This document shows, one piece after another, positions 1 through 64,000 of a stretch of 64,000 nucleotides of DNA; within the stretch, counting starts at the first letter, position 1; the number at the start of each line of letters is the position of its first letter. The notes under the pieces are model-generated. The model saw only the letters and a program-made list of their open reading frames with translations. It did no database searches and was not told where the DNA came from. Origin of the DNA: Buchnera aphidicola (Chaitophorus populicola) (GTDB lineage: Bacteria; Pseudomonadota; Gammaproteobacteria; Enterobacterales; Enterobacteriaceae); assembly GCF_964058995.1 (NCBI RefSeq), contig NZ_OZ060382.1:62001-126000 (forward strand), read 5' to 3'. A program made the translations under genes and the position numbers.

Positions 1-1071
1 ATTATTTTTTCTACTTTAGATGCATCTAATGAATCTTTTGTATCATTTCTTATAAGAATTAATACATTTAAAAATTTTATTTCAGAAGATTTATCAGATG
101 CAATTATTTCTGTAATTTCTTCGAGTATTCCAAATTTATCTAAAAAAAATATTGCTATTATTAGTCAATTTGGAAAAAAATTTAATTCAAATAAAAATTT
201 TTTATATACTCAAACAAATTATCAAGATATTAATCTTAATCGTTTTATTATAAATAAATATAAAAATCAAGTTAAAAAAAATTTATTATCAAAAGTTATA
301 AAACAAATTAATTATTTTAGATTAATTTATATAAATGATTTTAATAAATTATATAAAAGGAAATTTGCTTATTTTCAAGATTTGAATTTTTTTAAAAAAA
401 TATATATATTAAAAAATAACTTTTTTTTAATTAATACAATTACAGAGAGTAAAAAAAATTATGGTCTTATTATTTTTAGTAATTCTTGTAAGAAATATGG
501 TGATGTAGAAAAAAGATTTGATTATATAAATTTGTTTCAAAAAAAAAAATTTAATTTTAAATTAAATAAAAAAAAATTATTTAGTTCAATTATTTTAAGA
601 AAAAGTAATCTTGAAAATTCTAATAATAAATTTAATCACTTAAAATTAAATTCTTTATTAGATATTGGAGAGATTACAAATTTATCTATCATTAAATTGA
701 TAAATTACAAAAAATTTCATAAAGATAAATATCTTCCTATCATAGATCATAGAATTTTTAACATCAAAAATTTAATGAGAGAAGTTGCGGGATTTTCTGT
801 ATTTCGAAATGATTCTATTGAAATGTTAAACTGTAATTTTTCAGAACCAGAAACACCTATTATTCAATATATACCGATTAAAAAAAATGAATCTTTTGAT
901 AGAACATTACATTTAGTTCCGTGGTTTATATTATTTTTTTTTATAGTTTTATTAATCACTTCTTTTTATTCTTTTAAGAAATTAACAAAAAAAATTGAAG
1001 ATAGTAATATAAGTATTATATATAATATAAAAAATTCTTTTGAAAATTCAAAAAAATATAAATATTTCTAA
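1..1071 (+). CDS. fliF: FliF, flagellar MS-ring protein (3' part only)
   Basis: The reading frame is open from the first base of the window, so the start lies upstream; 356 codons are visible. FliF builds the inner-membrane MS ring of the flagellar basal body. The visible part matches the periplasmic ring-building region (a stretch like SVISSSIPNLSKKNIAIIS near residues 37-55 of the fragment, and REVAGFSVFRNDSIEMLN near 260-277) followed by the second transmembrane helix (about 309-325). Only some 30 residues follow that helix, whereas in E. coli a long cytoplasmic tail ends in the FliG-binding segment; that segment is absent here. No fliG follows. I infer a basal body without a rotor. Identity is confident; whether the truncated protein works is unknown. 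Confidence 0.88.
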   Translation: MIFSTLDASNESFVSFLIRINTFKNFISEDLSDAIISVISSSIPNLSKKNIAIISQFGKKFNSNKNFLYTQTNYQDINLNRFIINKYKNQVKKNLLSKVIKQINYFRLIYINDFNKLYKRKFAYFQDLNFFKKIYILKNNFFLINTITESKKNYGLIIFSNSCKKYGDVEKRFDYINLFQKKKFNFKLNKKKLFSSIILRKSNLENSNNKFNHLKLNSLLDIGEITNLSIIKLINYKKFHKDKYLPIIDHRIFNIKNLMREVAGFSVFRNDSIEMLNCNFSEPETPIIQYIPIKKNESFDRTLHLVPWFILFFFIVLLITSFYSFKKLTKKIEDSNISIIYNIKNSFENSKKYKYF

Positions 1072-1620
1072 CGATAAAAAAGAAAAAAATAATAAATAAT
1101 ATTTTTAAATTCAAGATATAAACATATTATTTTAAATATAAAATTAAAAAATATAATTTAATTGTATTTGATATAATATTTTTAATATAATTATTAATGT
1201 AATAAAATTACTTTAAATTTTTAATATACAGATATAATATTTAAGATAAATAAAAAATATATTATTTAAATAAATAATTTTATTAAAAAATAATTTAATC
1301 TCATAATTTTTTAAAATAAATTTAAAGTATATATTTTCATAATTTAAATAAAATATTTATAGCATATGTCAATATAAAAATTTTTAAATTTTTATTAAGA
1401 AATTATTTAAATTTATTTAAAATTTAAAATATATAATATTATATGAATATAAATTAGTTTAAAAATAAAATTTTTAACAAAAATTTTGATAGATATTTAA
1501 AAATATTTTCTTACATAATATTTATAGTTTTTAAAAATATAAATTTAAGATAGTATATGTAATATATTACAAAATTTTAATTTAATAACAACATTATTAA
1601 TACATAAAACATTATAAAAT
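1072..1620. other. Gene-free stretch where fliG to fliN are missing
   Basis: About 550 bases of very A+T-rich sequence without a recognisable gene, RNA or strong hairpin. In enterobacteria fliG, fliH, fliI, fliJ, fliK, fliL, fliM and fliN stand between fliF and fliO, roughly 7 kb. I see no recognisable remnant of any of them, so most of the block has been deleted and the rest eroded. No clear ribosome-binding site precedes the following fliO start. Confidence 0.7.
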
Positions 1621-1941
1621 ATGAAAACATTATTGCAATCCATAAATTATTATTTTTCTTTAAACAGTATTAACAGTTGTGTATATTTATATTATTCTAT
1701 AATTATTCTTATGCTAATATTTATTATAAATAGATATATTTATTTTTCTGGCTATAGAAATAATCCTTATATAAAAATTAAATCTAGTATTTCTATTAGT
1801 CCAAATCAAAAAATTTTTATTGTGGATTTAAAAAAAGTTCGATTAGTAATAGGAGTAACTTCAGATAAAATGATTGTGTTACATCGTTATGATAATACAA
1901 AATTTAATTTAAATGAAGAAGTTATAAAAAAAAAAAATTAG
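1621..1941 (+). CDS. fliO: FliO, flagellar export-gate assembly factor
   Basis: A 106-residue protein with one membrane helix (about residues 22-40) and a small cytoplasmic domain resembling FliO (IKIKSSISISPNQKIFIVDL, then VRLVIGVTSDKMIVLHR, residues 51-90). FliO assists assembly of the FliP ring at the core of the flagellar type III export gate. It stands directly before fliP, as in E. coli. The ATG has no visible Shine-Dalgarno sequence, and the 3' end carries a run of 12 A bases (1926-1937) just before the TAG stop. E. coli FliO is about 121 residues, so the size fits. Assignment rests on domain pattern plus position, because FliO diverges fast; FliN is ruled out by the membrane helix. 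Confidence 0.78.
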   Translation: MKTLLQSINYYFSLNSINSCVYLYYSIIILMLIFIINRYIYFSGYRNNPYIKIKSSISISPNQKIFIVDLKKVRLVIGVTSDKMIVLHRYDNTKFNLNEEVIKKKN

Positions 1942-2008
1942 ATACAATGAAAAGAATTTATAAAACTATTTTTTTAAATTGATATTGTGAAAAATTTGGA
2001 ATAATATT

Positions 2009-2758
2009 ATGACATATTTGTATTTTTTTATAATAATGTTTTTATTTTTTTCACCGAATGCATACGCATATAGTATTTTTTCTTTAGAAAATTTTTTATC
2101 TAATACTTATCATTCTGTGAATTCATCTTTATCTGCTCAAACAGTATTTTTTATTACTTTATTAATTCTTTGTCCATTTGTCGTATTAATGATGACTTGT
2201 TTTACAAGAATTATTATTATTTTAGGATTTGTAAAAAATGCTATAGGTTTATCGTATTATCTTTCTAATCAATTCTTGATTGGTTTATCTTTATTTTTAA
2301 CTTTTTTTGTTATGCAACCAGCGTTTAATAAAATTTATTTACACGCTTATATTCCATTTGTAGATAATAAAATTAATATTCAGACAGCTATAGATAGAGG
2401 TATAGATCCTTTAAAAGAATTTATGTGTCATGAAACAAAAAAATCAGATTTATTAGAATTTGCAAAATTAACGCATATAAAATTTAAGAAAGATGATAAT
2501 ATTACAAATAATGTACCAATTAGAATTCTTGTACCTGTTTTTATGATCAATGAATTAAAAACTGCATTTAAAATAGGATTAATAATTTTTATTCCTTTTT
2601 TAATTATTGATTTATTAGTGTCAAGTATTTTGATGTTTTTAGGAATTACCATGATTACTCCTGCTATCATTTCTACACCTTTAAAATTAATAATTTTTGT
2701 ATTATTTAATGGATGGATGATTTTAATTAGTTCTTTAGCAGGTAGTTTGTATTTTTAA
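2009..2758 (+). CDS. fliP: FliP, flagellar type III export gate protein
   Basis: A 249-residue polytopic membrane protein, close to E. coli FliP (245). It begins with a signal-peptide-like hydrophobic segment (residues 1-20, ending AYAYS), then helices around 43-65, 87-105, 186-210 and 215-245. Family landmarks include FTRIIIILGFVKNAIG (66-81), LFLTFFVMQPAFNKIY and ELKTAFKIGLIIFIPFLIID. FliP forms the pentameric core of the flagellar protein-export channel with FliQ and FliR. A GGA ribosome-binding site sits about 10 bases before the ATG. The partners FliQ and FliR, normally immediately downstream, are missing here, so the gate could only be complete if they are encoded elsewhere. Confidence 0.95.
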   Translation: MTYLYFFIIMFLFFSPNAYAYSIFSLENFLSNTYHSVNSSLSAQTVFFITLLILCPFVVLMMTCFTRIIIILGFVKNAIGLSYYLSNQFLIGLSLFLTFFVMQPAFNKIYLHAYIPFVDNKINIQTAIDRGIDPLKEFMCHETKKSDLLEFAKLTHIKFKKDDNITNNVPIRILVPVFMINELKTAFKIGLIIFIPFLIIDLLVSSILMFLGITMITPAIISTPLKLIIFVLFNGWMILISSLAGSLYF

Positions 2759-3877
2759 AAAATAAAAAATTTTTATAAATAAAATTATAAAGAGAGACTA
2801 AATGTATATATAATAGAATATAAATAAATAATTCAAAATCTTTTATCTTACTAAAATTTTATTAATAATTAAAATATTCTATATTATTAAATATATTATT
2901 AATAAAATTAATAACAAATATTTTTTTAAAAATAAACAAAAATTATAGTAATTTTTATTTATCTAACATTGTTAAAATAATTTTATATTTTTTGTAATTA
3001 TATATTTTAATATTGATGTTTTTAAATAATTTTTTTAGGATATATTTATATTTTTATAAAAATATTATTTACAATATATTTTTAAATTGATTTTTTTATA
3101 TTCAAGTTATGATATTTTAAATTTTATTTTAAATAATATAAATTTTTTATATTTTCAATAAAATTTTATTTATATTATATTTATTTGTATTATATATAAA
3201 GTATTATGACAATATTATATATATATTCTCGCAATATTTAATTTTTTATATGATAAATTTTTTTATAAATTTATTTTTATTTTTTTATAAACTATAAGAT
3301 AGTAATTATTTATTAAATAAATAACTATTATTGATTTAAAAAAAATTATTAATATTATATTTTTTATTATGAATTTATATAGAATTTTTAAATATTAAAC
3401 AATATTTAATGATTTAATTCGATTAGATATTAATAATAATTTTTTTTAATTTTTTATATATTTATTAATGCTATTATAGATATATGAGTTTAAGATATAG
3501 TTATGAAAATTTTTTATTATATTTTTTATTTAAATATATATATTTTTTTGAAAAATATTTTCTACTTATATGTTCATATAATTTAAATTTATATATGTAA
3601 TTTATTTTTTATAATATTTTTAAATTTGTGTCAATTAATTAAAAATTAATTTATATGATAAAATTTTTTATTTTGTAACGTATTTTTTATTATTTTTAAA
3701 ATGTACATATAAGTTTTTTTAAATAAGTATTTTATGTATTATTATAAAAATTTATATTAATGTTTATAATGTATATTTTTTAAAATTTAATATAAAATTT
3801 ATTTAAAATAGTATAAAAATATATAGTATTTTTATACTAATTTTATTTTTTTAAAAAATATGTAAAATTTGCATTTA
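2759..3877. other. 1.1-kb gene-free region, probable site of lost fliQ and fliR
   Basis: The longest gene-free stretch in the window. Its length (1119 bases) is close to fliQ (about 270) plus fliR (about 780), the genes expected after fliP. A purine-rich GAGAGA at 2791-2796 followed by ATG at 2802 could be an old fliQ start, but the frame stops after three codons. A short read-through near 2963 (S-N-I-V-K-I-I) falls roughly where FliQ has SFIPKII; in such A+T-rich DNA this is weak support. A terminator-like hairpin lies at 3809-3839. No intact gene is present. Confidence 0.5.
3809..3839. terminator. Perfect 12-bp hairpin between fli remnant and rpmG
   Basis: Arms TAGTATAAAAAT (3809-3820) and ATTTTTATACTA (3828-3839) pair perfectly around a 7-base loop. 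A T-rich stretch follows on the + strand. The hairpin lies about 40 bases beyond the rpmG stop on the minus strand and would also face + strand transcription from fliP, so it probably serves as a bidirectional terminator. Its stem is almost pure A+T, so its strength is uncertain. Confidence 0.6.
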
Positions 3878-4045
3878 TTATCTTAATTTAAATTCTGTAT
3901 ATACAGCTCTTTTACGTGCAATTGGATCATATTTTATTAGTTTTAATTTTTCTACAGTGTTTCTTTTGTTTTTTGTAGTTGTATAGAAATGTCCTGTTCT
4001 TAAAGAAGAAATTAATTTAATTTTAATTCGAGAGCTTTTAGCCAT
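3878..4045 (-). CDS. rpmG: Ribosomal protein L33
   Basis: A 55-codon frame whose product starts [14 protein letters not shown] and ends [17 protein letters not shown], unmistakably bacterial L33 of the large ribosomal subunit. It has the same length as E. coli L33 (55 residues) and keeps the conserved YDP-ARK core. It lacks the zinc-binding CxxC pairs, as does the E. coli protein. It follows rpmB with a 14-base gap and is almost certainly cotranscribed with it, the same rpmB-rpmG pair found in enterobacteria. The hairpin at 3809-3839 probably ends the transcript. Confidence 0.96.
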
Positions 4046-4059
4046 ATTTATACCTTTTT

Positions 4060-4278
4060 TTATTTAATTTTTTTTAAAAAATATTCTATACTTTTTTTAT
4101 TAATTAGCCTAATTGCTTGCGTAGAAACTTTGAGTTTTATAAATTTTTTTTGAGCCTGAACCCAAAATCTATGTTTTTTTAAGTTAATATTAAATTTTCT
4201 TTTAGTTGTATTTAATGCATGTGATCGTTTATGACCAAAAATAACTTTTTTTTTAGTAATTTGGCAAATTTTAGACAT
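4060..4278 (-). CDS. rpmB: Ribosomal protein L28
   Basis: A 72-residue basic protein beginning [23 protein letters not shown], the standard L28 N-terminus with the conserved SHALNTTKR segment and the central [11 protein letters not shown] motif. E. coli L28 has 78 residues, so this copy is slightly shortened at the C-terminus. L28 is a structural protein of the 50S subunit. It is the first gene of an rpmB-rpmG pair on the minus strand, diverging from nothing upstream but the convergently placed ppa on the same strand. Identity is secure. Confidence 0.96.
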
Positions 4279-4362
4279 TTTGAAATATTTACCTATTGTA
4301 AAATAATATAAGTTGAATATATTATAATTTTTAATTATTTAAAATATTTAAAAAATAATATA

Positions 4363-4914
4363 TTAATAAATTTTTTTATATTTTATATGTTTTTTATATC
4401 TTTTTATAGAATTTATAATTTCTTTTTGCGTATCTTGTTTATCTTTCCATTCTAATATTTTTGTCCATTTATTTTTTTCTAATTTTTTATAATATTTAAA
4501 GAAATGTTCTATTTTATTTAATATAGATTTAGATATATCATGAATATTTTTTACTTTATTGTATTTACTACATATTTTTTTTATTGGAACACATAAGATT
4601 TTATAATCTTGTCCAGATTCATCTTCCATGTTCAACATACCTATAGGTTTACATGCAATAATTGAATAAGGAATTAATGGATATGGTGTAATTACTAAAG
4701 CATCTAAAGGATCTCCATCTAATGATAATGTTTTATTAATATAACCATAATTACAAGGATAAAACATTGAGGTAGGAATAATTCTATCTACCATTAACAA
4801 TTGGTTTTTTTTATTAATTTCATATTTTATTGGTGTAGAAAAAGCTGATATTTCAATAATTACATATATTTCTTTTGGTATTTTATTTCCAGATTTAATT
4901 TTTTTTAGATTCAT
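4363..4914 (-). CDS. ppa: Inorganic pyrophosphatase
   Basis: A 183-residue family I inorganic pyrophosphatase (E. coli 176). It hydrolyses pyrophosphate to two phosphates, pulling biosynthetic and polymerase reactions forward. The family signature DGDPLDALV lies at about residues 66-74, with the metal-binding aspartates, and the expected YEINKKN and YPCNYGYI segments precede it. Mg-binding residues continue in the ESGQDYKILCVP region. The C-terminal tail is Lys/Ile-rich, typical of this genome. It is a single-gene unit between rpmB and the divergent pmbA. Confidence 0.96.
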   Translation of the reverse strand: MNLKKIKSGNKIPKEIYVIIEISAFSTPIKYEINKKNQLLMVDRIIPTSMFYPCNYGYINKTLSLDGDPLDALVITPYPLIPYSIIACKPIGMLNMEDESGQDYKILCVPIKKICSKYNKVKNIHDISKSILNKIEHFFKYYKKLEKNKWTKILEWKDKQDTQKEIINSIKRYKKHIKYKKIY

Positions 4915-5071
4915 TTTTATTTTTGTATAATAAATAATTATTAAGAGTTTTTATATCATATGTTATGTATATTATTATAGCAATATTTAGAATTTTAATA
5001 AAAATATACTTTTCATATAAAATATTTAAATATATAAATATTTTTTAAATAAATAATAAGTAGAGGTAAAA

Positions 5072-6421
5072 ATGTATACAATAAAAGATATTTTAAATGA
5101 AGAAAAGTGTTTAAAGAAAATAATTTTAAAATCTTTACTTATAGTAAAAGATAAAGTAGATGAAGCGTTTATATATATTAAAAAAGATTATGATACGAAT
5201 ACAGTTATAAGAAATGGAAGTACAGAATACATAGAATTTCATGATGATGTTTTATTTTCTGTTACAGTTTATTCTAATCATTGTAAAGGATCTTCTTCAT
5301 CTACAGATTTAAATATAGAATCTATTAAAAATACTATTTTAACTGCAATTGAGATTTCTAAATATACATCTCAAGATATTTTATCTAAACTTCCTGATAT
5401 AAATTTAAACAAATATAAAGTATTAGATTTAGATCTATTTCATCCATCTAATATAAGTTTGAAAGAAAGTATAAAAATGTCATATTTAACAGAAAAATAC
5501 GCTTTAAATTTTGATAAAAGAATAATTAATTCAGAAGGTGGGTATTTTTCTAGTGGGAATTCAATTATTGCTTTTGGAAACACAAAAGGTTTACTTCAAA
5601 CGTATAAATTTAGTCAACATTCTTTATCTGTTTCTGTTGTAGCTCAAGATAATATATTAAATGAAAAAGAAACAGGTGATGATTATTCTATTTCAAGAAA
5701 AATAAATGATTTAGAATCACCTAAATCTATAGGTATAAAATGTGCTAAAAAAGCTTTAATTCGATTAAATTCAAAAAAAATTGTTACACAGCGTTCTTCT
5801 ATTATTTTAGTTTCTGATGTAGCTGCAAGTTTATTTAATCATTTTGCAAAATCTATTTTTGGATATCAAGTATATACAAAATCTACTTTTTTATTAAATA
5901 GTTTAAATAAATTAATTTTTCCAGAATGGTTAAGTATTTTTGAAAATCCTCATATTAAAAAAGGTATTGCTTCTTTTCCATTTGATGATGAAGGTATTTT
6001 AACTATTCCACGTTTTATTGTAAAAAATGGATTTTTAAAAACATGGTTATTAGATTCTTATTCTGCTAGAAAATTAAATTTAAAAAATACAGGACATTGT
6101 GGAGGAATTTATAATTGGATATTTTTACAGAAAAATAATATTTCTTTTAAAAATTTATTAAAAAAAATGAATACAGGATTAGTAATAACAGATTTAATGG
6201 GAAATGGAGTAAATATTGTTAATGGAGATTACTCTAGAGGTGCATCAGGATATTTTATAGAAAATGGAATATTTAAATATGCTGTAAAAGAAATTACTAT
6301 TTCAGGAAATTTATGTAATATGTATAGAAAAATTATCGCTATGAGTAATGATTATGACATAAGAAGAAATATACAATGTGGATCAATTTTAATTTCTAAA
6401 ATGATTATTTCTGGACGATAG
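5072..6421 (+). CDS. pmbA: PmbA/TldE metalloprotease subunit
   Basis: A 449-residue protein of full family length (E. coli PmbA 450), in the TldD/PmbA family. In E. coli, TldD and PmbA form a heterodimeric protease known for microcin B17 maturation and CcdA degradation. Matches include IRNGSTEYIEFHDDVLFSV near residues 48-65 and the C-terminal LVITDLMGNGVNIVNGDYSRGASGY segment (about 370-395), the best conserved part. The ATG has a GAGG-type ribosome-binding site (AGAGG, 5061-5065). The partner TldD is not in this window. What substrate such a protease has in an endosymbiont is not evident. Confidence 0.93.
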   Translation: MYTIKDILNEEKCLKKIILKSLLIVKDKVDEAFIYIKKDYDTNTVIRNGSTEYIEFHDDVLFSVTVYSNHCKGSSSSTDLNIESIKNTILTAIEISKYTSQDILSKLPDINLNKYKVLDLDLFHPSNISLKESIKMSYLTEKYALNFDKRIINSEGGYFSSGNSIIAFGNTKGLLQTYKFSQHSLSVSVVAQDNILNEKETGDDYSISRKINDLESPKSIGIKCAKKALIRLNSKKIVTQRSSIILVSDVAASLFNHFAKSIFGYQVYTKSTFLLNSLNKLIFPEWLSIFENPHIKKGIASFPFDDEGILTIPRFIVKNGFLKTWLLDSYSARKLNLKNTGHCGGIYNWIFLQKNNISFKNLLKKMNTGLVITDLMGNGVNIVNGDYSRGASGYFIENGIFKYAVKEITISGNLCNMYRKIIAMSNDYDIRRNIQCGSILISKMIISGR

Positions 6422-6490
6422 AAAATAATATAAATTTAAAAATTAAAAATTTTTTTAATATAATTTAATGTACTTAATTAAAATTTATTA

Positions 6491-6862
6491 TGAAGTTGAC
6501 CTATAAGCCGGATTCTGTATTAGACAATCATTAATCTTGACTAAAAATCACTTTTTAGTTCCATCGGCTTACCCAGGTTTTAAGTATGGACAATACATAA
6601 ATATAACCTATATTTAGCCTTTCTCCAAGCGGAGTTTACCTAATGCTATATATTGTTACCAATATATACGGTGTGCTTTTACCACGCCTTTTCACCCTTA
6701 CCTAAAAATATTTTATTGTAGGCGGTTATTTTCTGTGGCACTATTCGTAGATTTTCATCTCCCAGATGTTATCTGGCGCTTTGTCCTAATGGAGCCCGGA
6801 CTTTCCTCTCTTATGTAAAATATATAAATTATTTTATAAGAGCGATTGTCTGGTCAACTTCA
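6491..6862 (-). ncRNA. rnpB: RNase P RNA (M1 RNA)
   Basis: On the minus strand the sequence opens with GAAGTTGACCAGACAATCGC and closes with a complementary TATAGGTCAACTTC, the P1 helix that brackets bacterial RNase P RNA. Inside are the universal core GAGGAAAGTCCGGGCTCC (complement near 6790-6808), the ACAGAAAATA and GGTAAGGGTGAAAAGG segments, and AGAATCCGGCTTATAGG near the end. About 370 nucleotides, matching the E. coli type A RNA (377). It is the catalytic part of the enzyme that trims the 5' ends of tRNA precursors. Clearly G+C-richer than its surroundings, as structured RNAs are. It lies between the convergent pmbA and the co-oriented rsmI. Confidence 0.97.
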
Positions 6863-6896
6863 ATTTAAATTTTATAATATTTTTTTAATTCTGTCA

Positions 6897-7745
6897 TTAT
6901 TTTATTTTTTGTATTAAGTATTCATATATATATTTTTTTTTTATATTATATATTTTAGATATTATTGAAGAAATTTTATTTTTTGGTAAAAATGGTTTTA
7001 AAACAGACAAAATATATTTAATTTTTTTTGAGATTATTTTTTTTTTTTTACTTTTATAACCTGATAAAATTAAAACTATTTCACCTTTACAGATTGATTG
7101 ATTATTTTTATACTTATAAAGTATATTTTCTGCCGTATCAAAAATAATTGATTCCCAAGACTTAGTAAGTTCCCTAGCTAATACAATTTTTCTTTTTGCA
7201 CCTAATTGTTCTACTATATTTTTTAAACTATGTATTATTCTATGAGGAGCTTCATAAATAATTATTGTTCTTTTTTCATATTTTAATAAATTTAATGCTT
7301 TTTTTCTCTTAATTTCTTTTGATGGTAAAAAACCTTCAAAACAAAATTTATTTGTAGGAATTCCGGATGCACTTAAAGCAGTAATGGCTGCACAAGCACC
7401 AGGGAGAGGTACAATATTTATTTTTTTTTTATGAAATTCTCTAATTAAATAAAATCCTGGATCATTAATAGTAGGAGTTCCTGCATCTGAAACTAATGCA
7501 ATGTTTTTATTTTCTTTAATTTTATTAAATATAATTTGAGTAATTTTTAATTCATTATGCTGATTTAAAGATATAATTGGTTTTTTAATATTAAATTTAT
7601 TTAAAATTTTTTTTATTTTTTGATAATTTTCTGCTGCAATATAATCTATTTTTTTTAAGACTGCTATAGATCTATATGTTATATCATATATATTTCCGAT
7701 AGGAGTAGGTATAATGAAAATTTTTCCGTATTTTTTTTTTTTCAT
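6897..7745 (-). CDS. rsmI: RsmI, 16S rRNA C1402 2'-O-methyltransferase
   Basis: A 282-residue SAM-dependent methyltransferase of the tetrapyrrole-methylase fold (E. coli RsmI/YraL 286). Motifs: FIIPTPIGNIYDIT (10-23), VSDAGTPTINDPG (about 86-98), LPGACAAITALSASGIP and FEGFLP. With RsmH it builds the m4Cm1402 modification in the ribosomal P site. The start codon is followed directly by a run of 12 A bases (complement of 7731-7742), encoding four lysines, an obvious place for polymerase slippage. It lies upstream of rnpB on the same strand, 30-odd bases apart. Confidence 0.95.
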   Translation of the reverse strand: MKKKKYGKIFIIPTPIGNIYDITYRSIAVLKKIDYIAAENYQKIKKILNKFNIKKPIISLNQHNELKITQIIFNKIKENKNIALVSDAGTPTINDPGFYLIREFHKKKINIVPLPGACAAITALSASGIPTNKFCFEGFLPSKEIKRKKALNLLKYEKRTIIIYEAPHRIIHSLKNIVEQLGAKRKIVLARELTKSWESIIFDTAENILYKYKNNQSICKGEIVLILSGYKSKKKKIISKKIKYILSVLKPFLPKNKISSIISKIYNIKKKYIYEYLIQKIK

Positions 7746-7830
7746 AATTTTTATTAATATTTTTTAAAAATTATACCATATCTATTTTTATTATTAATTT
7801 TATTTTTGAAATAAAAGATATAAGGTTTTT

Positions 7831-9078
7831 ATGAAAAGAGTTGTAGTTACTGGAATAGGTATAATATCTAGTATAGGAAATAATAAAATTGAAGTATTAA
7901 AATCTTTAAGGTCAGGATCATCTGGAATTTTTTTTTCAAATGAAATGAAAAAAATAGGTATGAAGAGTCACGTTTGGGGAAAAATTTTTTTAAATTCTAA
8001 TGTAAGTAATAAGAATAAATTTTTTAAATATATGAATACAGAAACTTTTTTTTCTTATTTAGCTATGAAAGATGCTATTAAAGATTCTTTTTTAAAAAAA
8101 TCTGAATATCAAAGAAATAAAAAAGTAGGTATAATAATTGGTAGTGGATTTTGCTCATCTAGAAATTATGTTTTAGATTTAAATTATAAAAAAAAATTAT
8201 ATAGCAAAAATATTTTTAAAGATATAGATAATATTAATATATATACTATATTTAAAATTATGAATTCTACTATTTCAGCTTGTTTATCTACTTTTTTTAA
8301 TATTTATGGAATTAGTTATTCGATCAGTTCTGCGTGTGCCACTTCAGCGAATTGTATTGGTCATGCTTATGAATTAATTAAATCTGGACGCCAAGATATT
8401 GTTTTTGCAGGAGGAGCTGAAGCATTAACATTAGATACAGCATTATATTTTGATAAAATTAATGTTTTATCTACAAAATTTAATAAAAATCCTAAAAAAT
8501 CCTCAAGAGTATATGATACTAATCGTGATGGATTTGTGATATCTGAAGGTAGCGGTATAATAGTTTTAGAAGAATTAAATTCTGCTTTATTAAGAAATGC
8601 ACATATATATGGAGAAATTATATCTTATAGTTCTAATTCTAATGGGAATAGTTTGTTTTTACCATCTCAAAAAGGTATAGAAAGATGTATAAAATCTGCT
8701 ATTAAAAAGATAAATCAACAACCTATAGAATGTATTAATGTTCATGCTACTTCTACAAAAATTGGTGATATTAAAGAAATTAATGCGATAACTAAAGTTT
8801 TTATGAAAAATAAATATATGCCATATATTTCTTCTACAAAATCTATGACAGGACATTCTTTAGGTGCATCAGGAGTACATGAAATAATTTTTCTTTTATT
8901 AATGTTAGAAAATAATTTTATAGCTCCGAGTATTAATATTGAAATGTTAGATCCAAAAATTAAATATACGAAAATTATTACTTATTATAAAAAAATTAAA
9001 TTAAATATAGTTATGTCAAATAGCTTTGGTTTTGGTGGAGTAAATACTGTTATAATATTCAAAAAATTTTATAAATGA
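7831..9078 (+). CDS. fabB: FabB, beta-ketoacyl-ACP synthase I
   Basis: A 415-residue condensing enzyme (E. coli FabB 406) that elongates fatty acyl chains on acyl carrier protein and is needed for unsaturated fatty acids. The opening MKRVVVTGIGIISSIGNNK and the SHVWG segment at 46-50 mark it as FabB rather than FabF. The catalytic triad is present: Cys169 in SSACATS, His305 in NVHATST, His342 in MTGHSLGASG. The C-terminal NSFGFGGVN glycine loop is intact. TAAGG precedes the ATG. It stands alone between divergent rsmI and talA. Confidence 0.96.
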   Translation: MKRVVVTGIGIISSIGNNKIEVLKSLRSGSSGIFFSNEMKKIGMKSHVWGKIFLNSNVSNKNKFFKYMNTETFFSYLAMKDAIKDSFLKKSEYQRNKKVGIIIGSGFCSSRNYVLDLNYKKKLYSKNIFKDIDNINIYTIFKIMNSTISACLSTFFNIYGISYSISSACATSANCIGHAYELIKSGRQDIVFAGGAEALTLDTALYFDKINVLSTKFNKNPKKSSRVYDTNRDGFVISEGSGIIVLEELNSALLRNAHIYGEIISYSSNSNGNSLFLPSQKGIERCIKSAIKKINQQPIECINVHATSTKIGDIKEINAITKVFMKNKYMPYISSTKSMTGHSLGASGVHEIIFLLLMLENNFIAPSINIEMLDPKIKYTKIITYYKKIKLNIVMSNSFGFGGVNTVIIFKKFYK

Positions 9079-9159
9079 AGATATTTATAAATATATTTTT
9101 TAAATAATATTTTTATATAAATATTACTTTATGTATTCAAAACAAAATGGTGATTTTAA

Positions 9160-10116
9160 ATGAATCAATTAGAACAATTAAAAAAATACACTAAAGTTGT
9201 TATAGATAGTGGAGATATTGAAAATATTACACATTATACACCATATGATGCAACTACTAATCCTTCTTTAGTGTTAAAAGCTATACAGATGAAAAAATAT
9301 GAATATTTATTACAAAAATCTATTAATTATGCAAAAAAAAAAGGTGGATTAAAAAATCAAATAGTGACTAATGCTACTGATAAAATTATTGTAAGTATTG
9401 GTGCAGAAATTTTAAAAAAAATTCCTGGTGTTGTATCTAGTGAAGTAGATTCACGGTTGTCTTTTAATACAGAAAAAAGTATAAAAAAAGCAAAAAAACT
9501 TATTTCGCTTTATGAAGTAGAGTTTGGCATTGATCGATCTAGAATTTTAATTAAATTAGCGTCAACATGGGAATGTATACAAGCTGCAAAAAAATTAGAA
9601 CAAGAAGGAATTCATTGTAATTTAACTTTATTGTTTTCTTTTGCACAAGCACGTGCATGTGCAGAATCTAAAGTTTTTTTAATTTCACCTTTTGTTGGAA
9701 GAATTTCTGATTGGTATTCTATAAATTACTCTAGTAATAAATATCGCTCATCTTTAGATCCAGGTGTACAATCTGTAAAAAAAATTTATGAATATTATAA
9801 AAAACATGATTATAAAACTATTATTATGGGTGCTAGTTTTAGAAATATAAAACAAGTATTATCTTTATCTGGATGTGATTGTTTAACTATATCTCCAGAA
9901 TTATTATCAATTTTACAAGCTAAAAATAAATTAATTACAAAAAAATTATTTATTCCTAAGAAAATTTATGCTAAACCTATTAAGAAATTATCTCATTCTG
10001 AGTTTCTTTGGTTACATAATCAAGATCCTATGGCTGTAGAAAAATTATCTCAGGGAATACGTCAGTTTGGAACAGATCAATATTTACTTGAAGAAATTGT
10101 TACTAAAAATATGTAA
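9160..10116 (+). CDS. talA: Transaldolase
   Basis: A 318-residue transaldolase (E. coli TalA 316, TalB 317). It moves a dihydroxyacetone unit between sugar phosphates in the non-oxidative pentose phosphate pathway, balancing ribose-5-phosphate and erythrose-4-phosphate. The Schiff-base lysine is Lys132 in [11 protein letters not shown]; the N-terminal [11 protein letters not shown] signature (27-37) and the C-terminal DQYLLEEIV are present. Paired with tkt 51 bases downstream, the same talA-tktB order as in E. coli, hence the talA symbol. Erythrose-4-phosphate made here feeds the aromatic pathway started by aroH. Confidence 0.95.
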
Positions 10117-10167
10117 TATTTAGTAAAGTTATTATTTATTTAAATAATTTTTATATTAGGAGAAAAA

Positions 10168-12180
10168 ATGTTTTCTAAAAAATATTTATCTAATACAATT
10201 CGAGCAATCAGTATAGATTCTGTACAAAAAGCTAAATCTGGACATCCAGGTATGCCAATGGGTATGGCTGACATTGCAGAAATACTATGGAGATTTTTTC
10301 TAAAACATAATCCTTGTAATCCATTATGGGATAATAGAGATCGATTTGTTTTATCTAACGGACATGGTTCGATTTTATTATATAGTTTATTACATTTAAC
10401 TGGATATAAATTAAGTATATCTGATTTAAAAAAATTTCGTCAATTAGAGTCTAATACTCCTGGACATCCAGAAATTGGTTATACTCCAGGTGTAGAAACT
10501 ACTACTGGACCTTTAGGTCAAGGTTTATCTACAGCAATAGGAATGGCTATATCTGAACGTCTATTGAGGTTATATTTTAATCGTCCTAAATTTAATATTA
10601 TAGATCATTACACTTGGGTATTCGTTGGTGATGGTTGTTTAATGGAAGGAATATCACATGAATCATGTTCTTTAGCTGGAACTTTAGGTTTAGAAAAATT
10701 AATTGTATTTTATGATAATAATAATATTTCTATAGATGGTAAAATAGATACTTGGTTTTCTGATGATACTAAAAAAAGGTTTCAAGCGTATAATTGGCAT
10801 GTTATTAATAATGTTAATGGTCATAATTCAAAAGAAATTTTTAAAGCTATTAAATCTGCAAAAAAAATAAAAAATAAACCAGTACTTATAATTTGTAATA
10901 CGATTATTGGTTTTGGATCACCTAATAAATCTAATACATCTGATGTACATGGTGCTCCTTTAGGTGAAGAAGAAGCTATATTATCTAAAAAACAATTAAA
11001 TTGGATATATAAACCATTTGAGATACCAGATCATATTTATAAAGAATGGGATGCAACTAAAAAAGGTATCGAGCTAGAAAATAAATGGAATAAATTATTT
11101 TTTGCATATTCAAATAAATATCCTGAATTAGCAAGAGAATATTTACGTCGTATGCATAAAAAATTACCTAAAAATTGGATTAAAATTAATAAAAAACTGA
11201 TAAATTCTTTAAAAACTTGTACAAAATCTTTATCAACTCGACAAGCTTCTCAGAATATTATTGAATATTTTGGTAAATATCTTCCTGAATTAATTGGTGG
11301 ATCAGCTGATTTATCTCCTAGTAATTTAACAAAATGGTCAGGCTCTAAATCTATTAATAAAAATTTTAATGGAAATTATATTCATTATGGAGTTAGAGAA
11401 TTTGGGATGACATCTATAGCTAACGGAATTGCACAACATTCTGGTTTTATTCCTTATACTGCTACTTTTCTAATATTTGTAGAATATGCTAAAAATGCAG
11501 TGCGAATGGCAGCTTTAATGAAAACTAGACAAATTTTAATATATACTCATGATTCTATTGGATTAGGTGAAGATGGACCTACACATCAACCAATTGAACA
11601 AATATCTAGTTTACGTTTTACTCCTAATCTAAGTGTATGGAGACCATCTGATATTATAGAAACAGCTTTTGCTTGGAAATATGCTATAGAAAATCAGACA
11701 GGACCTACTGCGTTAATTTTATCTAGACAAAATTTATCTTTTAATAATAGGACTGATGATCAAATTAAAAATATTAGTCGAGGAGGTTATATATTAAAAG
11801 ATAGTGAAAAAGATTTAGATATAATTTTAATTTCTACAGGATCAGAATTAGAATTAGCAATTCAGGCAAGAAAAAAATTATTAAATTTAGGTTATTCAAC
11901 AAGAGTTGTTTCTATACCTTCTACAGATGTTTTTGATAAGCAAGATGTTTCTTATAAAAATTATGTTTTACCAGATTTTGTTACTAATAGAATTGCTATT
12001 GAAGCTGGAATTTCAGATTATTGGTATAAGTACGTTGGGTTAAAAGGAAAAATTATAGGCATGAAAACATTTGGAGAATCAGCTCCAGCATCTGATTTGT
12101 TTAAAAAATTTGGATTTACTGTAAAAAATATTGTATGTAAAGCATTAAAATTAATAAAAAATAATAATAAAATTTTATAA
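10168..12180 (+). CDS. tktB: Transketolase
   Basis: A 670-residue transketolase (E. coli 663-667). Using thiamine diphosphate it transfers two-carbon ketol groups among sugar phosphates. The N-terminal half has [14 protein letters not shown] (about 22-35) and the ThDP/Mg motif GDGCLMEG (about 154-161, ending in the usual NN further on); the pyrimidine domain carries [13 protein letters not shown] and the [19 protein letters not shown] stretch. An AGGAG site precedes the ATG. The E. coli paralogues tktA and tktB cannot be separated by eye; tktB is chosen because talA is adjacent. Confidence 0.95.
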
Positions 12181-12214
12181 AATATTTTTTATTTTAAAAT
12201 CTAGGAATAATTTT

Positions 12215-13345
12215 ATGTTAGAAGATATTATTACTTTAAGTAAACAGTTAATTAAACTTCCTTCTATTAGTCCTTTAGATTTAGGATGTCAAAAAATTAT
12301 TTCTAAAAGATTAAAAAAAATAGGCTTTTGTATAGAAAACATTAAAATTAATGATACAAATAATTTATGGGCTTATAAAGGTACTGGAAAAACATTAACT
12401 TTTTTAGGTCATACAGATGTAGTTCCTCCTGGTAATGTTAATGATTGGAATACAGATCCTTTTAATCCAGTTATTAAAAATAATTTTTTATTTGGACGAG
12501 GGTCTGCAGATATGAAGTGTGCTTTATCTGCTATGATTATAGCTACTGAATCATTTTTTAAAAAATTTGCATCTATTTCAGGTAGAGTTTCTTTTTTACT
12601 TACATCAGACGAAGAATCTTTAGGGAATGATGGAACAAAAAAGATAATAGAAATATTGAAATCTAGAAACGAAAAAATAAATTATTGTTTAGTTGGGGAA
12701 CCTACTAGTAATTTAAAAGTTGGAGATGTAATTAAAAATGGAAGAAGAGGTTCAATTAGCGCAGAAATAATTTTTTATGGTGTACAAGGACATATTGCAT
12801 ATCCACATTTAGCGAATAATCCTATTCATAGTTCTTTAAATGCAATTAAAGATTTTATTAATTTAAAATTAGATTCTGGAAATAATTTTTTTCAACCTAG
12901 TAGTTTGCAAATTTTTTATATTAAATCAGGAAAAAAAAATATTACAAATATGATTCCTAGTTCAATTAAAGTTGGATTAAATATAAGATATAATACAGAA
13001 ATAACACAAGAAAAAATTATAATGGAAATAAATAAAATTTTAGATAAATGTAAATTACATTATCAAATAAATTGGATTTTTTCTGGTAATCCATTTCTTA
13101 CTAACTCAGGTTTTTTATTAAAGACTGTAAAAAAATCTATCTTTGAAATTAATAAATTTATTCCAAAATTATCTACTTCAGGAGGTACTTCTGATGGACG
13201 ATTTTTTACTTGTATGAATTCTGAAATTATAGAGTTAGGTTTAGTGAATAAAACTATACATAAAGTAAATGAATGTGTAAAAATTAATGATTTATATTTA
13301 TTAAGTAAAATATATACAAATATTTTAAAAAATTTATTTATATAA
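12215..13345 (+). CDS. dapE: Succinyl-diaminopimelate desuccinylase
   Basis: A 376-residue di-zinc peptidase-family enzyme (E. coli DapE 375) that removes succinate from N-succinyl-LL-diaminopimelate, a late step of lysine and cell-wall diaminopimelate synthesis. Metal ligands are visible: His66 in LGHTDVV, Asp99 in GSADMK, Glu133/Glu134 in SDEES, Glu162 in VGEPTS, and the C-terminal His in TIHKVNE. It starts 34 bases after tktB and is probably read with it. The transcript appears to end at the large hairpin 13411-13444. Confidence 0.96.
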   Translation: MLEDIITLSKQLIKLPSISPLDLGCQKIISKRLKKIGFCIENIKINDTNNLWAYKGTGKTLTFLGHTDVVPPGNVNDWNTDPFNPVIKNNFLFGRGSADMKCALSAMIIATESFFKKFASISGRVSFLLTSDEESLGNDGTKKIIEILKSRNEKINYCLVGEPTSNLKVGDVIKNGRRGSISAEIIFYGVQGHIAYPHLANNPIHSSLNAIKDFINLKLDSGNNFFQPSSLQIFYIKSGKKNITNMIPSSIKVGLNIRYNTEITQEKIIMEINKILDKCKLHYQINWIFSGNPFLTNSGFLLKTVKKSIFEINKFIPKLSTSGGTSDGRFFTCMNSEIIELGLVNKTIHKVNECVKINDLYLLSKIYTNILKNLFI

Positions 13346-13410
13346 AATAAGATATGATTAATGTTTTATTAAAGATTATATAAAAATTAAATTAAAAAAT
13401 ATAAATTGTT

Positions 13411-13444
13411 ATTGAAATATATTTCTTTAGAAATATATTTCAAT
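13411..13444. terminator. Perfect 16-bp hairpin between dapE and dapA
   Basis: Arms ATTGAAATATATTTCT (13411-13426) and AGAAATATATTTCAAT (13429-13444) are exact reverse complements with only TT between them; in RNA the innermost pair would open to give a four-base loop. T-rich sequence follows on the + strand. Its place between two convergent genes, 65 bases after dapE and 24 bases after dapA, fits a bidirectional terminator. Confidence 0.72.
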
Positions 13445-13468
13445 TTTATTTTATATAAATATTATATT

Positions 13469-14383
13469 TTAAAATAAAATAAAATGATTATATTTTTTTT
13501 TCATAATTTCTAATTTTTTTTTGTATAATTCTTTTAATATAATTTTTTTTAATTTTTTTTGTGGTTGTATCATAGGTAATCTTAATGTACTATTTTTAAT
13601 TAATCCGATTTTTTTTGCAGCCCATTTAATTGGTATAGGATTAGATTCTAGAAATAAAATTTTATTTAATTTAACTAATTTTTTATTAATTTTTCTTGCT
13701 TGACAGAAATTTTTGTTTAAAGCTAATTTACATATTTGAGAAACTTCTTTAGCTGCAATGTTAGATGTAACTGAAATAACTCCATCTCCTCCTAATTGCA
13801 TAAAATCAAGTGCAGTTGCATCATCTCCGCTAAGAATAATAAAATTTTTATCTACTAAAGATTTTATTTGATTTACACGAGATAAATCTCCACTAGCTTC
13901 TTTAATGCCGATAATATTTTTTAACTTAGATAATTTATATACAGTTTTTGGTAATAAATCACAACCTGTTCGAGATGGAACATTATATAATATTTGAGGA
14001 ATAGAGGTATTTTCTGATATTTTTTTAAAATGTTGATATAACCCTTTTTGTGAAGGTTTATTATAGTAAGGTGTGACACTTAAACAGGCAGATATTCCAC
14101 TTTTTTCAAATTTTCTTGTTAGTATAATTGCTTCTTCTGTAGAATTTGCTCCTGTACCTGCAATAATAGGAATTTTATTTTTAGCAAGTTTTAAAGTTAA
14201 TAATACTAATTTAATATGTTCTTTTTTAGTTAACGTTGCAGATTCTCCAGTAGTACCTACAGATATAATTGCGCTAGTTTTATTATATATATGATAATTA
14301 ATAATATTTTTTAAGCTATCTAAACAGATTTTTCCTTTTTTATTCATTGGTGTAATTAATGCAACAATATTTCCTGTAAACAT
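13469..14383 (-). CDS. dapA: Dihydrodipicolinate synthase
   Basis: A 304-residue class I aldolase-type enzyme (E. coli DapA 292) condensing pyruvate and aspartate semialdehyde, the first committed step to diaminopimelate and lysine. Active-site residues are all in place: Thr44/Thr45 in GTTGES, Tyr133 in [10 protein letters not shown], and the Schiff-base Lys161 in GIKEASGD. The extra dozen C-terminal residues are a Lys-rich tail. Monocistronic by layout, convergent with dapE. Together with dapB and dapE elsewhere in the window it gives half of the succinylase lysine route. Confidence 0.96.
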
Positions 14384-14571
14384 TTTATTTTTCCATCATT
14401 AGTATAATTATTTATTTATATTATTTTTTAATATAAAATTTCAATAAAACAAAATTTTAATATAAAATTATTTTTTATATATCAAATGTAATTATTTTAA
14501 CTTTAAATTATTATTCTAAATACTTTTAAGATAATATTTTTTTCTATATTAAAAAATATTTGTTGTTGATA

Positions 14572-15645
14572 TTAAATTTTTTTATTTTTTAAACATTGCG
14601 CTTTAAATCTTAACATATGATCCATAATTGTTATTGCGATCATAGATTCCATAATAGGAACAGCGCGAATTCCTACACATGGATCATGTCTACCTTTAGT
14701 AATAATATTTATAGGTTCGTTATTTATATTAATACTTTGTGCTGGAATACGAATACTAGAAGTAGGTTTAAATGCTCCTTTGACAATAATATCTTGTCCG
14801 TTACTAATTCCTCCAATGATACCTCCATCTCTATTACTTAAATAACCGTTATTATTCATTTCATCTCGATGTTCACTTCCCAGTTTTTTAATTACGTTAA
14901 ACCCATCTCCAATTTCTACTCCTTTTACTGAATTAATACTCATAACAGAATGAGCTATTTCTGCATCTAACTTATCAAATACAGGTTCTCCTAATCCTAT
15001 TGGAACATTTTTTATGATAGTAGTAACTTCAGCTCCTATTGAATCTCCATTTTTTTTAATAGTTCGAATTAATTTATCAATTTTAGTAATTTTTTTTTCA
15101 TCTGGACAAAAAAAATTATTTTTTTCTATTTGTTTTAAAGATTTTAATTTACATTTAATATGACCAATTTGAGATAAATATCCTTGTATTAATATTCCGT
15201 AATTTTCTTTTAAATATTTTTTTGCTATAGCTCCAGCTGCTACTCTCATTGCTGTTTCTCTAGCAGACGCTCTACCTCCTCCTCTATAATCTCTAATTCC
15301 ATATTTTTTTTGGTAAGTGAAATCAGCATGCCCAGGACGAAAAGAATTTTTTATATCATTATAATCTTTAGATCGATGATCTGTATTTTGTATTATTAAT
15401 CCAATACTTGTACCTGTAGTAGTATTTTTAAATACGCCAGATAATATTTTTACAATATCAAGTTCTCTACGTTGAGTAGTGTATTTAGATTGACCAGGTC
15501 TTCTTCTATTTAATTCTTTTTGTATATCTAATTTAGATATTTTCAAACCTGGAGGGGTTCCATCGATTATACATCCTATTGAGTGACCATGAGATTCTCC
15601 AAAAGTAGTGACTGTAAATATTTTTCCAATTGTATTTCCAGACAT
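14572..15645 (-). CDS. aroC: Chorismate synthase
   Basis: A 357-residue chorismate synthase (E. coli AroC 361). It converts 5-enolpyruvylshikimate-3-phosphate to chorismate using reduced FMN, the last common step toward Phe, Tyr and Trp. Signatures: [14 protein letters not shown] (16-29), [28 protein letters not shown]... region around 104-135, and the C-terminal [25 protein letters not shown]-type site precedes the ATG. It stands alone on the minus strand, divergent from smrB. Confidence 0.97.
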
Positions 15646-15873
15646 AATTTTTTTCCTTTTATTAGTAAATTAATTTAATAAATTATATATTTTAAGAAAA
15701 TTTGAAAATATAAATTTGATAAGTTATTATGATAAAATAATTTTTTAAATAAAATTTTATAGTTATTTTTATGTTATAGACATATTGTAATTTAATAAAA
15801 TTTATTTATTTTTTATCTAATTAAAATTTTTGATATATGAATAATATTATAACGTAATATTGTGGTAGTAAAA

Positions 15874-16398
15874 ATGAGTAAACAAAATTTTTTAAAATAT
15901 AAAGATAAATTTTTTTTTCGAAAAAATGTTCAAAATGTAAAAAAAATGATTCAAGATACTGTCTATCATATACAAGATAATATATATTTTGTATCTCGTA
16001 AAAAAAGAACAAAATATCAAGAACGTTTACATAGTAATTATTTTTCGCATGCAGCGATTAATAATACATTTAATGAAAAACCACTTTATTATTTTAGATA
16101 TGATTGTAGTAAAAAAAAATTAAATAAATTAAGAAAAGGATATTATATTCCTGAAGTAATTTTAGATGTTCATGGATTTAATCAGAACCAAACTAAAAAA
16201 GAATTAGGTAAATTAATATATTTTTGTATTCAAAAAAATATTAATTGTATAAATGTTATGCATGGATATGGAAAAAATATTTTAAAGAAACAAATTCCAA
16301 TCTGGCTTTCTAGACATCCAAATATTATTGCTTTTCATCAAGCTCCTAAAGTACTTGGATATGATGCAGCAATTTTAGTTTTAATTGACTGTTTATGA
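15874..16398 (+). CDS. smrB: SmrB, collided-ribosome mRNA endonuclease
   Basis: A 174-residue SMR-domain protein (E. coli SmrB/YfcN 183). In E. coli, SmrB cleaves mRNA between stalled, collided ribosomes. The C-terminal SMR domain holds DVHGF at about 98-102 and MHGYGKN at 129-135, and ends FHQAPKVLGYDAAILVLI. An in-frame GTG lies four codons upstream at 15862; I prefer the ATG at 15874 because GTGGTAG then supplies the only purine-rich site before it. It precedes the his operon, separated by 208 bases. E. coli smrB lies near aroC, as here. Confidence 0.9.
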   Translation: MSKQNFLKYKDKFFFRKNVQNVKKMIQDTVYHIQDNIYFVSRKKRTKYQERLHSNYFSHAAINNTFNEKPLYYFRYDCSKKKLNKLRKGYYIPEVILDVHGFNQNQTKKELGKLIYFCIQKNINCINVMHGYGKNILKKQIPIWLSRHPNIIAFHQAPKVLGYDAAILVLIDCL

Positions 16399-16606
16399 TA
16401 TAAAATTTTTTAATATATTTTTTTAATGTTTTATAAAATAAATTTCAAATATTTTTTAATTTAATATTAACAGTTTTTATTCATATTTGTTAGAATATTT
16501 CTTGTATAATATTTGATTAAAAAATATTTTAATAAAAATTTTATTTTAATTATTTTATAATTTTAAAAAAATATTATTAATAATTTTTTATAGAATTGAG
16601 GATTAA

Positions 16607-17506
16607 ATGTTAAAAAAAAATAGATTACGTATTGCTATGCAAAAATCTGGTCGTTTAAGTTATGATTCTAAGAAATTATTATTAAATTGTGGGATTAAAA
16701 TTGATTTAGATCAAAAAAAATTAATTTCTTTTTCTGAAAATATGCCAATTGATATAATTCGTGTTCGAGATGATGATATTCCTGGTTTAGTAATGCATCA
16801 AATTGTAGATTTAGGTATCGTTGGGGGTAATGTTTTACAAGAAAAAATATTAAGTAGAGATTGTACAAAGAGTAAAAAATTTTATAAATTATTATTAAAT
16901 TTAGATTTTGGAATTTGTCGATTATCATTAGCATGTCATAAAAGTAGTGAATATGAAAATTTGCAATCATTAAAAAATTTTACTATTGCTACTTCATATC
17001 CATTTATTTTAAAAAAATATCTTAATAAACGAAATATAAATTTTAAATCATTTACTTTAAAAGGATCTGTTGAAATTGCTCCTAGATTAGGATTATCAGA
17101 TATGATATGTGATTTAGTATCTACAGGTGCTACATTAGAAGAAAATAATTTAAAAGAAGTTCATGTTATATATCAATCTAACGCTCAAATTATTTCGAGA
17201 AAAGGAGAAATTTCTGATTTAAAGAAAGAATTAATTCATAAGTTAATTACTCGAATTCAAGGTGTGATTCAAGCTAGAGAATCAAAATATATTATGTTAC
17301 ATGCTCCGATTTCTAAGTTAAATCAAGTCATGTCTTTATTAAATGGAATTGAAAATCCTACTATATCAAAATTAGTTGGAAATCCTAAAAAAGTAGTTTT
17401 ACATATGGTTAGTAAAGAAAATATTTTTTGGGAAACAATGGAAAGGTTAAAAAAATTAGGTGCAACTTCAATATTAGTTTTACCAATTGAAAAAATGATG
17501 GAATGA
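16607..17506 (+). CDS. hisG: ATP phosphoribosyltransferase HisG
   Basis: A 299-residue long-form HisG, the same length as E. coli, catalysing the first step of histidine synthesis: joining ATP and phosphoribosyl pyrophosphate. N-terminal [15 protein letters not shown] and [10 protein letters not shown] mark the catalytic domains; [14 protein letters not shown] (about 172-185) is the PRPP loop. The C-terminal domain that senses histidine in free-living bacteria (about 225-299) is kept. GAGG sits before the ATG. The 208 bases upstream lack a His-rich leader peptide, so E. coli-style attenuation seems absent; a TATAAT at 16505-16510 is a possible -10 box. Confidence 0.97.
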
Positions 17507-17513
17507 ATTTAAT

Positions 17514-18827
17514 ATGAATGAATTACAGAATATTATTTTTTGGAATAATTTGTCTAAACAAAAAAAAAAAGAAATATTAAATAGACCAATTTATACTCAA
17601 ACTAAAAAAATTCAAGAAAATGTTTCTGATATAATGCAAAATGTACTTTTAAAAAAAGATCATGCATTAAAAAAATATTCTTTATTATTTGATCATATTC
17701 AATTAAATAATATTAAGATTTCAGCAGATAAAATTAATAAATCAAATAGAAAGATTGATATAGAACTTAAAAAATGTATAAATCGAGCGATAAAAAATAT
17801 TTATTCTTTTCATATTCAACAAAAAATAGATAATTTAAACATTCAAACTATGCCTGGAATTAGATGTGAACAATTGATACGACCAATTAATTCTATTGGT
17901 TTATATATTCCTGGAGGTTTGTCTCCTTTATTTTCTACTTTTTTAATGTTAGTTATACCTGCTAAAATTGCAGGATGTAAAAAAATTTCTATATGTTCGC
18001 CTGCTCCTATATCAGAAAAAATATTATATATTGCTAAATTATTTAATATTTATGATGTATATCAAATAGGTGGAGCTCATGCTATATCAGCTTTAGCTTT
18101 TGGAACTGAAAGTGTATCTAAAGTAGATAAAATATTTGGTCCTGGAAATGAATATGTTACTGAAGCTAAACGTCAATTAAGTTTATTTTCTCAAACAATT
18201 TCTATAGATATGTTAGCAGGACCTTCGGAATTAGTTGTAATTGCAGATTCATATGCAAATAGTGATTTTATAGCATCTGATTTATTATCTCAAATAGAAC
18301 ATGGGAATAAATCACAAGTAATTTTATTAACTAATTCAGAAAAAATAGCAAAGTCAGTAATTAAAAAAATATATATTCAAATAAGAAATTTTAAAAATTC
18401 TATATTAATTAATAAATTATTAAAAAATAATCATATTATAGTAACAAAGAATCTTGCAGAGTGTATTAAAATTTCTAATCAATATGCTCCAGAACATTTA
18501 ATTATTCAAACTAAAAATCCACGTGAAATTTTAAAAAAAATTACAAATGCTAGTTCAATTTTTTTAGGATTATGGTCACCTGAATCTGCAGGAGATTATG
18601 CTTCTGGTACAAATCATGTTCTACCTACTTATGGATTATCTAAAAGTTGTTCTGGTATTAGTGTATCTGATTTTTCAAAAAAAATTAGTGTACAAGAATT
18701 AACTGAAGATGGTTTTTTAAAATTAGCACCTGTTTTACAAAAATTATCTTTAGAAGAAAATATGTTAGCTCATAAAAATGCTGTAGATATTAGATTATCT
18801 TTTCTAAGGAATAAAAAAAATGATTGA
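17514..18827 (+). CDS. hisD: Histidinol dehydrogenase HisD
   Basis: A 437-residue zinc enzyme (E. coli 434) that oxidises L-histidinol to histidine in two NAD-dependent steps, the end of the pathway. Motifs: YIPGGLSPLFST (about 131-142), the cofactor region GPGNEYVTEAKRQL, the signature SIDMLAGPSELVVIAD, the catalytic QIEHGNKSQ and SAGDYASGTNHVLPTYG. It starts 7 bases after hisG and overlaps hisC by 8. A run of 11 A bases (17560-17570) near its 5' end encodes part of QKKK and could cause slippage. Confidence 0.97.
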   Translation: MNELQNIIFWNNLSKQKKKEILNRPIYTQTKKIQENVSDIMQNVLLKKDHALKKYSLLFDHIQLNNIKISADKINKSNRKIDIELKKCINRAIKNIYSFHIQQKIDNLNIQTMPGIRCEQLIRPINSIGLYIPGGLSPLFSTFLMLVIPAKIAGCKKISICSPAPISEKILYIAKLFNIYDVYQIGGAHAISALAFGTESVSKVDKIFGPGNEYVTEAKRQLSLFSQTISIDMLAGPSELVVIADSYANSDFIASDLLSQIEHGNKSQVILLTNSEKIAKSVIKKIYIQIRNFKNSILINKLLKNNHIIVTKNLAECIKISNQYAPEHLIIQTKNPREILKKITNASSIFLGLWSPESAGDYASGTNHVLPTYGLSKSCSGISVSDFSKKISVQELTEDGFLKLAPVLQKLSLEENMLAHKNAVDIRLSFLRNKKND

Positions 18828-19890
18828 TATTAATAAATTTATTCGTAAAAATATTAAAAATTTAATACCGTATCAATCAGCTAGAAGAATTAAAGGAAAA
18901 GGAGATATTTGGTTAAATGCTAATGAATCTCCATTTATTCAAAAGAAGACTTTTTTTTTTGATAATTTAAATAGATATCCTGATAAAGAATATAAATTAT
19001 TAATAAAAACTTATTCTCAATATTTAAATATTAATTATAAAAATATTTTAGCAACACGTGGTTCAGATGAAGCTATTGAATTATTAATTAAAGCTTTTTG
19101 TGAACCTCAAATAGATCGTATTATGATTTTTCCACCTACATATGATATGTATCAAGTGTATGCGAATATATTAAATGTAGAAATAATTTCTATTTTACAA
19201 TTAAAAAATTTTCAAATAGATTTGATTAGTTTAAAAAAATTTATAAAACAAGTTAAATTAATTTATATTTGTAATCCAAATAATCCTACTGGTACTTTAA
19301 TTAATCCACAAGATATTATAGAAATTTTAAATTTTACTAAAAATAGATGTTTAGTCATAATTGATGAAGCTTATATAGAATTTTGTTTAAAAAGAACTTC
19401 AATAAATTTGATACATAATTTTGATCATTTAATTGTTTTACGAACATTATCTAAAGCTTTTGGATTAGCTAGTATTCGATGTGGATTTATTATTGCACAT
19501 ATAGAAATTATTAATGTAATAAAAAAAATAATTGCACCTTATCCATTATCTACTCCTACTTTAAAGATCGCGCAATCTTTTTTTTCTCAAAAAAATCTTA
19601 CTATATTAAAAAAAAATGTTTCGGAATTAAATAAAAATAAAAAATTTTTGATTAAAGAGTTAAAAAATTTATCTTATATAAAAAAAATTTTTCCTAGTTC
19701 TGCAAATTTTATATTAGTATCTTTTTATTATTCTGATAAAGTTTTTTTACAATTACTAAAAAATAAGATTGTTACTAGAAATCAAAATTTTAAAATTTTA
19801 TTAAAGAATTGCATTAGAATTTCAGTAGGTACATATGCAGAATGTGTAAGTTTAATAAATACTTTTCAAGTTATTCAAATTAATATTTAA
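18820..19890 (+). CDS. hisC: Histidinol-phosphate aminotransferase HisC
   Basis: A 356-residue PLP-dependent aminotransferase, exactly the E. coli length, converting imidazole-acetol phosphate to histidinol phosphate. Recognisable features: LNANESPF (32-39), CNPNNPTGTL (151-160), IIDEAYIEF (180-188) and the PLP lysine Lys212 in TLSKAFGLAS. Overlaps the end of hisD by 8 bases and is followed after 30 bases by hisB, with a GAGAGAAG site between them. It is the only transaminase gene in this window. Confidence 0.97.
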   Translation: MIDINKFIRKNIKNLIPYQSARRIKGKGDIWLNANESPFIQKKTFFFDNLNRYPDKEYKLLIKTYSQYLNINYKNILATRGSDEAIELLIKAFCEPQIDRIMIFPPTYDMYQVYANILNVEIISILQLKNFQIDLISLKKFIKQVKLIYICNPNNPTGTLINPQDIIEILNFTKNRCLVIIDEAYIEFCLKRTSINLIHNFDHLIVLRTLSKAFGLASIRCGFIIAHIEIINVIKKIIAPYPLSTPTLKIAQSFFSQKNLTILKKNVSELNKNKKFLIKELKNLSYIKKIFPSSANFILVSFYYSDKVFLQLLKNKIVTRNQNFKILLKNCIRISVGTYAECVSLINTFQVIQINI

Positions 19891-19920
19891 GTTTTCTTAA
19901 TTTATGAGAGAAGATTAGAA

Positions 19921-20991
19921 ATGATCAAAAAATTTATATTTCTTGATAGAGATGGTACTTTAATCAAGGAACCTAAAACTGATTATCAAATTGACAATTT
20001 AAAAAAATTTGAATTTGAACCTTATGTAATTTCTGTATTATTAAAATTAAAAAAGTTAAATTATGAATTTATTATGATTACAAATCAAGATGGTTTAGGA
20101 AAAAAAAATTTTCCTATATATAATTTTTATTTATATCATAATTTAATGCTTTCAATTTTTTCATCTCAAGGCATATTTTTTAAAGATATTTTAATATGCC
20201 CTCATTTAGATCAAGATAGTTGTATATGTCGTAAACCAAAATTTGCTTTATTAAATAGATGGATTAAAGATAAAAAAAAAAAATTTATGAAAAATTGTTT
20301 TGTAATAGGCGATCGTGAGTCTGATATGAAATTAGCTAAAAATATTGGAGCTAAAGGTTTAAAGTATGGAATTAATGATCTAAATTGGAAAGATATTTAT
20401 AATGAAATTTTTTATAAAAATAGATTTGCTGCTGTACATAGAAAAACTCTTGAAACTAATGTTTATATAAAAATATTTTTAGATAAAAGAAAAAAAAACT
20501 TTATTGATACAGGAATATTTTTCTTAAATCATATGTTGGAACAAATTTCTATACATTCAAATATTTCTTTTTATATTTATGCAAGAGGTGATATTAATAT
20601 TGATGATCATCATATAGTTGAAGATATTGGAATTACTTTAGGTAAATGTTTATCTAAAGCATTAAGTAAAAAAAAAGGAATTAATAGATATGGTTTTACT
20701 TTGCCTATGGATGATAGCATTGCATCGTGTGTATTAGATATTTCTAATAGACCATATTTAAATTTTAAAGCTAAATTTAAATATCAAAAAGTAGGAGATT
20801 TAAGTACTGAAATGATTTATCATTTTTTTTATTCTTTATCATATTCTATGAATATTACTTTGCATTTGAAATCTCGAGGTTCTAATGATCATCATTGTGC
20901 TGAAAGTTTATTTAAAGTTTTCGGAAAAGCTTTAGGGCAAGCTATACAAATAAACGGAGTTAATATACCTAGTTCTAAAGGTGTTTTATAA
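19921..20991 (+). CDS. hisB: Bifunctional histidinol-phosphatase / IGP dehydratase HisB
   Basis: A 356-residue fusion like that of E. coli (355). The N-terminal HAD phosphatase (1 to about 165) has the nucleophile motif DRDGT with Asp9 and Asp11 and the zinc-binding cluster CPHLDQDSCICRK. The C-terminal imidazoleglycerol-phosphate dehydratase (about 168-356) shows FFLNHMLEQISIHS, DDHHIVEDIGI and NDHHCAES metal motifs. A run of 12 A bases (20272-20283) lies mid-gene in the phosphatase part and keeps the frame as read. Stop and hisH start overlap as TAATG. Confidence 0.97.
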   Translation: MIKKFIFLDRDGTLIKEPKTDYQIDNLKKFEFEPYVISVLLKLKKLNYEFIMITNQDGLGKKNFPIYNFYLYHNLMLSIFSSQGIFFKDILICPHLDQDSCICRKPKFALLNRWIKDKKKKFMKNCFVIGDRESDMKLAKNIGAKGLKYGINDLNWKDIYNEIFYKNRFAAVHRKTLETNVYIKIFLDKRKKNFIDTGIFFLNHMLEQISIHSNISFYIYARGDINIDDHHIVEDIGITLGKCLSKALSKKKGINRYGFTLPMDDSIASCVLDISNRPYLNFKAKFKYQKVGDLSTEMIYHFFYSLSYSMNITLHLKSRGSNDHHCAESLFKVFGKALGQAIQINGVNIPSSKGVL

Positions 20992-21593
20992 TGAATATTG
21001 TTATTTTAGATTCTGGATTTTCTAATTTATCTTCTATTTATTGGTCGATAAAAAGACTTAAATATACTCCAATTATTAGTGATGATCCAAAAATAATTAA
21101 AAATTCTGATAGATTAATTCTTCCTGGAATTGGTACTCCAAGCGCTGTAATGAAAAATTTATCTAATAAAAAATTAATAAAAGTGATTCAAACATATAAG
21201 AATCCTATTTTAGGTATTTGTCTTGGTATGCAGTTGTTTTTTAATTATAGTGAAGAAAGTGAAAATATATCGATGTTAAATATTTTTAAAAATAAATGTA
21301 TTTATAAATTTAATACAAATCAAATTGTCTTACCTCATATGGGATGGAATAAAGTTTATTTCAAACAAAAAAATCCGTTATTTAAAAATATTTGTAATGG
21401 TGAGTGGTTTTATTTTATTCATAATTATATTGCAAATATTAGTTCTGTGACTATTGCTAAAACCTATTATGGTTCTTTTTTTAGTTCAGCAGTACAAAAA
21501 GATAATTTTTTTGGAGTGCAATTTCATCCAGAAAAATCTGGTATAAAAGGTATGTATTTATTAAAAAATTTTTTAGAGATTAATATATCATGA
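20991..21593 (+). CDS. hisH: Imidazole glycerol phosphate synthase glutaminase subunit HisH
   Basis: A 200-residue class I glutamine amidotransferase (E. coli 196). It releases ammonia from glutamine and channels it to HisF. The catalytic Cys77 lies in GICLGMQLFF, and the His-Glu pair in FHPEKSG near the C-terminus; LPGIGTPSAVM (44-54) forms the oxyanion strand. It is translationally coupled on both sides: a one-base overlap with hisB and a four-base ATGA overlap with hisA. Confidence 0.96.
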   Translation: MNIVILDSGFSNLSSIYWSIKRLKYTPIISDDPKIIKNSDRLILPGIGTPSAVMKNLSNKKLIKVIQTYKNPILGICLGMQLFFNYSEESENISMLNIFKNKCIYKFNTNQIVLPHMGWNKVYFKQKNPLFKNICNGEWFYFIHNYIANISSVTIAKTYYGSFFSSAVQKDNFFGVQFHPEKSGIKGMYLLKNFLEINIS

Positions 21594-22336
21594 TCATTCC
21601 ATCTTTAGATTTTTATCAAGGTAAAATAGTACGTTTATATCAAGGAAATTATGGTTTGAAGAAAATATATGAAAAAGATTATTATACATATATACAAAAT
21701 TGTATACAAAATAAAATAAAGAATTTTCATATAGTAGATTTAGATGGAGTACAAAATTCTTATAATAAACAAAATTTTCTATTAAAAAAAATTCTTAAAA
21801 TTAAAAATATTAATTTTCAAGTTGGGGGAGGTATTAGAAAAAAACAAGATATTGAAAAGTTATTTTCTTTAGGTGCTAAAAAAGTAGTTATTGGATCAGC
21901 TATTTTTGAAAAAAAAAATGAAGTTAAGAAGTGGATTAAAGAATATGGAATAGATTCTATTATTTTAGCTTTAGATGTTGTTGTAAAAAATAATTTTATA
22001 GAAGTTAAAATTTCAGGTTGGAAAAAAAATACTGGAAAAGATATACACGATGTTTTATATGATTTTTGTTTAACTGGTGTAAGGCATGTATTATGTACAG
22101 ATATTACAAAAGATGGAACTTTAAATGGTCCTAATATATCTTTATATAAAAATTTAGTGAAAAAGTATCCTTTTATTAATTTTCAATCATCTGGAGGAAT
22201 AAGCAGTTTACAAGATATTCAAGATCTTAAAAGAATTGGTATTAAAGATATAATCATTGGGAAAGCGCTTTTAGAAAATAAATTTACTATTACTGAGGCT
22301 GTAAAATGCTGGCAAAAAGAATTATTCCCTGCTTAG
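21590..22336 (+). CDS. hisA: ProFAR isomerase HisA
   Basis: A 248-residue TIM-barrel isomerase (E. coli HisA 245) that opens the sugar of ProFAR to give PRFAR. It begins [22 protein letters not shown] with the catalytic Asp in the first strand (Asp7), and shows the two half-barrel phosphate sites FQVGGGIR and FQSSGGIS. The second catalytic Asp is in [12 protein letters not shown]. Its 3' end overlaps hisF by 31 bases, in a different frame, as is common in this operon. Confidence 0.96.
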
Positions 22337-23082
22337 ATGTAAAAAATGGGTTAGTAGTCAAAGGGGTTCAATTTAGAAATCATCGTATTGTAGGAAATAT
22401 ATTATCTTTAGTGAATAGATATATTAAAGAAGGTGCTGATGAATTAGTTTTTTATGATATTTCTGCATCTGTTAATCAAAAATTAGTTAATAAAAATTGG
22501 ATTTCTATGATTGCTGAAGTAATTAATATTCCATTTTGTGTAGCAGGTGGAATAAAAACTCTTTCAGATGCAAAAGAAATTTTTGATTATGGGGCTGATA
22601 AAATATCTATTAATTCTCATGCTATTAATAATCCTGATTTAATTACTAAAATTGCAGAAAAATTTGGTGTGCAAGCAGTAGTTATTGGTATTGATTCTTA
22701 TTTTCATAAAATAGAAAAAAAATATTTTGTACATCAATATACTGGAGATTCTCAATATGAAAAAAAAACAGTTTTAGAAACTTCGCAATGGGTTAAAATA
22801 GTACAAAAATATGGCGCAGGAGAAATTGTTTTAAATTGTATGAATCAAGATGGAGTAAAAAATGGATATGATATAAAACAATTAAGAAAAATAAGAAAAA
22901 TATGCAAGGTTCCTTTAATTGCATCTGGAGGAGCTGGTCATATAAATCATTTTTATGATGTTTTTAAATTTTCGGATGTAGATGGTGCTTTAGCTGCATC
23001 TATTTTTCATGAAAATATTATTAATATACATAAATTAAAAAAATTTTTATCTAGTAAAAATATTGAGATTAGAACATGTTAA
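22306..23082 (+). CDS. hisF: Imidazole glycerol phosphate synthase cyclase subunit HisF
   Basis: A 258-residue TIM barrel, the same length as E. coli HisF, that uses ammonia from HisH to form imidazole glycerol phosphate plus AICAR. The start [20 protein letters not shown] carries catalytic Asp11; phosphate-binding FCVAGGIKT and IASGGAGH and the second catalytic Asp in [10 protein letters not shown] are intact. The ATG at 22306 lies inside hisA but has GAGG about 8 bases upstream and gives the exact family N-terminus. Confidence 0.97.
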
Positions 23083-23684
23083 CTGTCAATCAAATTTTAG
23101 ATTTAAATTGGAATAAAGTAAATAATTTAATTCCAATTATTGCGCAAGATATTATTTCTAACCAAATTTTAATGCATGGATATGTTAATCAAAAATCACT
23201 TTTAATTACATTAAAAACAAAAAAATTAACTTTTTTTTCTCGAACTAAAAATCGTTTATGGACAAAAGGTGAAACTTCTAGAAATTATTTAAAAGTAATT
23301 GATCTTGTTACTGATTGTGATAAAGATACTTTATTAGCTTTAGTTCAAGCTGAAGGTGATACGTGTCATTTAAAAAATAAAAGTTGTTTTATAACTAAAA
23401 ATACAAATATTTCTTTTATTTTAGAATTAGAAAAAATTTTAAAAAATTGTAAAAATAATAATAATACTTCTTATACTAGTAGATTATATAAAAAAGGTAT
23501 CAATAAAATTTCTCAAAAAGTTGGAGAAGAAGCAGTAGAATTAGTCATTGCAGCTATTAATGAAGATCGGAAACATGTGCTAGAAGAATGTGCAGATTTA
23601 ATATATCATATATTAGTTTTATTAAATTATAAAAATATAAAATTTATTGACTTAATTAAAATTTTAAAAAAAAGAAATAAATAA
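23076..23684 (+). CDS. hisI: Bifunctional phosphoribosyl-AMP cyclohydrolase / ATP pyrophosphatase HisIE
   Basis: A 202-residue fusion (E. coli 203) covering steps two and three of histidine synthesis. The cyclohydrolase half has [14 protein letters not shown] (55-68) and the metal-binding DCDKDTLL; the residues corresponding to the cysteine ligands are visible as the Cys in DCD and in GDTCHLKN. The pyrophosphohydrolase half (about 110-202) keeps [15 protein letters not shown] and ECADLIYH. It overlaps hisF by 7 bases and closes a complete eight-gene his operon. Confidence 0.96.
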
Positions 23685-23819
23685 TTATTTTGTATTATTA
23701 TAAAAACATATTTTTGATAAACATTAAAAGTATCATAAAATTATTATTATAATTATTTTATTTAATATTTTTATATAAAAGTTTTATATAATTAGTATTA
23801 TATTTAGGAGTAGTAAAAT

Positions 23820-25238
23820 ATGTCTTTACAAGAAATTGGTGTAGTAGGAATGGCTGTAATGGGTAAAAATTTAGCTTTAAATATAGAAAGTAAAGGATAT
23901 ACTGTTTCTATTTTTAATAGATCAAAATTAAAAACAAAAGAGGTAATATTATACAATAAAAACAAAAATCTTATACCATTTTTTAAAATTAAAGATTTTG
24001 TATTATCTTTAAAAAAACCTAGAATTATTATATTAATGGTTAAATCTGGACTTCCGACAGATTTAACTATTGATTCTATTATTCCTTATTTAGATGCAGA
24101 AGATATTTTAATTGATGGTGGAAATAGTTTTTATAAAGACACTATAAAACGTAATCTTGTATTATCTAAGAAAAATATACATTTTTTTGGTGTAGGTATA
24201 TCTGGTGGAGAAGAAGGAGCATTAAAAGGACCAGCAATTATGCCAGGTGGAAATAAATTAGTTTATAAGAAAATTTCTAGTTTATTTGAAAAAATTTCAG
24301 CTAAAACAAAAGATAATGAATCATGTGTAAATTATATTGGCACAGATGGTTCTGGTCATTATGTTAAAATGGTTCATAATGGAATTGAATATGGAGATAT
24401 GCAATTGATTGCTGAATCTTATTTTATTTTAAAAAATGCTTTAAATTTTAATAATAAAAAAATTTCTCAGGTTTTTTTTAATTGGAATCAAGGAGAATTA
24501 AAAAGTTATTTAATTAAAATTACTCGAGATATTTTTTTAAAAAAAGATTCTTCTGGAAAATATTTAATAGATATTATATTAGATACAGCTGATAATAAAG
24601 GTACAGGAAAATGGACTAGTCAAAGTGCATTAAATTTAGGTGAACCTTTATCTTTAATTACTCAATCTGTTTTTTTTAGATATTTATCTTCTTTTAAAAA
24701 CCAAAGATTAAAAGCTTCTAAAGCTCTTTTTGGTCCTAAAATTAATACAGATATTTTAGATATACAGAAATTTGTAGAGAATATTAGACGTTCTTTGTAT
24801 TTAGGAAAAATTATTTCTTATGCTCAAGGATTTTCTCAATTAAAAAAAGCTTCTTTAGTACATCATTGGAATTTAAATTATTCAAAAATTGCAAAAATTT
24901 TTCGCGCTGGTTGTATAATTAGAGCTGAATTTTTAAAAGAAATTATTTATGCATATAAAAAAAATAATGATTTGCAAAATTTATTATTAACTCCATATTT
25001 TCAAAATATTTGTAATAAATATCAAAAATCTTTAAGAAAAATCGTGTCTTATGCAGTTACAAATGGTATTCCAATTCCAGCATTTTCTGCAGCAATTTCT
25101 TATTATGATTCTTATAGATCACCTATATTACCAGCAAATTTATTACAAGCTCAAAGAGATTATTTTGGAGCTCATACTTATTCTAGAATTGATAAAAAAG
25201 GTACTTTTCATACGAATTGGTTACATGAAAAAAAATAA
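23820..25238 (+). CDS. gnd: 6-phosphogluconate dehydrogenase
   Basis: A 472-residue enzyme (E. coli Gnd 468) that oxidatively decarboxylates 6-phosphogluconate to ribulose-5-phosphate with formation of NADPH. Rossmann motif [15 protein letters not shown] (7-21), substrate site [19 protein letters not shown] (about 128-146), catalytic [16 protein letters not shown] (about 181-196) and C-terminal [15 protein letters not shown] are all present. AGGAG lies 9 bases before the ATG. It follows the his operon by 135 bases. A perfect 9-bp hairpin at 25249-25270 lies just after the stop, and a stronger one at 25370-25412. Confidence 0.97.
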
Positions 25239-25369
25239 TTTTTAAATCTATAATTATACAAATAATTATATAAATAAATTATTTAAAATAAAATTAATTC
25301 AATAGTAAACTGTTATATTTTTCAAATATTCTTTATACTTTTTGTTATATATTATGTTATTTATTATTT

Positions 25370-25412
25370 AACCTTCTTAGAAAAATTTTATTATAATTTA
25401 TCTAAGAAGGTT
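25370..25412. terminator. Perfect 12-bp inverted repeat between gnd and leuA
   Basis: Arms AACCTTCTTAGA (25370-25381) and TCTAAGAAGGTT (25401-25412) pair exactly around a 19-base A+T loop; five T bases follow on the + strand. With four G-C pairs this is one of the strongest hairpins in the window. It lies 5 bases beyond the leuA stop on the minus strand and 130 bases after gnd, so it probably ends both transcripts. Because it borders the leucine cluster, it could instead be a leftover of plasmid inverted repeats. Confidence 0.72.
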
Positions 25413-25417
25413 TTTAA

Positions 25418-26959
25418 TTAAGAATTTTTAATATTTTTTTTTATTTGATTATATTGTAAAATATTATTTAGAACATCTATTATGCTTTTACTTGAGGCTT
25501 TTATGATATCTTTTGATATATTTTTTCCATAAAATATTTCATTTTTATATTTGACTACGATATTTACTTTTCCCCAAATTTTATTTTCTTTGTATATAGA
25601 TTCAATTGTAATTTTTTTTAATAGAAAATTTATATTAGTAATTTTTTTTAATGCTTTATATATTCCATTTATGATTCCATTCTTTGTTGAAAGATTAATT
25701 TTTTTTATTTGATTATTATAAAATATTTTTATATAAATATTTGTTGTTTGAAAAGATTGAACTGTGAAAAAAATTTTTTTTAAAATAATATATTTTTTTT
25801 TAAAAGAATTATTTTTAATGAAAGCAAGCATTTGTAAATCATAATCAAAAATTTGTCCTTTTTCGTCAGCTAGCTTTAAAAATTTTTGATATAATTTTTT
25901 TAAATCATAATCTTTTTCTGTATACCCCATTTCTTGCATTCTATTTTTTACTGCTGCTCTTCCAGAACGAGATGTTAAATTAAATTTAATTTTTTTTAAT
26001 CCAATGTCTTTTGGAGACATAATTTCATAATTTTTTCTATTTTTTATAATTCCATCTTGATGAATTCCAGAAGAATGTGCAAATGCATTTTTTCCAATAA
26101 TAGATTTATTAATAGGAATAGAGATATTACATATATTACTAATAATTTTGCTTGTTTTATAAATTTTTTTATATTTTATATCGGTAAAAAAATTTAACAT
26201 TTTTTTTCGAGTCTTAATCGCCATAATTACTTCTTCTAATGCTGTATTTCCTGCTCTTTCACCTATTCCTGTAATTGTTCCTTCGATTTGACGCGCTCCA
26301 GCTTGAATAGCAGATATAGAATTACCCACTGCCATACCTAAATCATTATGACAATGTACTGATATAATAGCTTGATCAATATTTGGAACACGGATATATA
26401 GTTCTGAAATAATTTTACTAAATTCATTTGGAACAGTGTATCCTACTGTATCGGGAATATTAATTGTTTTTACTCCGTTCTTTATTAGTATTTCTATAAT
26501 TTTACATAAATCATCTATCGATGTTCGACCTGCGTCTTCACATGAAAATTCTATATCATCAGTATATTTTTGAGCTAATTTAACGGATTTTATAGCCATA
26601 TCTTGAATTTCTTTAAAATTTTTTTTTAATTTTGATTCTATATGTAATTTAGAAGTTCCTAAAAATAAATGAATTCTAAAATTATCTAATTTCGACATTG
26701 CTTTTGCAGCAATTATTATATCTTTTTCTACGCATCTTGCTAAACTACATATTGTACTATTTTTTATTTTTTTACAGATTTCTTGTACGGATTTAAAGTC
26801 TCCAGGTGAAGATATAGGAAAACCAGCTTCTATAATATCAATTTTCATTTCTTCTAAAGCTAAAGCAATTTTAATTTTTTCTTGAGTGTTTAAACTAGAT
26901 TGTAATGCTTGTTCTCCATCACGTAGAGTAGTATCAAAAATAATAATTTTTTCTTTCAT
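25418..26959 (-). CDS. leuA: 2-isopropylmalate synthase LeuA
   Basis: A 513-residue enzyme (E. coli LeuA 523) making 2-isopropylmalate from acetyl-CoA and 2-oxoisovalerate, the committed step to leucine. The catalytic TIM barrel shows [10 protein letters not shown] (8-17), metal ligands in [13 protein letters not shown] (about 199-211) and [11 protein letters not shown]; the HSSGIHQDG accessory motif follows. The C-terminal leucine-sensing domain (about 390-513) is present, so feedback control may persist. It lies downstream of leuD, separated by 117 bases, instead of at the head of the operon, and has a 16-base palindrome before its start. Confidence 0.96.
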
Positions 26960-26969
26960 TTTTTTTCTT

Positions 26970-26985
26970 ATATAACATGTTATAT
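26970..26985. promoter_or_regulatory. 16-bp perfect palindrome upstream of leuA
   Basis: ATATAACATGTTATAT reads the same on both strands and ends 10 bases before the leuA ATG on the minus strand, within the 117-base leuD-leuA gap. Possible readings are an operator, a small mRNA hairpin near the ribosome-binding site, or a vestige of a plasmid junction. A TATAAT on the minus strand (complement 26993-26998) lies just upstream and could be a leuA promoter element. Palindromes are fairly common by chance in A+T-rich DNA, so this is tentative. Confidence 0.3.
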
Positions 26986-27076
26986 TTATTAAATTATAAA
27001 ATTTTAAAGTATAAAAATAGATATTTTTTAATATACTTTTATGTTGATATTTTAAAATTTTTTATTTATTTTAAAA

Positions 27077-27700
27077 TTAAGAATATAATTTTCTATTTTC
27101 TAAATATTTAGGTTGATTATTTTTTTCATAATTAATAATATTTTTAATATATTTAAACGTTAAATCAATATTATCTAGTCCATATAATAATTTTAAACGA
27201 TAATTTTTATTAATTTCGAATGTATATTTTATATTTTTTATAATAATTTTTTGTTTGATTAAATTAACTATACATGTGTTATTTTCATTTTTTTTAATAG
27301 ATGATATTATTTTTTGAACTGTTTTTTCTGTTAATGTAATTAATAATAAATTATTATTGATTGAATTATTATAAAAAATATCTGAAAATTTCGATGCAAT
27401 AATTACTTTAAATCCATAATCTATTAAAGCCCATACTGCATGTTCTCTAGATGAACCACATCCAAAGTTTTTTCCTGTAATTAAAATACTTGAATCTTTG
27501 TATACTTTATTATTTAATATAAATTTTTTATTAATTTTATTTTTTTGATTATTTAAAAATCTCCAATTATAGAAAAGATTTTTCCCAAATCCAATTTTTG
27601 TAGTTTTTTTTAAAAATTGTTTAGGTATAATGATGTCTGTATCAATATTCATAATGTTTATAGGAACGATTGTGCCAGTATGTATAGTAAATTTTTTCAT
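27077..27700 (-). CDS. leuD: 3-isopropylmalate dehydratase small subunit LeuD
   Basis: A 207-residue swivelling-domain subunit (E. coli LeuD 201) that with LeuC isomerises 2- to 3-isopropylmalate. Recognisable: [24 protein letters not shown] (7-30), [20 protein letters not shown] (about 80-99) and [16 protein letters not shown]. Its ATG overlaps the leuC stop by 4 bases, implying translational coupling with leuC. The C-terminal tail is extended and Lys/Asn-rich. Confidence 0.96.
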
Positions 27701-29112
27701 AAAATATTATCCTCACGATAAATTTTTCTTACATCTACAAAATAACCAAATATCGCAGCTGCTGCAGCCATAGAAGGACTCATTAAATGTGTTCGACCTC
27801 CTCTTCCTTGTCTACCTTCAAAGTTTCTATTACTTGTAGATGCGCATCTTTCTTGATAACTTAAGCGATCTTTATTCATACCTAAGCACATAGAACATCC
27901 TGAATTTCTCCATTCAAAACCAGATTGAATAAAGATTTGACTTAATCCTTCTTTCTCTGCTTGCATTTTAACTAAATTTGATCCTGGAACGATAATAGCC
28001 TGTACTTTAGAATGTACTTTTTTATTTTTTACAATTTTAGCTACTTCTCTTAAATCTTCAATTCTAGAGTTCGTACATGATCCTATAAATACTTTATGAA
28101 TAGGTATTTTTTTTAAAGAAGAATTTTCTTTTATACCCATATATTTAAAAGATTTTTTAATTGTTTTTTTTTTGCTTTGATCTAGAAAATAATTTATTTT
28201 AGGTGTTTTTTTATCAATAGAGATAATTTGATCTAAATTCGTTCCCCATGTAATTTGAGGAGCAATAGAAGATATGTCTATATAAAATTTTTTATCGAAA
28301 TGAGCATTTTTATCAGATTTTAATTTATTCCAATATTCTATAGATTTAATCCAATCTATTCCTTTAGGTGCAAATTTTTTATTTTTTAAATAATTGAAAG
28401 TAGTTTGATCTGGTTCTATTAATCCAGATTTAGCTCCCATTTCAATAGCCATATTACATACAGTCATTCTTTCTTCCATAGTAAAATTTTTAATTATTTC
28501 TCCACAAAATTCAATAACATAACCTGAACCTCCGGATGATCCGATTTTTTTAATAATATATAAGATAATATCTTTTGCCATAATTCCTGGTTTTTTAATA
28601 CCATTTATTTCAATTTTCATATTTTTAAATTTATTTTGAGGTATTGTTTGTGTAGCTAATACATGTTCTACTTCTGATGTTCCAATACCAAAAGATAAAG
28701 CGCCAAATGCTCCGTTAGTAGATGTGTGTGAGTCTCCACATACTACGGTCATTCCAGGTAAAATCATACCTTGTTCTGGTGCAATTACATGAACGATTCC
28801 TTGGTTTTTATGTAATATATCATATAATGGTATATTTGAACTTTTACAATTTTTTATTAATTTTTTCATTTGTATTTCAGCTGTTTTTCCAGAAGCTGAA
28901 ATATCTTTTTTTAAAGTAGAAACATTATGATCCATTGTTGCAAAAGTTTTATCTGGTCTACGGACTGTGCGATTTTTTATTTTTAATTCATGAAATGCTT
29001 GTGGAGATGTGACCTCATGTATTAAATGTAAATCTATATATATAATAGATTCTTTATTTTTTGTTTGAATTAAATGAGAATCATATATTTTTTGGTAAAG
29101 TGTTTTATGCAT
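27697..29112 (-). CDS. leuC: 3-isopropylmalate dehydratase large subunit LeuC
   Basis: A 471-residue aconitase-family subunit (E. coli LeuC 466) carrying the 4Fe-4S cluster. Cluster cysteines lie in [13 protein letters not shown] (about 346-358) and [10 protein letters not shown] (about 407-416). The N-terminal [16 protein letters not shown] and MDHNVST, and the middle [22 protein letters not shown], are standard. It starts 2 bases after leuB and overlaps leuD by 4. Its cluster may be supplied by the Suf-type carrier encoded by sufA. Confidence 0.97.
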
Positions 29113-29114
29113 AT

Positions 29115-30206
29115 TTATAATTCCTCAATAAATGATTTAACAATTTCATTTCCCATTTGTTCTGTAGTAATAAAATTTTTATCATTAGAAATATCATATG
29201 TTTTAAATCCTTTCAATAAAGTTTTTTGAATAGCAATATTAATTAAATTTGAAATATTAGTCATTTTAAAGCTATGATTTATTAACATAGAAAAAGATAA
29301 AATTTGTGCAATAGGATTAGCGATATTTTTTCCCTGAATATCAGGTGCAGCGCCTCCTGCTGGTTCGTATAAACCAAAATTTTTTGTATTAATACTTGCA
29401 GAAGGGAGCATTCCAATAGAACCAGTTAAAATTCCGCATTCATCTGAAATTACATCTCCAATTAGATTTGGACATAAAATAACATCAAATTGGTTTGGAT
29501 TTTTAATAATTTGCATGATAGCATTATCAAAATATAAATGAGATAAATGTACTTTAGGATAATTTTTAGAAACTTCATCAATAGTTTTTCTCCATAGTTT
29601 AGAAGTATATAAAACATTTGCTTTATCTATTGATGTAACTTTACATTTTCTTTTTAAAGCTTCATCAAAAGCTATTTTTGCTATTCTTTGAATTTCATAT
29701 TTATGATAAATAGAAGTATCTATTGCATAATGTACTTTTTTGTTTTTAACTTCTTCAGAAGGTTTACTAAAATAAATACCACCAGTAAGTTCTCTAACGC
29801 ATAAAATATTAAATCCATCTTGTATATTTTTTTTTTTTAATGGAGATAAATAATTTAATTTTTTATGTAAAATAGCAAGTCTTAAGTTTGCAAACAAATT
29901 AAAATATTTTCTAATAGGTAACAAGGATGCAATTTCTGGTCTTTTTTCTGAAGGTAATATATCCCATTTAGGTCCTCCTACAGAACCTAATAATATAGCA
30001 TCAGAATTTTTACATCCTATCAAAGTTTTTTCAGGTAAAGCAGTACCATGTTTGTCTATTGCGATACCTCCTATATCATATTCTAAAGTTTGTATATTAA
30101 TACAAAATTTTTTTTTAATGATATTAATAATTTTATAAGTTTCTTGCATTACTTCTGGTCCAATACCATCTCCTGGTAGTACTGCTATTTTATATTTTTT
30201 ATGCAT
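29115..30206 (-). CDS. leuB: 3-isopropylmalate dehydrogenase LeuB
   Basis: A 363-residue NAD-dependent decarboxylating dehydrogenase (E. coli LeuB 363/364). It oxidises 3-isopropylmalate to 2-oxoisocaproate. [13 protein letters not shown] (8-20), [19 protein letters not shown] and the substrate/metal region [23 protein letters not shown] (about 238-260) are intact, as is [13 protein letters not shown] for NAD binding. It is the first gene of a tight leuB-leuC-leuD unit whose promoter should lie in 30207-30482, divergent from dcd. Confidence 0.97.
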
Positions 30207-30304
30207 ATTTTTTCTACGTAGTTAGTTTGTAATAATAATATTATTATTTAAATATGATTGATCGTATCATATAAATAAATAGTTTAAAACTTTTGAAATA
30301 TAAC

Positions 30305-30330
30305 TTTTTACAAAAATTTTTTTGTAAAAA
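30305..30330. repeat. Perfect 12-bp A+T hairpin in the leuB-dcd divergent region
   Basis: TTTTTACAAAAA (30305-30316) and TTTTTGTAAAAA (30319-30330) are exact reverse complements with TT between. It lies about 100 bases before leuB and 150 before dcd, in a divergent promoter region where a terminator is not expected. It may be a regulatory structure or a boundary scar of the leu insertion. Confidence 0.4.
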
Positions 30331-30482
30331 AATATTTTTTAAATAAATTAAGATAATTTTTTATAGTTTTTTAAATTCTTTAGTTTTATATTAAATTTTT
30401 ATTAATATTAAAAATATTTTTAAGATATAATATTTTAATAAAGATACATGTTAAATAAAATTTTTATTGGAAAAGAAATTAT

Positions 30483-31064
30483 ATGAGATTATGTGATCAA
30501 GATATAAAAAAATGGATTTTAAAAAAAAAGTTAATTATTACTCCTGCTCCTAGTATGAAAAGTATTCGCGGTGCTACTATTGACATACGTTTAAGTAATA
30601 AATTTAGAATTTTTAAAAAATCTCATAATGCTATTATAGATTTAAAAAAATCTTCTAGAAATATTCAATACGTTTTAAAAAAAAATATGAGTGATGAAAT
30701 TTTTATTTCTAATAATAAATCTTTTATTTTAAAACCCAAAGATTTTGTATTAGCATTAACGATAGAAAAAATATTTATGCCAACTAATTTGATTGGATGG
30801 TTAGATGGTCGTTCTTCTTTAGCTAGATTAGGTTTAATGATTCATATGACTTCACATAGAATTGATCCAGGTTGGAATGGAAAAATTGTTTTAGAACTAT
30901 TTAATGCAGGAAACTTTATTTTAGCTCTTACTCCAGGTATGTTCATTGCAGCTTTGAGTTTTGAAATCTTATCTGGTGTTTCTAGTCAACCTTATAATTA
31001 TAAAAATAGATCAAAATATTTTAATCAAGAAAGTATTATTTCTAGTTTAATATATAAAGAATAA
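30483..31064 (+). CDS. dcd: dCTP deaminase
   Basis: A 193-residue dCTP deaminase, same length as E. coli. It converts dCTP to dUTP, the main route to dTTP. Conserved blocks: MRLCDQDIKKW, PAPSMKSIRGATIDIRLSN (22-40), the active-site DGRSSLARLGLMIHMTSHRIDPGWNGKIVLE region (about 110-140, containing the catalytic Glu138) and the C-terminal SSQPYNYKNRSKYFNQE. In E. coli-like gene order as preserved in other Buchnera, dcd follows gnd; here the leu cluster separates them. Confidence 0.96.
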   Translation: MRLCDQDIKKWILKKKLIITPAPSMKSIRGATIDIRLSNKFRIFKKSHNAIIDLKKSSRNIQYVLKKNMSDEIFISNNKSFILKPKDFVLALTIEKIFMPTNLIGWLDGRSSLARLGLMIHMTSHRIDPGWNGKIVLELFNAGNFILALTPGMFIAALSFEILSGVSSQPYNYKNRSKYFNQESIISSLIYKE

Positions 31065-31172
31065 AATTAATTAGATGAATTTTAAATAGATGTTATTGAA
31101 TGTTATTTCTATAATATGTAATTTTTTTTAAAAAATAATGAATTTTGGTGTATATTTTTGGAATATAATATT

Positions 31173-32804
31173 ATGGTCAATAAAAATAAAAAAATTCTTG
31201 TTACCTGTGCTTTACCATATGCTAATGGTCCTATACATATAGGTCATTTATTAGAACATATTCAAGCTGATATTTGGGTGAGATATCATAGAATGCAAGG
31301 AAAAAATGTTTTATTTATTTGTGCTGATGATTCACATGGAACTGCAGTAATGTTAAAAGCTAAATTAATGAATATAAGTCCAGAAGCTTTAATAAAAGTT
31401 ATTTTTAAAAAACATGTAAAAGATTTATTAAATTTTAATATTTCTTATGACAATTATTCTCATACTCATAGTAAAGAAAATTTATATTATGTACAAAAAA
31501 TATTTTTAACTTTAAAAAATAAAGGATATATTAAAGAAAAAAATATTTCTCAATTATATGATTCTTCAGAAAAAATGTTTTTACCAGATCGTTTAGTAAA
31601 AGGTACTTGTTCAAAATGTTTTATGATTGATCAATATGGAGATCATTGTGAAAATTGTGGATCTGTATATAATGCAAAAGATTTAATTAAACCAAAATCT
31701 CAAATATCTGGTACTACGCCTATTTTAAAAGATTCAGTACATTTTTTTTTAAATCTTTCTATGTTTGAAAAAAAATTAAAAGTATGGATTAATTCTGGAG
31801 TTTTAGATAAAAATGTTAAAAATAAAGTCATAGAATGGTTTAAAACAGGTTTAAAATTATGGGATATATCTAGAGATTCTCCTTATTTTGGTTTTAATAT
31901 TCCAGGTTATATAAATAAATATTTTTATGTTTGGTTAGATGCACCAATATGTTATATTAGTACATTTCAAAATTTATGTACAAAAAATCAAAACATTAAT
32001 TTTAAAGAATTTTGGGAAAGTACTCATACAACAAGTTTATATCACTTTATAGGAAAGGATATAATATATTTTCATAGTATATTTTGGCCAGCTATTTTAG
32101 AAGGAATAAATTTTAGAAAACCAACTAAAATTTTTGTGCATGGATATGTTACTCTTAATAATACTAAAATGTCTAAATCAAAAAATAAGTTAATTAAAGC
32201 AAGTACATGGTTAAAATTTTTTGATTCTGATAGTTTAAGATATTATTTTGCATCGAAATCGTCACCTTCAATTAAAGATATTGAATTTAATTTGCAGGAT
32301 TTTATAAATCGAATAAATTCAGATATAGTAAATAAGATTGTTAATCTTGCTTCAAGATGTTCTAGTTTTATAAACAATAACTTTAATGGTTTTTTAGGTA
32401 ATAAATTATTAGATTTAAATTTATATAGTTTATTTTTAAACAAAAATAAAAAAATTTCTAAAATGTTTAAATATAGAAAATATTCTTCTATTGTATATAC
32501 TATTGTAAAGTATGCAGATAGATCTAATAATTATATAAATAATAAACGTCCATGGGATCTTTGTAAAGATGATAAATATAATGTAAAAATACAATTAATT
32601 TGTACTATGGGAATAAATTTATTTCGTTTTTTAATAACTTGGTTAAAACCTATTATGCCTGATTTAAGTCGACGTGTAGAAAAATTTTTGAATATTAAAC
32701 TTTCTTGGATGAATTTAAATTATCCTTTATTAAATCATAAAATTTCTAAATTTCAGCATTTATATGAGCGAATCAATGATTGTTCCGATAAAATATTTTT
32801 ATAA
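31173..32804 (+). CDS. metG: Methionyl-tRNA synthetase, short form
   Basis: A class I synthetase of 543 residues if started at the ATG 31173, which gives the family N-terminus MVNKNKKILVTCALPYANGP and has a GGA about 10 bases upstream; an in-frame TTG at 31158 is less likely. HIGH motif appears as HIGH in PIHIGHLLEH, the zinc knuckle as CSKC...CENC (about 145-165), and KMSKS is intact. E. coli MetRS has 677 residues; this protein stops right after the anticodon-binding domain (...HLYERIND), lacking the C-terminal tRNA-binding dimerisation domain. The truncated E. coli core is known to be active as a monomer. Confidence 0.96.
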   Translation: MVNKNKKILVTCALPYANGPIHIGHLLEHIQADIWVRYHRMQGKNVLFICADDSHGTAVMLKAKLMNISPEALIKVIFKKHVKDLLNFNISYDNYSHTHSKENLYYVQKIFLTLKNKGYIKEKNISQLYDSSEKMFLPDRLVKGTCSKCFMIDQYGDHCENCGSVYNAKDLIKPKSQISGTTPILKDSVHFFLNLSMFEKKLKVWINSGVLDKNVKNKVIEWFKTGLKLWDISRDSPYFGFNIPGYINKYFYVWLDAPICYISTFQNLCTKNQNINFKEFWESTHTTSLYHFIGKDIIYFHSIFWPAILEGINFRKPTKIFVHGYVTLNNTKMSKSKNKLIKASTWLKFFDSDSLRYYFASKSSPSIKDIEFNLQDFINRINSDIVNKIVNLASRCSSFINNNFNGFLGNKLLDLNLYSLFLNKNKKISKMFKYRKYSSIVYTIVKYADRSNNYINNKRPWDLCKDDKYNVKIQLICTMGINLFRFLITWLKPIMPDLSRRVEKFLNIKLSWMNLNYPLLNHKISKFQHLYERINDCSDKIFL

Positions 32805-32807
32805 TTT

Positions 32808-34118
32808 TTATTTTTTTGGATACCAAGTAATAAATATTTTTTTACAATTAGTATTATATTTTTCTTGTGTAGTAAACAATCCAATCGCAGAAATAAATTT
32901 ATTATTATAAAATAAAAGCGGTATTTTTTTTCTTTTCCAAGGAAAAACTTTAAATTTATTAAATAATTCTTTAATTGTGTATAATTTTTTACAATTTTTA
33001 TTTATTTGAATTTTTTGATTAGTATCGAATCTAATATTTACTAATTGTGTGTTTTTTGGTGCATAAATAAACAAATTATTTTTTTGATTTAGTGAATTTT
33101 TTATTTTTAAATAACCGTTTTTTTCTGGTAAAATTATTTTTTTTTTAATATTATGCCAAAATAAAATATATTTTTTTACGCTAAAGATTTTTTTTATCCA
33201 AAATAATTTATTTTTATAATTCCAGATTTCATATTTTTTAAACTGTATTTTTGGATATTTTTTTTTTTTATTATGAATTATATTTTTAATAATAGATTTT
33301 AAAAATTTTAATGAAGGCAGTTGCATAGTTTTTAGATAAATCCATTTTCTAATAATAAAATATTGAATATCTAAATCCATTTTTTTAATATTTGAAATAT
33401 TTAAATTATTTTTTTTAGATAAATTTTTTTCAAAAATAGGTTGAATAAGTTTATTTAATAATTTATGTTCTGAATAAATTAATTTTGTAGATCTTAAACA
33501 ATTTTTTGGAAAGTATTTCCACTTTTTTATAATTTTAGGAAGTATTTTATGTCTTAAAAAGTTTCTTTCATATGATATATCTTGATTACTTTCATCTTCA
33601 ATCCAATGTATGTTTTTAGATTTAGCCCATATTTTTATTTGTTTTCTTGAAAAATTTAATAAAGGTCTGATTAAATAATTATTAAAAAATTTTTTTTTAT
33701 AAGCAATTCCAGATAGTCCTTTAGGGCCACTTCCTCTTTTAATTGCTAAAAATAATGTTTCGCATTGATCGTTTAAGTTATGTCCAGTTAATAATATTTC
33801 TTTTAAAGATAAAATTTTTTTAAAAATTTGATATCTTTTTTTTCTAGCTTGAGATTCTATATTTTTTTTTTTAATGTTTAATGTAATTTTTTTATATATA
33901 AATGGAATATTATTTATTTGACAAATTTTTTTACAATGTAATCTCCATTTTTTAGAATCTGGATGAATTTGATGATCAATATGAACGGCACGAATATAAA
34001 TATCATGTTTTTTTTTTATTTCTATTAATTTGTATAATAAAACTGTTGAATCTATACCTCCACTATAACCTAGTAGAAATTTTTTATATTGTAATAATGT
34101 TTTTTTAATTTTAATCAC
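32808..34118 (-). CDS. tilS: tRNA(Ile)-lysidine synthetase TilS
   Basis: A 436-residue N-type ATP pyrophosphatase (E. coli TilS 432) that converts cytidine 34 of the CAU-anticodon tRNA-Ile to lysidine so it reads AUA, a very common codon in this genome. The PP-loop is GYSGGIDST (17-25); GHNLNDQCETLFL and KRGSGPKGLSGI mark the catalytic region; the C-terminal domain is Lys-rich and poorly conserved. A run of 12 A bases (complement near 33258-33269) lies in the middle. It converges on metG with a 3-base gap. Confidence 0.95.
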   Translation of the reverse strand: MIKIKKTLLQYKKFLLGYSGGIDSTVLLYKLIEIKKKHDIYIRAVHIDHQIHPDSKKWRLHCKKICQINNIPFIYKKITLNIKKKNIESQARKKRYQIFKKILSLKEILLTGHNLNDQCETLFLAIKRGSGPKGLSGIAYKKKFFNNYLIRPLLNFSRKQIKIWAKSKNIHWIEDESNQDISYERNFLRHKILPKIIKKWKYFPKNCLRSTKLIYSEHKLLNKLIQPIFEKNLSKKNNLNISNIKKMDLDIQYFIIRKWIYLKTMQLPSLKFLKSIIKNIIHNKKKKYPKIQFKKYEIWNYKNKLFWIKKIFSVKKYILFWHNIKKKIILPEKNGYLKIKNSLNQKNNLFIYAPKNTQLVNIRFDTNQKIQINKNCKKLYTIKELFNKFKVFPWKRKKIPLLFYNNKFISAIGLFTTQEKYNTNCKKIFITWYPKK

Positions 34119-34175
34119 AGGAATATTTTTATGTATATATTTTATAAATTTTATTTATATATTTTTAAAAATTAT

Positions 34176-34248
34176 ACGTTCGAGTGGACTTGAACCACTG
34201 ACCCTTACTATGTCATAGTAATGCTCTAACCAACTGAGCTACGAACGT
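34176..34248 (-). tRNA. tRNA-Val, anticodon GAC
   Basis: A full 73-base cloverleaf on the minus strand. Acceptor arms ACGTTCG and CGAACGT pair perfectly; D arm GCTC/GAGC; anticodon stem TTACT/AGTAA with loop ATGACAT giving anticodon GAC at positions 34-36; T arm AGTGG-TTCAAGT-CCACT. It closely resembles E. coli tRNA-Val(GAC). The 3' CCA is not encoded (the next bases are ATA), so CCA must be added by tRNA nucleotidyltransferase. Loop base 32 is A rather than the usual pyrimidine. Confidence 0.95.
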
Positions 34249-34404
34249 TTATACAAAATTTATATGTTTTTATTAAAATTATTTAAAAATTTATTTTTTA
34301 TTATATTCTAATTAGAAATTTTTTATTTGTAAATAAAAAATTTATATCTTTTGTATTTATAAAAATTAAAGATTTTAAAAAAAATAAAAAAAAACGAGGA
34401 TATT

Positions 34405-35013
34405 ATGTTTACAGGTATTGTTCAAGGAATTGCAGTATTTTTATATATGAAAAAAATTAACTCTATGTATTATGAATTTTCTATTCAAATTCCAGATATT
34501 TTATTAAAAAATATTAAGATTGGAAATTCTATTTCAAATAATGGATGTTGTTTAACAGTAGTAAAAATTTTTAAAAACATAGTTTCGTTTCATTTAATTA
34601 AAGAAACCTTTAAAAAAACAAATTTAAAATTTTTAAAAAAAGGCGATCAAGTTAATATTGAACGAGCAGCAAAATTTGGTGATGAAATTGGAGGACATCT
34701 TGTGTCTGGTCATATTATTACTACTGTACAAATTATTAATATTTTAAAGAAAAAAGATACTTGTACATTTCTTTTAAAATTAAATAATGATTATTTTAAA
34801 AAATATATTTTTTATAAAGGTTTTATCTGTTTAGATGGAGTTAGTTTAACTATTGGAAAAATTTTAGATAATAGCTTCTATGTACATATTATTCCAGAGA
34901 CATTACTAAGTACAAATTTTGTTTATAAAAAAATTAATTCTTTTTTAAATTTAGAAATTGATTTTTTATCGCAAGCTATTGTTGATACTTGTACACGATC
35001 TATGAACAAATAG
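34405..35013 (+). CDS. ribE: Riboflavin synthase alpha chain
   Basis: A 202-residue riboflavin synthase (E. coli RibE, formerly RibC, 213). It dismutates two 6,7-dimethyl-8-ribityllumazines into riboflavin plus a pyrimidine, the final step of vitamin B2 synthesis. The two tandem lumazine-binding barrels are visible: MFTGIVQGIA with NGCCLTVV (about 1-95), and GGHLVSGHI with CLDGVSLTIG (about 96-195). GAGG precedes the ATG. The tail is shortened by about ten residues. Riboflavin is a vitamin Buchnera can supply to aphids. Confidence 0.96.
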   Translation: MFTGIVQGIAVFLYMKKINSMYYEFSIQIPDILLKNIKIGNSISNNGCCLTVVKIFKNIVSFHLIKETFKKTNLKFLKKGDQVNIERAAKFGDEIGGHLVSGHIITTVQIINILKKKDTCTFLLKLNNDYFKKYIFYKGFICLDGVSLTIGKILDNSFYVHIIPETLLSTNFVYKKINSFLNLEIDFLSQAIVDTCTRSMNK

Positions 35014-35155
35014 TTTATAATTTTATTATTAAAATTTTTATAAAAATATGTCTTACATGTAAATTTTAAAAAATTTTAATAAAATTAATTTATTTTGTTA
35101 TATCTTAAAAATATATAATTTAATTTTTTATATTGAAAAGAGATTTTATAAGTTT

Positions 35156-35788
35156 ATGAAAGAAAAAAAAAGATTTTTAATCTTATCTTTATTAAAAAGA
35201 AAATATAAATTAAATCGTAATACAGAATTGATTTTTTCTACTCCTTTTGAATGTTTAATATCTGTAATATTATCGTCGCAAACGAGAGATATAGTTGTTA
35301 ACAGAGTAACAAAAGTTCTTTTTTCTATTGCAGATAGCCCTGAAAAGATAATTTCTTTAGGAGAAAGAAATTTATTACATTTAATAAGACAAATAGGTTT
35401 ATATAAAACTAAAACTAAAAATATTATTAAAACTTGTAAAATTTTATTAAAAAACTATAATGGTGTTGTTCCAAATAATAGGAAAGATTTAGAAAATCTT
35501 CCAGGAGTTGGTAGAAAAACTTCTAATTTAATATTAAATATTATTTTTAATAAAAAAGAAATTGCTGTAGATACACATGTGTTTAGAGTGTGTAATCGCA
35601 CTGGATTTGCTGTTGGTAAAAATCCAAGATTAGTAGAACGTATTTTATCAAATATTGTACCAAGTAATTATAAATTATACGTACATAATTGGTTTGTATT
35701 ACATGGAAAATTTTTTTGTAAAGCAAGAAATATGTGCTGTAAAATATGTATTTTAAGTAAGTTATGTAAATTTAATAAAAAAATATAA
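35156..35788 (+). CDS. nth: Endonuclease III
   Basis: A 210-residue base-excision-repair glycosylase/AP lyase (E. coli Nth 211) acting on oxidised pyrimidines. Helix-hairpin-helix LPGVGRKTSNLIL holds catalytic Lys121; Asp139 lies in VDTHVFRV. The 4Fe-4S loop has Cys-x6-Cys-x2-Cys-x5-Cys near the C-terminus (CKARNMCCKICILSKLC). In E. coli, nth ends the rsxABCDGE operon; no rsx gene is present here, and nth is separated from ribE by only 142 bases. Confidence 0.96.
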   Translation: MKEKKRFLILSLLKRKYKLNRNTELIFSTPFECLISVILSSQTRDIVVNRVTKVLFSIADSPEKIISLGERNLLHLIRQIGLYKTKTKNIIKTCKILLKNYNGVVPNNRKDLENLPGVGRKTSNLILNIIFNKKEIAVDTHVFRVCNRTGFAVGKNPRLVERILSNIVPSNYKLYVHNWFVLHGKFFCKARNMCCKICILSKLCKFNKKI

Positions 35789-35846
35789 TTATATTATAAT
35801 ATTATATACTTTAATAGAAATTTTTTTGAACTAGGAAAATTATTAC

Positions 35847-37127
35847 ATGTTAAATAAAAACTTTTTAAATCAACTAAAAAATCGTAATTTGATAGCACAA
35901 GTTACTAATCATATAAAATTAGAAAAAATTCTTAAATATAAAAAAATTACTTTATATTGTGGTTTTGATCCTACAGCTGATAGTTTACATGTTGGTCATA
36001 TTCTTCCTTTGCTATATTTAAAAAGATTTCAATTACAAGGTCATACTCCAATTATTATTATTGGTGGAGCAACTAGTTTAGTAGGAGATCCAAGTTTTAG
36101 AATTGCAGAACGTCAATTATTAGATTCAGTTCAAAGAACTTTTCAATGGATTAAAAAAATAAAAAAACAAATTTATAAATTTTTAGATTTTTCTAATAAT
36201 ATCAATAAAGCAATAATTTTAAATAATTATGATTGGTTTAAAAAAATAAATATTTTAACTTTTTTAAGAGATGTAGGTAAACATTTTTCTATTACTCAAA
36301 TGATTAACAAAGAATCTGTTAAAAATAGAATTATAAGATCTGATCAAGGAATTTCTTTTACTGAATTTTCTTATAGTTTATTACAAGCTTATGATTTTTA
36401 TTTTTTGTATAAAAAATATAATACTTGTTTACAAATTGGTGGATCAGATCAATGGGGAAATATTACTTCTGGAATTAATTTAATTCATTCATTAAAAAAA
36501 TCTGAAGTTTTTGGTTTAACTTTTCCTTTGTTAATAAAATCAGATGGTATGAAATTTGGTAAAAGTGGAATAAAAACTATTTGGCTTGATCCAAAAAAAA
36601 CTACACCTTATGAGTTTTATCAATTTTGGATTAATATAACAGATGAAGAATTATATAATTATTTAAAGTATTTTACTTTTATTAGTTTAAAAAAAATAAA
36701 TCAAATAAAATTATTAAAAGAAAATACAGTTCGTATTATTAAATATAAAAAAAAATTAGCTAAAGATATGACTATTTTAGTACATGGAAAAAGTAAATAT
36801 ATTTCTGTCAAAAAAATTTCTACTATATTTTTTTCAAATAAAATTAATAATTTAAATGAAGATAATTTAAGTAAATTAGAATATTATGGTGCTCCATGTA
36901 TGACTATAAAAAATTTAAGATATTCAATACAAGAAATATTAATATTATCTAATTTAGCAAGTTCTAATCGAAATGCTAGAGATTTGATATCTTCAAATTC
37001 GATTTCTATAAATTATAAAAAAATTAATTTATTAAATTATTATTTATTAGATTCAGATAAGTTATTTAAAAAATATACTATAATTACTAAAGGTAAAAAA
37101 AATTTTTTTTTAATAATATGGGAATAA
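35847..37127 (+). CDS. tyrS: Tyrosyl-tRNA synthetase
   Basis: A 426-residue class I synthetase (E. coli TyrS 424). HIGH-type motif HVGH at 48-51, tyrosine pocket YCGFDPTADSLH and GGSDQWGNI (198-206), KFGKS at 236-240. The C-terminal S4-like RNA-binding domain (about 355-426) is present with SNRNARDLISSNSISIN. Follows nth after 58 bases, possibly cotranscribed; convergent with sufA. Confidence 0.97.
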   Translation: MLNKNFLNQLKNRNLIAQVTNHIKLEKILKYKKITLYCGFDPTADSLHVGHILPLLYLKRFQLQGHTPIIIIGGATSLVGDPSFRIAERQLLDSVQRTFQWIKKIKKQIYKFLDFSNNINKAIILNNYDWFKKINILTFLRDVGKHFSITQMINKESVKNRIIRSDQGISFTEFSYSLLQAYDFYFLYKKYNTCLQIGGSDQWGNITSGINLIHSLKKSEVFGLTFPLLIKSDGMKFGKSGIKTIWLDPKKTTPYEFYQFWINITDEELYNYLKYFTFISLKKINQIKLLKENTVRIIKYKKKLAKDMTILVHGKSKYISVKKISTIFFSNKINNLNEDNLSKLEYYGAPCMTIKNLRYSIQEILILSNLASSNRNARDLISSNSISINYKKINLLNYYLLDSDKLFKKYTIITKGKKNFFLIIWE

Positions 37128-37163
37128 TTATATTAAATTTTATATATTAGTTTACATATATAA

Positions 37164-37532
37164 CTATAAGATTATTTGAAAACTTTCTCCACAACCGCAT
37201 TTATTTTGAGAATTTTTATGATAAAAATCAAAATAATTATGAAATTTTTTTTGAACAAAATTAATAATAATTCCATCTAATACATTAATTTTATTTTTTG
37301 GAATAAAAATTGATATATTATCTTTAATAAAAGCTATATTTTTTTTAGTTTTTTTTATTACATATTCTAATACATATTTATACCCTGCACATCCTGTTTT
37401 TTTTATATCAACTTTGATTCCTATAATATCTTTTTTTGTTTCATATATTTGAATAATTTTTTTTAAAGCTTTTTTGGTAATAAAAATTCCTTTTAATTTT
37501 TTTTTTTTTGATTTTAATAAATATGTTTTCAT
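37164..37532 (-). CDS. sufA: A-type iron-sulfur carrier, SufA-like
   Basis: A 122-residue A-type carrier protein, the same length as E. coli SufA. It delivers Fe-S clusters to target enzymes. The three cluster cysteines are Cys48 in KTGCAGYKYVLEY and Cys112/Cys114 in NKCGCGESFQ. The GIKVDIKKTGCAG segment is closer to SufA (VRLGVKQTGCAG) than to IscA or ErpA. No other suf gene is adjacent, whereas E. coli sufA heads sufABCDSE. Clients in this window include LeuC and endonuclease III. ErpA remains a possible alternative. Confidence 0.88.
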   Translation of the reverse strand: MKTYLLKSKKKKLKGIFITKKALKKIIQIYETKKDIIGIKVDIKKTGCAGYKYVLEYVIKKTKKNIAFIKDNISIFIPKNKINVLDGIIINFVQKKFHNYFDFYHKNSQNKCGCGESFQIIL

Positions 37533-37749
37533 CTTAATCAGACTCTTATTTTTTGAAATTTATTATTTTCATAAATTATATATTTTTAAAAATTTCTTGT
37601 GAAAAATATAATATAAATTTTATATATATCAATGTGATAAAATAATTTTTTATTTAAAGATTTTTTGATAAAATTTTTCTTTAATTTTTATTTGAATTTC
37701 ACACAATAATTTTTTAAAGATAATACCAAAATAATAGAGGTATAATTTT

Positions 37750-38841
37750 GTGAAATATTATAAAAACAATATAGATTTGTTTAAAACTATTATTTTATCT
37801 GTGTCTATTTTTATTGTTATTATAGCAAGTTTCTATGTAATTCGTCCATTTATACAAAGTTTTTTTTGGGCTAGTATTATTGTTATTTCTACATGGCCAA
37901 TTTTATTATATATACAAAATTTTTTTGGAAATAAAAAATATTTATCTATATTTTTTATGGTATTTTTTTTATTATTATCGTTTTTTATTCCTTTTTTTAT
38001 TATTATTAGTTCTGTTTTTAATAATAGTTTTTATTTGATAAGTTATATCAGTTTAGAGAAATGTGTATTTCCAAATTTAGATTTTTTACAAAGTATTCCT
38101 ATATTTGGTTTAAAATTTTCATTGTTTTATAAAAATTTAATACAAGGTGAATCAAAAAATATTTTTAATTACTTACAACCTTATTTAGGTCAAATCATGA
38201 TCTTTTTATTGTGTAAGATTAAATTATTAAGTCATTTGTTAATGAATTTATTTTTTATATTTATATTTATTTGTTTTTTGTATTGGAAAGGCGAAAAAAT
38301 ATGCGATATTTTTAAAAATTTTTTTTTAAAATTAAATTTTAAACCAAAAAATTCAATATTTTTAATTATTGAAAAATCTATTCGGGCAGTTTTTTTAGGA
38401 GTTGTTATTACATCTTTAATTCAAGGAGCTTTAGGAGGTTTAGCATTAATTATTGTAGGCGCTCCATATATAATTTTTTTTGTAATGTTAATTATATTTT
38501 TTTCTTTAATACAATTAGGATCTTTACCGATTCTTATTCCTATTGTTTTATGGTTATTTTTAAAAAATTATTTTATATATGGAATATTTTTATTAATATG
38601 GAGCATTATATTATCTATTTTAGATAATTTAATTCGATTTATGTTTATTCGATTAGGAATTAATTTGCCATTTTTTTTTATTTTTTCTGGTATTATAGGT
38701 GGTTTATTGGCATTTGGCATGATTGGTTTGTTTATAGGTCCGGTAGTATTAGATATATTTTATAGAGTATTTCAGATATTTGTAAATAAACGCTATTATT
38801 CTAAAAATATAATTCAAGATACTAATATTACAAAGAAATAA
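37750..38841 (+). CDS. ydiK: YdiK, AI-2E family membrane transporter
   Basis: A 363-residue polytopic protein (E. coli YdiK 370) with about eight hydrophobic segments: near residues 13-35, 36-50, 58-82, 150-180, 210-235, 236-262, 270-290 and 305-335. Family marks are FIQSFFWASIIVISTWP (33-49) and the C-terminal GIIGGLLAFGMIGLFIGPVVLDIFYRV. The start is GTG, supported by AGAGG nine bases upstream. The family is named for autoinducer-2 export, but other members act as ion antiporters and no substrate is known for YdiK. Retained despite strong reduction of transport genes. Confidence 0.88.
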   Translation: MKYYKNNIDLFKTIILSVSIFIVIIASFYVIRPFIQSFFWASIIVISTWPILLYIQNFFGNKKYLSIFFMVFFLLLSFFIPFFIIISSVFNNSFYLISYISLEKCVFPNLDFLQSIPIFGLKFSLFYKNLIQGESKNIFNYLQPYLGQIMIFLLCKIKLLSHLLMNLFFIFIFICFLYWKGEKICDIFKNFFLKLNFKPKNSIFLIIEKSIRAVFLGVVITSLIQGALGGLALIIVGAPYIIFFVMLIIFFSLIQLGSLPILIPIVLWLFLKNYFIYGIFLLIWSIILSILDNLIRFMFIRLGINLPFFFIFSGIIGGLLAFGMIGLFIGPVVLDIFYRVFQIFVNKRYYSKNIIQDTNITKK

Positions 38842-39296
38842 AATTAAGTATTTTAAATATTTTATGTATTTATATATAAAAATTTTAATAAATTTCATTT
38901 ATAAATTTATTAAATTATATTATGAGTATATATATTTTATAATAAAAATTATTTAATTATATAAAAATATTATTATAAATAAATTGATTAAAATTTTAAA
39001 AATAAATTTTTAATTTTTATAAAAAAATTTTCAACAAATATAAATTTATTTTAAAAATATTTTTTAAATTTAATAATTTTTTATTAATAAAAAATGAATT
39101 TGTGAAAACTAAATTATTATATATAATATAATGATTTTCAATATAATTTATACATAAAATATTTGTAAAAAATAAATTTATTTATCATGATTTTTTAGTA
39201 GATATTATTTTATCAAAAAAAATAATTTAAATAAACATAAAATACTAATAATTATTTTATATTATTTTTAATAATTTTCACAGTTTAGAGAAAAAT
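38842..39296. other. Gene-free stretch between ydiK and aroH
   Basis: About 455 bases of A+T-rich sequence with frequent stops in all frames and no tRNA-like or strongly paired structure that I can see. It must hold the promoter of aroH; the only clear signal is AGAGAAAA a few bases before the aroH ATG, a plausible ribosome-binding site. No Trp-repressor-like operator was recognised, although E. coli aroH is TrpR-controlled. Confidence 0.5.
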
Positions 39297-40343
39297 ATGA
39301 AAAAAACAGATGAATTAAGAACAATTAGAATAGATCCGCTTGTAACTCCTGCGCATTTATCAGAATGTTATCCTATTACTTCTGAAATTATGGATAATGT
39401 TATTAAAACACGAAAAAATATTGAGAATATAATTTCTGGAAAAGATAATCGTCTATTAGTTATTATAGGTCCTTGTTCATTACATGATCCAATTGCAGCA
39501 ATTGATTATGCAAATAAACTAAATGATTTAAGAAAAAAATATTCAAATTCATTAGAAATTATTATGCGTACATATTTTGAAAAACCTCGTACTGTAATTG
39601 GTTGGAAAGGATTAATTTCAGATCCTGAAATCAATAATACTTTTAAGGTAAATAAAGGATTAACTTTAGCTAGAAAGTTATTATTAGAAATTAATAAAAT
39701 AGGTTTACCTGCTGCAACAGAATTTTTAGATATGGTCATTGGTCAGTTTATTAATGATTTAATTAGTTGGGGAGCAATTGGTGCTAGAACAACTGAAAGT
39801 CAAATTCATCGTGAAATGGCTTCTGCTTTATCTTGTCCAGTAGGTTTTAAGAATGGAACTGATGGAAATATATTAATTGCGATAGACGCCATTAGAGCAG
39901 CTAAAGTACGTCATATATTTTTAGCTCCAGATAAAAATGGTCATATGACTATTAATCACACTAGTGGAAATTCTCTTTCACATATTATTATGAGAGGAGG
40001 AAAAAAACCGAATTATCATTTAAAAGATGTTAATTTAGCTGTATCCTATTTAAAAAAATTTAAATTACCAGAAAAAGTTATGATTGATTTTAGTCATGGA
40101 AATTGTTTAAAACAATATAAACTACAATTAAATGTATGTGAATCTATATGTAAACAATTAAGAGATGGTTCAAAAAATATTTTTGGTGTGATGATTGAAA
40201 GTTTTTTAGTAGAAGGATCTCAGCCTATTAAAAAAATAAATAAAATGCAATATGGTCAATCTATTACTGATGGATGTTTAAATTGGGAAGATAGCGTTTT
40301 TTTAATAAAAGAATTATCAAATGCAGTGTTAAAGCAAGTATAA
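39297..40343 (+). CDS. aroH: DAHP synthase, AroH type
   Basis: A 348-residue 3-deoxy-D-arabino-heptulosonate-7-phosphate synthase, the same length as E. coli AroH, opening the shikimate pathway from phosphoenolpyruvate and erythrose-4-phosphate. The N-terminus MKKTDELRTIRIDPLVTPA is AroH-like. Active-site motifs: GPCSLHDP (59-66), MRTYFEKPRTVIGWKGLI (about 88-105), GARTTESQIHREMASAL, PVGFKNGTDGN and DFSHGNC. In E. coli this isozyme is tryptophan-sensitive; the residues for that control cannot be judged here. The other end of the pathway, aroC, is also in this window. Confidence 0.95.
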   Translation: MKKTDELRTIRIDPLVTPAHLSECYPITSEIMDNVIKTRKNIENIISGKDNRLLVIIGPCSLHDPIAAIDYANKLNDLRKKYSNSLEIIMRTYFEKPRTVIGWKGLISDPEINNTFKVNKGLTLARKLLLEINKIGLPAATEFLDMVIGQFINDLISWGAIGARTTESQIHREMASALSCPVGFKNGTDGNILIAIDAIRAAKVRHIFLAPDKNGHMTINHTSGNSLSHIIMRGGKKPNYHLKDVNLAVSYLKKFKLPEKVMIDFSHGNCLKQYKLQLNVCESICKQLRDGSKNIFGVMIESFLVEGSQPIKKINKMQYGQSITDGCLNWEDSVFLIKELSNAVLKQV

Positions 40344-40430
40344 AGTAATTTAAGAATAATTTTATACTACAGATGTATTTATATTTAGATAAAAATATTC
40401 TATTTAATTGTTTTAGGTTAAGGGTTAAAA

Positions 40431-42341
40431 ATGCCAGTTATAACTTTTCCTGATGGTTTAAAAAAAAAGTATACAGATTTTATTTCAATTAACAAAATTT
40501 TGTCAATTTCTAAAGATATTCAAAGAAATAATTATATTGCTGCTTTTTTAAATAATAAAATTGTAGATTTAAGTACTATTATTAAAGAAGATTCCAATTT
40601 AAGTTTTATTCATAAAAAGCATATTTTAGCTACAAAAATTATTAATAATACATGTATGCATTTGCTAGGTTATAGTATAAAAATTTTATGGCCAAAAATT
40701 AAATTATGTAATTTTTTTTCAAAGAAAAATGAGTTTTATTATGATTTTTATAAAAAAGTTCCTTTAAAAGAAAAAGATATATTAAAAATTGAAAATAAAA
40801 TGCATGATTTAATAAAAAAAAAATATTATATTATAAAAAAATATTTATCTTATACAGATTTAAAAAAAATTTTACAATCTTCAAATGAAGATTATAAAAT
40901 TAAAATATTAAAGTTAAATTTTGATAAAGATCGTTATGTTAGTTGTTACTTTCATGAAAATCATCTTGATTTTTTAATAGATATTGAATCTCCAAATATA
41001 AATTTTTGTAAATATTTTAAATTAAATAAATTATCTGGTGTATATTTAAATTCAGATAAAAAAAATAAAATGATTCAAAGAATTTCTGGAGTATCTTTTT
41101 TAAATGAAAAAAAATTTTCTAAATATTTTAAAAATTTAATATTAAAAAAAAATTTTGATCATAGAAAATTAAATTCAGATTTACATTTGTTTCATTTGCA
41201 AGAAGATGTTCCAGGAATGGTATTTTGGCATTATAATGGATTCTTTATATTTAAAAAATTAGAAAATTTTATTAGAAAAAAATTAAAAAAATATAATTAT
41301 CAAGAAGTTAAAACTCCTATATTAATGAATAAATTAATATGGAAAAAAAGTGGTCATTTAGAAAATTATAAAGATTTAATGTTTTCTACATATTCTGAAA
41401 ATAAAGATTATTGTGTTAAACCTATGAATTGTCCTGGGCATATACAAATTTTTAATCATAATTTAAAATCTTATAGAGATTTGCCAATTCGTATGTCAGA
41501 ATTTGGGAGTTGCCATCGTCAAGAACCATCTGGAGCTTTACATGGTTTAATGCGATTAAGAAATTTTACCCAAGATGACGCACATATTTTTTGCACTAAA
41601 ACACAATTAAAAAATGAAATTAGTCGTTGTATAAAAATGATTTATGAGATATATAATATTTTTTCTTTTAAAAAAATTCTTGTTAAGTTATCTACCCGTC
41701 CTGATAAAAGAATTGGTCATGATACTGTATGGGATTATACTGAATCAGTTTTAAAAAATGTTTTAAAAGAAAATCAAATATTATTTTCTTACCAAATTGG
41801 AGATGGTGCGTTTTATGGACCTAAAATTGAATTTGAACTACAAGATTCTTTTAATAGAAAATGGCAGTGTGGGACAATTCAACTAGATTTTTATTTACCT
41901 AAAAGATTAGGATCTTTTTATATTGATAAAAATAATAAAAAAAAAGTACCAGTTTTAATTCATCGAGCAGCATTAGGTTCTATAGAAAGATTTATTGGTA
42001 TTTTAATTGAAGAATATAAAGGATATCTTCCTATTTGGTTAACACCTATACAAGTTAAAATTATTAATATTTCACATAAAAATATTGAATATTGCAATAA
42101 TGTACTAAAAATTTTAAAACATAAAAATATTAGAGCTGAATTTGATTCAAGAAAAAAAAGTTTAGGTTTAAAAATTAGGGAAAGTATTTTACTAAAAATT
42201 CCTTATATATTAATTTGTGGAGATAAAGAAGTAGAAAGTAATACTATATCTTTTAGAAATATTAAAAAAAAAAATATTTATAATATGAATATACAAGATT
42301 TTATAAAAAAAATTCATAACAAAAATAATTCTTTTAAATAA
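40431..42341 (+). CDS. thrS: Threonyl-tRNA synthetase
   Basis: A 636-residue class II synthetase (E. coli ThrS 642). Domains in order: TGS (1-60, MPVITFPDGLKKKY), second N-terminal editing domain (about 62-225; the usual HxxxH region is degenerate, with only partial histidine motifs visible), catalytic core with CPGHIQIF, FGSCHRQEPSGALHGLMR (about 355-375) and the motif-3 RAALGSIERFIG, and an anticodon-binding domain (about 535-636). First gene of the thrS-infC-rpmI-rplT group. No clear anticodon-like thrS operator was recognised in the 87 bases upstream. Confidence 0.95.
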   Translation: MPVITFPDGLKKKYTDFISINKILSISKDIQRNNYIAAFLNNKIVDLSTIIKEDSNLSFIHKKHILATKIINNTCMHLLGYSIKILWPKIKLCNFFSKKNEFYYDFYKKVPLKEKDILKIENKMHDLIKKKYYIIKKYLSYTDLKKILQSSNEDYKIKILKLNFDKDRYVSCYFHENHLDFLIDIESPNINFCKYFKLNKLSGVYLNSDKKNKMIQRISGVSFLNEKKFSKYFKNLILKKNFDHRKLNSDLHLFHLQEDVPGMVFWHYNGFFIFKKLENFIRKKLKKYNYQEVKTPILMNKLIWKKSGHLENYKDLMFSTYSENKDYCVKPMNCPGHIQIFNHNLKSYRDLPIRMSEFGSCHRQEPSGALHGLMRLRNFTQDDAHIFCTKTQLKNEISRCIKMIYEIYNIFSFKKILVKLSTRPDKRIGHDTVWDYTESVLKNVLKENQILFSYQIGDGAFYGPKIEFELQDSFNRKWQCGTIQLDFYLPKRLGSFYIDKNNKKKVPVLIHRAALGSIERFIGILIEEYKGYLPIWLTPIQVKIINISHKNIEYCNNVLKILKHKNIRAEFDSRKKSLGLKIRESILLKIPYILICGDKEVESNTISFRNIKKKNIYNMNIQDFIKKIHNKNNSFK

Positions 42342-42349
42342 ATTTATAT

Positions 42350-42365
42350 GGAGGAATAAAATATT
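42350..42365 (+). promoter_or_regulatory. infC ribosome-binding site with ATT start codon
   Basis: GGAGG at 42350-42354 lies 8 bases before ATT (42363-42365), the codon that opens the IF3 frame and gives the family N-terminus. ATT is also the E. coli infC start; IF3 itself discriminates against such codons, giving translational autocontrol. The next in-frame ATG-type starts lie inside conserved IF3 sequence, so the ATT choice is well supported. Confidence 0.88.
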
Positions 42366-42899
42366 AAAGGCTGGAAAAGAGTTTCAAATATACGATCGCA
42401 TAGAATAAATAATGAAATTCGTTCTTCAAGAGTGCGTTTAACTGGTTTAAAAGGAGAAAAAATAGGTATAGTTAGTATACATGATGCTTTAAAAAAAGCT
42501 GAAATAGAAGGTTTAGATTTAGTAGAGATTAGTCCTAATGCCGAACCTCCTGTATGTAAAATAATGAATTATGGAAAATTTATTTATACTAAATCCAAAG
42601 CTTTAAAAGAACAAAAAAGAAAACAAAAAGTAATTAGTATTAAAGAAATTAAATTCCGACCAAGCACTGATGAAGGTGATTATCAAGTAAAATTAAGAAG
42701 TTTAATGCGTTTTTTAAAAGATGGTCATAAAGTTAAAATTACTTTACGATATAGAGGAAGAGAAATGGCTCATCAAAAAATCGGATTAAATATGTTACAT
42801 AGAATCAAAACAGATTTAAGTAATTTATCTTTAATAGAATTTTTTCCATCGCGAATAGAAGGACGACAAATGGTTATGATTTTATCTCCAAAAAAATAA
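42363..42899 (+). CDS. infC: Translation initiation factor IF3
   Basis: A 178-residue IF3 (E. coli 180) when read from ATT at 42363; the visible opening (I/M)[20 protein letters not shown] matches the E. coli N-terminus, which would be lost if a later GTG were used. IF3 binds the 30S subunit, prevents subunit joining and proofreads the start codon. The N-domain runs to about 75 with [15 protein letters not shown], followed by the Lys-rich linker and the C-domain with [17 protein letters not shown] and RGREMAHQ. It starts 21 bases after thrS, so the two are cotranscribed. Confidence 0.96.
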
Positions 42900-42956
42900 A
42901 TTTATGAGATAAAATAAATGCTGATTTATTTTTATAAATTTTTTAGGAATTTTTTA

Positions 42957-43154
42957 ATGAAAAAATTAAAAACTTTAAAGAGTGCAGCAAAACGTTTTAA
43001 ACAAACAGCTTCTGGTAAATTTAAAAGAAAACAAGCTAATTTAAGACATATTTTAACTAAAAAATCTACTTCTAGAAAAAGAAATTTAAGAATGAAAAAA
43101 ATTATTTCTAAATCAAATTCTAAGGTAGTAAAAACTTTTTTTCCGTATAATTAA
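42957..43154 (+). CDS. rpmI: Ribosomal protein L35
   Basis: A 65-residue basic protein, identical in length to E. coli L35, starting [15 protein letters not shown] and containing the invariant [10 protein letters not shown] at about 39-48. The frame is open 13 codons further upstream, but ATG 42957 with AGGAAT about 8 bases before it gives the standard N-terminus. A 50S structural protein cotranscribed with infC and rplT. In E. coli this translation start is the target of L20 autoregulation. Confidence 0.95.
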
Positions 43155-43198
43155 AATAAAATGTTTTATAAAATTTTTTAACAAATTAAGGATTTTAA

Positions 43199-43555
43199 AT
43201 GGCTCGAGTTAAAAGAGGAGTATGTTCTCGTGCTCGTCATAAAAAAGTTTTAAAGAAAGCAAAAGGATATTATGGTGCACGATCTAGAGTTTATAGAGTA
43301 GCTGTTCAAGCAGTTTTAAAAGCTGGACAATATTCTTATAGAGATAGACGTCAAAAAAAAAGGGTTTTCAGAAAACTATGGATTTCTCGTATTAATGCTG
43401 CTGCTCGAGAAAATAATTTATCTTATAGTAATTTTATATATGGGTTAAAAAAAGCGTCAGTTAATATAAATCGCAAAATATTATCAGATATAGCTATTTA
43501 TGATGCAATATCTTTTAAAAAATTAGTACAAACTGCTAATACATATTTATCTTAA
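43199..43555 (+). CDS. rplT: Ribosomal protein L20
   Basis: A 118-residue protein, the E. coli length, beginning [30 protein letters not shown] without the gap usually seen between them, an unmistakable L20. It binds 23S rRNA early in 50S assembly and in E. coli represses rpmI-rplT translation. AAGGAT precedes the ATG. The hairpin at 43673-43700 downstream probably ends or attenuates the transcript before pheS. Confidence 0.97.
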
Positions 43556-43608
43556 TAAGAAATTATTTTTATAATAATTTTTTATTTAATTAAATTAATA
43601 AATAAAAA

Positions 43609-43689
43609 ATGTTAAATTTAACGTTATATAATATTTCAGAAAATATTTTTTTAGATTTAAATACAAATGATGAGCTTCCTTTTTTTTAA
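43609..43689 (+). other. Candidate pheM-like leader ORF
   Basis: A 26-codon ATG frame between rplT and pheS whose last two codons before TAA are Phe-Phe and lie inside the left half of the terminator hairpin (43673-43696). E. coli has a Phe-rich leader peptide, pheM, at exactly this place. A ribosome stalled at these codons would cover the left arm and let transcription into pheST continue. There is no visible Shine-Dalgarno sequence and only two Phe codons next to the hairpin, so translation is speculative. Confidence 0.25.
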
Positions 43690-43700
43690 GGAAGCTTTTT
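43673..43700 (+). terminator. Intrinsic terminator or attenuator before pheS
   Basis: AGCTTCCTT (43673-43681) pairs perfectly with AAGGAAGCT (43688-43696) around six T bases and is followed by TTTT. With four G-C pairs it is the most classical intrinsic terminator in the window. It lies 118 bases after rplT and 35 before pheS, the position of the E. coli pheST attenuator. It may simply end the thrS-rplT transcript, or regulate read-through into pheST. Confidence 0.85.
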
Positions 43701-43734
43701 GATATATTATTAATTTCTATGGAAATTCTAAGTA

Positions 43735-44721
43735 ATGAGTGATTATAAAAATTACATTCAAGATGTTTTATCAAAATTAAGTAAATGTAAAAAAAAAAAT
43801 GATTTAAATATTTTACGATCAGAATATTTAGGAGTTAATGGAATTATTACTAAAAAATTTAGAAAGTTAAAAACATTAGATTTAAAAGATAAAAAAAAAT
43901 TAAGTATTAAAATTAATAAAATTAAAAAAAAAATTTTAAAATTATTTTTTTTGAAGAAAAAATTTTTAAAAGAAAAAATAATTCAAAATTTAAATAAACA
44001 TAAAAATATTGATTTGTCTTTATCTAGCAAAGAAGTAAACTTAGGTTCAATGCATATTATTACTTATGAAATTAATCGTATAAAAAATTTTTTTTTTAAA
44101 TTAGGTTTTGAAATATTATTTGGACCAGAAATAGAAGATGATTATTATAATTTTGATGCTTTAAACATTAAAAAAAATCATCCATCACGAGATAGTCATG
44201 ATACTTTTTGGTTTAATAAAAATATATTATTAAGAACACAAACTTCGAGTATGCAAATTCGTACTATGGAACAAAGAAAACCTCCAGTAAGAGTAATTGT
44301 TCCTGGAAAAGTATATAGAAATGATTCTAGTCTAACTCATAGCCCTATGTTTCATCAAGTAGAGGGTTTTATTATAGATAAAAAAATTAATTTTTCTAAT
44401 TTAAAGTGGATTATGAGTAATTTTTTATTATATTTTTTTAAAAAAAAATATAAAATTCGTTTTAGAAATTCATATTTTCCTTTTACTACTCCATCTGCAG
44501 AAATTGATATTTTAAATCAAACATCAAACAAATGGTTAGAAGTACTTGGTTGTGGAATGATTCATCCTCAAGTTTTAAAAAATGTACATGTTAGTTCTAA
44601 AAAATATATAGGATGTGCTTTTGGAATCGGTATAGAACGTATAATTATGTTAAAATATAATATTTCAAATATTCGTTCATTTTTTAAAAATGATTTAAGA
44701 TTATTAAAACAATTTACATAA
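43735..44721 (+). CDS. pheS: Phenylalanyl-tRNA synthetase alpha subunit
   Basis: A 328-residue class II subunit (E. coli PheS 327) carrying the active site of the alpha2-beta2 enzyme. A short N-terminal coiled coil (1 to about 85, shorter in motifs but Lys-rich) is followed by FGPEIEDDYYNFDALN (about 125-140), DTFWF, LRTQTSSMQIR (motif 2 region), and FRNSYFPFTTPSAEID; the closing AFGIGIERIIMLKY is motif 3. A run of 11 A bases lies at 43789-43799. It precedes pheT by 13 bases. Confidence 0.97.
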   Translation: MSDYKNYIQDVLSKLSKCKKKNDLNILRSEYLGVNGIITKKFRKLKTLDLKDKKKLSIKINKIKKKILKLFFLKKKFLKEKIIQNLNKHKNIDLSLSSKEVNLGSMHIITYEINRIKNFFFKLGFEILFGPEIEDDYYNFDALNIKKNHPSRDSHDTFWFNKNILLRTQTSSMQIRTMEQRKPPVRVIVPGKVYRNDSSLTHSPMFHQVEGFIIDKKINFSNLKWIMSNFLLYFFKKKYKIRFRNSYFPFTTPSAEIDILNQTSNKWLEVLGCGMIHPQVLKNVHVSSKKYIGCAFGIGIERIIMLKYNISNIRSFFKNDLRLLKQFT

Positions 44722-44734
44722 ATAGTGAGTAAAA

Positions 44735-47137
44735 ATGAAATTTAGTTTGTCGTGGTTAAAAACATTTTTAGCAAAAGATTTAAAAAATTCTTTAATTTGT
44801 AATCAATTAACAGAAATTGGTTTAGAAGTAGAAGATTTACAAAAAAATAAAAATTTTTTTAAAAATTCTTATATTGGAAAAGTTATTTGTATATCTTATA
44901 AAGATAATAAATCTTTTTTAAAGATTAAATTAAAAAAAAATTTTTTTGTTTATACTTTTACTCAAAAAAAAAATATTTATTTAGGTATGAAGTTAGCTGT
45001 TGGATTAAAGACAGAACATTTAATAAATTTAGATAATAAAATTAAAATAAATAACGAAAATGATTTATTAAAATGGAAAATATATACATATCGTGATTTT
45101 AAAATTTTTGGTAATAAAGATTATATCGTAGAGTTTCCTAAAGATCAAGAAATAGGCGTTTTAGTTAAAAAATATTTTAAACTTTACCCAGATGATTTAT
45201 TAACTATAAATATTACACCTAATAGAAATGATTGTTTAGGAATATTAGGAATTGCTCGAGAATTATCAGTTTTAAATAATTTAAAATTAGTAGATAAATT
45301 TAAAAATTTTAATCATTTAGATAATATTGAATTTAATAATAATTTTCATATTTCTATTTCTAATAAAAATATTTGTTCTAGTTATTTTATTAAAATTATT
45401 AAAAATTTAGATTTATCTTTTCCTACTCCTTTTTGGATTCGAGAAAGATTAAGAAAATCTAATATTCAATCTGTTAATATTGTGTACGATATTGTTAATT
45501 ATGTATCGCTTGAATTAGGTCAAGCAATTCATATTTTTGATTTAAATAAGTTTCATAAAAAAAAAATAAAAATTCGGTTATCTAAATTAAATGAAAGTAT
45601 TTTATTTAAAAATAATCATTTAATTCAGATATCTCAGAATACATTAGTTTTTGAAAATGATAAAAAAATTATTTCTTTGGGTGGTTTTATTAATTCTGAA
45701 GATTTTTCAATAAATAATAATACTACAAATTTTTATATAGGTTCTGGAGTATTTAATAAAAATTTAATAAATTATATTAAAAGAAAATATAATAAATATT
45801 ACATATCTTATGATAATTATTATAGACAATGTCAAGATAGTTTATCGTGTTTTGCTTTAGAACGTGTTTCTAAAATATTATTTAAATTATTTCCAAATAG
45901 CATTATTTCTAGTACATGTTTTATAAATAAAAAAAATTACATAAATAAAAAAATAATTATATCATATACAAAAATAAATAAAGTTTTAGGATTTATAATT
46001 CATAAATTTTTTATTTTAGATATACTAGAAAGATTAGAATATGTTATTTATGAAAAATTACATAGATTAGTAGTTTCATCTCCTATTTTTCGTTCAGATA
46101 TTATATGTGCAGAAGATGTAATATCTGATATAATACGTTTTTATGGATATCATAATTTACCAACTGTACCTTTACAATTAAATGTAAATATACCTAAAAA
46201 AAATTTAATTTTAGAAAAATTACATAAAATAAAAAAATTTTTTTCTATTAGAGGATATTCTGAAGTTATAAATTATAGTTTTACTGATAAAAATTCTCAG
46301 AAATTATTTTTTAAAAATAGAAAATTTATGAAAATAATTAATCCAATTTCTAAAGATTTAGCATATATGCGAACATCTTTATTTTCTGGATTATTAAAAA
46401 ATATGCAATATAATTTACATCGTCAACAAGATAATTTTCGTTTATTTGAAAGTGGTTTATGTTTTATTCAAGATAAAAAAAATAAATTTCAAGTTCATCA
46501 AAAGTTATTTTTATCTGCTATAATTAGTGGTAATAAATATCAAAAAAATTGGTTATATCAAAAAAAAGAGTTTAGTTTTTATGATTTAAAATACGATATA
46601 GAAAGTTTTTTTTTATTTTTTTATAATATAAATAATATTTTTTTTAAAAAATCTCATATATATGGTTTTGATTCAAATATATGTTCAACAATTTATTTTA
46701 AAAATATTAAATTAGGATATATCGGATTATTAGACTCTAAAATTAATAAGTTTTTTAATATAGTAAAGAATATTTTTGCTTTTGAAATTGCTATAGAAAA
46801 AATTCCTATATTAAAAAATAATCCTATAGAAGAGTTTTATTTTTATCCTTATAGTATTAGAGATATTTCAATTATTGTTTCTAGTTCTATACCTGCTTTA
46901 GAAATTATTCAGGAATGTTATAAAGTTTCTTTAGAAAATATTTTTAAAGTTATAATTGTAGATATATATGAAGGAAAAAAAATTCCAATAAATAAAAAAA
47001 GTTTATCTTTAAGAATTTTTTTTAAAAGTATAAAAAAAAATTTTACTTATAATGAAATAGAAGTTTTATTTAAAAAATGTATTCATAGAATGAAACATAA
47101 ATTTCAAGCAATATTAAGAGATGATAAATTTATTTAA
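44735..47137 (+). CDS. pheT: Phenylalanyl-tRNA synthetase beta subunit
   Basis: An 800-residue subunit (E. coli PheT 795). Domains in order: N-terminal MKFSLSWLKTFL, tRNA-binding EMAP-like domain (about 40-150), B3/B4 editing domain (about 210-400, with INITPNRNDCLGILGIARE before it), B5 (about 400-475), catalytic-like class II core (about 480-690, SYSEVINYSFTDKNSQ and INPISKDLAYMRTSLFSGLL) and a C-terminal anticodon-binding fold (about 705-800, FYFYPYSIRDISIIV). Cotranscribed with pheS. In E. coli ihfA follows; none is present here. Confidence 0.96.
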   Translation: MKFSLSWLKTFLAKDLKNSLICNQLTEIGLEVEDLQKNKNFFKNSYIGKVICISYKDNKSFLKIKLKKNFFVYTFTQKKNIYLGMKLAVGLKTEHLINLDNKIKINNENDLLKWKIYTYRDFKIFGNKDYIVEFPKDQEIGVLVKKYFKLYPDDLLTINITPNRNDCLGILGIARELSVLNNLKLVDKFKNFNHLDNIEFNNNFHISISNKNICSSYFIKIIKNLDLSFPTPFWIRERLRKSNIQSVNIVYDIVNYVSLELGQAIHIFDLNKFHKKKIKIRLSKLNESILFKNNHLIQISQNTLVFENDKKIISLGGFINSEDFSINNNTTNFYIGSGVFNKNLINYIKRKYNKYYISYDNYYRQCQDSLSCFALERVSKILFKLFPNSIISSTCFINKKNYINKKIIISYTKINKVLGFIIHKFFILDILERLEYVIYEKLHRLVVSSPIFRSDIICAEDVISDIIRFYGYHNLPTVPLQLNVNIPKKNLILEKLHKIKKFFSIRGYSEVINYSFTDKNSQKLFFKNRKFMKIINPISKDLAYMRTSLFSGLLKNMQYNLHRQQDNFRLFESGLCFIQDKKNKFQVHQKLFLSAIISGNKYQKNWLYQKKEFSFYDLKYDIESFFLFFYNINNIFFKKSHIYGFDSNICSTIYFKNIKLGYIGLLDSKINKFFNIVKNIFAFEIAIEKIPILKNNPIEEFYFYPYSIRDISIIVSSSIPALEIIQECYKVSLENIFKVIIVDIYEGKKIPINKKSLSLRIFFKSIKKNFTYNEIEVLFKKCIHRMKHKFQAILRDDKFI

Positions 47138-47653
47138 AAACTTTTTATAAAGTTATATTTTAATAAAAAAAGTTATTAAAATATATATTGATATAAATTT
47201 CATATATTATTTGTATATTAATTTTTAATATTACATTTTAATTTACTATAAAAGGAATAAAAAATGTTTGATTTTTTTAGCTTAATTTATTTTAATTAAT
47301 TTATTTATAAATATGTATAAATTTTTATATGTTATTTTTTATATTTTTATTTTAATTTTTTAATAAACAAAATAAAATAAAAAATAAAAAAAATAGATTT
47401 AATAAAATTTATTAAAAAATAAAAAAAATTTATTAACATTAATAATTTTATTATAAAATATTTAAATATATACAAATTACAATTTTAACTTGTATTAAAA
47501 AAATAATTCTATATTAAATAATTTTATTTAATAAAAATATTTAATCTCTATAATTAGATTATGTGTTTTAAATAAATTTCTTTGACTAAAAAATTTAAAA
47601 TATAGTATTTTTTAAATTTTTTTAGTCAAGTTATAATTTTTTAAAAAATTTTA
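47138..47653. other. Gene-free stretch between pheT and glyS
   Basis: About 516 bases of A+T-rich sequence. A good ribosome-binding site AAGGA (47252-47256) stands 8 bases before ATG 47264, but the frame runs only 11 codons to TAA at 47299; it may be the fossil start of a lost gene, and ihfA occupies this place in E. coli, yet the peptide does not resemble IhfA. The right end holds the long hairpin 47582-47629. No other structure was recognised. Confidence 0.5.
47582..47629. terminator. Long A+T hairpin between pheT and glyS
   Basis: TTGACTAAAAAATTTAAAA (47582-47600) pairs with the complementary sequence ending TTTAGTCAA at 47629, about 19 pairs with one bulged base. It lies 25 bases past the glyS stop on the minus strand, and far downstream of pheT on the + strand, so it most likely ends the glyQS transcript and may act in both directions. 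Confidence 0.65.
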
Positions 47654-49726
47654 TTAATATAAATAAGAGAATATAGCTATTTTATGAAAAGTTTTTTGAA
47701 TCATATATAAAATATTTAATCTATTTTTTTTAATTTTCTTGTTTTTATGATTAATTATAATATTTTTAAAAAACTTTTCTAGAATATAATTAATATTTAT
47801 TATTTCTATAATTGATTTTTGATATTTTTTTTGTTTATTTAAGATATTAACTTTGATATTAATAAATTTAATTTTTTCATATAATTCTTGCTCTAAGTTA
47901 TGTTTAAATAATTTCGAATTAATTTCAGATGAATTTTTAAAATTTTGTTTTTTTAAAATATTTGTAATTCTTTTATGCATATTTAATATTCTTTCTGAAT
48001 GTTTAGATTTCAGAAATTTAATTATCATTTTAATTTTTTTATTTATTTTAAATAAATTAATTTTATTGATATTAATTATAGATTTTATAATATTTTTAAT
48101 ATTTTTTTCTTTTTTATAAAAATGATTGAATCTATTTATAATAAATTTAATTATTTGAGATGTAATTAGTTTTATATTTTTTTTAATGCCATATATTAAA
48201 ATTATTTTTTTTATTAATGTGTTTAAATTAAATGTAATTTTATAAAAAATTATTATCTTTATAATACCTATAGATATTCTTCTTAATGCAAATGGATCTT
48301 TATCTCCCTTAGGAATTTTACCTATAATAAACATACCTATTAAAGTATCTAGTTTATCTGTTATAGACAATGCAATTCCTATATTTGAGGAAGGTAATTT
48401 ATCATTTTTAAATCTCGGTAAATAATATTCTCTTAAAGCTGTATAAACTTCTTTAGGTTCTTTATCATATTTTGCATAATAAGAACCAATTATTCCTTGC
48501 AGATCAGGAAATTCTGATACCATACAACTAATAATGTCACATTTAGATAAAAATGCTGCTTTTTGTGCATTTTTAGGATTAAAAGAAATTTTTTTTTGTA
48601 ATAATAATATTATTTTTTGTAATCTATTTGTTTTATCTTCTAAATTACCTAAATTTTCGTGAAATAGAATTTTTTTTAATAATTTTTTTTTATCAGATAA
48701 TTGAGTTTTGATATCTTTTTTAAAAAAAAACTTTATATCTTGTAATTTAGAAGATATTACTATTTGATAGCTAGATATAATTTTATGATAGTTTTTAGTT
48801 TCTGTATTAATTACACAAATAAATTTAGATTGCAATGTGTTGTTTTTTTTAAATAATGGAAAACATTTTAGATTGTTTTCAATAATATAAATTATTATTT
48901 CTTTTGGCAAAGATAAGAATTTTTTTTTAAAAGATATTATTAAGACAGATGGCCATTCTACTAAAGAATTAATTTCTTCTAATAAATAATTATTTATTTT
49001 AAGAAAACTGTTATTTTTTTTTGCTAAATTTAAAATATTTTTTTTAATTTTATTTTTTCTTATTTTATAATCTGCAATTACCTTACCTTTTTTTTCTAAA
49101 ATAGATAAATAATTTTTAGCATGTAAGATTTTTACTTGAGATTTATCTTTGATTAAATAATGACATTGTGTTTTTCTATTTGTATATAAACCAAACATTT
49201 TTTGAGGAATAATTTTTGTATTAATTAACATAACAATATTTCTAATTGGTCGAATAAATTTATATTTTTTTTTATTCCATTGCATTAAATGAGAATTTGA
49301 ACATGTGTAAAAAATTTTTTTTGAAATTTCAGCCAATTTATTTTCATAATTAGAATATTTTTTTATTTTTTTATAAATTAACCATTTTTTATTATTTTTA
49401 TTTAATATTTGAATGTTTTCTTTAGTAATATTAAATTTTTTCATCCATAATAACGCTGGTTTTTGAATAATTCCTTGTTTATTAAAAGAAATTGATACAG
49501 GAGGTCCTTTTTTTATAATATATTCAATTTTTTTATCATATGTAAAATTTTTTATTTGAATAGCTAATCTTCGAGATGTAGAAAACCAACTTATTTTTTC
49601 ATAAATTATATTTTCTATTTTTAATATTTTAATAAATTTTTTATAAAAAAATAAAGAAATTTTTTTTAATTTCTTTGCTGGTAAATCTTCTGTGTTGATT
49701 TCTATTAAAAATATTTTTTTTTTCAT
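47654..49726 (-). CDS. glyS: Glycyl-tRNA synthetase beta subunit
   Basis: A 690-residue subunit of the bacterial alpha2-beta2 GlyRS (E. coli GlyS 689). Recognisable blocks: LIEINTEDLPAKKLKKIS (7-24), KRGPP-type KKGPPVS (about 73-79), the HD-like central region with KAAFLSKCDIISCMVSEFPDLQGIIGSYYAK (about 386-416) and DKLDTLIGMFIIGKIPKGDKDPFALRR (about 451-477), and a diverged C-terminal anticodon domain. A run of 10 A bases directly follows the start codon. It follows glyQ after 16 bases. Confidence 0.96.
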   Translation of the reverse strand: MKKKIFLIEINTEDLPAKKLKKISLFFYKKFIKILKIENIIYEKISWFSTSRRLAIQIKNFTYDKKIEYIIKKGPPVSISFNKQGIIQKPALLWMKKFNITKENIQILNKNNKKWLIYKKIKKYSNYENKLAEISKKIFYTCSNSHLMQWNKKKYKFIRPIRNIVMLINTKIIPQKMFGLYTNRKTQCHYLIKDKSQVKILHAKNYLSILEKKGKVIADYKIRKNKIKKNILNLAKKNNSFLKINNYLLEEINSLVEWPSVLIISFKKKFLSLPKEIIIYIIENNLKCFPLFKKNNTLQSKFICVINTETKNYHKIISSYQIVISSKLQDIKFFFKKDIKTQLSDKKKLLKKILFHENLGNLEDKTNRLQKIILLLQKKISFNPKNAQKAAFLSKCDIISCMVSEFPDLQGIIGSYYAKYDKEPKEVYTALREYYLPRFKNDKLPSSNIGIALSITDKLDTLIGMFIIGKIPKGDKDPFALRRISIGIIKIIIFYKITFNLNTLIKKIILIYGIKKNIKLITSQIIKFIINRFNHFYKKEKNIKNIIKSIININKINLFKINKKIKMIIKFLKSKHSERILNMHKRITNILKKQNFKNSSEINSKLFKHNLEQELYEKIKFINIKVNILNKQKKYQKSIIEIININYILEKFFKNIIINHKNKKIKKNRLNILYMIQKTFHKIAIFSYLY

Positions 49727-49742
49727 TTATTATTCTCATTTT

Positions 49743-50624
49743 TTAAATTTTATTTTTTTTATAAGAAATAGCAATATTTTTTGTAATATTTCTTATTTTA
49801 AAAATATAATTTTGTCTTTCTGTTGAAGAAATAACTTTTTTTGCATCTAATAAATTAAAACAATGAATTGCTTGTAATATACATTCATATGCAGGAATTA
49901 AAAGAGGTTTATGTAAAGATAGTAATCTTTTAGATTCTAAAAAATATAATTTAAAAATTTTTAATAAAAATTTTTCATTAGACTTATTAAAATTATATTG
50001 AGATTGTTCTAATTCATTTTTATAGAATAATTGTTTATAATCAATTTTGTTTTTTTTATATTTAGACCAGATTATTTTATATATATTATCTAAATTTTGT
50101 ATATGCATTGCTAATCTTTCTAAACCATATGTAATTTCTACTGATATCGGTTCACAATTTATAGATCCGATTTGTTGAAAGTATGTAAATTGAGTTATTT
50201 CTATTCCGTTTAACCAAATTTCCCATCCTATTCCTGACGCTCCTAATGTTGGATTTTCCCAATTATCTTCTATAAATTTTATGTCATTGTGAGATAGTTT
50301 AATATTTAATTCTGACAAAGATTTTAAATACGTTTGTTGAATATTTTTTGGAACTGGTTTAATAATTACTTGAAATTGATAATAATGTTGTAATCTATTT
50401 TTATTTTTTCCACTTCTTCCATCAGTAGGTCTTCTTGATGCTTGAGTATAAGCATATGATGTTGGTTTTTTTTCTAAACACGAAAAAAATGTTCGATGAT
50501 GAAAAGTTCCAGCTCCTATAGGAATATCTAATGGTTGTATAATAGTGCAACCTTGATTAATCCAAAAATTTTTTAAAGATGAGATAATTTCATAAAATGT
50601 TTTTTGTGTATTATTTTTATTCAT
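49743..50624 (-). CDS. glyQ: Glycyl-tRNA synthetase alpha subunit
   Basis: A 293-residue class II catalytic subunit (E. coli GlyQ 303). Conserved segments include [23 protein letters not shown] (20-42), [29 protein letters not shown] and [34 protein letters not shown] (about 125-158), the glycine pocket. First gene of a glyQ-glyS pair on the minus strand, divergent from nfo; the C-terminus is about ten residues shorter than in E. coli. Confidence 0.97.
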
Positions 50625-50880
50625 AATTTTTATATTTTTATAGTTAGTATTTTAAAAATTAATAAATTTGTATTTTTTAATTTTTATAAATGTAATACAA
50701 GTTTTAATTTTTTTTATTTTTTTTAATTCTTTAAAAGAGTTTATTAATTTAAAAAAAATAAATTAATAGTATGTTAATATTTTTTAATAAAAATATTATT
50801 TTAATTTATAATATTTAATATTAAAATATTTTTTTATTAATATTTTTTATTTTTTTATAATTATATAGGACAAATAAATA

Positions 50881-51726
50881 ATGAAATATATTGGATCACA
50901 TGTTAGTATTTCTAAAGGCATTTCATATGCTATAGAATATTCTTATAAACTAAAATCTACAGCAATAGGTTTGTTTATTAAAAATCCTTTGCGATGGAAA
51001 GTTCCTAAGATTACTCAAAAAATTATAAAAGATTTTAAAAAAACATGTAAAAAATATAATTATTTATCTGAACAAATTTTACCACATAGTGGATTTTTAA
51101 TTAATTTAGGACATCCAAATCCAGTTTTTTTAAATAAATCTAGATTATCTTTACTTGAAGAAGTATTACGATGTGAAGAATTGGGATTAAAATATTTAAA
51201 TTTTCATCCAGGTAGTTATTTAAATAAAATTACTAAAAAAAAATGTTTAGAATTAATTTCTGATTCAATTAATTTTATTTTAGAAAAAACTAATAAAATT
51301 ATTTTAGTGATTGAAAATACTGCAGGACAAGGAACTAATTTAGGTTATAATTTTGAACAATTATCTATAATTATTAATAGGGTAAAAAATAAAAAACGAG
51401 TTGGTATTTGTTTAGATACATGTCATTTATTTGCTGCAGGATATGATCTTAGAACTAAAAAAGATTATATTAAAACTTTTGATGCTTTTCATAAAAAAAT
51501 TGGATTTAATTATTTAAAAGGTATACATTTAAATGATTCTAAAAATATTTTAGGAAGTAGAAAAGATCGACATGAAAATTTAGGATTAGGATATATTGGA
51601 AGAAATTTTTTTGAATGGATTATTCAAGATTTGAGATTTGAAAAAAAACCAATAATTTTAGAAACAATTAATAAAAGTTTATGGTTAGAAGAAATTTCTT
51701 GGTTACAATCAAAAGATATACTATAG
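50881..51726 (+). CDS. nfo: Endonuclease IV
   Basis: A 281-residue AP endonuclease (E. coli Nfo 285) that cuts 5' to abasic sites in base-excision repair. Zinc ligands of the TIM barrel are seen in HVSIS, NFHPGSYL (about 106-113), VIENTAGQGTNLG (Glu), CLDTCHLFAAGYD (about 178-190), IHLNDSK, DRHENLG and the final LETI Glu. It is preceded by AGGACA before the ATG. Together with endonuclease III it leaves a minimal base-excision pathway. Confidence 0.97.
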   Translation: MKYIGSHVSISKGISYAIEYSYKLKSTAIGLFIKNPLRWKVPKITQKIIKDFKKTCKKYNYLSEQILPHSGFLINLGHPNPVFLNKSRLSLLEEVLRCEELGLKYLNFHPGSYLNKITKKKCLELISDSINFILEKTNKIILVIENTAGQGTNLGYNFEQLSIIINRVKNKKRVGICLDTCHLFAAGYDLRTKKDYIKTFDAFHKKIGFNYLKGIHLNDSKNILGSRKDRHENLGLGYIGRNFFEWIIQDLRFEKKPIILETINKSLWLEEISWLQSKDIL

Positions 51727-51798
51727 CATAAAAAAATTTGCTTCATTTTTTTATTATTTAAAATTTAAAAAATATTTTATATTATATTAGGATTAAAT

Positions 51799-52083
51799 AT
51801 GATTACTATATATGCTAGTAAAAGAAATTTTTTTGGCACAAAAAATAGCAGACGATTACGTTTAAAGAATTATTTTCCATCAATTATTTATGGTAAGAAA
51901 AAAAAACCTATATTAATTCAATTAAGACAAGATGATATATTAAATTTATTTAATAAAAACAATTTAATTAATAAAAATTTTTTAATAATTATTAAAAATC
52001 TAAAAATTAATGTTAAATTACAAGAAATACAAAAACATCCGTTTAAACATAAATTTGTTCATATTGATTTTTTAAGAATATAA
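51799..52083 (+). CDS. rplY: Ribosomal protein L25
   Basis: A 94-residue protein, the same length as E. coli L25 (94), which binds 5S rRNA in the 50S subunit. It keeps the RRLRLKNYFPSIIYGKKKKP segment (19-38, the family has R..G..PAIIYG) and the C-terminal QEIQKHPFKHKFVHIDFLRI. AGGAT lies before the ATG. It stands 72 bases after nfo and is followed by a short hairpin at 52143-52165 (8 bp) between it and the convergent yabI. Confidence 0.95.
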   Translation: MITIYASKRNFFGTKNSRRLRLKNYFPSIIYGKKKKPILIQLRQDDILNLFNKNNLINKNFLIIIKNLKINVKLQEIQKHPFKHKFVHIDFLRI

Positions 52084-52202
52084 ATTTTATTATTTTTTTA
52101 AAACATTTAAATATTAATATTTTGTTATAATTAATTTAATAATTATCTTTTCAATTTAAAGATAAAATTTGTATATTTTAATATTTTATATATTTGAAAA
52201 AG

Positions 52203-52970
52203 TTATTTATAATAAAATATTTTTATAATTGTAGATCTTAAAACGATCATTTCTGGATAAAATTGTAAAATTAATAAATTTATTATTCCAATAATAAAAA
52301 TTATTATAGGTAATAAAAATATATAATTTTTTTTTAAAAAATATATTATTTCGTAATAATTTTTATTTTTAAAATTTTGTAAAATTATCCATAAACTTAA
52401 AAAAATAGTTATAATATTAAATATACAAAATTTTTTAAAATAATTATTTTCAGAATAATTAGGAGTTTGAATAAATATACAAGTAAGTATTCCTGGTGCT
52501 AAATATATTATAGGCCAAATGATACAACTGATTAAGTTTGGAAAAAAAAATTTTTTAAAAAAAGAAATTTCTAACATTCCTGATAAAATTGGAATTAATG
52601 GTCTTGTAATTCCAATAAATTTACCTAAAAATATTGTAATCAAATTATATTTTTTTAATAATTTTTGAACTTTTTTAATTATTATTAAATTTTTTTGGAA
52701 AATTTTTAAATTTTTAATTAAATTTTTACATTTCCAACCTATAAAATAAGAAATCCAGTCTCCTAATAAACATCCTATTATTGAAGCAAGCCAAATAGGA
52801 TAAAATTTTTTATTTGAATGTATAATTGCAGCTCCTAAAGTTGACATTATTAATATTCCAGGTAAAAAAAAACCTATTAATGCCAAAGATTCTATAAACG
52901 AAATACACATGGTAATAATCATGAAATACATAATTGATTGTTTAGAAATATAATTAAGAAATGTTTCCAT
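52203..52970 (-). CDS. yabI: DedA-family membrane protein YabI
   Basis: A 255-residue inner-membrane protein (E. coli YabI 254) with about five hydrophobic segments near residues 13-50, 55-75, 135-165, 180-200 and 215-240. Family motifs: FIESLALIGFFLPG (24-37), IIGCLLGDWISYFIGW (64-79) and GKFIGITRPLIPILSGM (about 116-132). DedA proteins are linked to lipid flipping and membrane homeostasis; the specific role of YabI is not established. It is flanked by 629 gene-free bases upstream. Confidence 0.92.
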   Translation of the reverse strand: METFLNYISKQSIMYFMIITMCISFIESLALIGFFLPGILIMSTLGAAIIHSNKKFYPIWLASIIGCLLGDWISYFIGWKCKNLIKNLKIFQKNLIIIKKVQKLLKKYNLITIFLGKFIGITRPLIPILSGMLEISFFKKFFFPNLISCIIWPIIYLAPGILTCIFIQTPNYSENNYFKKFCIFNIITIFLSLWIILQNFKNKNYYEIIYFLKKNYIFLLPIIIFIIGIINLLILQFYPEMIVLRSTIIKIFYYK

Positions 52971-53599
52971 TTTTATATCCTTGTAATAAATTTATTTATT
53001 AAAATTTTAGTTTATTTAAAAATATTTTTAATTTAAAATTTTTATTTTTTAATTTTAGTATTATTTTTCATATTTAACAAAGTTTTTTTTATTTTATATT
53101 TAAAATAATATTAATTATTAAAATAATTTATATAAAATTTTTTTTATTTTATAAAATAAATTTTTAAATTAATAAGTTTAATATTTTATATCGAAATTTA
53201 ATTTTTTATTTTTATTAAATAATTTTTATTTTAAGATTTGAATAAATTTTAACAAAATATTTAATAAAATAAAATATCAACAGATATTTTAACATCATTT
53301 ATTATTTAAATTTTTTTAGTTTATTTAAAAATATATTTTTTAAGATCATAAACTTTAAAGATAATAAAAATATTTTCTATACATAATTTTTTTAAAATGA
53401 GTATTAAATATTTTTATGAATAAGATATGATATAAATAATTCAAGTTATATTTATAATATATTTATTACAAGCAATTAATTTTATTTTTTTAAAAAATAA
53501 TATTTAAAATATTTTTTTAGTAAATAAATAAAAAATTTTTAATAATTTTTTATAAAAAATATAATATTTGATTAACTTTTTTAGTTTTAAAGAGATTTT
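52971..53599. other. Gene-free stretch between yabI and ksgA
   Basis: About 629 bases without a recognisable gene. Features seen are an 18-base perfect palindrome TTTATTTTATAAAATAAA at 53143-53160 and a 9-bp hairpin at 53270-53291 (arms TAAAATATC and GATATTTTA, loop AACA). In E. coli, pdxA, surA and lptD lie upstream of ksgA, so this may be their eroded site; no remnant protein sequence was recognised. The ksgA promoter should lie in its right part. Confidence 0.5.
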
Positions 53600-54418
53600 A
53601 TGATATATTTTAAAAAAAATAGATATAAAAAATTTTTACAAAAAAAAAATTTTGGACAAGTTTTTTTAAAAGATAAATTTGTTATTAAAAAAATAATTAA
53701 ATATATTAGTCCTACTGTAGATGATTTACTTTTAGAAATTGGTCCTGGATTAGGAGCTCTAACTATTCCTATATCTCATAAAGTAGATATATTAAATGTA
53801 GTAGATATAGATATAGACATATTAAATTTTTTTAAAAAAAAAAATTTTTTTTCAAAAATAAATTTTTTTTTACAAGATATTTGTAATTTTAATTTTGAAG
53901 AATTTTACTTAAAAAATAAAAAAAATAAAATAAGAATTTTTGGAAATCTTCCATATAATATTTCTACTTTTTTATTAATGTATTTAATTAAATTTAATTT
54001 GATTATTCAAGATATGCATTTTATGTTACAAAAAGAAGTTGCAAATCGCATTTTATCATATCCTAATAGTAAATTATATGGACGTTTAAGTATTTTAATA
54101 CAATATTTTTTTAAAGTAAAAAAATTATTTGATGTTACTCCACAATCTTTTTATCCTGTTCCAAAAATTTATTCTACTTTTTTAAAACTTTCTCCGCATA
54201 AAGTTTTTCCACAATTTAATTTTAATTTAAATATATTAAGTAAAATTACAAAAACAGCATTTTCTAAAAGAAGAAAAATATTAAAGCATAGTTTAAAAAG
54301 TTTATTTTCTGAGAATACATTATTAGAATTAAATATTAATCCTAAATTTCGTGCAGAAAATTTATCATTAAAAGAATATTGTCAGCTAACAGATTATTTA
54401 GTACGTAAAAATATGTAA
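53600..54418 (+). CDS. ksgA: KsgA/RsmA, 16S rRNA dimethyladenosine transferase
   Basis: A 272-residue methyltransferase (E. coli KsgA 273) that dimethylates A1518 and A1519 of 16S rRNA and acts as a late 30S assembly checkpoint. KKNFGQVFLKD (14-24), the SAM loop LEIGPGLGALT (about 44-54), acidic DIDID strand end, and the catalytic NLPYNIS (about 114-120) are intact; the C-terminal helical domain ends EYCQLTDYL. AGAG precedes the ATG. Followed after 79 bases by apaH, as in enterobacteria but without apaG between. Confidence 0.97.
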   Translation: MIYFKKNRYKKFLQKKNFGQVFLKDKFVIKKIIKYISPTVDDLLLEIGPGLGALTIPISHKVDILNVVDIDIDILNFFKKKNFFSKINFFLQDICNFNFEEFYLKNKKNKIRIFGNLPYNISTFLLMYLIKFNLIIQDMHFMLQKEVANRILSYPNSKLYGRLSILIQYFFKVKKLFDVTPQSFYPVPKIYSTFLKLSPHKVFPQFNFNLNILSKITKTAFSKRRKILKHSLKSLFSENTLLELNINPKFRAENLSLKEYCQLTDYLVRKNM

Positions 54419-54497
54419 AATTTATCAAATATAAAAATATTTTTTAGATTTTAAATTTTTTTATTTTTATTAATTTTTAACATAGGAATATTTATTT

Positions 54498-55316
54498 ATG
54501 AGTACTTATTTTATAGGTGATATTCATGGATGTTATGATCAATTTTATTCACTTTTAGAAAAAGTAAAATTTAATGATATAAAAGATGAAATATGGATTA
54601 CAGGAGATTTAGTAGGACGAGGACCAAAGTCTTTAGAAGTATTAAAATATGTGTTTTCATTAAAAAAAAAAGCAAGATTAGTTTTAGGAAATCATGACTT
54701 AAATTTATTATCTATATATTTTAATATAGAAAAAAAATCTATAGAAAAAGAAATTTCAGAATTATTAAATTTTTCTAGTTTGAAATTTATAATTAAAAAA
54801 TTAAAAAATACTCCTTTAGTTCAGTATGATTTAAATAGAAAAATATTGATGTCACATGCTGGAATTTTTCCAAAATGGACTCTTAAAGAAATTATAAAAT
54901 ATTCAGAAGAAGCGCAGTTTAAACTATCTGGAAAGAATTTTTTAAAATATTTAAGGTATATGAAAGGTGATTTTCCAAATGTTTGGTCTAAAAATCTGAA
55001 TAAATATAATCGTTTTCGTTTTATTGTAAATTCTTTTACTCGCATGAGATATTGTAATATAAATTCAGAATTAGATTTTAGCTATAAAGACACTCCTCCT
55101 CATTTTAATAAAAATTTTTTACCTTGGTTTTCTATTAAAAATAAATTAGATTCAGATTATTCTATATTTTTTGGACATTGGTCTTCTTTAAAAAATACAA
55201 CAACACCAGAAAATTTCTTTTCTTTAGATACTGGTTGTTGTTGGGGTAGAAAATTAACTATTTTAAGATGGGAAGATAAAAAAAAATTTACTATTGAATG
55301 TAATTCATTAAAATAA
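54498..55316 (+). CDS. apaH: Diadenosine tetraphosphatase ApaH
   Basis: A 272-residue metallophosphoesterase (E. coli ApaH 280) that cleaves Ap4A symmetrically and also removes NpnN RNA caps in E. coli. The metal-binding blocks are GDIHGCYDQ (7-15), GDLVGRGPKS (about 36-45), LGNHDLNLL (about 65-73) and later SHAGIFPKW and FGHWSS. The gene sits in the usual ksgA-apaH-folA neighbourhood and converges on folA with a 6-base gap. apaG is missing. Confidence 0.96.
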   Translation: MSTYFIGDIHGCYDQFYSLLEKVKFNDIKDEIWITGDLVGRGPKSLEVLKYVFSLKKKARLVLGNHDLNLLSIYFNIEKKSIEKEISELLNFSSLKFIIKKLKNTPLVQYDLNRKILMSHAGIFPKWTLKEIIKYSEEAQFKLSGKNFLKYLRYMKGDFPNVWSKNLNKYNRFRFIVNSFTRMRYCNINSELDFSYKDTPPHFNKNFLPWFSIKNKLDSDYSIFFGHWSSLKNTTTPENFFSLDTGCCWGRKLTILRWEDKKKFTIECNSLK

Positions 55317-55322
55317 TATATT

Positions 55323-55820
55323 TTACATTTTTTCTAATATTTCATGAAAATAAATTAAATTACTTTTTTTATCTATAAAATTTTTTGTTTGATATATTTT
55401 TTTCCATTTATAATTTTTATATTTTGGAAAAAATACATCTCCTGGAATTATTTTTTTTACATGAGTAAGATATAGTTTAGTTGTTATAGGGAGAAATTGA
55501 GAATATATTTCTCCTCCTCCTATAATCATTTTTTCTGAATAACTTTTTGATAATTTTATTGCGTCTTGTATAGATTTAGCCCATTTTATTGGATATTTTT
55601 TATTTAAATGTATAGATTTATGTTTTTTTTTACTAAGAATAATATGTTTTCTCATAGGCAAAGGAATTTTTATTGTATTCCATGTATTCCTGCCCATAAT
55701 AATGACTTTATTAATAGTGTGCTTTTTAAACCATAACAAATCTTTAGAAATATTCCATGGAATTTTATTTTTTTGAGAAATAACATAATTTTGTGATATT
55801 GCTGCAATTATACTAATCAT
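55323..55820 (-). CDS. folA: Dihydrofolate reductase
   Basis: A 165-residue DHFR (E. coli FolA 159) regenerating tetrahydrofolate for thymidylate, purine and methionine metabolism. MISIIAAISQNYVIS opens the fold; the substrate site KIPWNISKDLLWFKKHT (18-34; the catalytic acid is Asp27 in SKDL), NADPH-binding IIMGRNTWNTI (40-50) and MIIGGGEIYSQFLP (about 97-110) are present. It starts one base after the carB stop and is probably cotranscribed with carAB on the minus strand. Confidence 0.96.
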   Translation of the reverse strand: MISIIAAISQNYVISQKNKIPWNISKDLLWFKKHTINKVIIMGRNTWNTIKIPLPMRKHIILSKKKHKSIHLNKKYPIKWAKSIQDAIKLSKSYSEKMIIGGGEIYSQFLPITTKLYLTHVKKIIPGDVFFPKYKNYKWKKIYQTKNFIDKKSNLIYFHEILEKM

Positions 55821-55821
55821 A

Positions 55822-58800
55822 TTATATATTTTTTTTTATTTTTTTATGTAGTTCTTGTAAACTTATAATATTTTTAAATGGATTTGTTTTTAATGATTGA
55901 ATTGATGCTAATGCTCCATTAATTGTTGTATTATAGTAAATTTGGTTTTTAATAGCATGTCTGCGAATAATTTTTGATTTTTTTATTTCTTCTGTAGAAT
56001 AAGCGGTGTTAATGATATATGAATATTCATTATTTTTTATTCTATCTTTGATATTAGGATGATTTTCATAAATATGATTTACTTTTCTTACAGAAATGTT
56101 GTTTGCGCGTAAAATTTTAAATGTATTATATGTTGCATCAATTTTAAAATTAAATTGTATTAATTTTTTTGATAATTTAATAATTTTTTCTAAATTAAGA
56201 TCTTCAATCGATAATAAGACTCTTTTTTTGTTATTAATCATAGTTTGTGTACTAATCATTGCTTTACCAAAAGCTTCTGCAAACGTTTTTCCAATACCCA
56301 TAACTTCTCCAGTAGATCTCATTTCTGGACCAAGGATTGGATCTGCATTAGAAAATTTATTAAATGGAAAAATAGATTCTTTTATAGAAAAATAAATAGT
56401 TTTTATTTCATCTTGTATAAATTTTTGTTTTTTTAAAGATATTCCAATCATAACTTTAGTAGCTATTTTAGCTAATGGAAAACTAGTAGCTTTAGAAATA
56501 AAAGGTATAGTGCGAGCTGCTCTTGGATTCACTTCAATGACATATAATTTATTATTTTTTACTGCAAATTGTATATTTATTAATCCTTTAATTTTTAATT
56601 CTAAAGCAATTTCTGTTACTTGTTTTTTAATTAATTTTAATATTTCATGAGTTAGTGAGAATGAAGGAAGTGAGCAAGCTGAATCTCCTGAATGTACTCC
56701 TGCTTGTTCAATATGTTCCATAATTCCTCCAATTAATACTTGTTTTTTATCACAAACAGCATCTACATCTATTTCTATAGCATCATTTAAATAATGATCT
56801 ATTAAAACTGAATTTTTTTTATTTTTTTGTATTTTTTTTGTAAAATATTTTTTTAGATTTTTTTCATTATATATAATTTCCATAGATTTTCCTCCTAAAA
56901 CATATGAAGGTCGAATCATCATCGGATATTTAATTTTTTTTGATTCTTTAATTGCTTCTTCTAAATTCGTTACTGTAGCATTTTTTGGTTGTTTAAGATT
57001 TAATTTTTTAATAATATTTTGAAATATATCTCTGTTTTCTGCTTGATCAATAGATTTTGCATTAGTTCCAATAATTTTTATTTTTTCTTTATTTAAAAGT
57101 TTTGCTAATTTTAATGGTGTTTGCCCTCCAAATTGAATAATTATACCTTGAGGTTTTTCAATTTTAATAATCTCTAATACATTTTCTAATGTAATTGGTT
57201 CAAAATATAATCTGTCTGAAATATCATAATCTGTAGAAACAGTTTCTGGATTACAATTAATTATAATTGTTTCAAAATGATTTTCTTTTAATGCTTGCGC
57301 AGCATGTACACAGCAATAATCAAATTCAATTCCTTGTCCAATTCTATTAGGACCACTTCCTAAAATAATAATTTTTTTTTTGTTTAGTGTAGGTTTAGAT
57401 TCACATTCATCTTCCCAAGTTGAATACATATATGCAATAGAAGTTTTAAATTCTGCAGCGCATGAGTCTACTCTTTTATACACTGGATAGATTTTATTTT
57501 TATATCTTAATTCTCTAATTTTATTTTCTTTTGTATTAGTTAATTTAGCAATTCTTGAATCTGAAAATCCTTTTTGTTTAATTTTTCTTAAAAAATTTAT
57601 ATTTTTAATTTTTTGATAATTATTTATTATTTTGTTTTCTAAATCAATAATTTCTTTAATTTGTATTAAAAACCATTTATCAATAGATGTTAATTGATGT
57701 ATTTTTTCGATATTTATATTATGTCTAAATGCATCACCTATATACCATAATCGATTAGAACTAGGTTCTTTTAGTTCTTTTTTTATTTTTTCTATAATAT
57801 TTTTTTTATAAAATTTAATTTTTGAATTAAATCCATCATAATCGTTTTCTAAGCTTCGTATTGCTTTTTGTAAAGATTCTTGAAAAGTACGTCCAATAGC
57901 CATTACTTCTCCAACAGATTTCATTTGCGTAGTTAATTTATTATTACTATTCGGAAACTTATCAAAATTAAATCTTGGAATTTTAGTTACTACATAATCT
58001 ATAGATGGTTCAAAAGAAGCTGGAATATTTACTCCAGAAATTTTGTTATTTAATTCATCTAAAGTATATCCAATAGCTAGTTTTGTAGCAATTTTTGCGA
58101 TAGGAAATCCAGTAGCTTTAGATGCTAAAGCAGAAGAACGAGAAACTCTTGGGTTCATTTCTATAACTACCATTTTTCCATTTTTTGGATTGATTGCAAA
58201 CTGAACATTTGATCCTCCGGTTTCGATACCAATTTCTTTAAGAATATTTATAGAAGCATTTCTCATTATTTGATATTCTTTATCAGTTAATGTTTGAGCT
58301 GGAGATACTGTAATTGAATCTCCTGTATGTATTCCCATAGGATCAAAGTTTTCTATTGAACATACGATAATACAATTATCATTTTTATCTCTTACAACTT
58401 CCATTTCATATTCTTTCCATCCAATCATAGATTCATCAATTAATAGTTCTTGTGTTGGCGATAAATTTAATCCTCTAGTACAAATATCTTGAAATTCTTT
58501 TTGATTATATGCAATTCCTCCACCTGTGCCTCCCATAGTAAAAGATGGTCTTATAATACATGGGAAACCTATTTTTTTTAGTATACGAAAAGCTTCTTTT
58601 AAAGAGTGAGCAATTCCTGATTTAGGTACATTTAGATGTAATTTTTTCATAGATTGTCTAAATAATCTTCTATCTTCTGCTTTTTTAATAGATTTAACTG
58701 TTGCTCCAATCATTTTTACTTTAAATTTAGATAAAACTTTTTGATGATATAAATCTAAAGCACAATTTAATGCTGTTTGACCACCCATAGTTGGAAGTAA

Positions 58801-59055
58801 TGCATCTGGTTTTTCTTTTTTAATAATATTTTTAACTATTTTCCAATGAATGGGTTCGATATATGTTTTATCTGCGATTTCTGGATCAGTCATAATTGTC
58901 GCAGGATTAGAATTGATTAAAATAACTTTATATCCTTCTTCTCTTAAAGCTTTACAAGCTTGCGCTCCGGAGTAGTCAAATTCGCATGCTTGACCAATAA
59001 TTATAGGTCCTGCTCCAAGTACTAATATAGATTTAATATTTTTATTTTTAGGCAT
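55822..59055 (-). CDS. carB: Carbamoyl-phosphate synthase large subunit
   Basis: A 1077-residue protein (E. coli CarB 1073) with the internal duplication of two ATP-grasp halves: the carboxyphosphate half (1 to about 400, with [19 protein letters not shown] and TMGGQTALN), an oligomerisation region (about 400-550), the carbamoyl-phosphate half (about 553-935, with [19 protein letters not shown] and [10 protein letters not shown]), and a C-terminal allosteric MGS-like domain (about 940-1077). It makes carbamoyl phosphate for arginine and pyrimidines. It starts 18 bases after carA. Confidence 0.97.
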
Positions 59056-59073
59056 TTTATTCTCTTTAATATA

Positions 59074-60210
59074 TTATTTTTTTTGATTTACTAATTTTGA
59101 AAATTGATCAAATAAAAATGAAGAATCGTTAGGTCCTGGACATGCTTCTGGATGTCCTTGAACACTGAATATAGGTTTATTATTAATTTTTATTCCTTGT
59201 ATTGTATTATCAAATAAAGATATATAAGTAATTTTTATTTTTTTTGGTAGATTAGTTTTTTTTACAACAAAATTATGATTTTGCGAAGTAATAAAGATTT
59301 TTTTTGTGCAAATATTTTGTATAGGATGGTTGCTGCCATGGTGTCCAAATTTCATTTTTTTTATTGTAGCACCATTAGCTAATGCAAGAATTTGATGACC
59401 AAGGCATATTCCAAATATTGGTATATTGTATTGTACTAATTTTTTTACAGATTTTATTGCTTTTTTAAAATTTCTTGGATCTCCTGGGCCATTTGATAAA
59501 AATATTCCATGTGGAGAAAGTTTTAATATTTTTTTATAACTTGTATATTCTGGAACAACTATTACGTTACATTTTCTATCTTTCAACATTCTTAAAATAT
59601 TTGTTTTAATTCCAAAATCATATACAATGATATTTTTTTTTTTCATGGGATAAAAATCATATTTTTTATTTTTTTTAGAATGTATGTTGATGCTTTTTTT
59701 GTTCCATTGATATATTTTTTTTTTATTATTATTCTTTATTTTAGTTATAATGTTTTTTTTATATACAACTATATCTGCATAACTATTAAATTTTGGAATT
59801 TTCTTTAAACATATAATACAACCTTGTTGTGATCCTTTGCTTCTAATTTTTTTTGTTAATTTTCTAGTATCAATATTTGTAATTGTTAATATTTTTTTTT
59901 TTTTTAAATAATCTACTAGACTTTGTGTACTTCGATAATTACTAGATATAGGAGAAATTTCACGTATGATTAATCCTTTCACATGTATTAAAGAAGATTC
60001 TTCGTCATTTATATTTACTCCTACATTTCCAATATGTGGATAAGTAAATGTAATTATTTGATTTTTGTAAGATGGATCTGTTAATACTTCTTGATATCCT
60101 GTCATAGATGTATTAAATACAACTTCTCCAGTTTCTATACCTTGAATTCCTATAGATTTTCCATAAAATTTGCTTCCATCTTCTAGAATTAAAACAGCAT
60201 TTTTTTTCAA
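59074..60210 (-). CDS. carA: Carbamoyl-phosphate synthase small subunit
   Basis: A 378-residue glutaminase subunit (E. coli CarA 382) that supplies ammonia to CarB. The N-terminal domain opens AVLILEDGSKFYGKSIG and includes FNTSMTGYQEVLTDPSY (33-49); the class I amidotransferase domain holds the catalytic Cys in FGICLGHQILALANGA (about 262-277) and the His-Glu pair in GHPEACPGP. A run of 14 A bases (complement of 59892-59905), the longest seen, encodes four lysines and keeps the frame. First gene of carA-carB. Confidence 0.97.
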   Translation of the reverse strand: MKKNAVLILEDGSKFYGKSIGIQGIETGEVVFNTSMTGYQEVLTDPSYKNQIITFTYPHIGNVGVNINDEESSLIHVKGLIIREISPISSNYRSTQSLVDYLKKKKILTITNIDTRKLTKKIRSKGSQQGCIICLKKIPKFNSYADIVVYKKNIITKIKNNNKKKIYQWNKKSINIHSKKNKKYDFYPMKKKNIIVYDFGIKTNILRMLKDRKCNVIVVPEYTSYKKILKLSPHGIFLSNGPGDPRNFKKAIKSVKKLVQYNIPIFGICLGHQILALANGATIKKMKFGHHGSNHPIQNICTKKIFITSQNHNFVVKKTNLPKKIKITYISLFDNTIQGIKINNKPIFSVQGHPEACPGPNDSSFLFDQFSKLVNQKK

Positions 60211-60285
60211 AATTGCCTCTATATTTTAAATTTAATTTATATGAATGAAATATTTAAGGATATTAATATAATAAGTTTTCTAAAT

Positions 60286-61098
60286 TTATTGATTTTTTAA
60301 GACATCATTGATATTAAATAATCCATTTTTTTTGTTATATATCCATATAGCGCTTTTAAGAGCTCCATGAGCAAATGATTTTCTATTAAATGCTTGATGC
60401 GTAATAGTAATGTTTTCTCCTTGAGTTGAAAATAGTATAGAATGTTTACCTATAGTTTCTCCTGCTCTGATACTACTAAATCCTATTTCATTTTTTTTTC
60501 TTTGATAATTTGAATGATTTCTATTATATACAGCAATATCATCTAAATTTAATTTCATGTGTTTAGCAATAGATTTTCCTAAAGTTAAAGCTGTTCCAGA
60601 AGGTGAATCAATTTTATGACGATGATGAGATTCTATAATTTCTATATCTGAATCTTTACCAATTTGTTTTGTAGTAATTTTTAAAAGATTTAATATTAAA
60701 TTAATGCCTATGCTGAAATTTGTAGAGTATAAAATACTAATTTTCTTAGATTTTTCTTTAATATCTAAATAGTTTTCTTTAGATAAACCTGTGGTTCCAA
60801 TTATTATTTTTTTATTATATTTATAACAAAAATTTACATTTTTCATAGTATTTTTTGGATTTGTAAAATCTATTAAAACATCAAAATCTTTATGGTTATT
60901 TATTTCTGTGTAAACTTTTATTTTATTTTTTTTAAGATTTTGAAGTGTTTTTTTATTATTATTTGTTATATTTTTATCTTTTTTAATAATTATTGAATTT
61001 AAACAAAGTGTTTTGAAATTTTTTATTTCTTGTATGAGACATTTACCCATTTTTCCTAGAGCACCGGAAATAGAAATTCTAATAATTTTTTTATTCAT
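60286..61098 (-). CDS. dapB: Dihydrodipicolinate reductase DapB
   Basis: A 270-residue reductase (E. coli DapB 273) for the second step of the diaminopimelate/lysine branch. Nucleotide-binding SGALGKMGKC (11-20), DFTNPKNTM, GTTGLSKENY, and the active-site EIIESHHRHKIDSPSGTALTLGKSI (about 150-175) are intact, as is the IRAGETIGKHSILF strand. Placed upstream of carAB on the minus strand, as in E. coli; with dapA and dapE it completes three lysine-pathway genes in this window. Confidence 0.97.
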   Translation of the reverse strand: MNKKIIRISISGALGKMGKCLIQEIKNFKTLCLNSIIIKKDKNITNNNKKTLQNLKKNKIKVYTEINNHKDFDVLIDFTNPKNTMKNVNFCYKYNKKIIIGTTGLSKENYLDIKEKSKKISILYSTNFSIGINLILNLLKITTKQIGKDSDIEIIESHHRHKIDSPSGTALTLGKSIAKHMKLNLDDIAVYNRNHSNYQRKKNEIGFSSIRAGETIGKHSILFSTQGENITITHQAFNRKSFAHGALKSAIWIYNKKNGLFNINDVLKNQ

Positions 61099-61303
61099 TA
61101 TTTGATTAACCTTATAATTTTTAATTATTTAGTAAATATATTGAGTGTAGTATAACTTTTTAAAATAATTTTAAGTTTTACATTTATTAAAATATAAGCA
61201 TGATTTATATAATTTAATTAAGATTTTTAAAAAAATATATTATTAATTAATATATTTATAATATTTTAAATATCAGATAGAGAATATTTTATAAAAATAT
61301 TGT

Positions 61304-61783
61304 TTATTTATTATTTTTAAAAAATAATAATATACAACCAAATATAATGCTTATATCAGATATATTAAATGTTGGAAAATGTAAGTTTTCATAATGTAAA
61401 TCAAAAAAGTCTATAATATATCCATATTTTATTCTATCTATAGTATTTCCAATAAATCCACTTATAATAAAAGAAATTTCATAATATTTTTTTAGATTTT
61501 TTTTTAAAAATAAATTATATATTAAAATTATCATTATGATAATGAAAATTATATTAATTAAATTAATAAACATATAATTCCAAATTTTTTTATATGAGTA
61601 CCATCCAAATATAAATCCATAATTTTTGACATATATTATATTTAATATATTAAGAATTTTAATTTTATGATAACTTTTAAAATTTTTTAAAATAAAAGAT
61701 TTAGTTATATAATCTGTAAATAATATTAATTGAATGATAATAATTGTAATATTATTATTTATTGTATAAAAAATTTTATTCAT
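61304..61783 (-). CDS. lspA: Signal peptidase II (prolipoprotein signal peptidase)
   Basis: A 159-residue inner-membrane aspartic protease (E. coli LspA 164) that removes signal peptides of lipoproteins. Four hydrophobic segments lie near 11-31, 68-92, 101-118 and 140-156. The catalytic aspartates are Asp116 in IGNTIDRIKYGYIIDFFD and Asp143 in FNISDISI. It directly follows ileS (stop and start adjacent), an order conserved in enterobacteria. The genes that follow lspA in E. coli, fkpB and ispH, are missing before dapB. Confidence 0.95.
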   Translation of the reverse strand: MNKIFYTINNNITIIIIQLILFTDYITKSFILKNFKSYHKIKILNILNIIYVKNYGFIFGWYSYKKIWNYMFINLINIIFIIIMIILIYNLFLKKNLKKYYEISFIISGFIGNTIDRIKYGYIIDFFDLHYENLHFPTFNISDISIIFGCILLFFKNNK

Positions 61784-64000
61784 TTATGCAAATATTCTTT
61801 TTTCCTCTTTTTCATTAATATTATTTATACATTTATTACAGATGTTTGATATTTCTTTTGTTTCATTTTTTTGAATTTTATAATAATTCCAACATCTATT
61901 GCATTTTTTCCCAGTATGTTTTTTCAGTTCTATTTTAATTCCTTCAACTTTTTTATTTTTTTTTAAATTTTTTGGAGCATATAGATATTTTTTAATTGAG
62001 CATTTAGAAGTTAAAAATATGAATTTTAATTCATTTTCAAAAATTTTAAATTTTTGAAATAGTTTTGATTTTAAATATAATTTTAATGATATTTCTAAAG
62101 AACTATAAATTTTTTGATCTTTTTTTTCTTTTTCTATCATTTTATTTATTTCATTTTTGATTTGAAAAATTATCTTCCAAGTTTGTGCATTAATTATATC
62201 TGTATTCGGTATTAAGAAAAGTTTATTAAACCATTTTTGTGTAAAGATATTTGTGTTTATATAAGGTATATTTTTCCATATTTCATAAGATGTAAATGGT
62301 ATGATAGGTAAAATCCATATAGCAAAAGCCTGTATTATTAAGTATATTGCTGTTTGACAACTTCTTCTATTTTGACTATTTTTATGAGACGTATATAAAC
62401 GATCTTTAATGATATCAAAATATATAGAACTCATTTCTAAAAAACAAAAATTTAAAATTTTTTTAGTAACTTTATGAAATTTGTATTTTTGATAAAGATT
62501 TTTAATTTGTATTTGTACTTTTAAAGTTTTTTCTATTGCCCAAAGATCTATTTTTAACATTTTATCTTTTGATAAAGAATTCTTTTTAGGATTAAAATCA
62601 TATAAATTACTTAATAAAAATCTTGCTGTATTTCGTATTTTTCTGTAAGAATCTGTAGTTTGTTTGATAATATTTTGAGAAACAGAGATATCTTTAGAAT
62701 AATTGCTAGATGCAACCCATAATCGTAATATATCTGCTCCAAATTTTTTAATTATATCATTTGGGCTAATTGTATTTCCAACAGATTTAGACATTTTTTG
62801 TCCGTCTTGATCTATTGTAAAGCCATGTGTAATGACTTGTTTAAATGGAGCTTGGTTTTTTATAATAGAGGAAATTATTAAAGATGACATAAACCATCCT
62901 CTGTGTTGATCTGATCCTTCTATATATAAATCAGAAATATTTTCTTTTTTTTTATATAAATATATAGGAGAAGTATGTATACAACCTGATTCAAACCATA
63001 CGTCTAAAATATCTGAGGATTTACGATAAGATTGACTATCTTTTTTTAAAAATTTATTTTTGTCTAAATTCCACCATGCTTCTATTCCATTTTTTTTCAC
63101 AAGATAAATAATTTTTTTTAAAAGTTTATTTGTATCATTATGTAATAATCCTGTGTCTTTATGTATAAAAAAAGGTAATGGTACACCCCAAGATCTTTGT
63201 CTAGAGATACACCAATCTGGTCGATTTTTTATTAATAATTGTAGATTATTTTTAGTCCATTTTGGTATCCATGAAACATTTTTTGTAATATGAATTGTTT
63301 TTTTTTTAAATGTTTTTTTATTAATGTTAATAAACCATTGTTGAGTAGATCTAAATATAACTGGAGATTTATGTCTCCAACAATGAGGATAACTATGTTT
63401 AATAGATTTTAGTTGTAATAAAGAATTATTTTTTTTTAATAGAGAAATAATTATTTGATTAGATTTAAAAATATTTTTTTTATATATATTTGTATGAATA
63501 TTTTTTTTGTAATTACCATAAGAATCAATTAAATTTTTTGGTTGAATATGATATTTTTGACATGCAATATAGTCTTCTTGACCATGTGCAGGAGCTGTAT
63601 GTACAATTCCAGTTCCAATTTCTAAAGTTACATGTGAACTTAGTATTGTTGGAATATTTATATTAAGAAAAGAGTGCCAAAAATTTAAATTTTCTAATTT
63701 TTTTCCTATAATAGATCCAATTTTTTTATATTTTTTTATTTTTAGAGTTTTAAATACTTCTTTAACTTTTTTTTCAGCAAGAATAAATATTTTTTTTTTT
63801 GTTTGAATTAAACTGTAAATAAATTTTGAATTGATTGAAATAGCTTGACTTGCTGGTAAAGTCCATGGTGTTGTAGTCCAAATAATAATATATATATTTT
63901 TTATAATAGTTTTTTTTTTACTATATTTAAATATTTTAAAAATTTTTTTTGGATTACAAGATTTTAAAGAAAAATATATAGAATCTGATTTTTTTTCTTT
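61784..64000 (-). CDS. ileS: Isoleucyl-tRNA synthetase (N-terminus outside the window)
   Basis: The frame is open to the last base of the window; 738 residues are visible of about 940 in E. coli IleS, so about 200 N-terminal residues with the HIGH motif lie beyond. Visible parts: the editing domain, the catalytic stretch SWGVPLPFFI and DVWFESG, KMSKS in DGQKMSKSVGNT, the anticodon-binding domain, and a C-terminal zinc finger with CNRCW and CNKC. An internal Met at the codon ending at 63100 is not the start, because the sequence before it (HKDTGLLHNDTNKLLKK) is conserved. A run of 11 A bases lies near 63790-63800. Confidence 0.97.
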   Translation of the reverse strand, partial: KEKKSDSIYFSLKSCNPKKIFKIFKYSKKKTIIKNIYIIIWTTTPWTLPASQAISINSKFIYSLIQTKKKIFILAEKKVKEVFKTLKIKKYKKIGSIIGKKLENLNFWHSFLNINIPTILSSHVTLEIGTGIVHTAPAHGQEDYIACQKYHIQPKNLIDSYGNYKKNIHTNIYKKNIFKSNQIIISLLKKNNSLLQLKSIKHSYPHCWRHKSPVIFRSTQQWFININKKTFKKKTIHITKNVSWIPKWTKNNLQLLIKNRPDWCISRQRSWGVPLPFFIHKDTGLLHNDTNKLLKKIIYLVKKNGIEAWWNLDKNKFLKKDSQSYRKSSDILDVWFESGCIHTSPIYLYKKKENISDLYIEGSDQHRGWFMSSLIISSIIKNQAPFKQVITHGFTIDQDGQKMSKSVGNTISPNDIIKKFGADILRLWVASSNYSKDISVSQNIIKQTTDSYRKIRNTARFLLSNLYDFNPKKNSLSKDKMLKIDLWAIEKTLKVQIQIKNLYQKYKFHKVTKKILNFCFLEMSSIYFDIIKDRLYTSHKNSQNRRSCQTAIYLIIQAFAIWILPIIPFTSYEIWKNIPYINTNIFTQKWFNKLFLIPNTDIINAQTWKIIFQIKNEINKMIEKEKKDQKIYSSLEISLKLYLKSKLFQKFKIFENELKFIFLTSKCSIKKYLYAPKNLKKNKKVEGIKIELKKHTGKKCNRCWNYYKIQKNETKEISNICNKCINNINEKEEKRIFA

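Follow-up and report, generated by a model that had tools for sequence, protein, structure and literature searches.

A FliF without its FliG-binding tail in the flagellar remnant of Chaitophorus-associated Buchnera

The locus and the end of FliF

The window analysed here is a stretch of 64,000 nucleotides (G000:C1:62001-126000) from the Buchnera aphidicola of Chaitophorus populicola, whose genome (G000) was searched as one contig of 474,096 bases. The local gene order is gltX, fliF, a spacer, fliO, fliP, a second spacer and rpmG (Table 1). FliF is encoded in one uninterrupted frame, G000:C1:61524-63071 (<1..1071 in the window); the segment on which a preliminary description had centred, 870-1620, holds just the last 67 fliF codons and the spacer before fliO.

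Table 1. Flagellar genes, FliF segments and spacers in the window.
Feature	Position	Strand	Description	Basis or remark
fliF, 3′ two thirds	1..1071	+	515 aa in the whole genome	ORF start outside the window, at G000:C1:61524
TM2 of FliF	913..969	+	LVPWFILFFFIVLLITSFY	hydropathy, sequence
Cytoplasmic stub of FliF	970..1068	+	33 residues, replacing the 65-84-residue tail of fliG-bearing relatives	alignment
Eroded spacer	1072..1620	.	6.9% G+C, at the place of relatives' fliG-fliN	no remnant above shuffled controls
fliO	1621..1941	+	106 aa	Pfam FliO E 1.3e-8; TIGR03500 E 1.1e-11, below its cut-off
fliP	2009..2758	+	249 aa	Pfam FliP PF00813 E 2.4e-64; TIGR01103 220.7 bits vs. cut-off 217.45
Eroded spacer	2759..3877	.	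7.4% G+C, at the place of fliQ-fliR	borders rpmG (3878-4045, -)

The ring-building YscJ/FliF domain is recognizable in the window FliF (PF01514, YscJ_FliF; E 4e-10, residues 63-220, above the cut-off). The C-terminal periplasmic domain matches weakly (PF08345, YscJ_FliF_C; E 0.0076, 17.1 bits vs. a cut-off of 23.8), and TIGR00206, the fliF equivalog, is the top NCBIfam match, yet at 41 bits vs. a cut-off of 130. We consider the gene orthologous to fliF because of its position, with gltX upstream and fliO and fliP downstream, and because it is 35-54% identical to members of the genus that match the models better.

The protein ends soon after its second membrane helix. In the alignment, 33 residues follow TM2, vs. 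81 in enterobacterial FliF and 65-84 in the Buchnera-type proteins whose genomes carry fliG. The tails of the latter finish in a conserved IIRKWIN-type helix, and no helix matching I-I-R-K-W-I/M is present in the stub. The part that is absent includes the FliG-binding end, which in a relative of the same genus reads ...PEISAMIIRKWINKNND. It is this C-terminal end of FliF that co-folds with FliG_N (PMC6079021). The preliminary description had proposed that FliF stops here without its FliG-binding tail, and on this point it was right.

The tail and fliG could in principle be present and concealed by a frameshift or an assembly gap. The FliF-tail, FliG, FliQ and FliR proteins of relatives were compared with the window spacers, and they score no higher there than against shuffled spacers; a frameshifted fliF tail was thus looked for and not seen in the spacers. 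Apparent tblastn matches to remnants of fliG, fliR and other genes in the spacers were discarded, being outscored by shuffled spacers. The identical state is also found in separately assembled genomes, including the draft genome of the Buchnera of Chaitophorus viminalis (L048). We found no point in favor of such concealment and consider it extremely unlikely.

Tail and fliG across Buchnera-type genomes

When the C-termini of FliF are aligned across Buchnera lineages, as the preliminary description had suggested, the tie between tail and fliG recurs. The comparison covered 21 Buchnera-type loci, with 19 genomes having an intact fliF. The tail occurs at every locus where fliG adjoins (10/10; L049, L056-L060, and L062-L065), and absent wherever fliF is intact and no fliG is found at the locus (9/9; L001, L047, L048, L050-L054, and L066). 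At the two remaining loci (L055 and L061) fliF is broken or shortened. Loss of the FliF tail accompanies the loss of fliG.

The window's genus is represented by 11 genomes, including those of the Buchnera of C. viminalis (G005) and of Periphyllus aceris (G003). Two of its members, G001 and G006, retain both fliG and the tail, and the nine others are without fliG; G120, which belongs to a different genus, has neither. Here the absence of FliG_C is genome-wide for the window's genus (2/11 have it) and refers to the locus for G069 and G120. Since both features disappeared in G120 and in members of the window's genus, and G001 and G006 keep both, fliG and the tail appear to have been lost independently at least twice, if they were never regained. 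The figure of two rests on genus membership and on the assumption of no regain, not on the FliP tree, where the minimum is four changes of fliG and three of the tail, with few well-supported branches.

This repeated association points to the loss of a known partner, FliG, as the cause of the tail loss. As to the order of events, we infer that FliG was lost first; the last helix of FliF, freed of constraint, would then have been truncated. The loss of the tail by itself is uninformative on export, because the Buchnera of P. aceris, with no fliG and no tail, keeps fliE, fliP, fliQ, fliR, flhA, and flhB. This genome and three others (G002, G007, and G008) resemble that of the window in having no fliG-fliN, a tailless FliF, and both FliO and FliP, but they differ in retaining FliE, FliQ, FliR, FlhA, and FlhB, and an export gate could still exist in them.

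The loci also vary in other respects. In G009 (L055) fliF is interrupted by stops while fliP, fliQ, and fliR stay open, and in G069 (L061) it is shortened before TM2 to a 395-aa frame, fliP, fliQ, and fliR again being open. FliO was not found at the locus in L054 and L055 (G004 and G009) or in L060, where FliP, FliQ, and FliR are retained; G004 and G009 also keep FlhA, the reverse of the window's lineage, in which FliO is kept and FliQ, FliR, and FlhA are undetected. Single open frames join fliM and fliN in three Buchnera-type genomes (L049:6689-8002, L057:7074-8465, and L060:6807-8228), and fliO and fliP in several others (L059, L061-L063). In G001, flhB is split into two open frames of 243 and 84 aa (L085:8044-9098), with flhA and fliPQR open.

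Genes lost and kept in the Chaitophorus lineage

Flagellar gene sets are known to vary among Buchnera and to be lost in some lineages (PMC8109811, PMC3246468, PMC9116674, PMC11188193). The window's lineage consists of G000, G005, and one further genome, G010. The FliG_C, FliG_M, and FliMN_C profiles gave zero matches genome-wide in G000, and matches in control genomes. A chimera of FliE/G/H/MN/Q/R/FlhB from genus relatives (1,922 aa) likewise found nothing in G000, G005, or G010, its targets being detected in eight genomes of the genus. A FlgD+FlgH chimera had zero matches in the same three genomes, nor did it match in G006. FlhA is undetected in the three and present in the other eight of the genus, and in G000 and G010 nothing occupies the flhBA site, which lies between proS and argS. 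FlgI was undetected in a genome-wide search of G000. The rod family PF00460 was undetected in all 11 genomes of the genus, with a model of 31 positions that distant rod proteins could escape.

Within the sensitivity of these searches, the C ring and rotor (FliG, FliM, and FliN) are not encoded in G000. The export gate parts FliQ, FliR, FlhB, and FlhA are undetected in this genome, and so are the basal body parts: FliE, the P and L rings and, by the short model, the rod proteins. The absence of the fliG-fliN block from the locus, which the preliminary description had reported, therefore extends to the whole genome, as the profile and chimera searches returned zero matches; the description had overlooked the loss of fliE (upstream), of fliQ-fliR (place 2759-3877), and, genome-wide, of flhA. 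Within the same search sensitivity, no known route is left for exporting rod or hook subunits.

The only flagellar genes detected in the lineage are fliF, fliO, fliP and, elsewhere in the genome, one for a FlgK-like fragment. The FlgK-like protein of G000 (310 aa; G000:C1:283796-284728, or L087:18797-19729) lies beside rne and consists of the D1 domain only (PF22638, E 1.9e-18). Its relatives are in G010 (66% identity), G005 (62%) and, weakly, G001 (28%). The loci with this protein are L087:18797-19729, L091:18344-19273, L097, and L098, the diverged form being that of G001. The protein is without the N-terminal rod-type domain, and it occurs in three genomes where neither rod nor hook nor export gate was detected.

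Could the remnant be a basal body that has been retained for some role apart from rotation, as the preliminary description had it? FliF is present, and the Buchnera of the pea aphid bears basal bodies (PMC8109811). One half of the proposal stands: the partner and its binding site were lost together, and since this recurs across Buchnera lineages, rotation by a C ring is excluded. The basal body itself is not supported. With FliE, FliQ, FliR, FlhA, FlhB, FlgD, FlgH, and FlgI undetected, the remnant cannot correspond to any basal body or export gate known so far, and no rod family was found across the genus with the short model. Nor can the hook-basal-body structures of the pea-aphid symbiont, which the description had invoked, be transferred to the window's lineage, because that symbiont retains the basal body and export genes and FliG (PMC8109811). 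The two are alike in gene family, ancestral gene order, loss of motility, and retention of FliF; they differ in that the pea-aphid symbiont retains FliE, FlhA, FlhB, FliP, FliQ, FliR, and rod and ring genes, with FliG, FliH, and FliI present in its enriched complexes (PMC8109811), whereas in the window's Buchnera only FliF without the FliG tail, FliO, FliP, and the FlgK fragment are detected. A retained basal body is therefore very improbable.

The missing gate and C-ring parts might instead come from outside the chromosome, whether from a plasmid missing from the assembly, from the nucleus of the aphid or from a co-symbiont, as the search covered just the single 474-kb contig. G010 and G005, however, agree with G000. 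The plasmids known to us from Buchnera bear leu and trp genes and none for the flagellum, and the gene transfers to aphids that we know of involve non-flagellar kinds; both speak against such a supply, which we hold to be highly unlikely.

The four genes that remain are under purifying selection, within the sensitivity of the searches. Omega was obtained by our own pairwise codon maximum likelihood, with saturated pairs (dS above 5) excluded. (IQ-TREE codon runs were dropped, as omega remained at exactly 1.000 for several sets and was apparently not optimised.) Among G000, G010, and G005, omega is 0.18-0.24 for fliF (2dlnL vs. omega=1, 38-51), 0.18-0.23 for fliP (27-39), and 0.05-0.29 for fliO (7-36); for flgK-D1 it is 0.20 in the G000-G010 pair (2dlnL 37). 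Omega=1 can be rejected for each of the four, in a genome that is very AT-rich and has synonymous sites near saturation. Other genes of the G000-G010 pair have omega of 0.01-0.16. Selection on fliP is relaxed about twofold relative to G007-G008, a gate-bearing pair of comparable dS (omega 0.23 vs. 0.10), and FliF has diverged faster than any other gene measured in the G000-G010 pair (54% identity vs. 65-95% for the others). Omega covers the whole time since the split of G000, G005, and G010, and placing the loss of the gate before that split rests on parsimony. The probability that a frame of 515 codons stays open at spacer composition is about 2e-30.

What the remnant may be doing

Two features of FliP bear on whether it could still form a ring. 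The residues F137, F150, and E178 (Salmonella numbering; positions mapped from what we take to be the Salmonella sequence) are retained in G000 and G005, and G010 has L at 150. In Salmonella these residues are required for ring formation, and FliP makes hexamer rings, aided by FliO, before FliQ and FliR join (PMC5542437). The methionine gasket, which seals the pore (PMC8239009), is MMM in G005 and the other aligned loci, ITM in G000, and MMI in G010. From the conservation of the ring residues, our best guess is a putative FliP-FliO ring in Chaitophorus Buchnera.

We therefore prefer, with some reserve, the following view. Besides FliG and the FliF tail, the Chaitophorus-type lineage has lost, within search sensitivity, the other export gate components and the axial parts, leaving fliF, fliO and fliP, together with a headless FlgK-D1 gene, all under purifying selection. 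FliO may still assist FliP ring formation in the inner membrane, where the ring might lie inside or next to a FliF ring. Such an assembly would secrete no protein and would have a membrane role of its own, for example that of a small pore or of a structural patch. That the tail was lost through the loss of FliG, and the gate and axial parts were lost around a constrained remnant, we regard as very probable when these two steps are taken alone. Together with a non-secreting FliP-FliO(-FliF) assembly, we put the probability at roughly 0.45.

Nearly as likely is slow decay: fliF, fliO, fliP, and flgK-D1 would be functionless leftovers, to be lost in their turn, and their low omega would reflect constraint predating the loss of the gate, or a residual avoidance of cost, in membrane proteins that have to stay non-toxic. 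The relaxed constraint on FliP relative to gate-bearing relatives and the gasket residues altered in two of the three genomes (G000 and G010) are what decay would predict, and they count against a non-secreting assembly. The speed of FliF evolution, the fliF genes already disrupted (G009) or cut short (G069), and a Buchnera of Stegophylla without any flagellar genes (PMC8109811) point the same way. Against decay, all three genomes have these four genes as open frames despite FliF divergence of up to 55%, whereas fliE, fliQ, fliR, fliG-N, and flhBA have eroded beyond recognition in G000. Nor does decay sit easily with the improbability of so long an open frame by chance, or with the rejection of omega=1 for all four genes.

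Known systems offer partial likenesses to the non-secreting assembly that we favor. It counts against this assembly that no function is known to us for a FliP lacking both FliQ and FliR. The FliP-FliO gate intermediate (PMC5542437) is alike in having FliP and FliO without FliQ and FliR, and the ring-forming residues are mostly retained; but in Salmonella it leads to the FliPQR-FlhB-FlhA gate, and in the window's lineage nothing was found for it to become. The FliF-FlhA-FliI set of Chlamydia (PMC2830194) is also a small flagellar set that includes FliF, in an obligate intracellular organism without flagella. In Chlamydia, however, FlhA and the ATPase FliI are retained, and a separate type III system is available as their partner, whereas what the window's Buchnera retains is the pore protein, and FlhA was not found. 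A minimal flagellar derivative of ring and pore protein, freed from the C ring, axial structure, and the rest of the gate and selected for a non-secretory role in the Buchnera of Chaitophorus, seems possible, though we would call it doubtful.

We found no mention of the FliF tail truncation in the literature consulted, which was mostly open-access; the fliF-fliO-fliP-flgK gene content may already stand in published Buchnera gene tables. Protein export is one published idea for the role of Buchnera flagellar remnants (PMC8109811). A lineage without a detectable gate but with constrained FliF, FliO, and FliP would separate export from other roles and provides a natural test. The recurrent loss of the FliF tail and fliG is a clear-cut example of how a binding site vanishes along with its partner, and the role of the retained flagellar genes in three related symbionts becomes a testable question.
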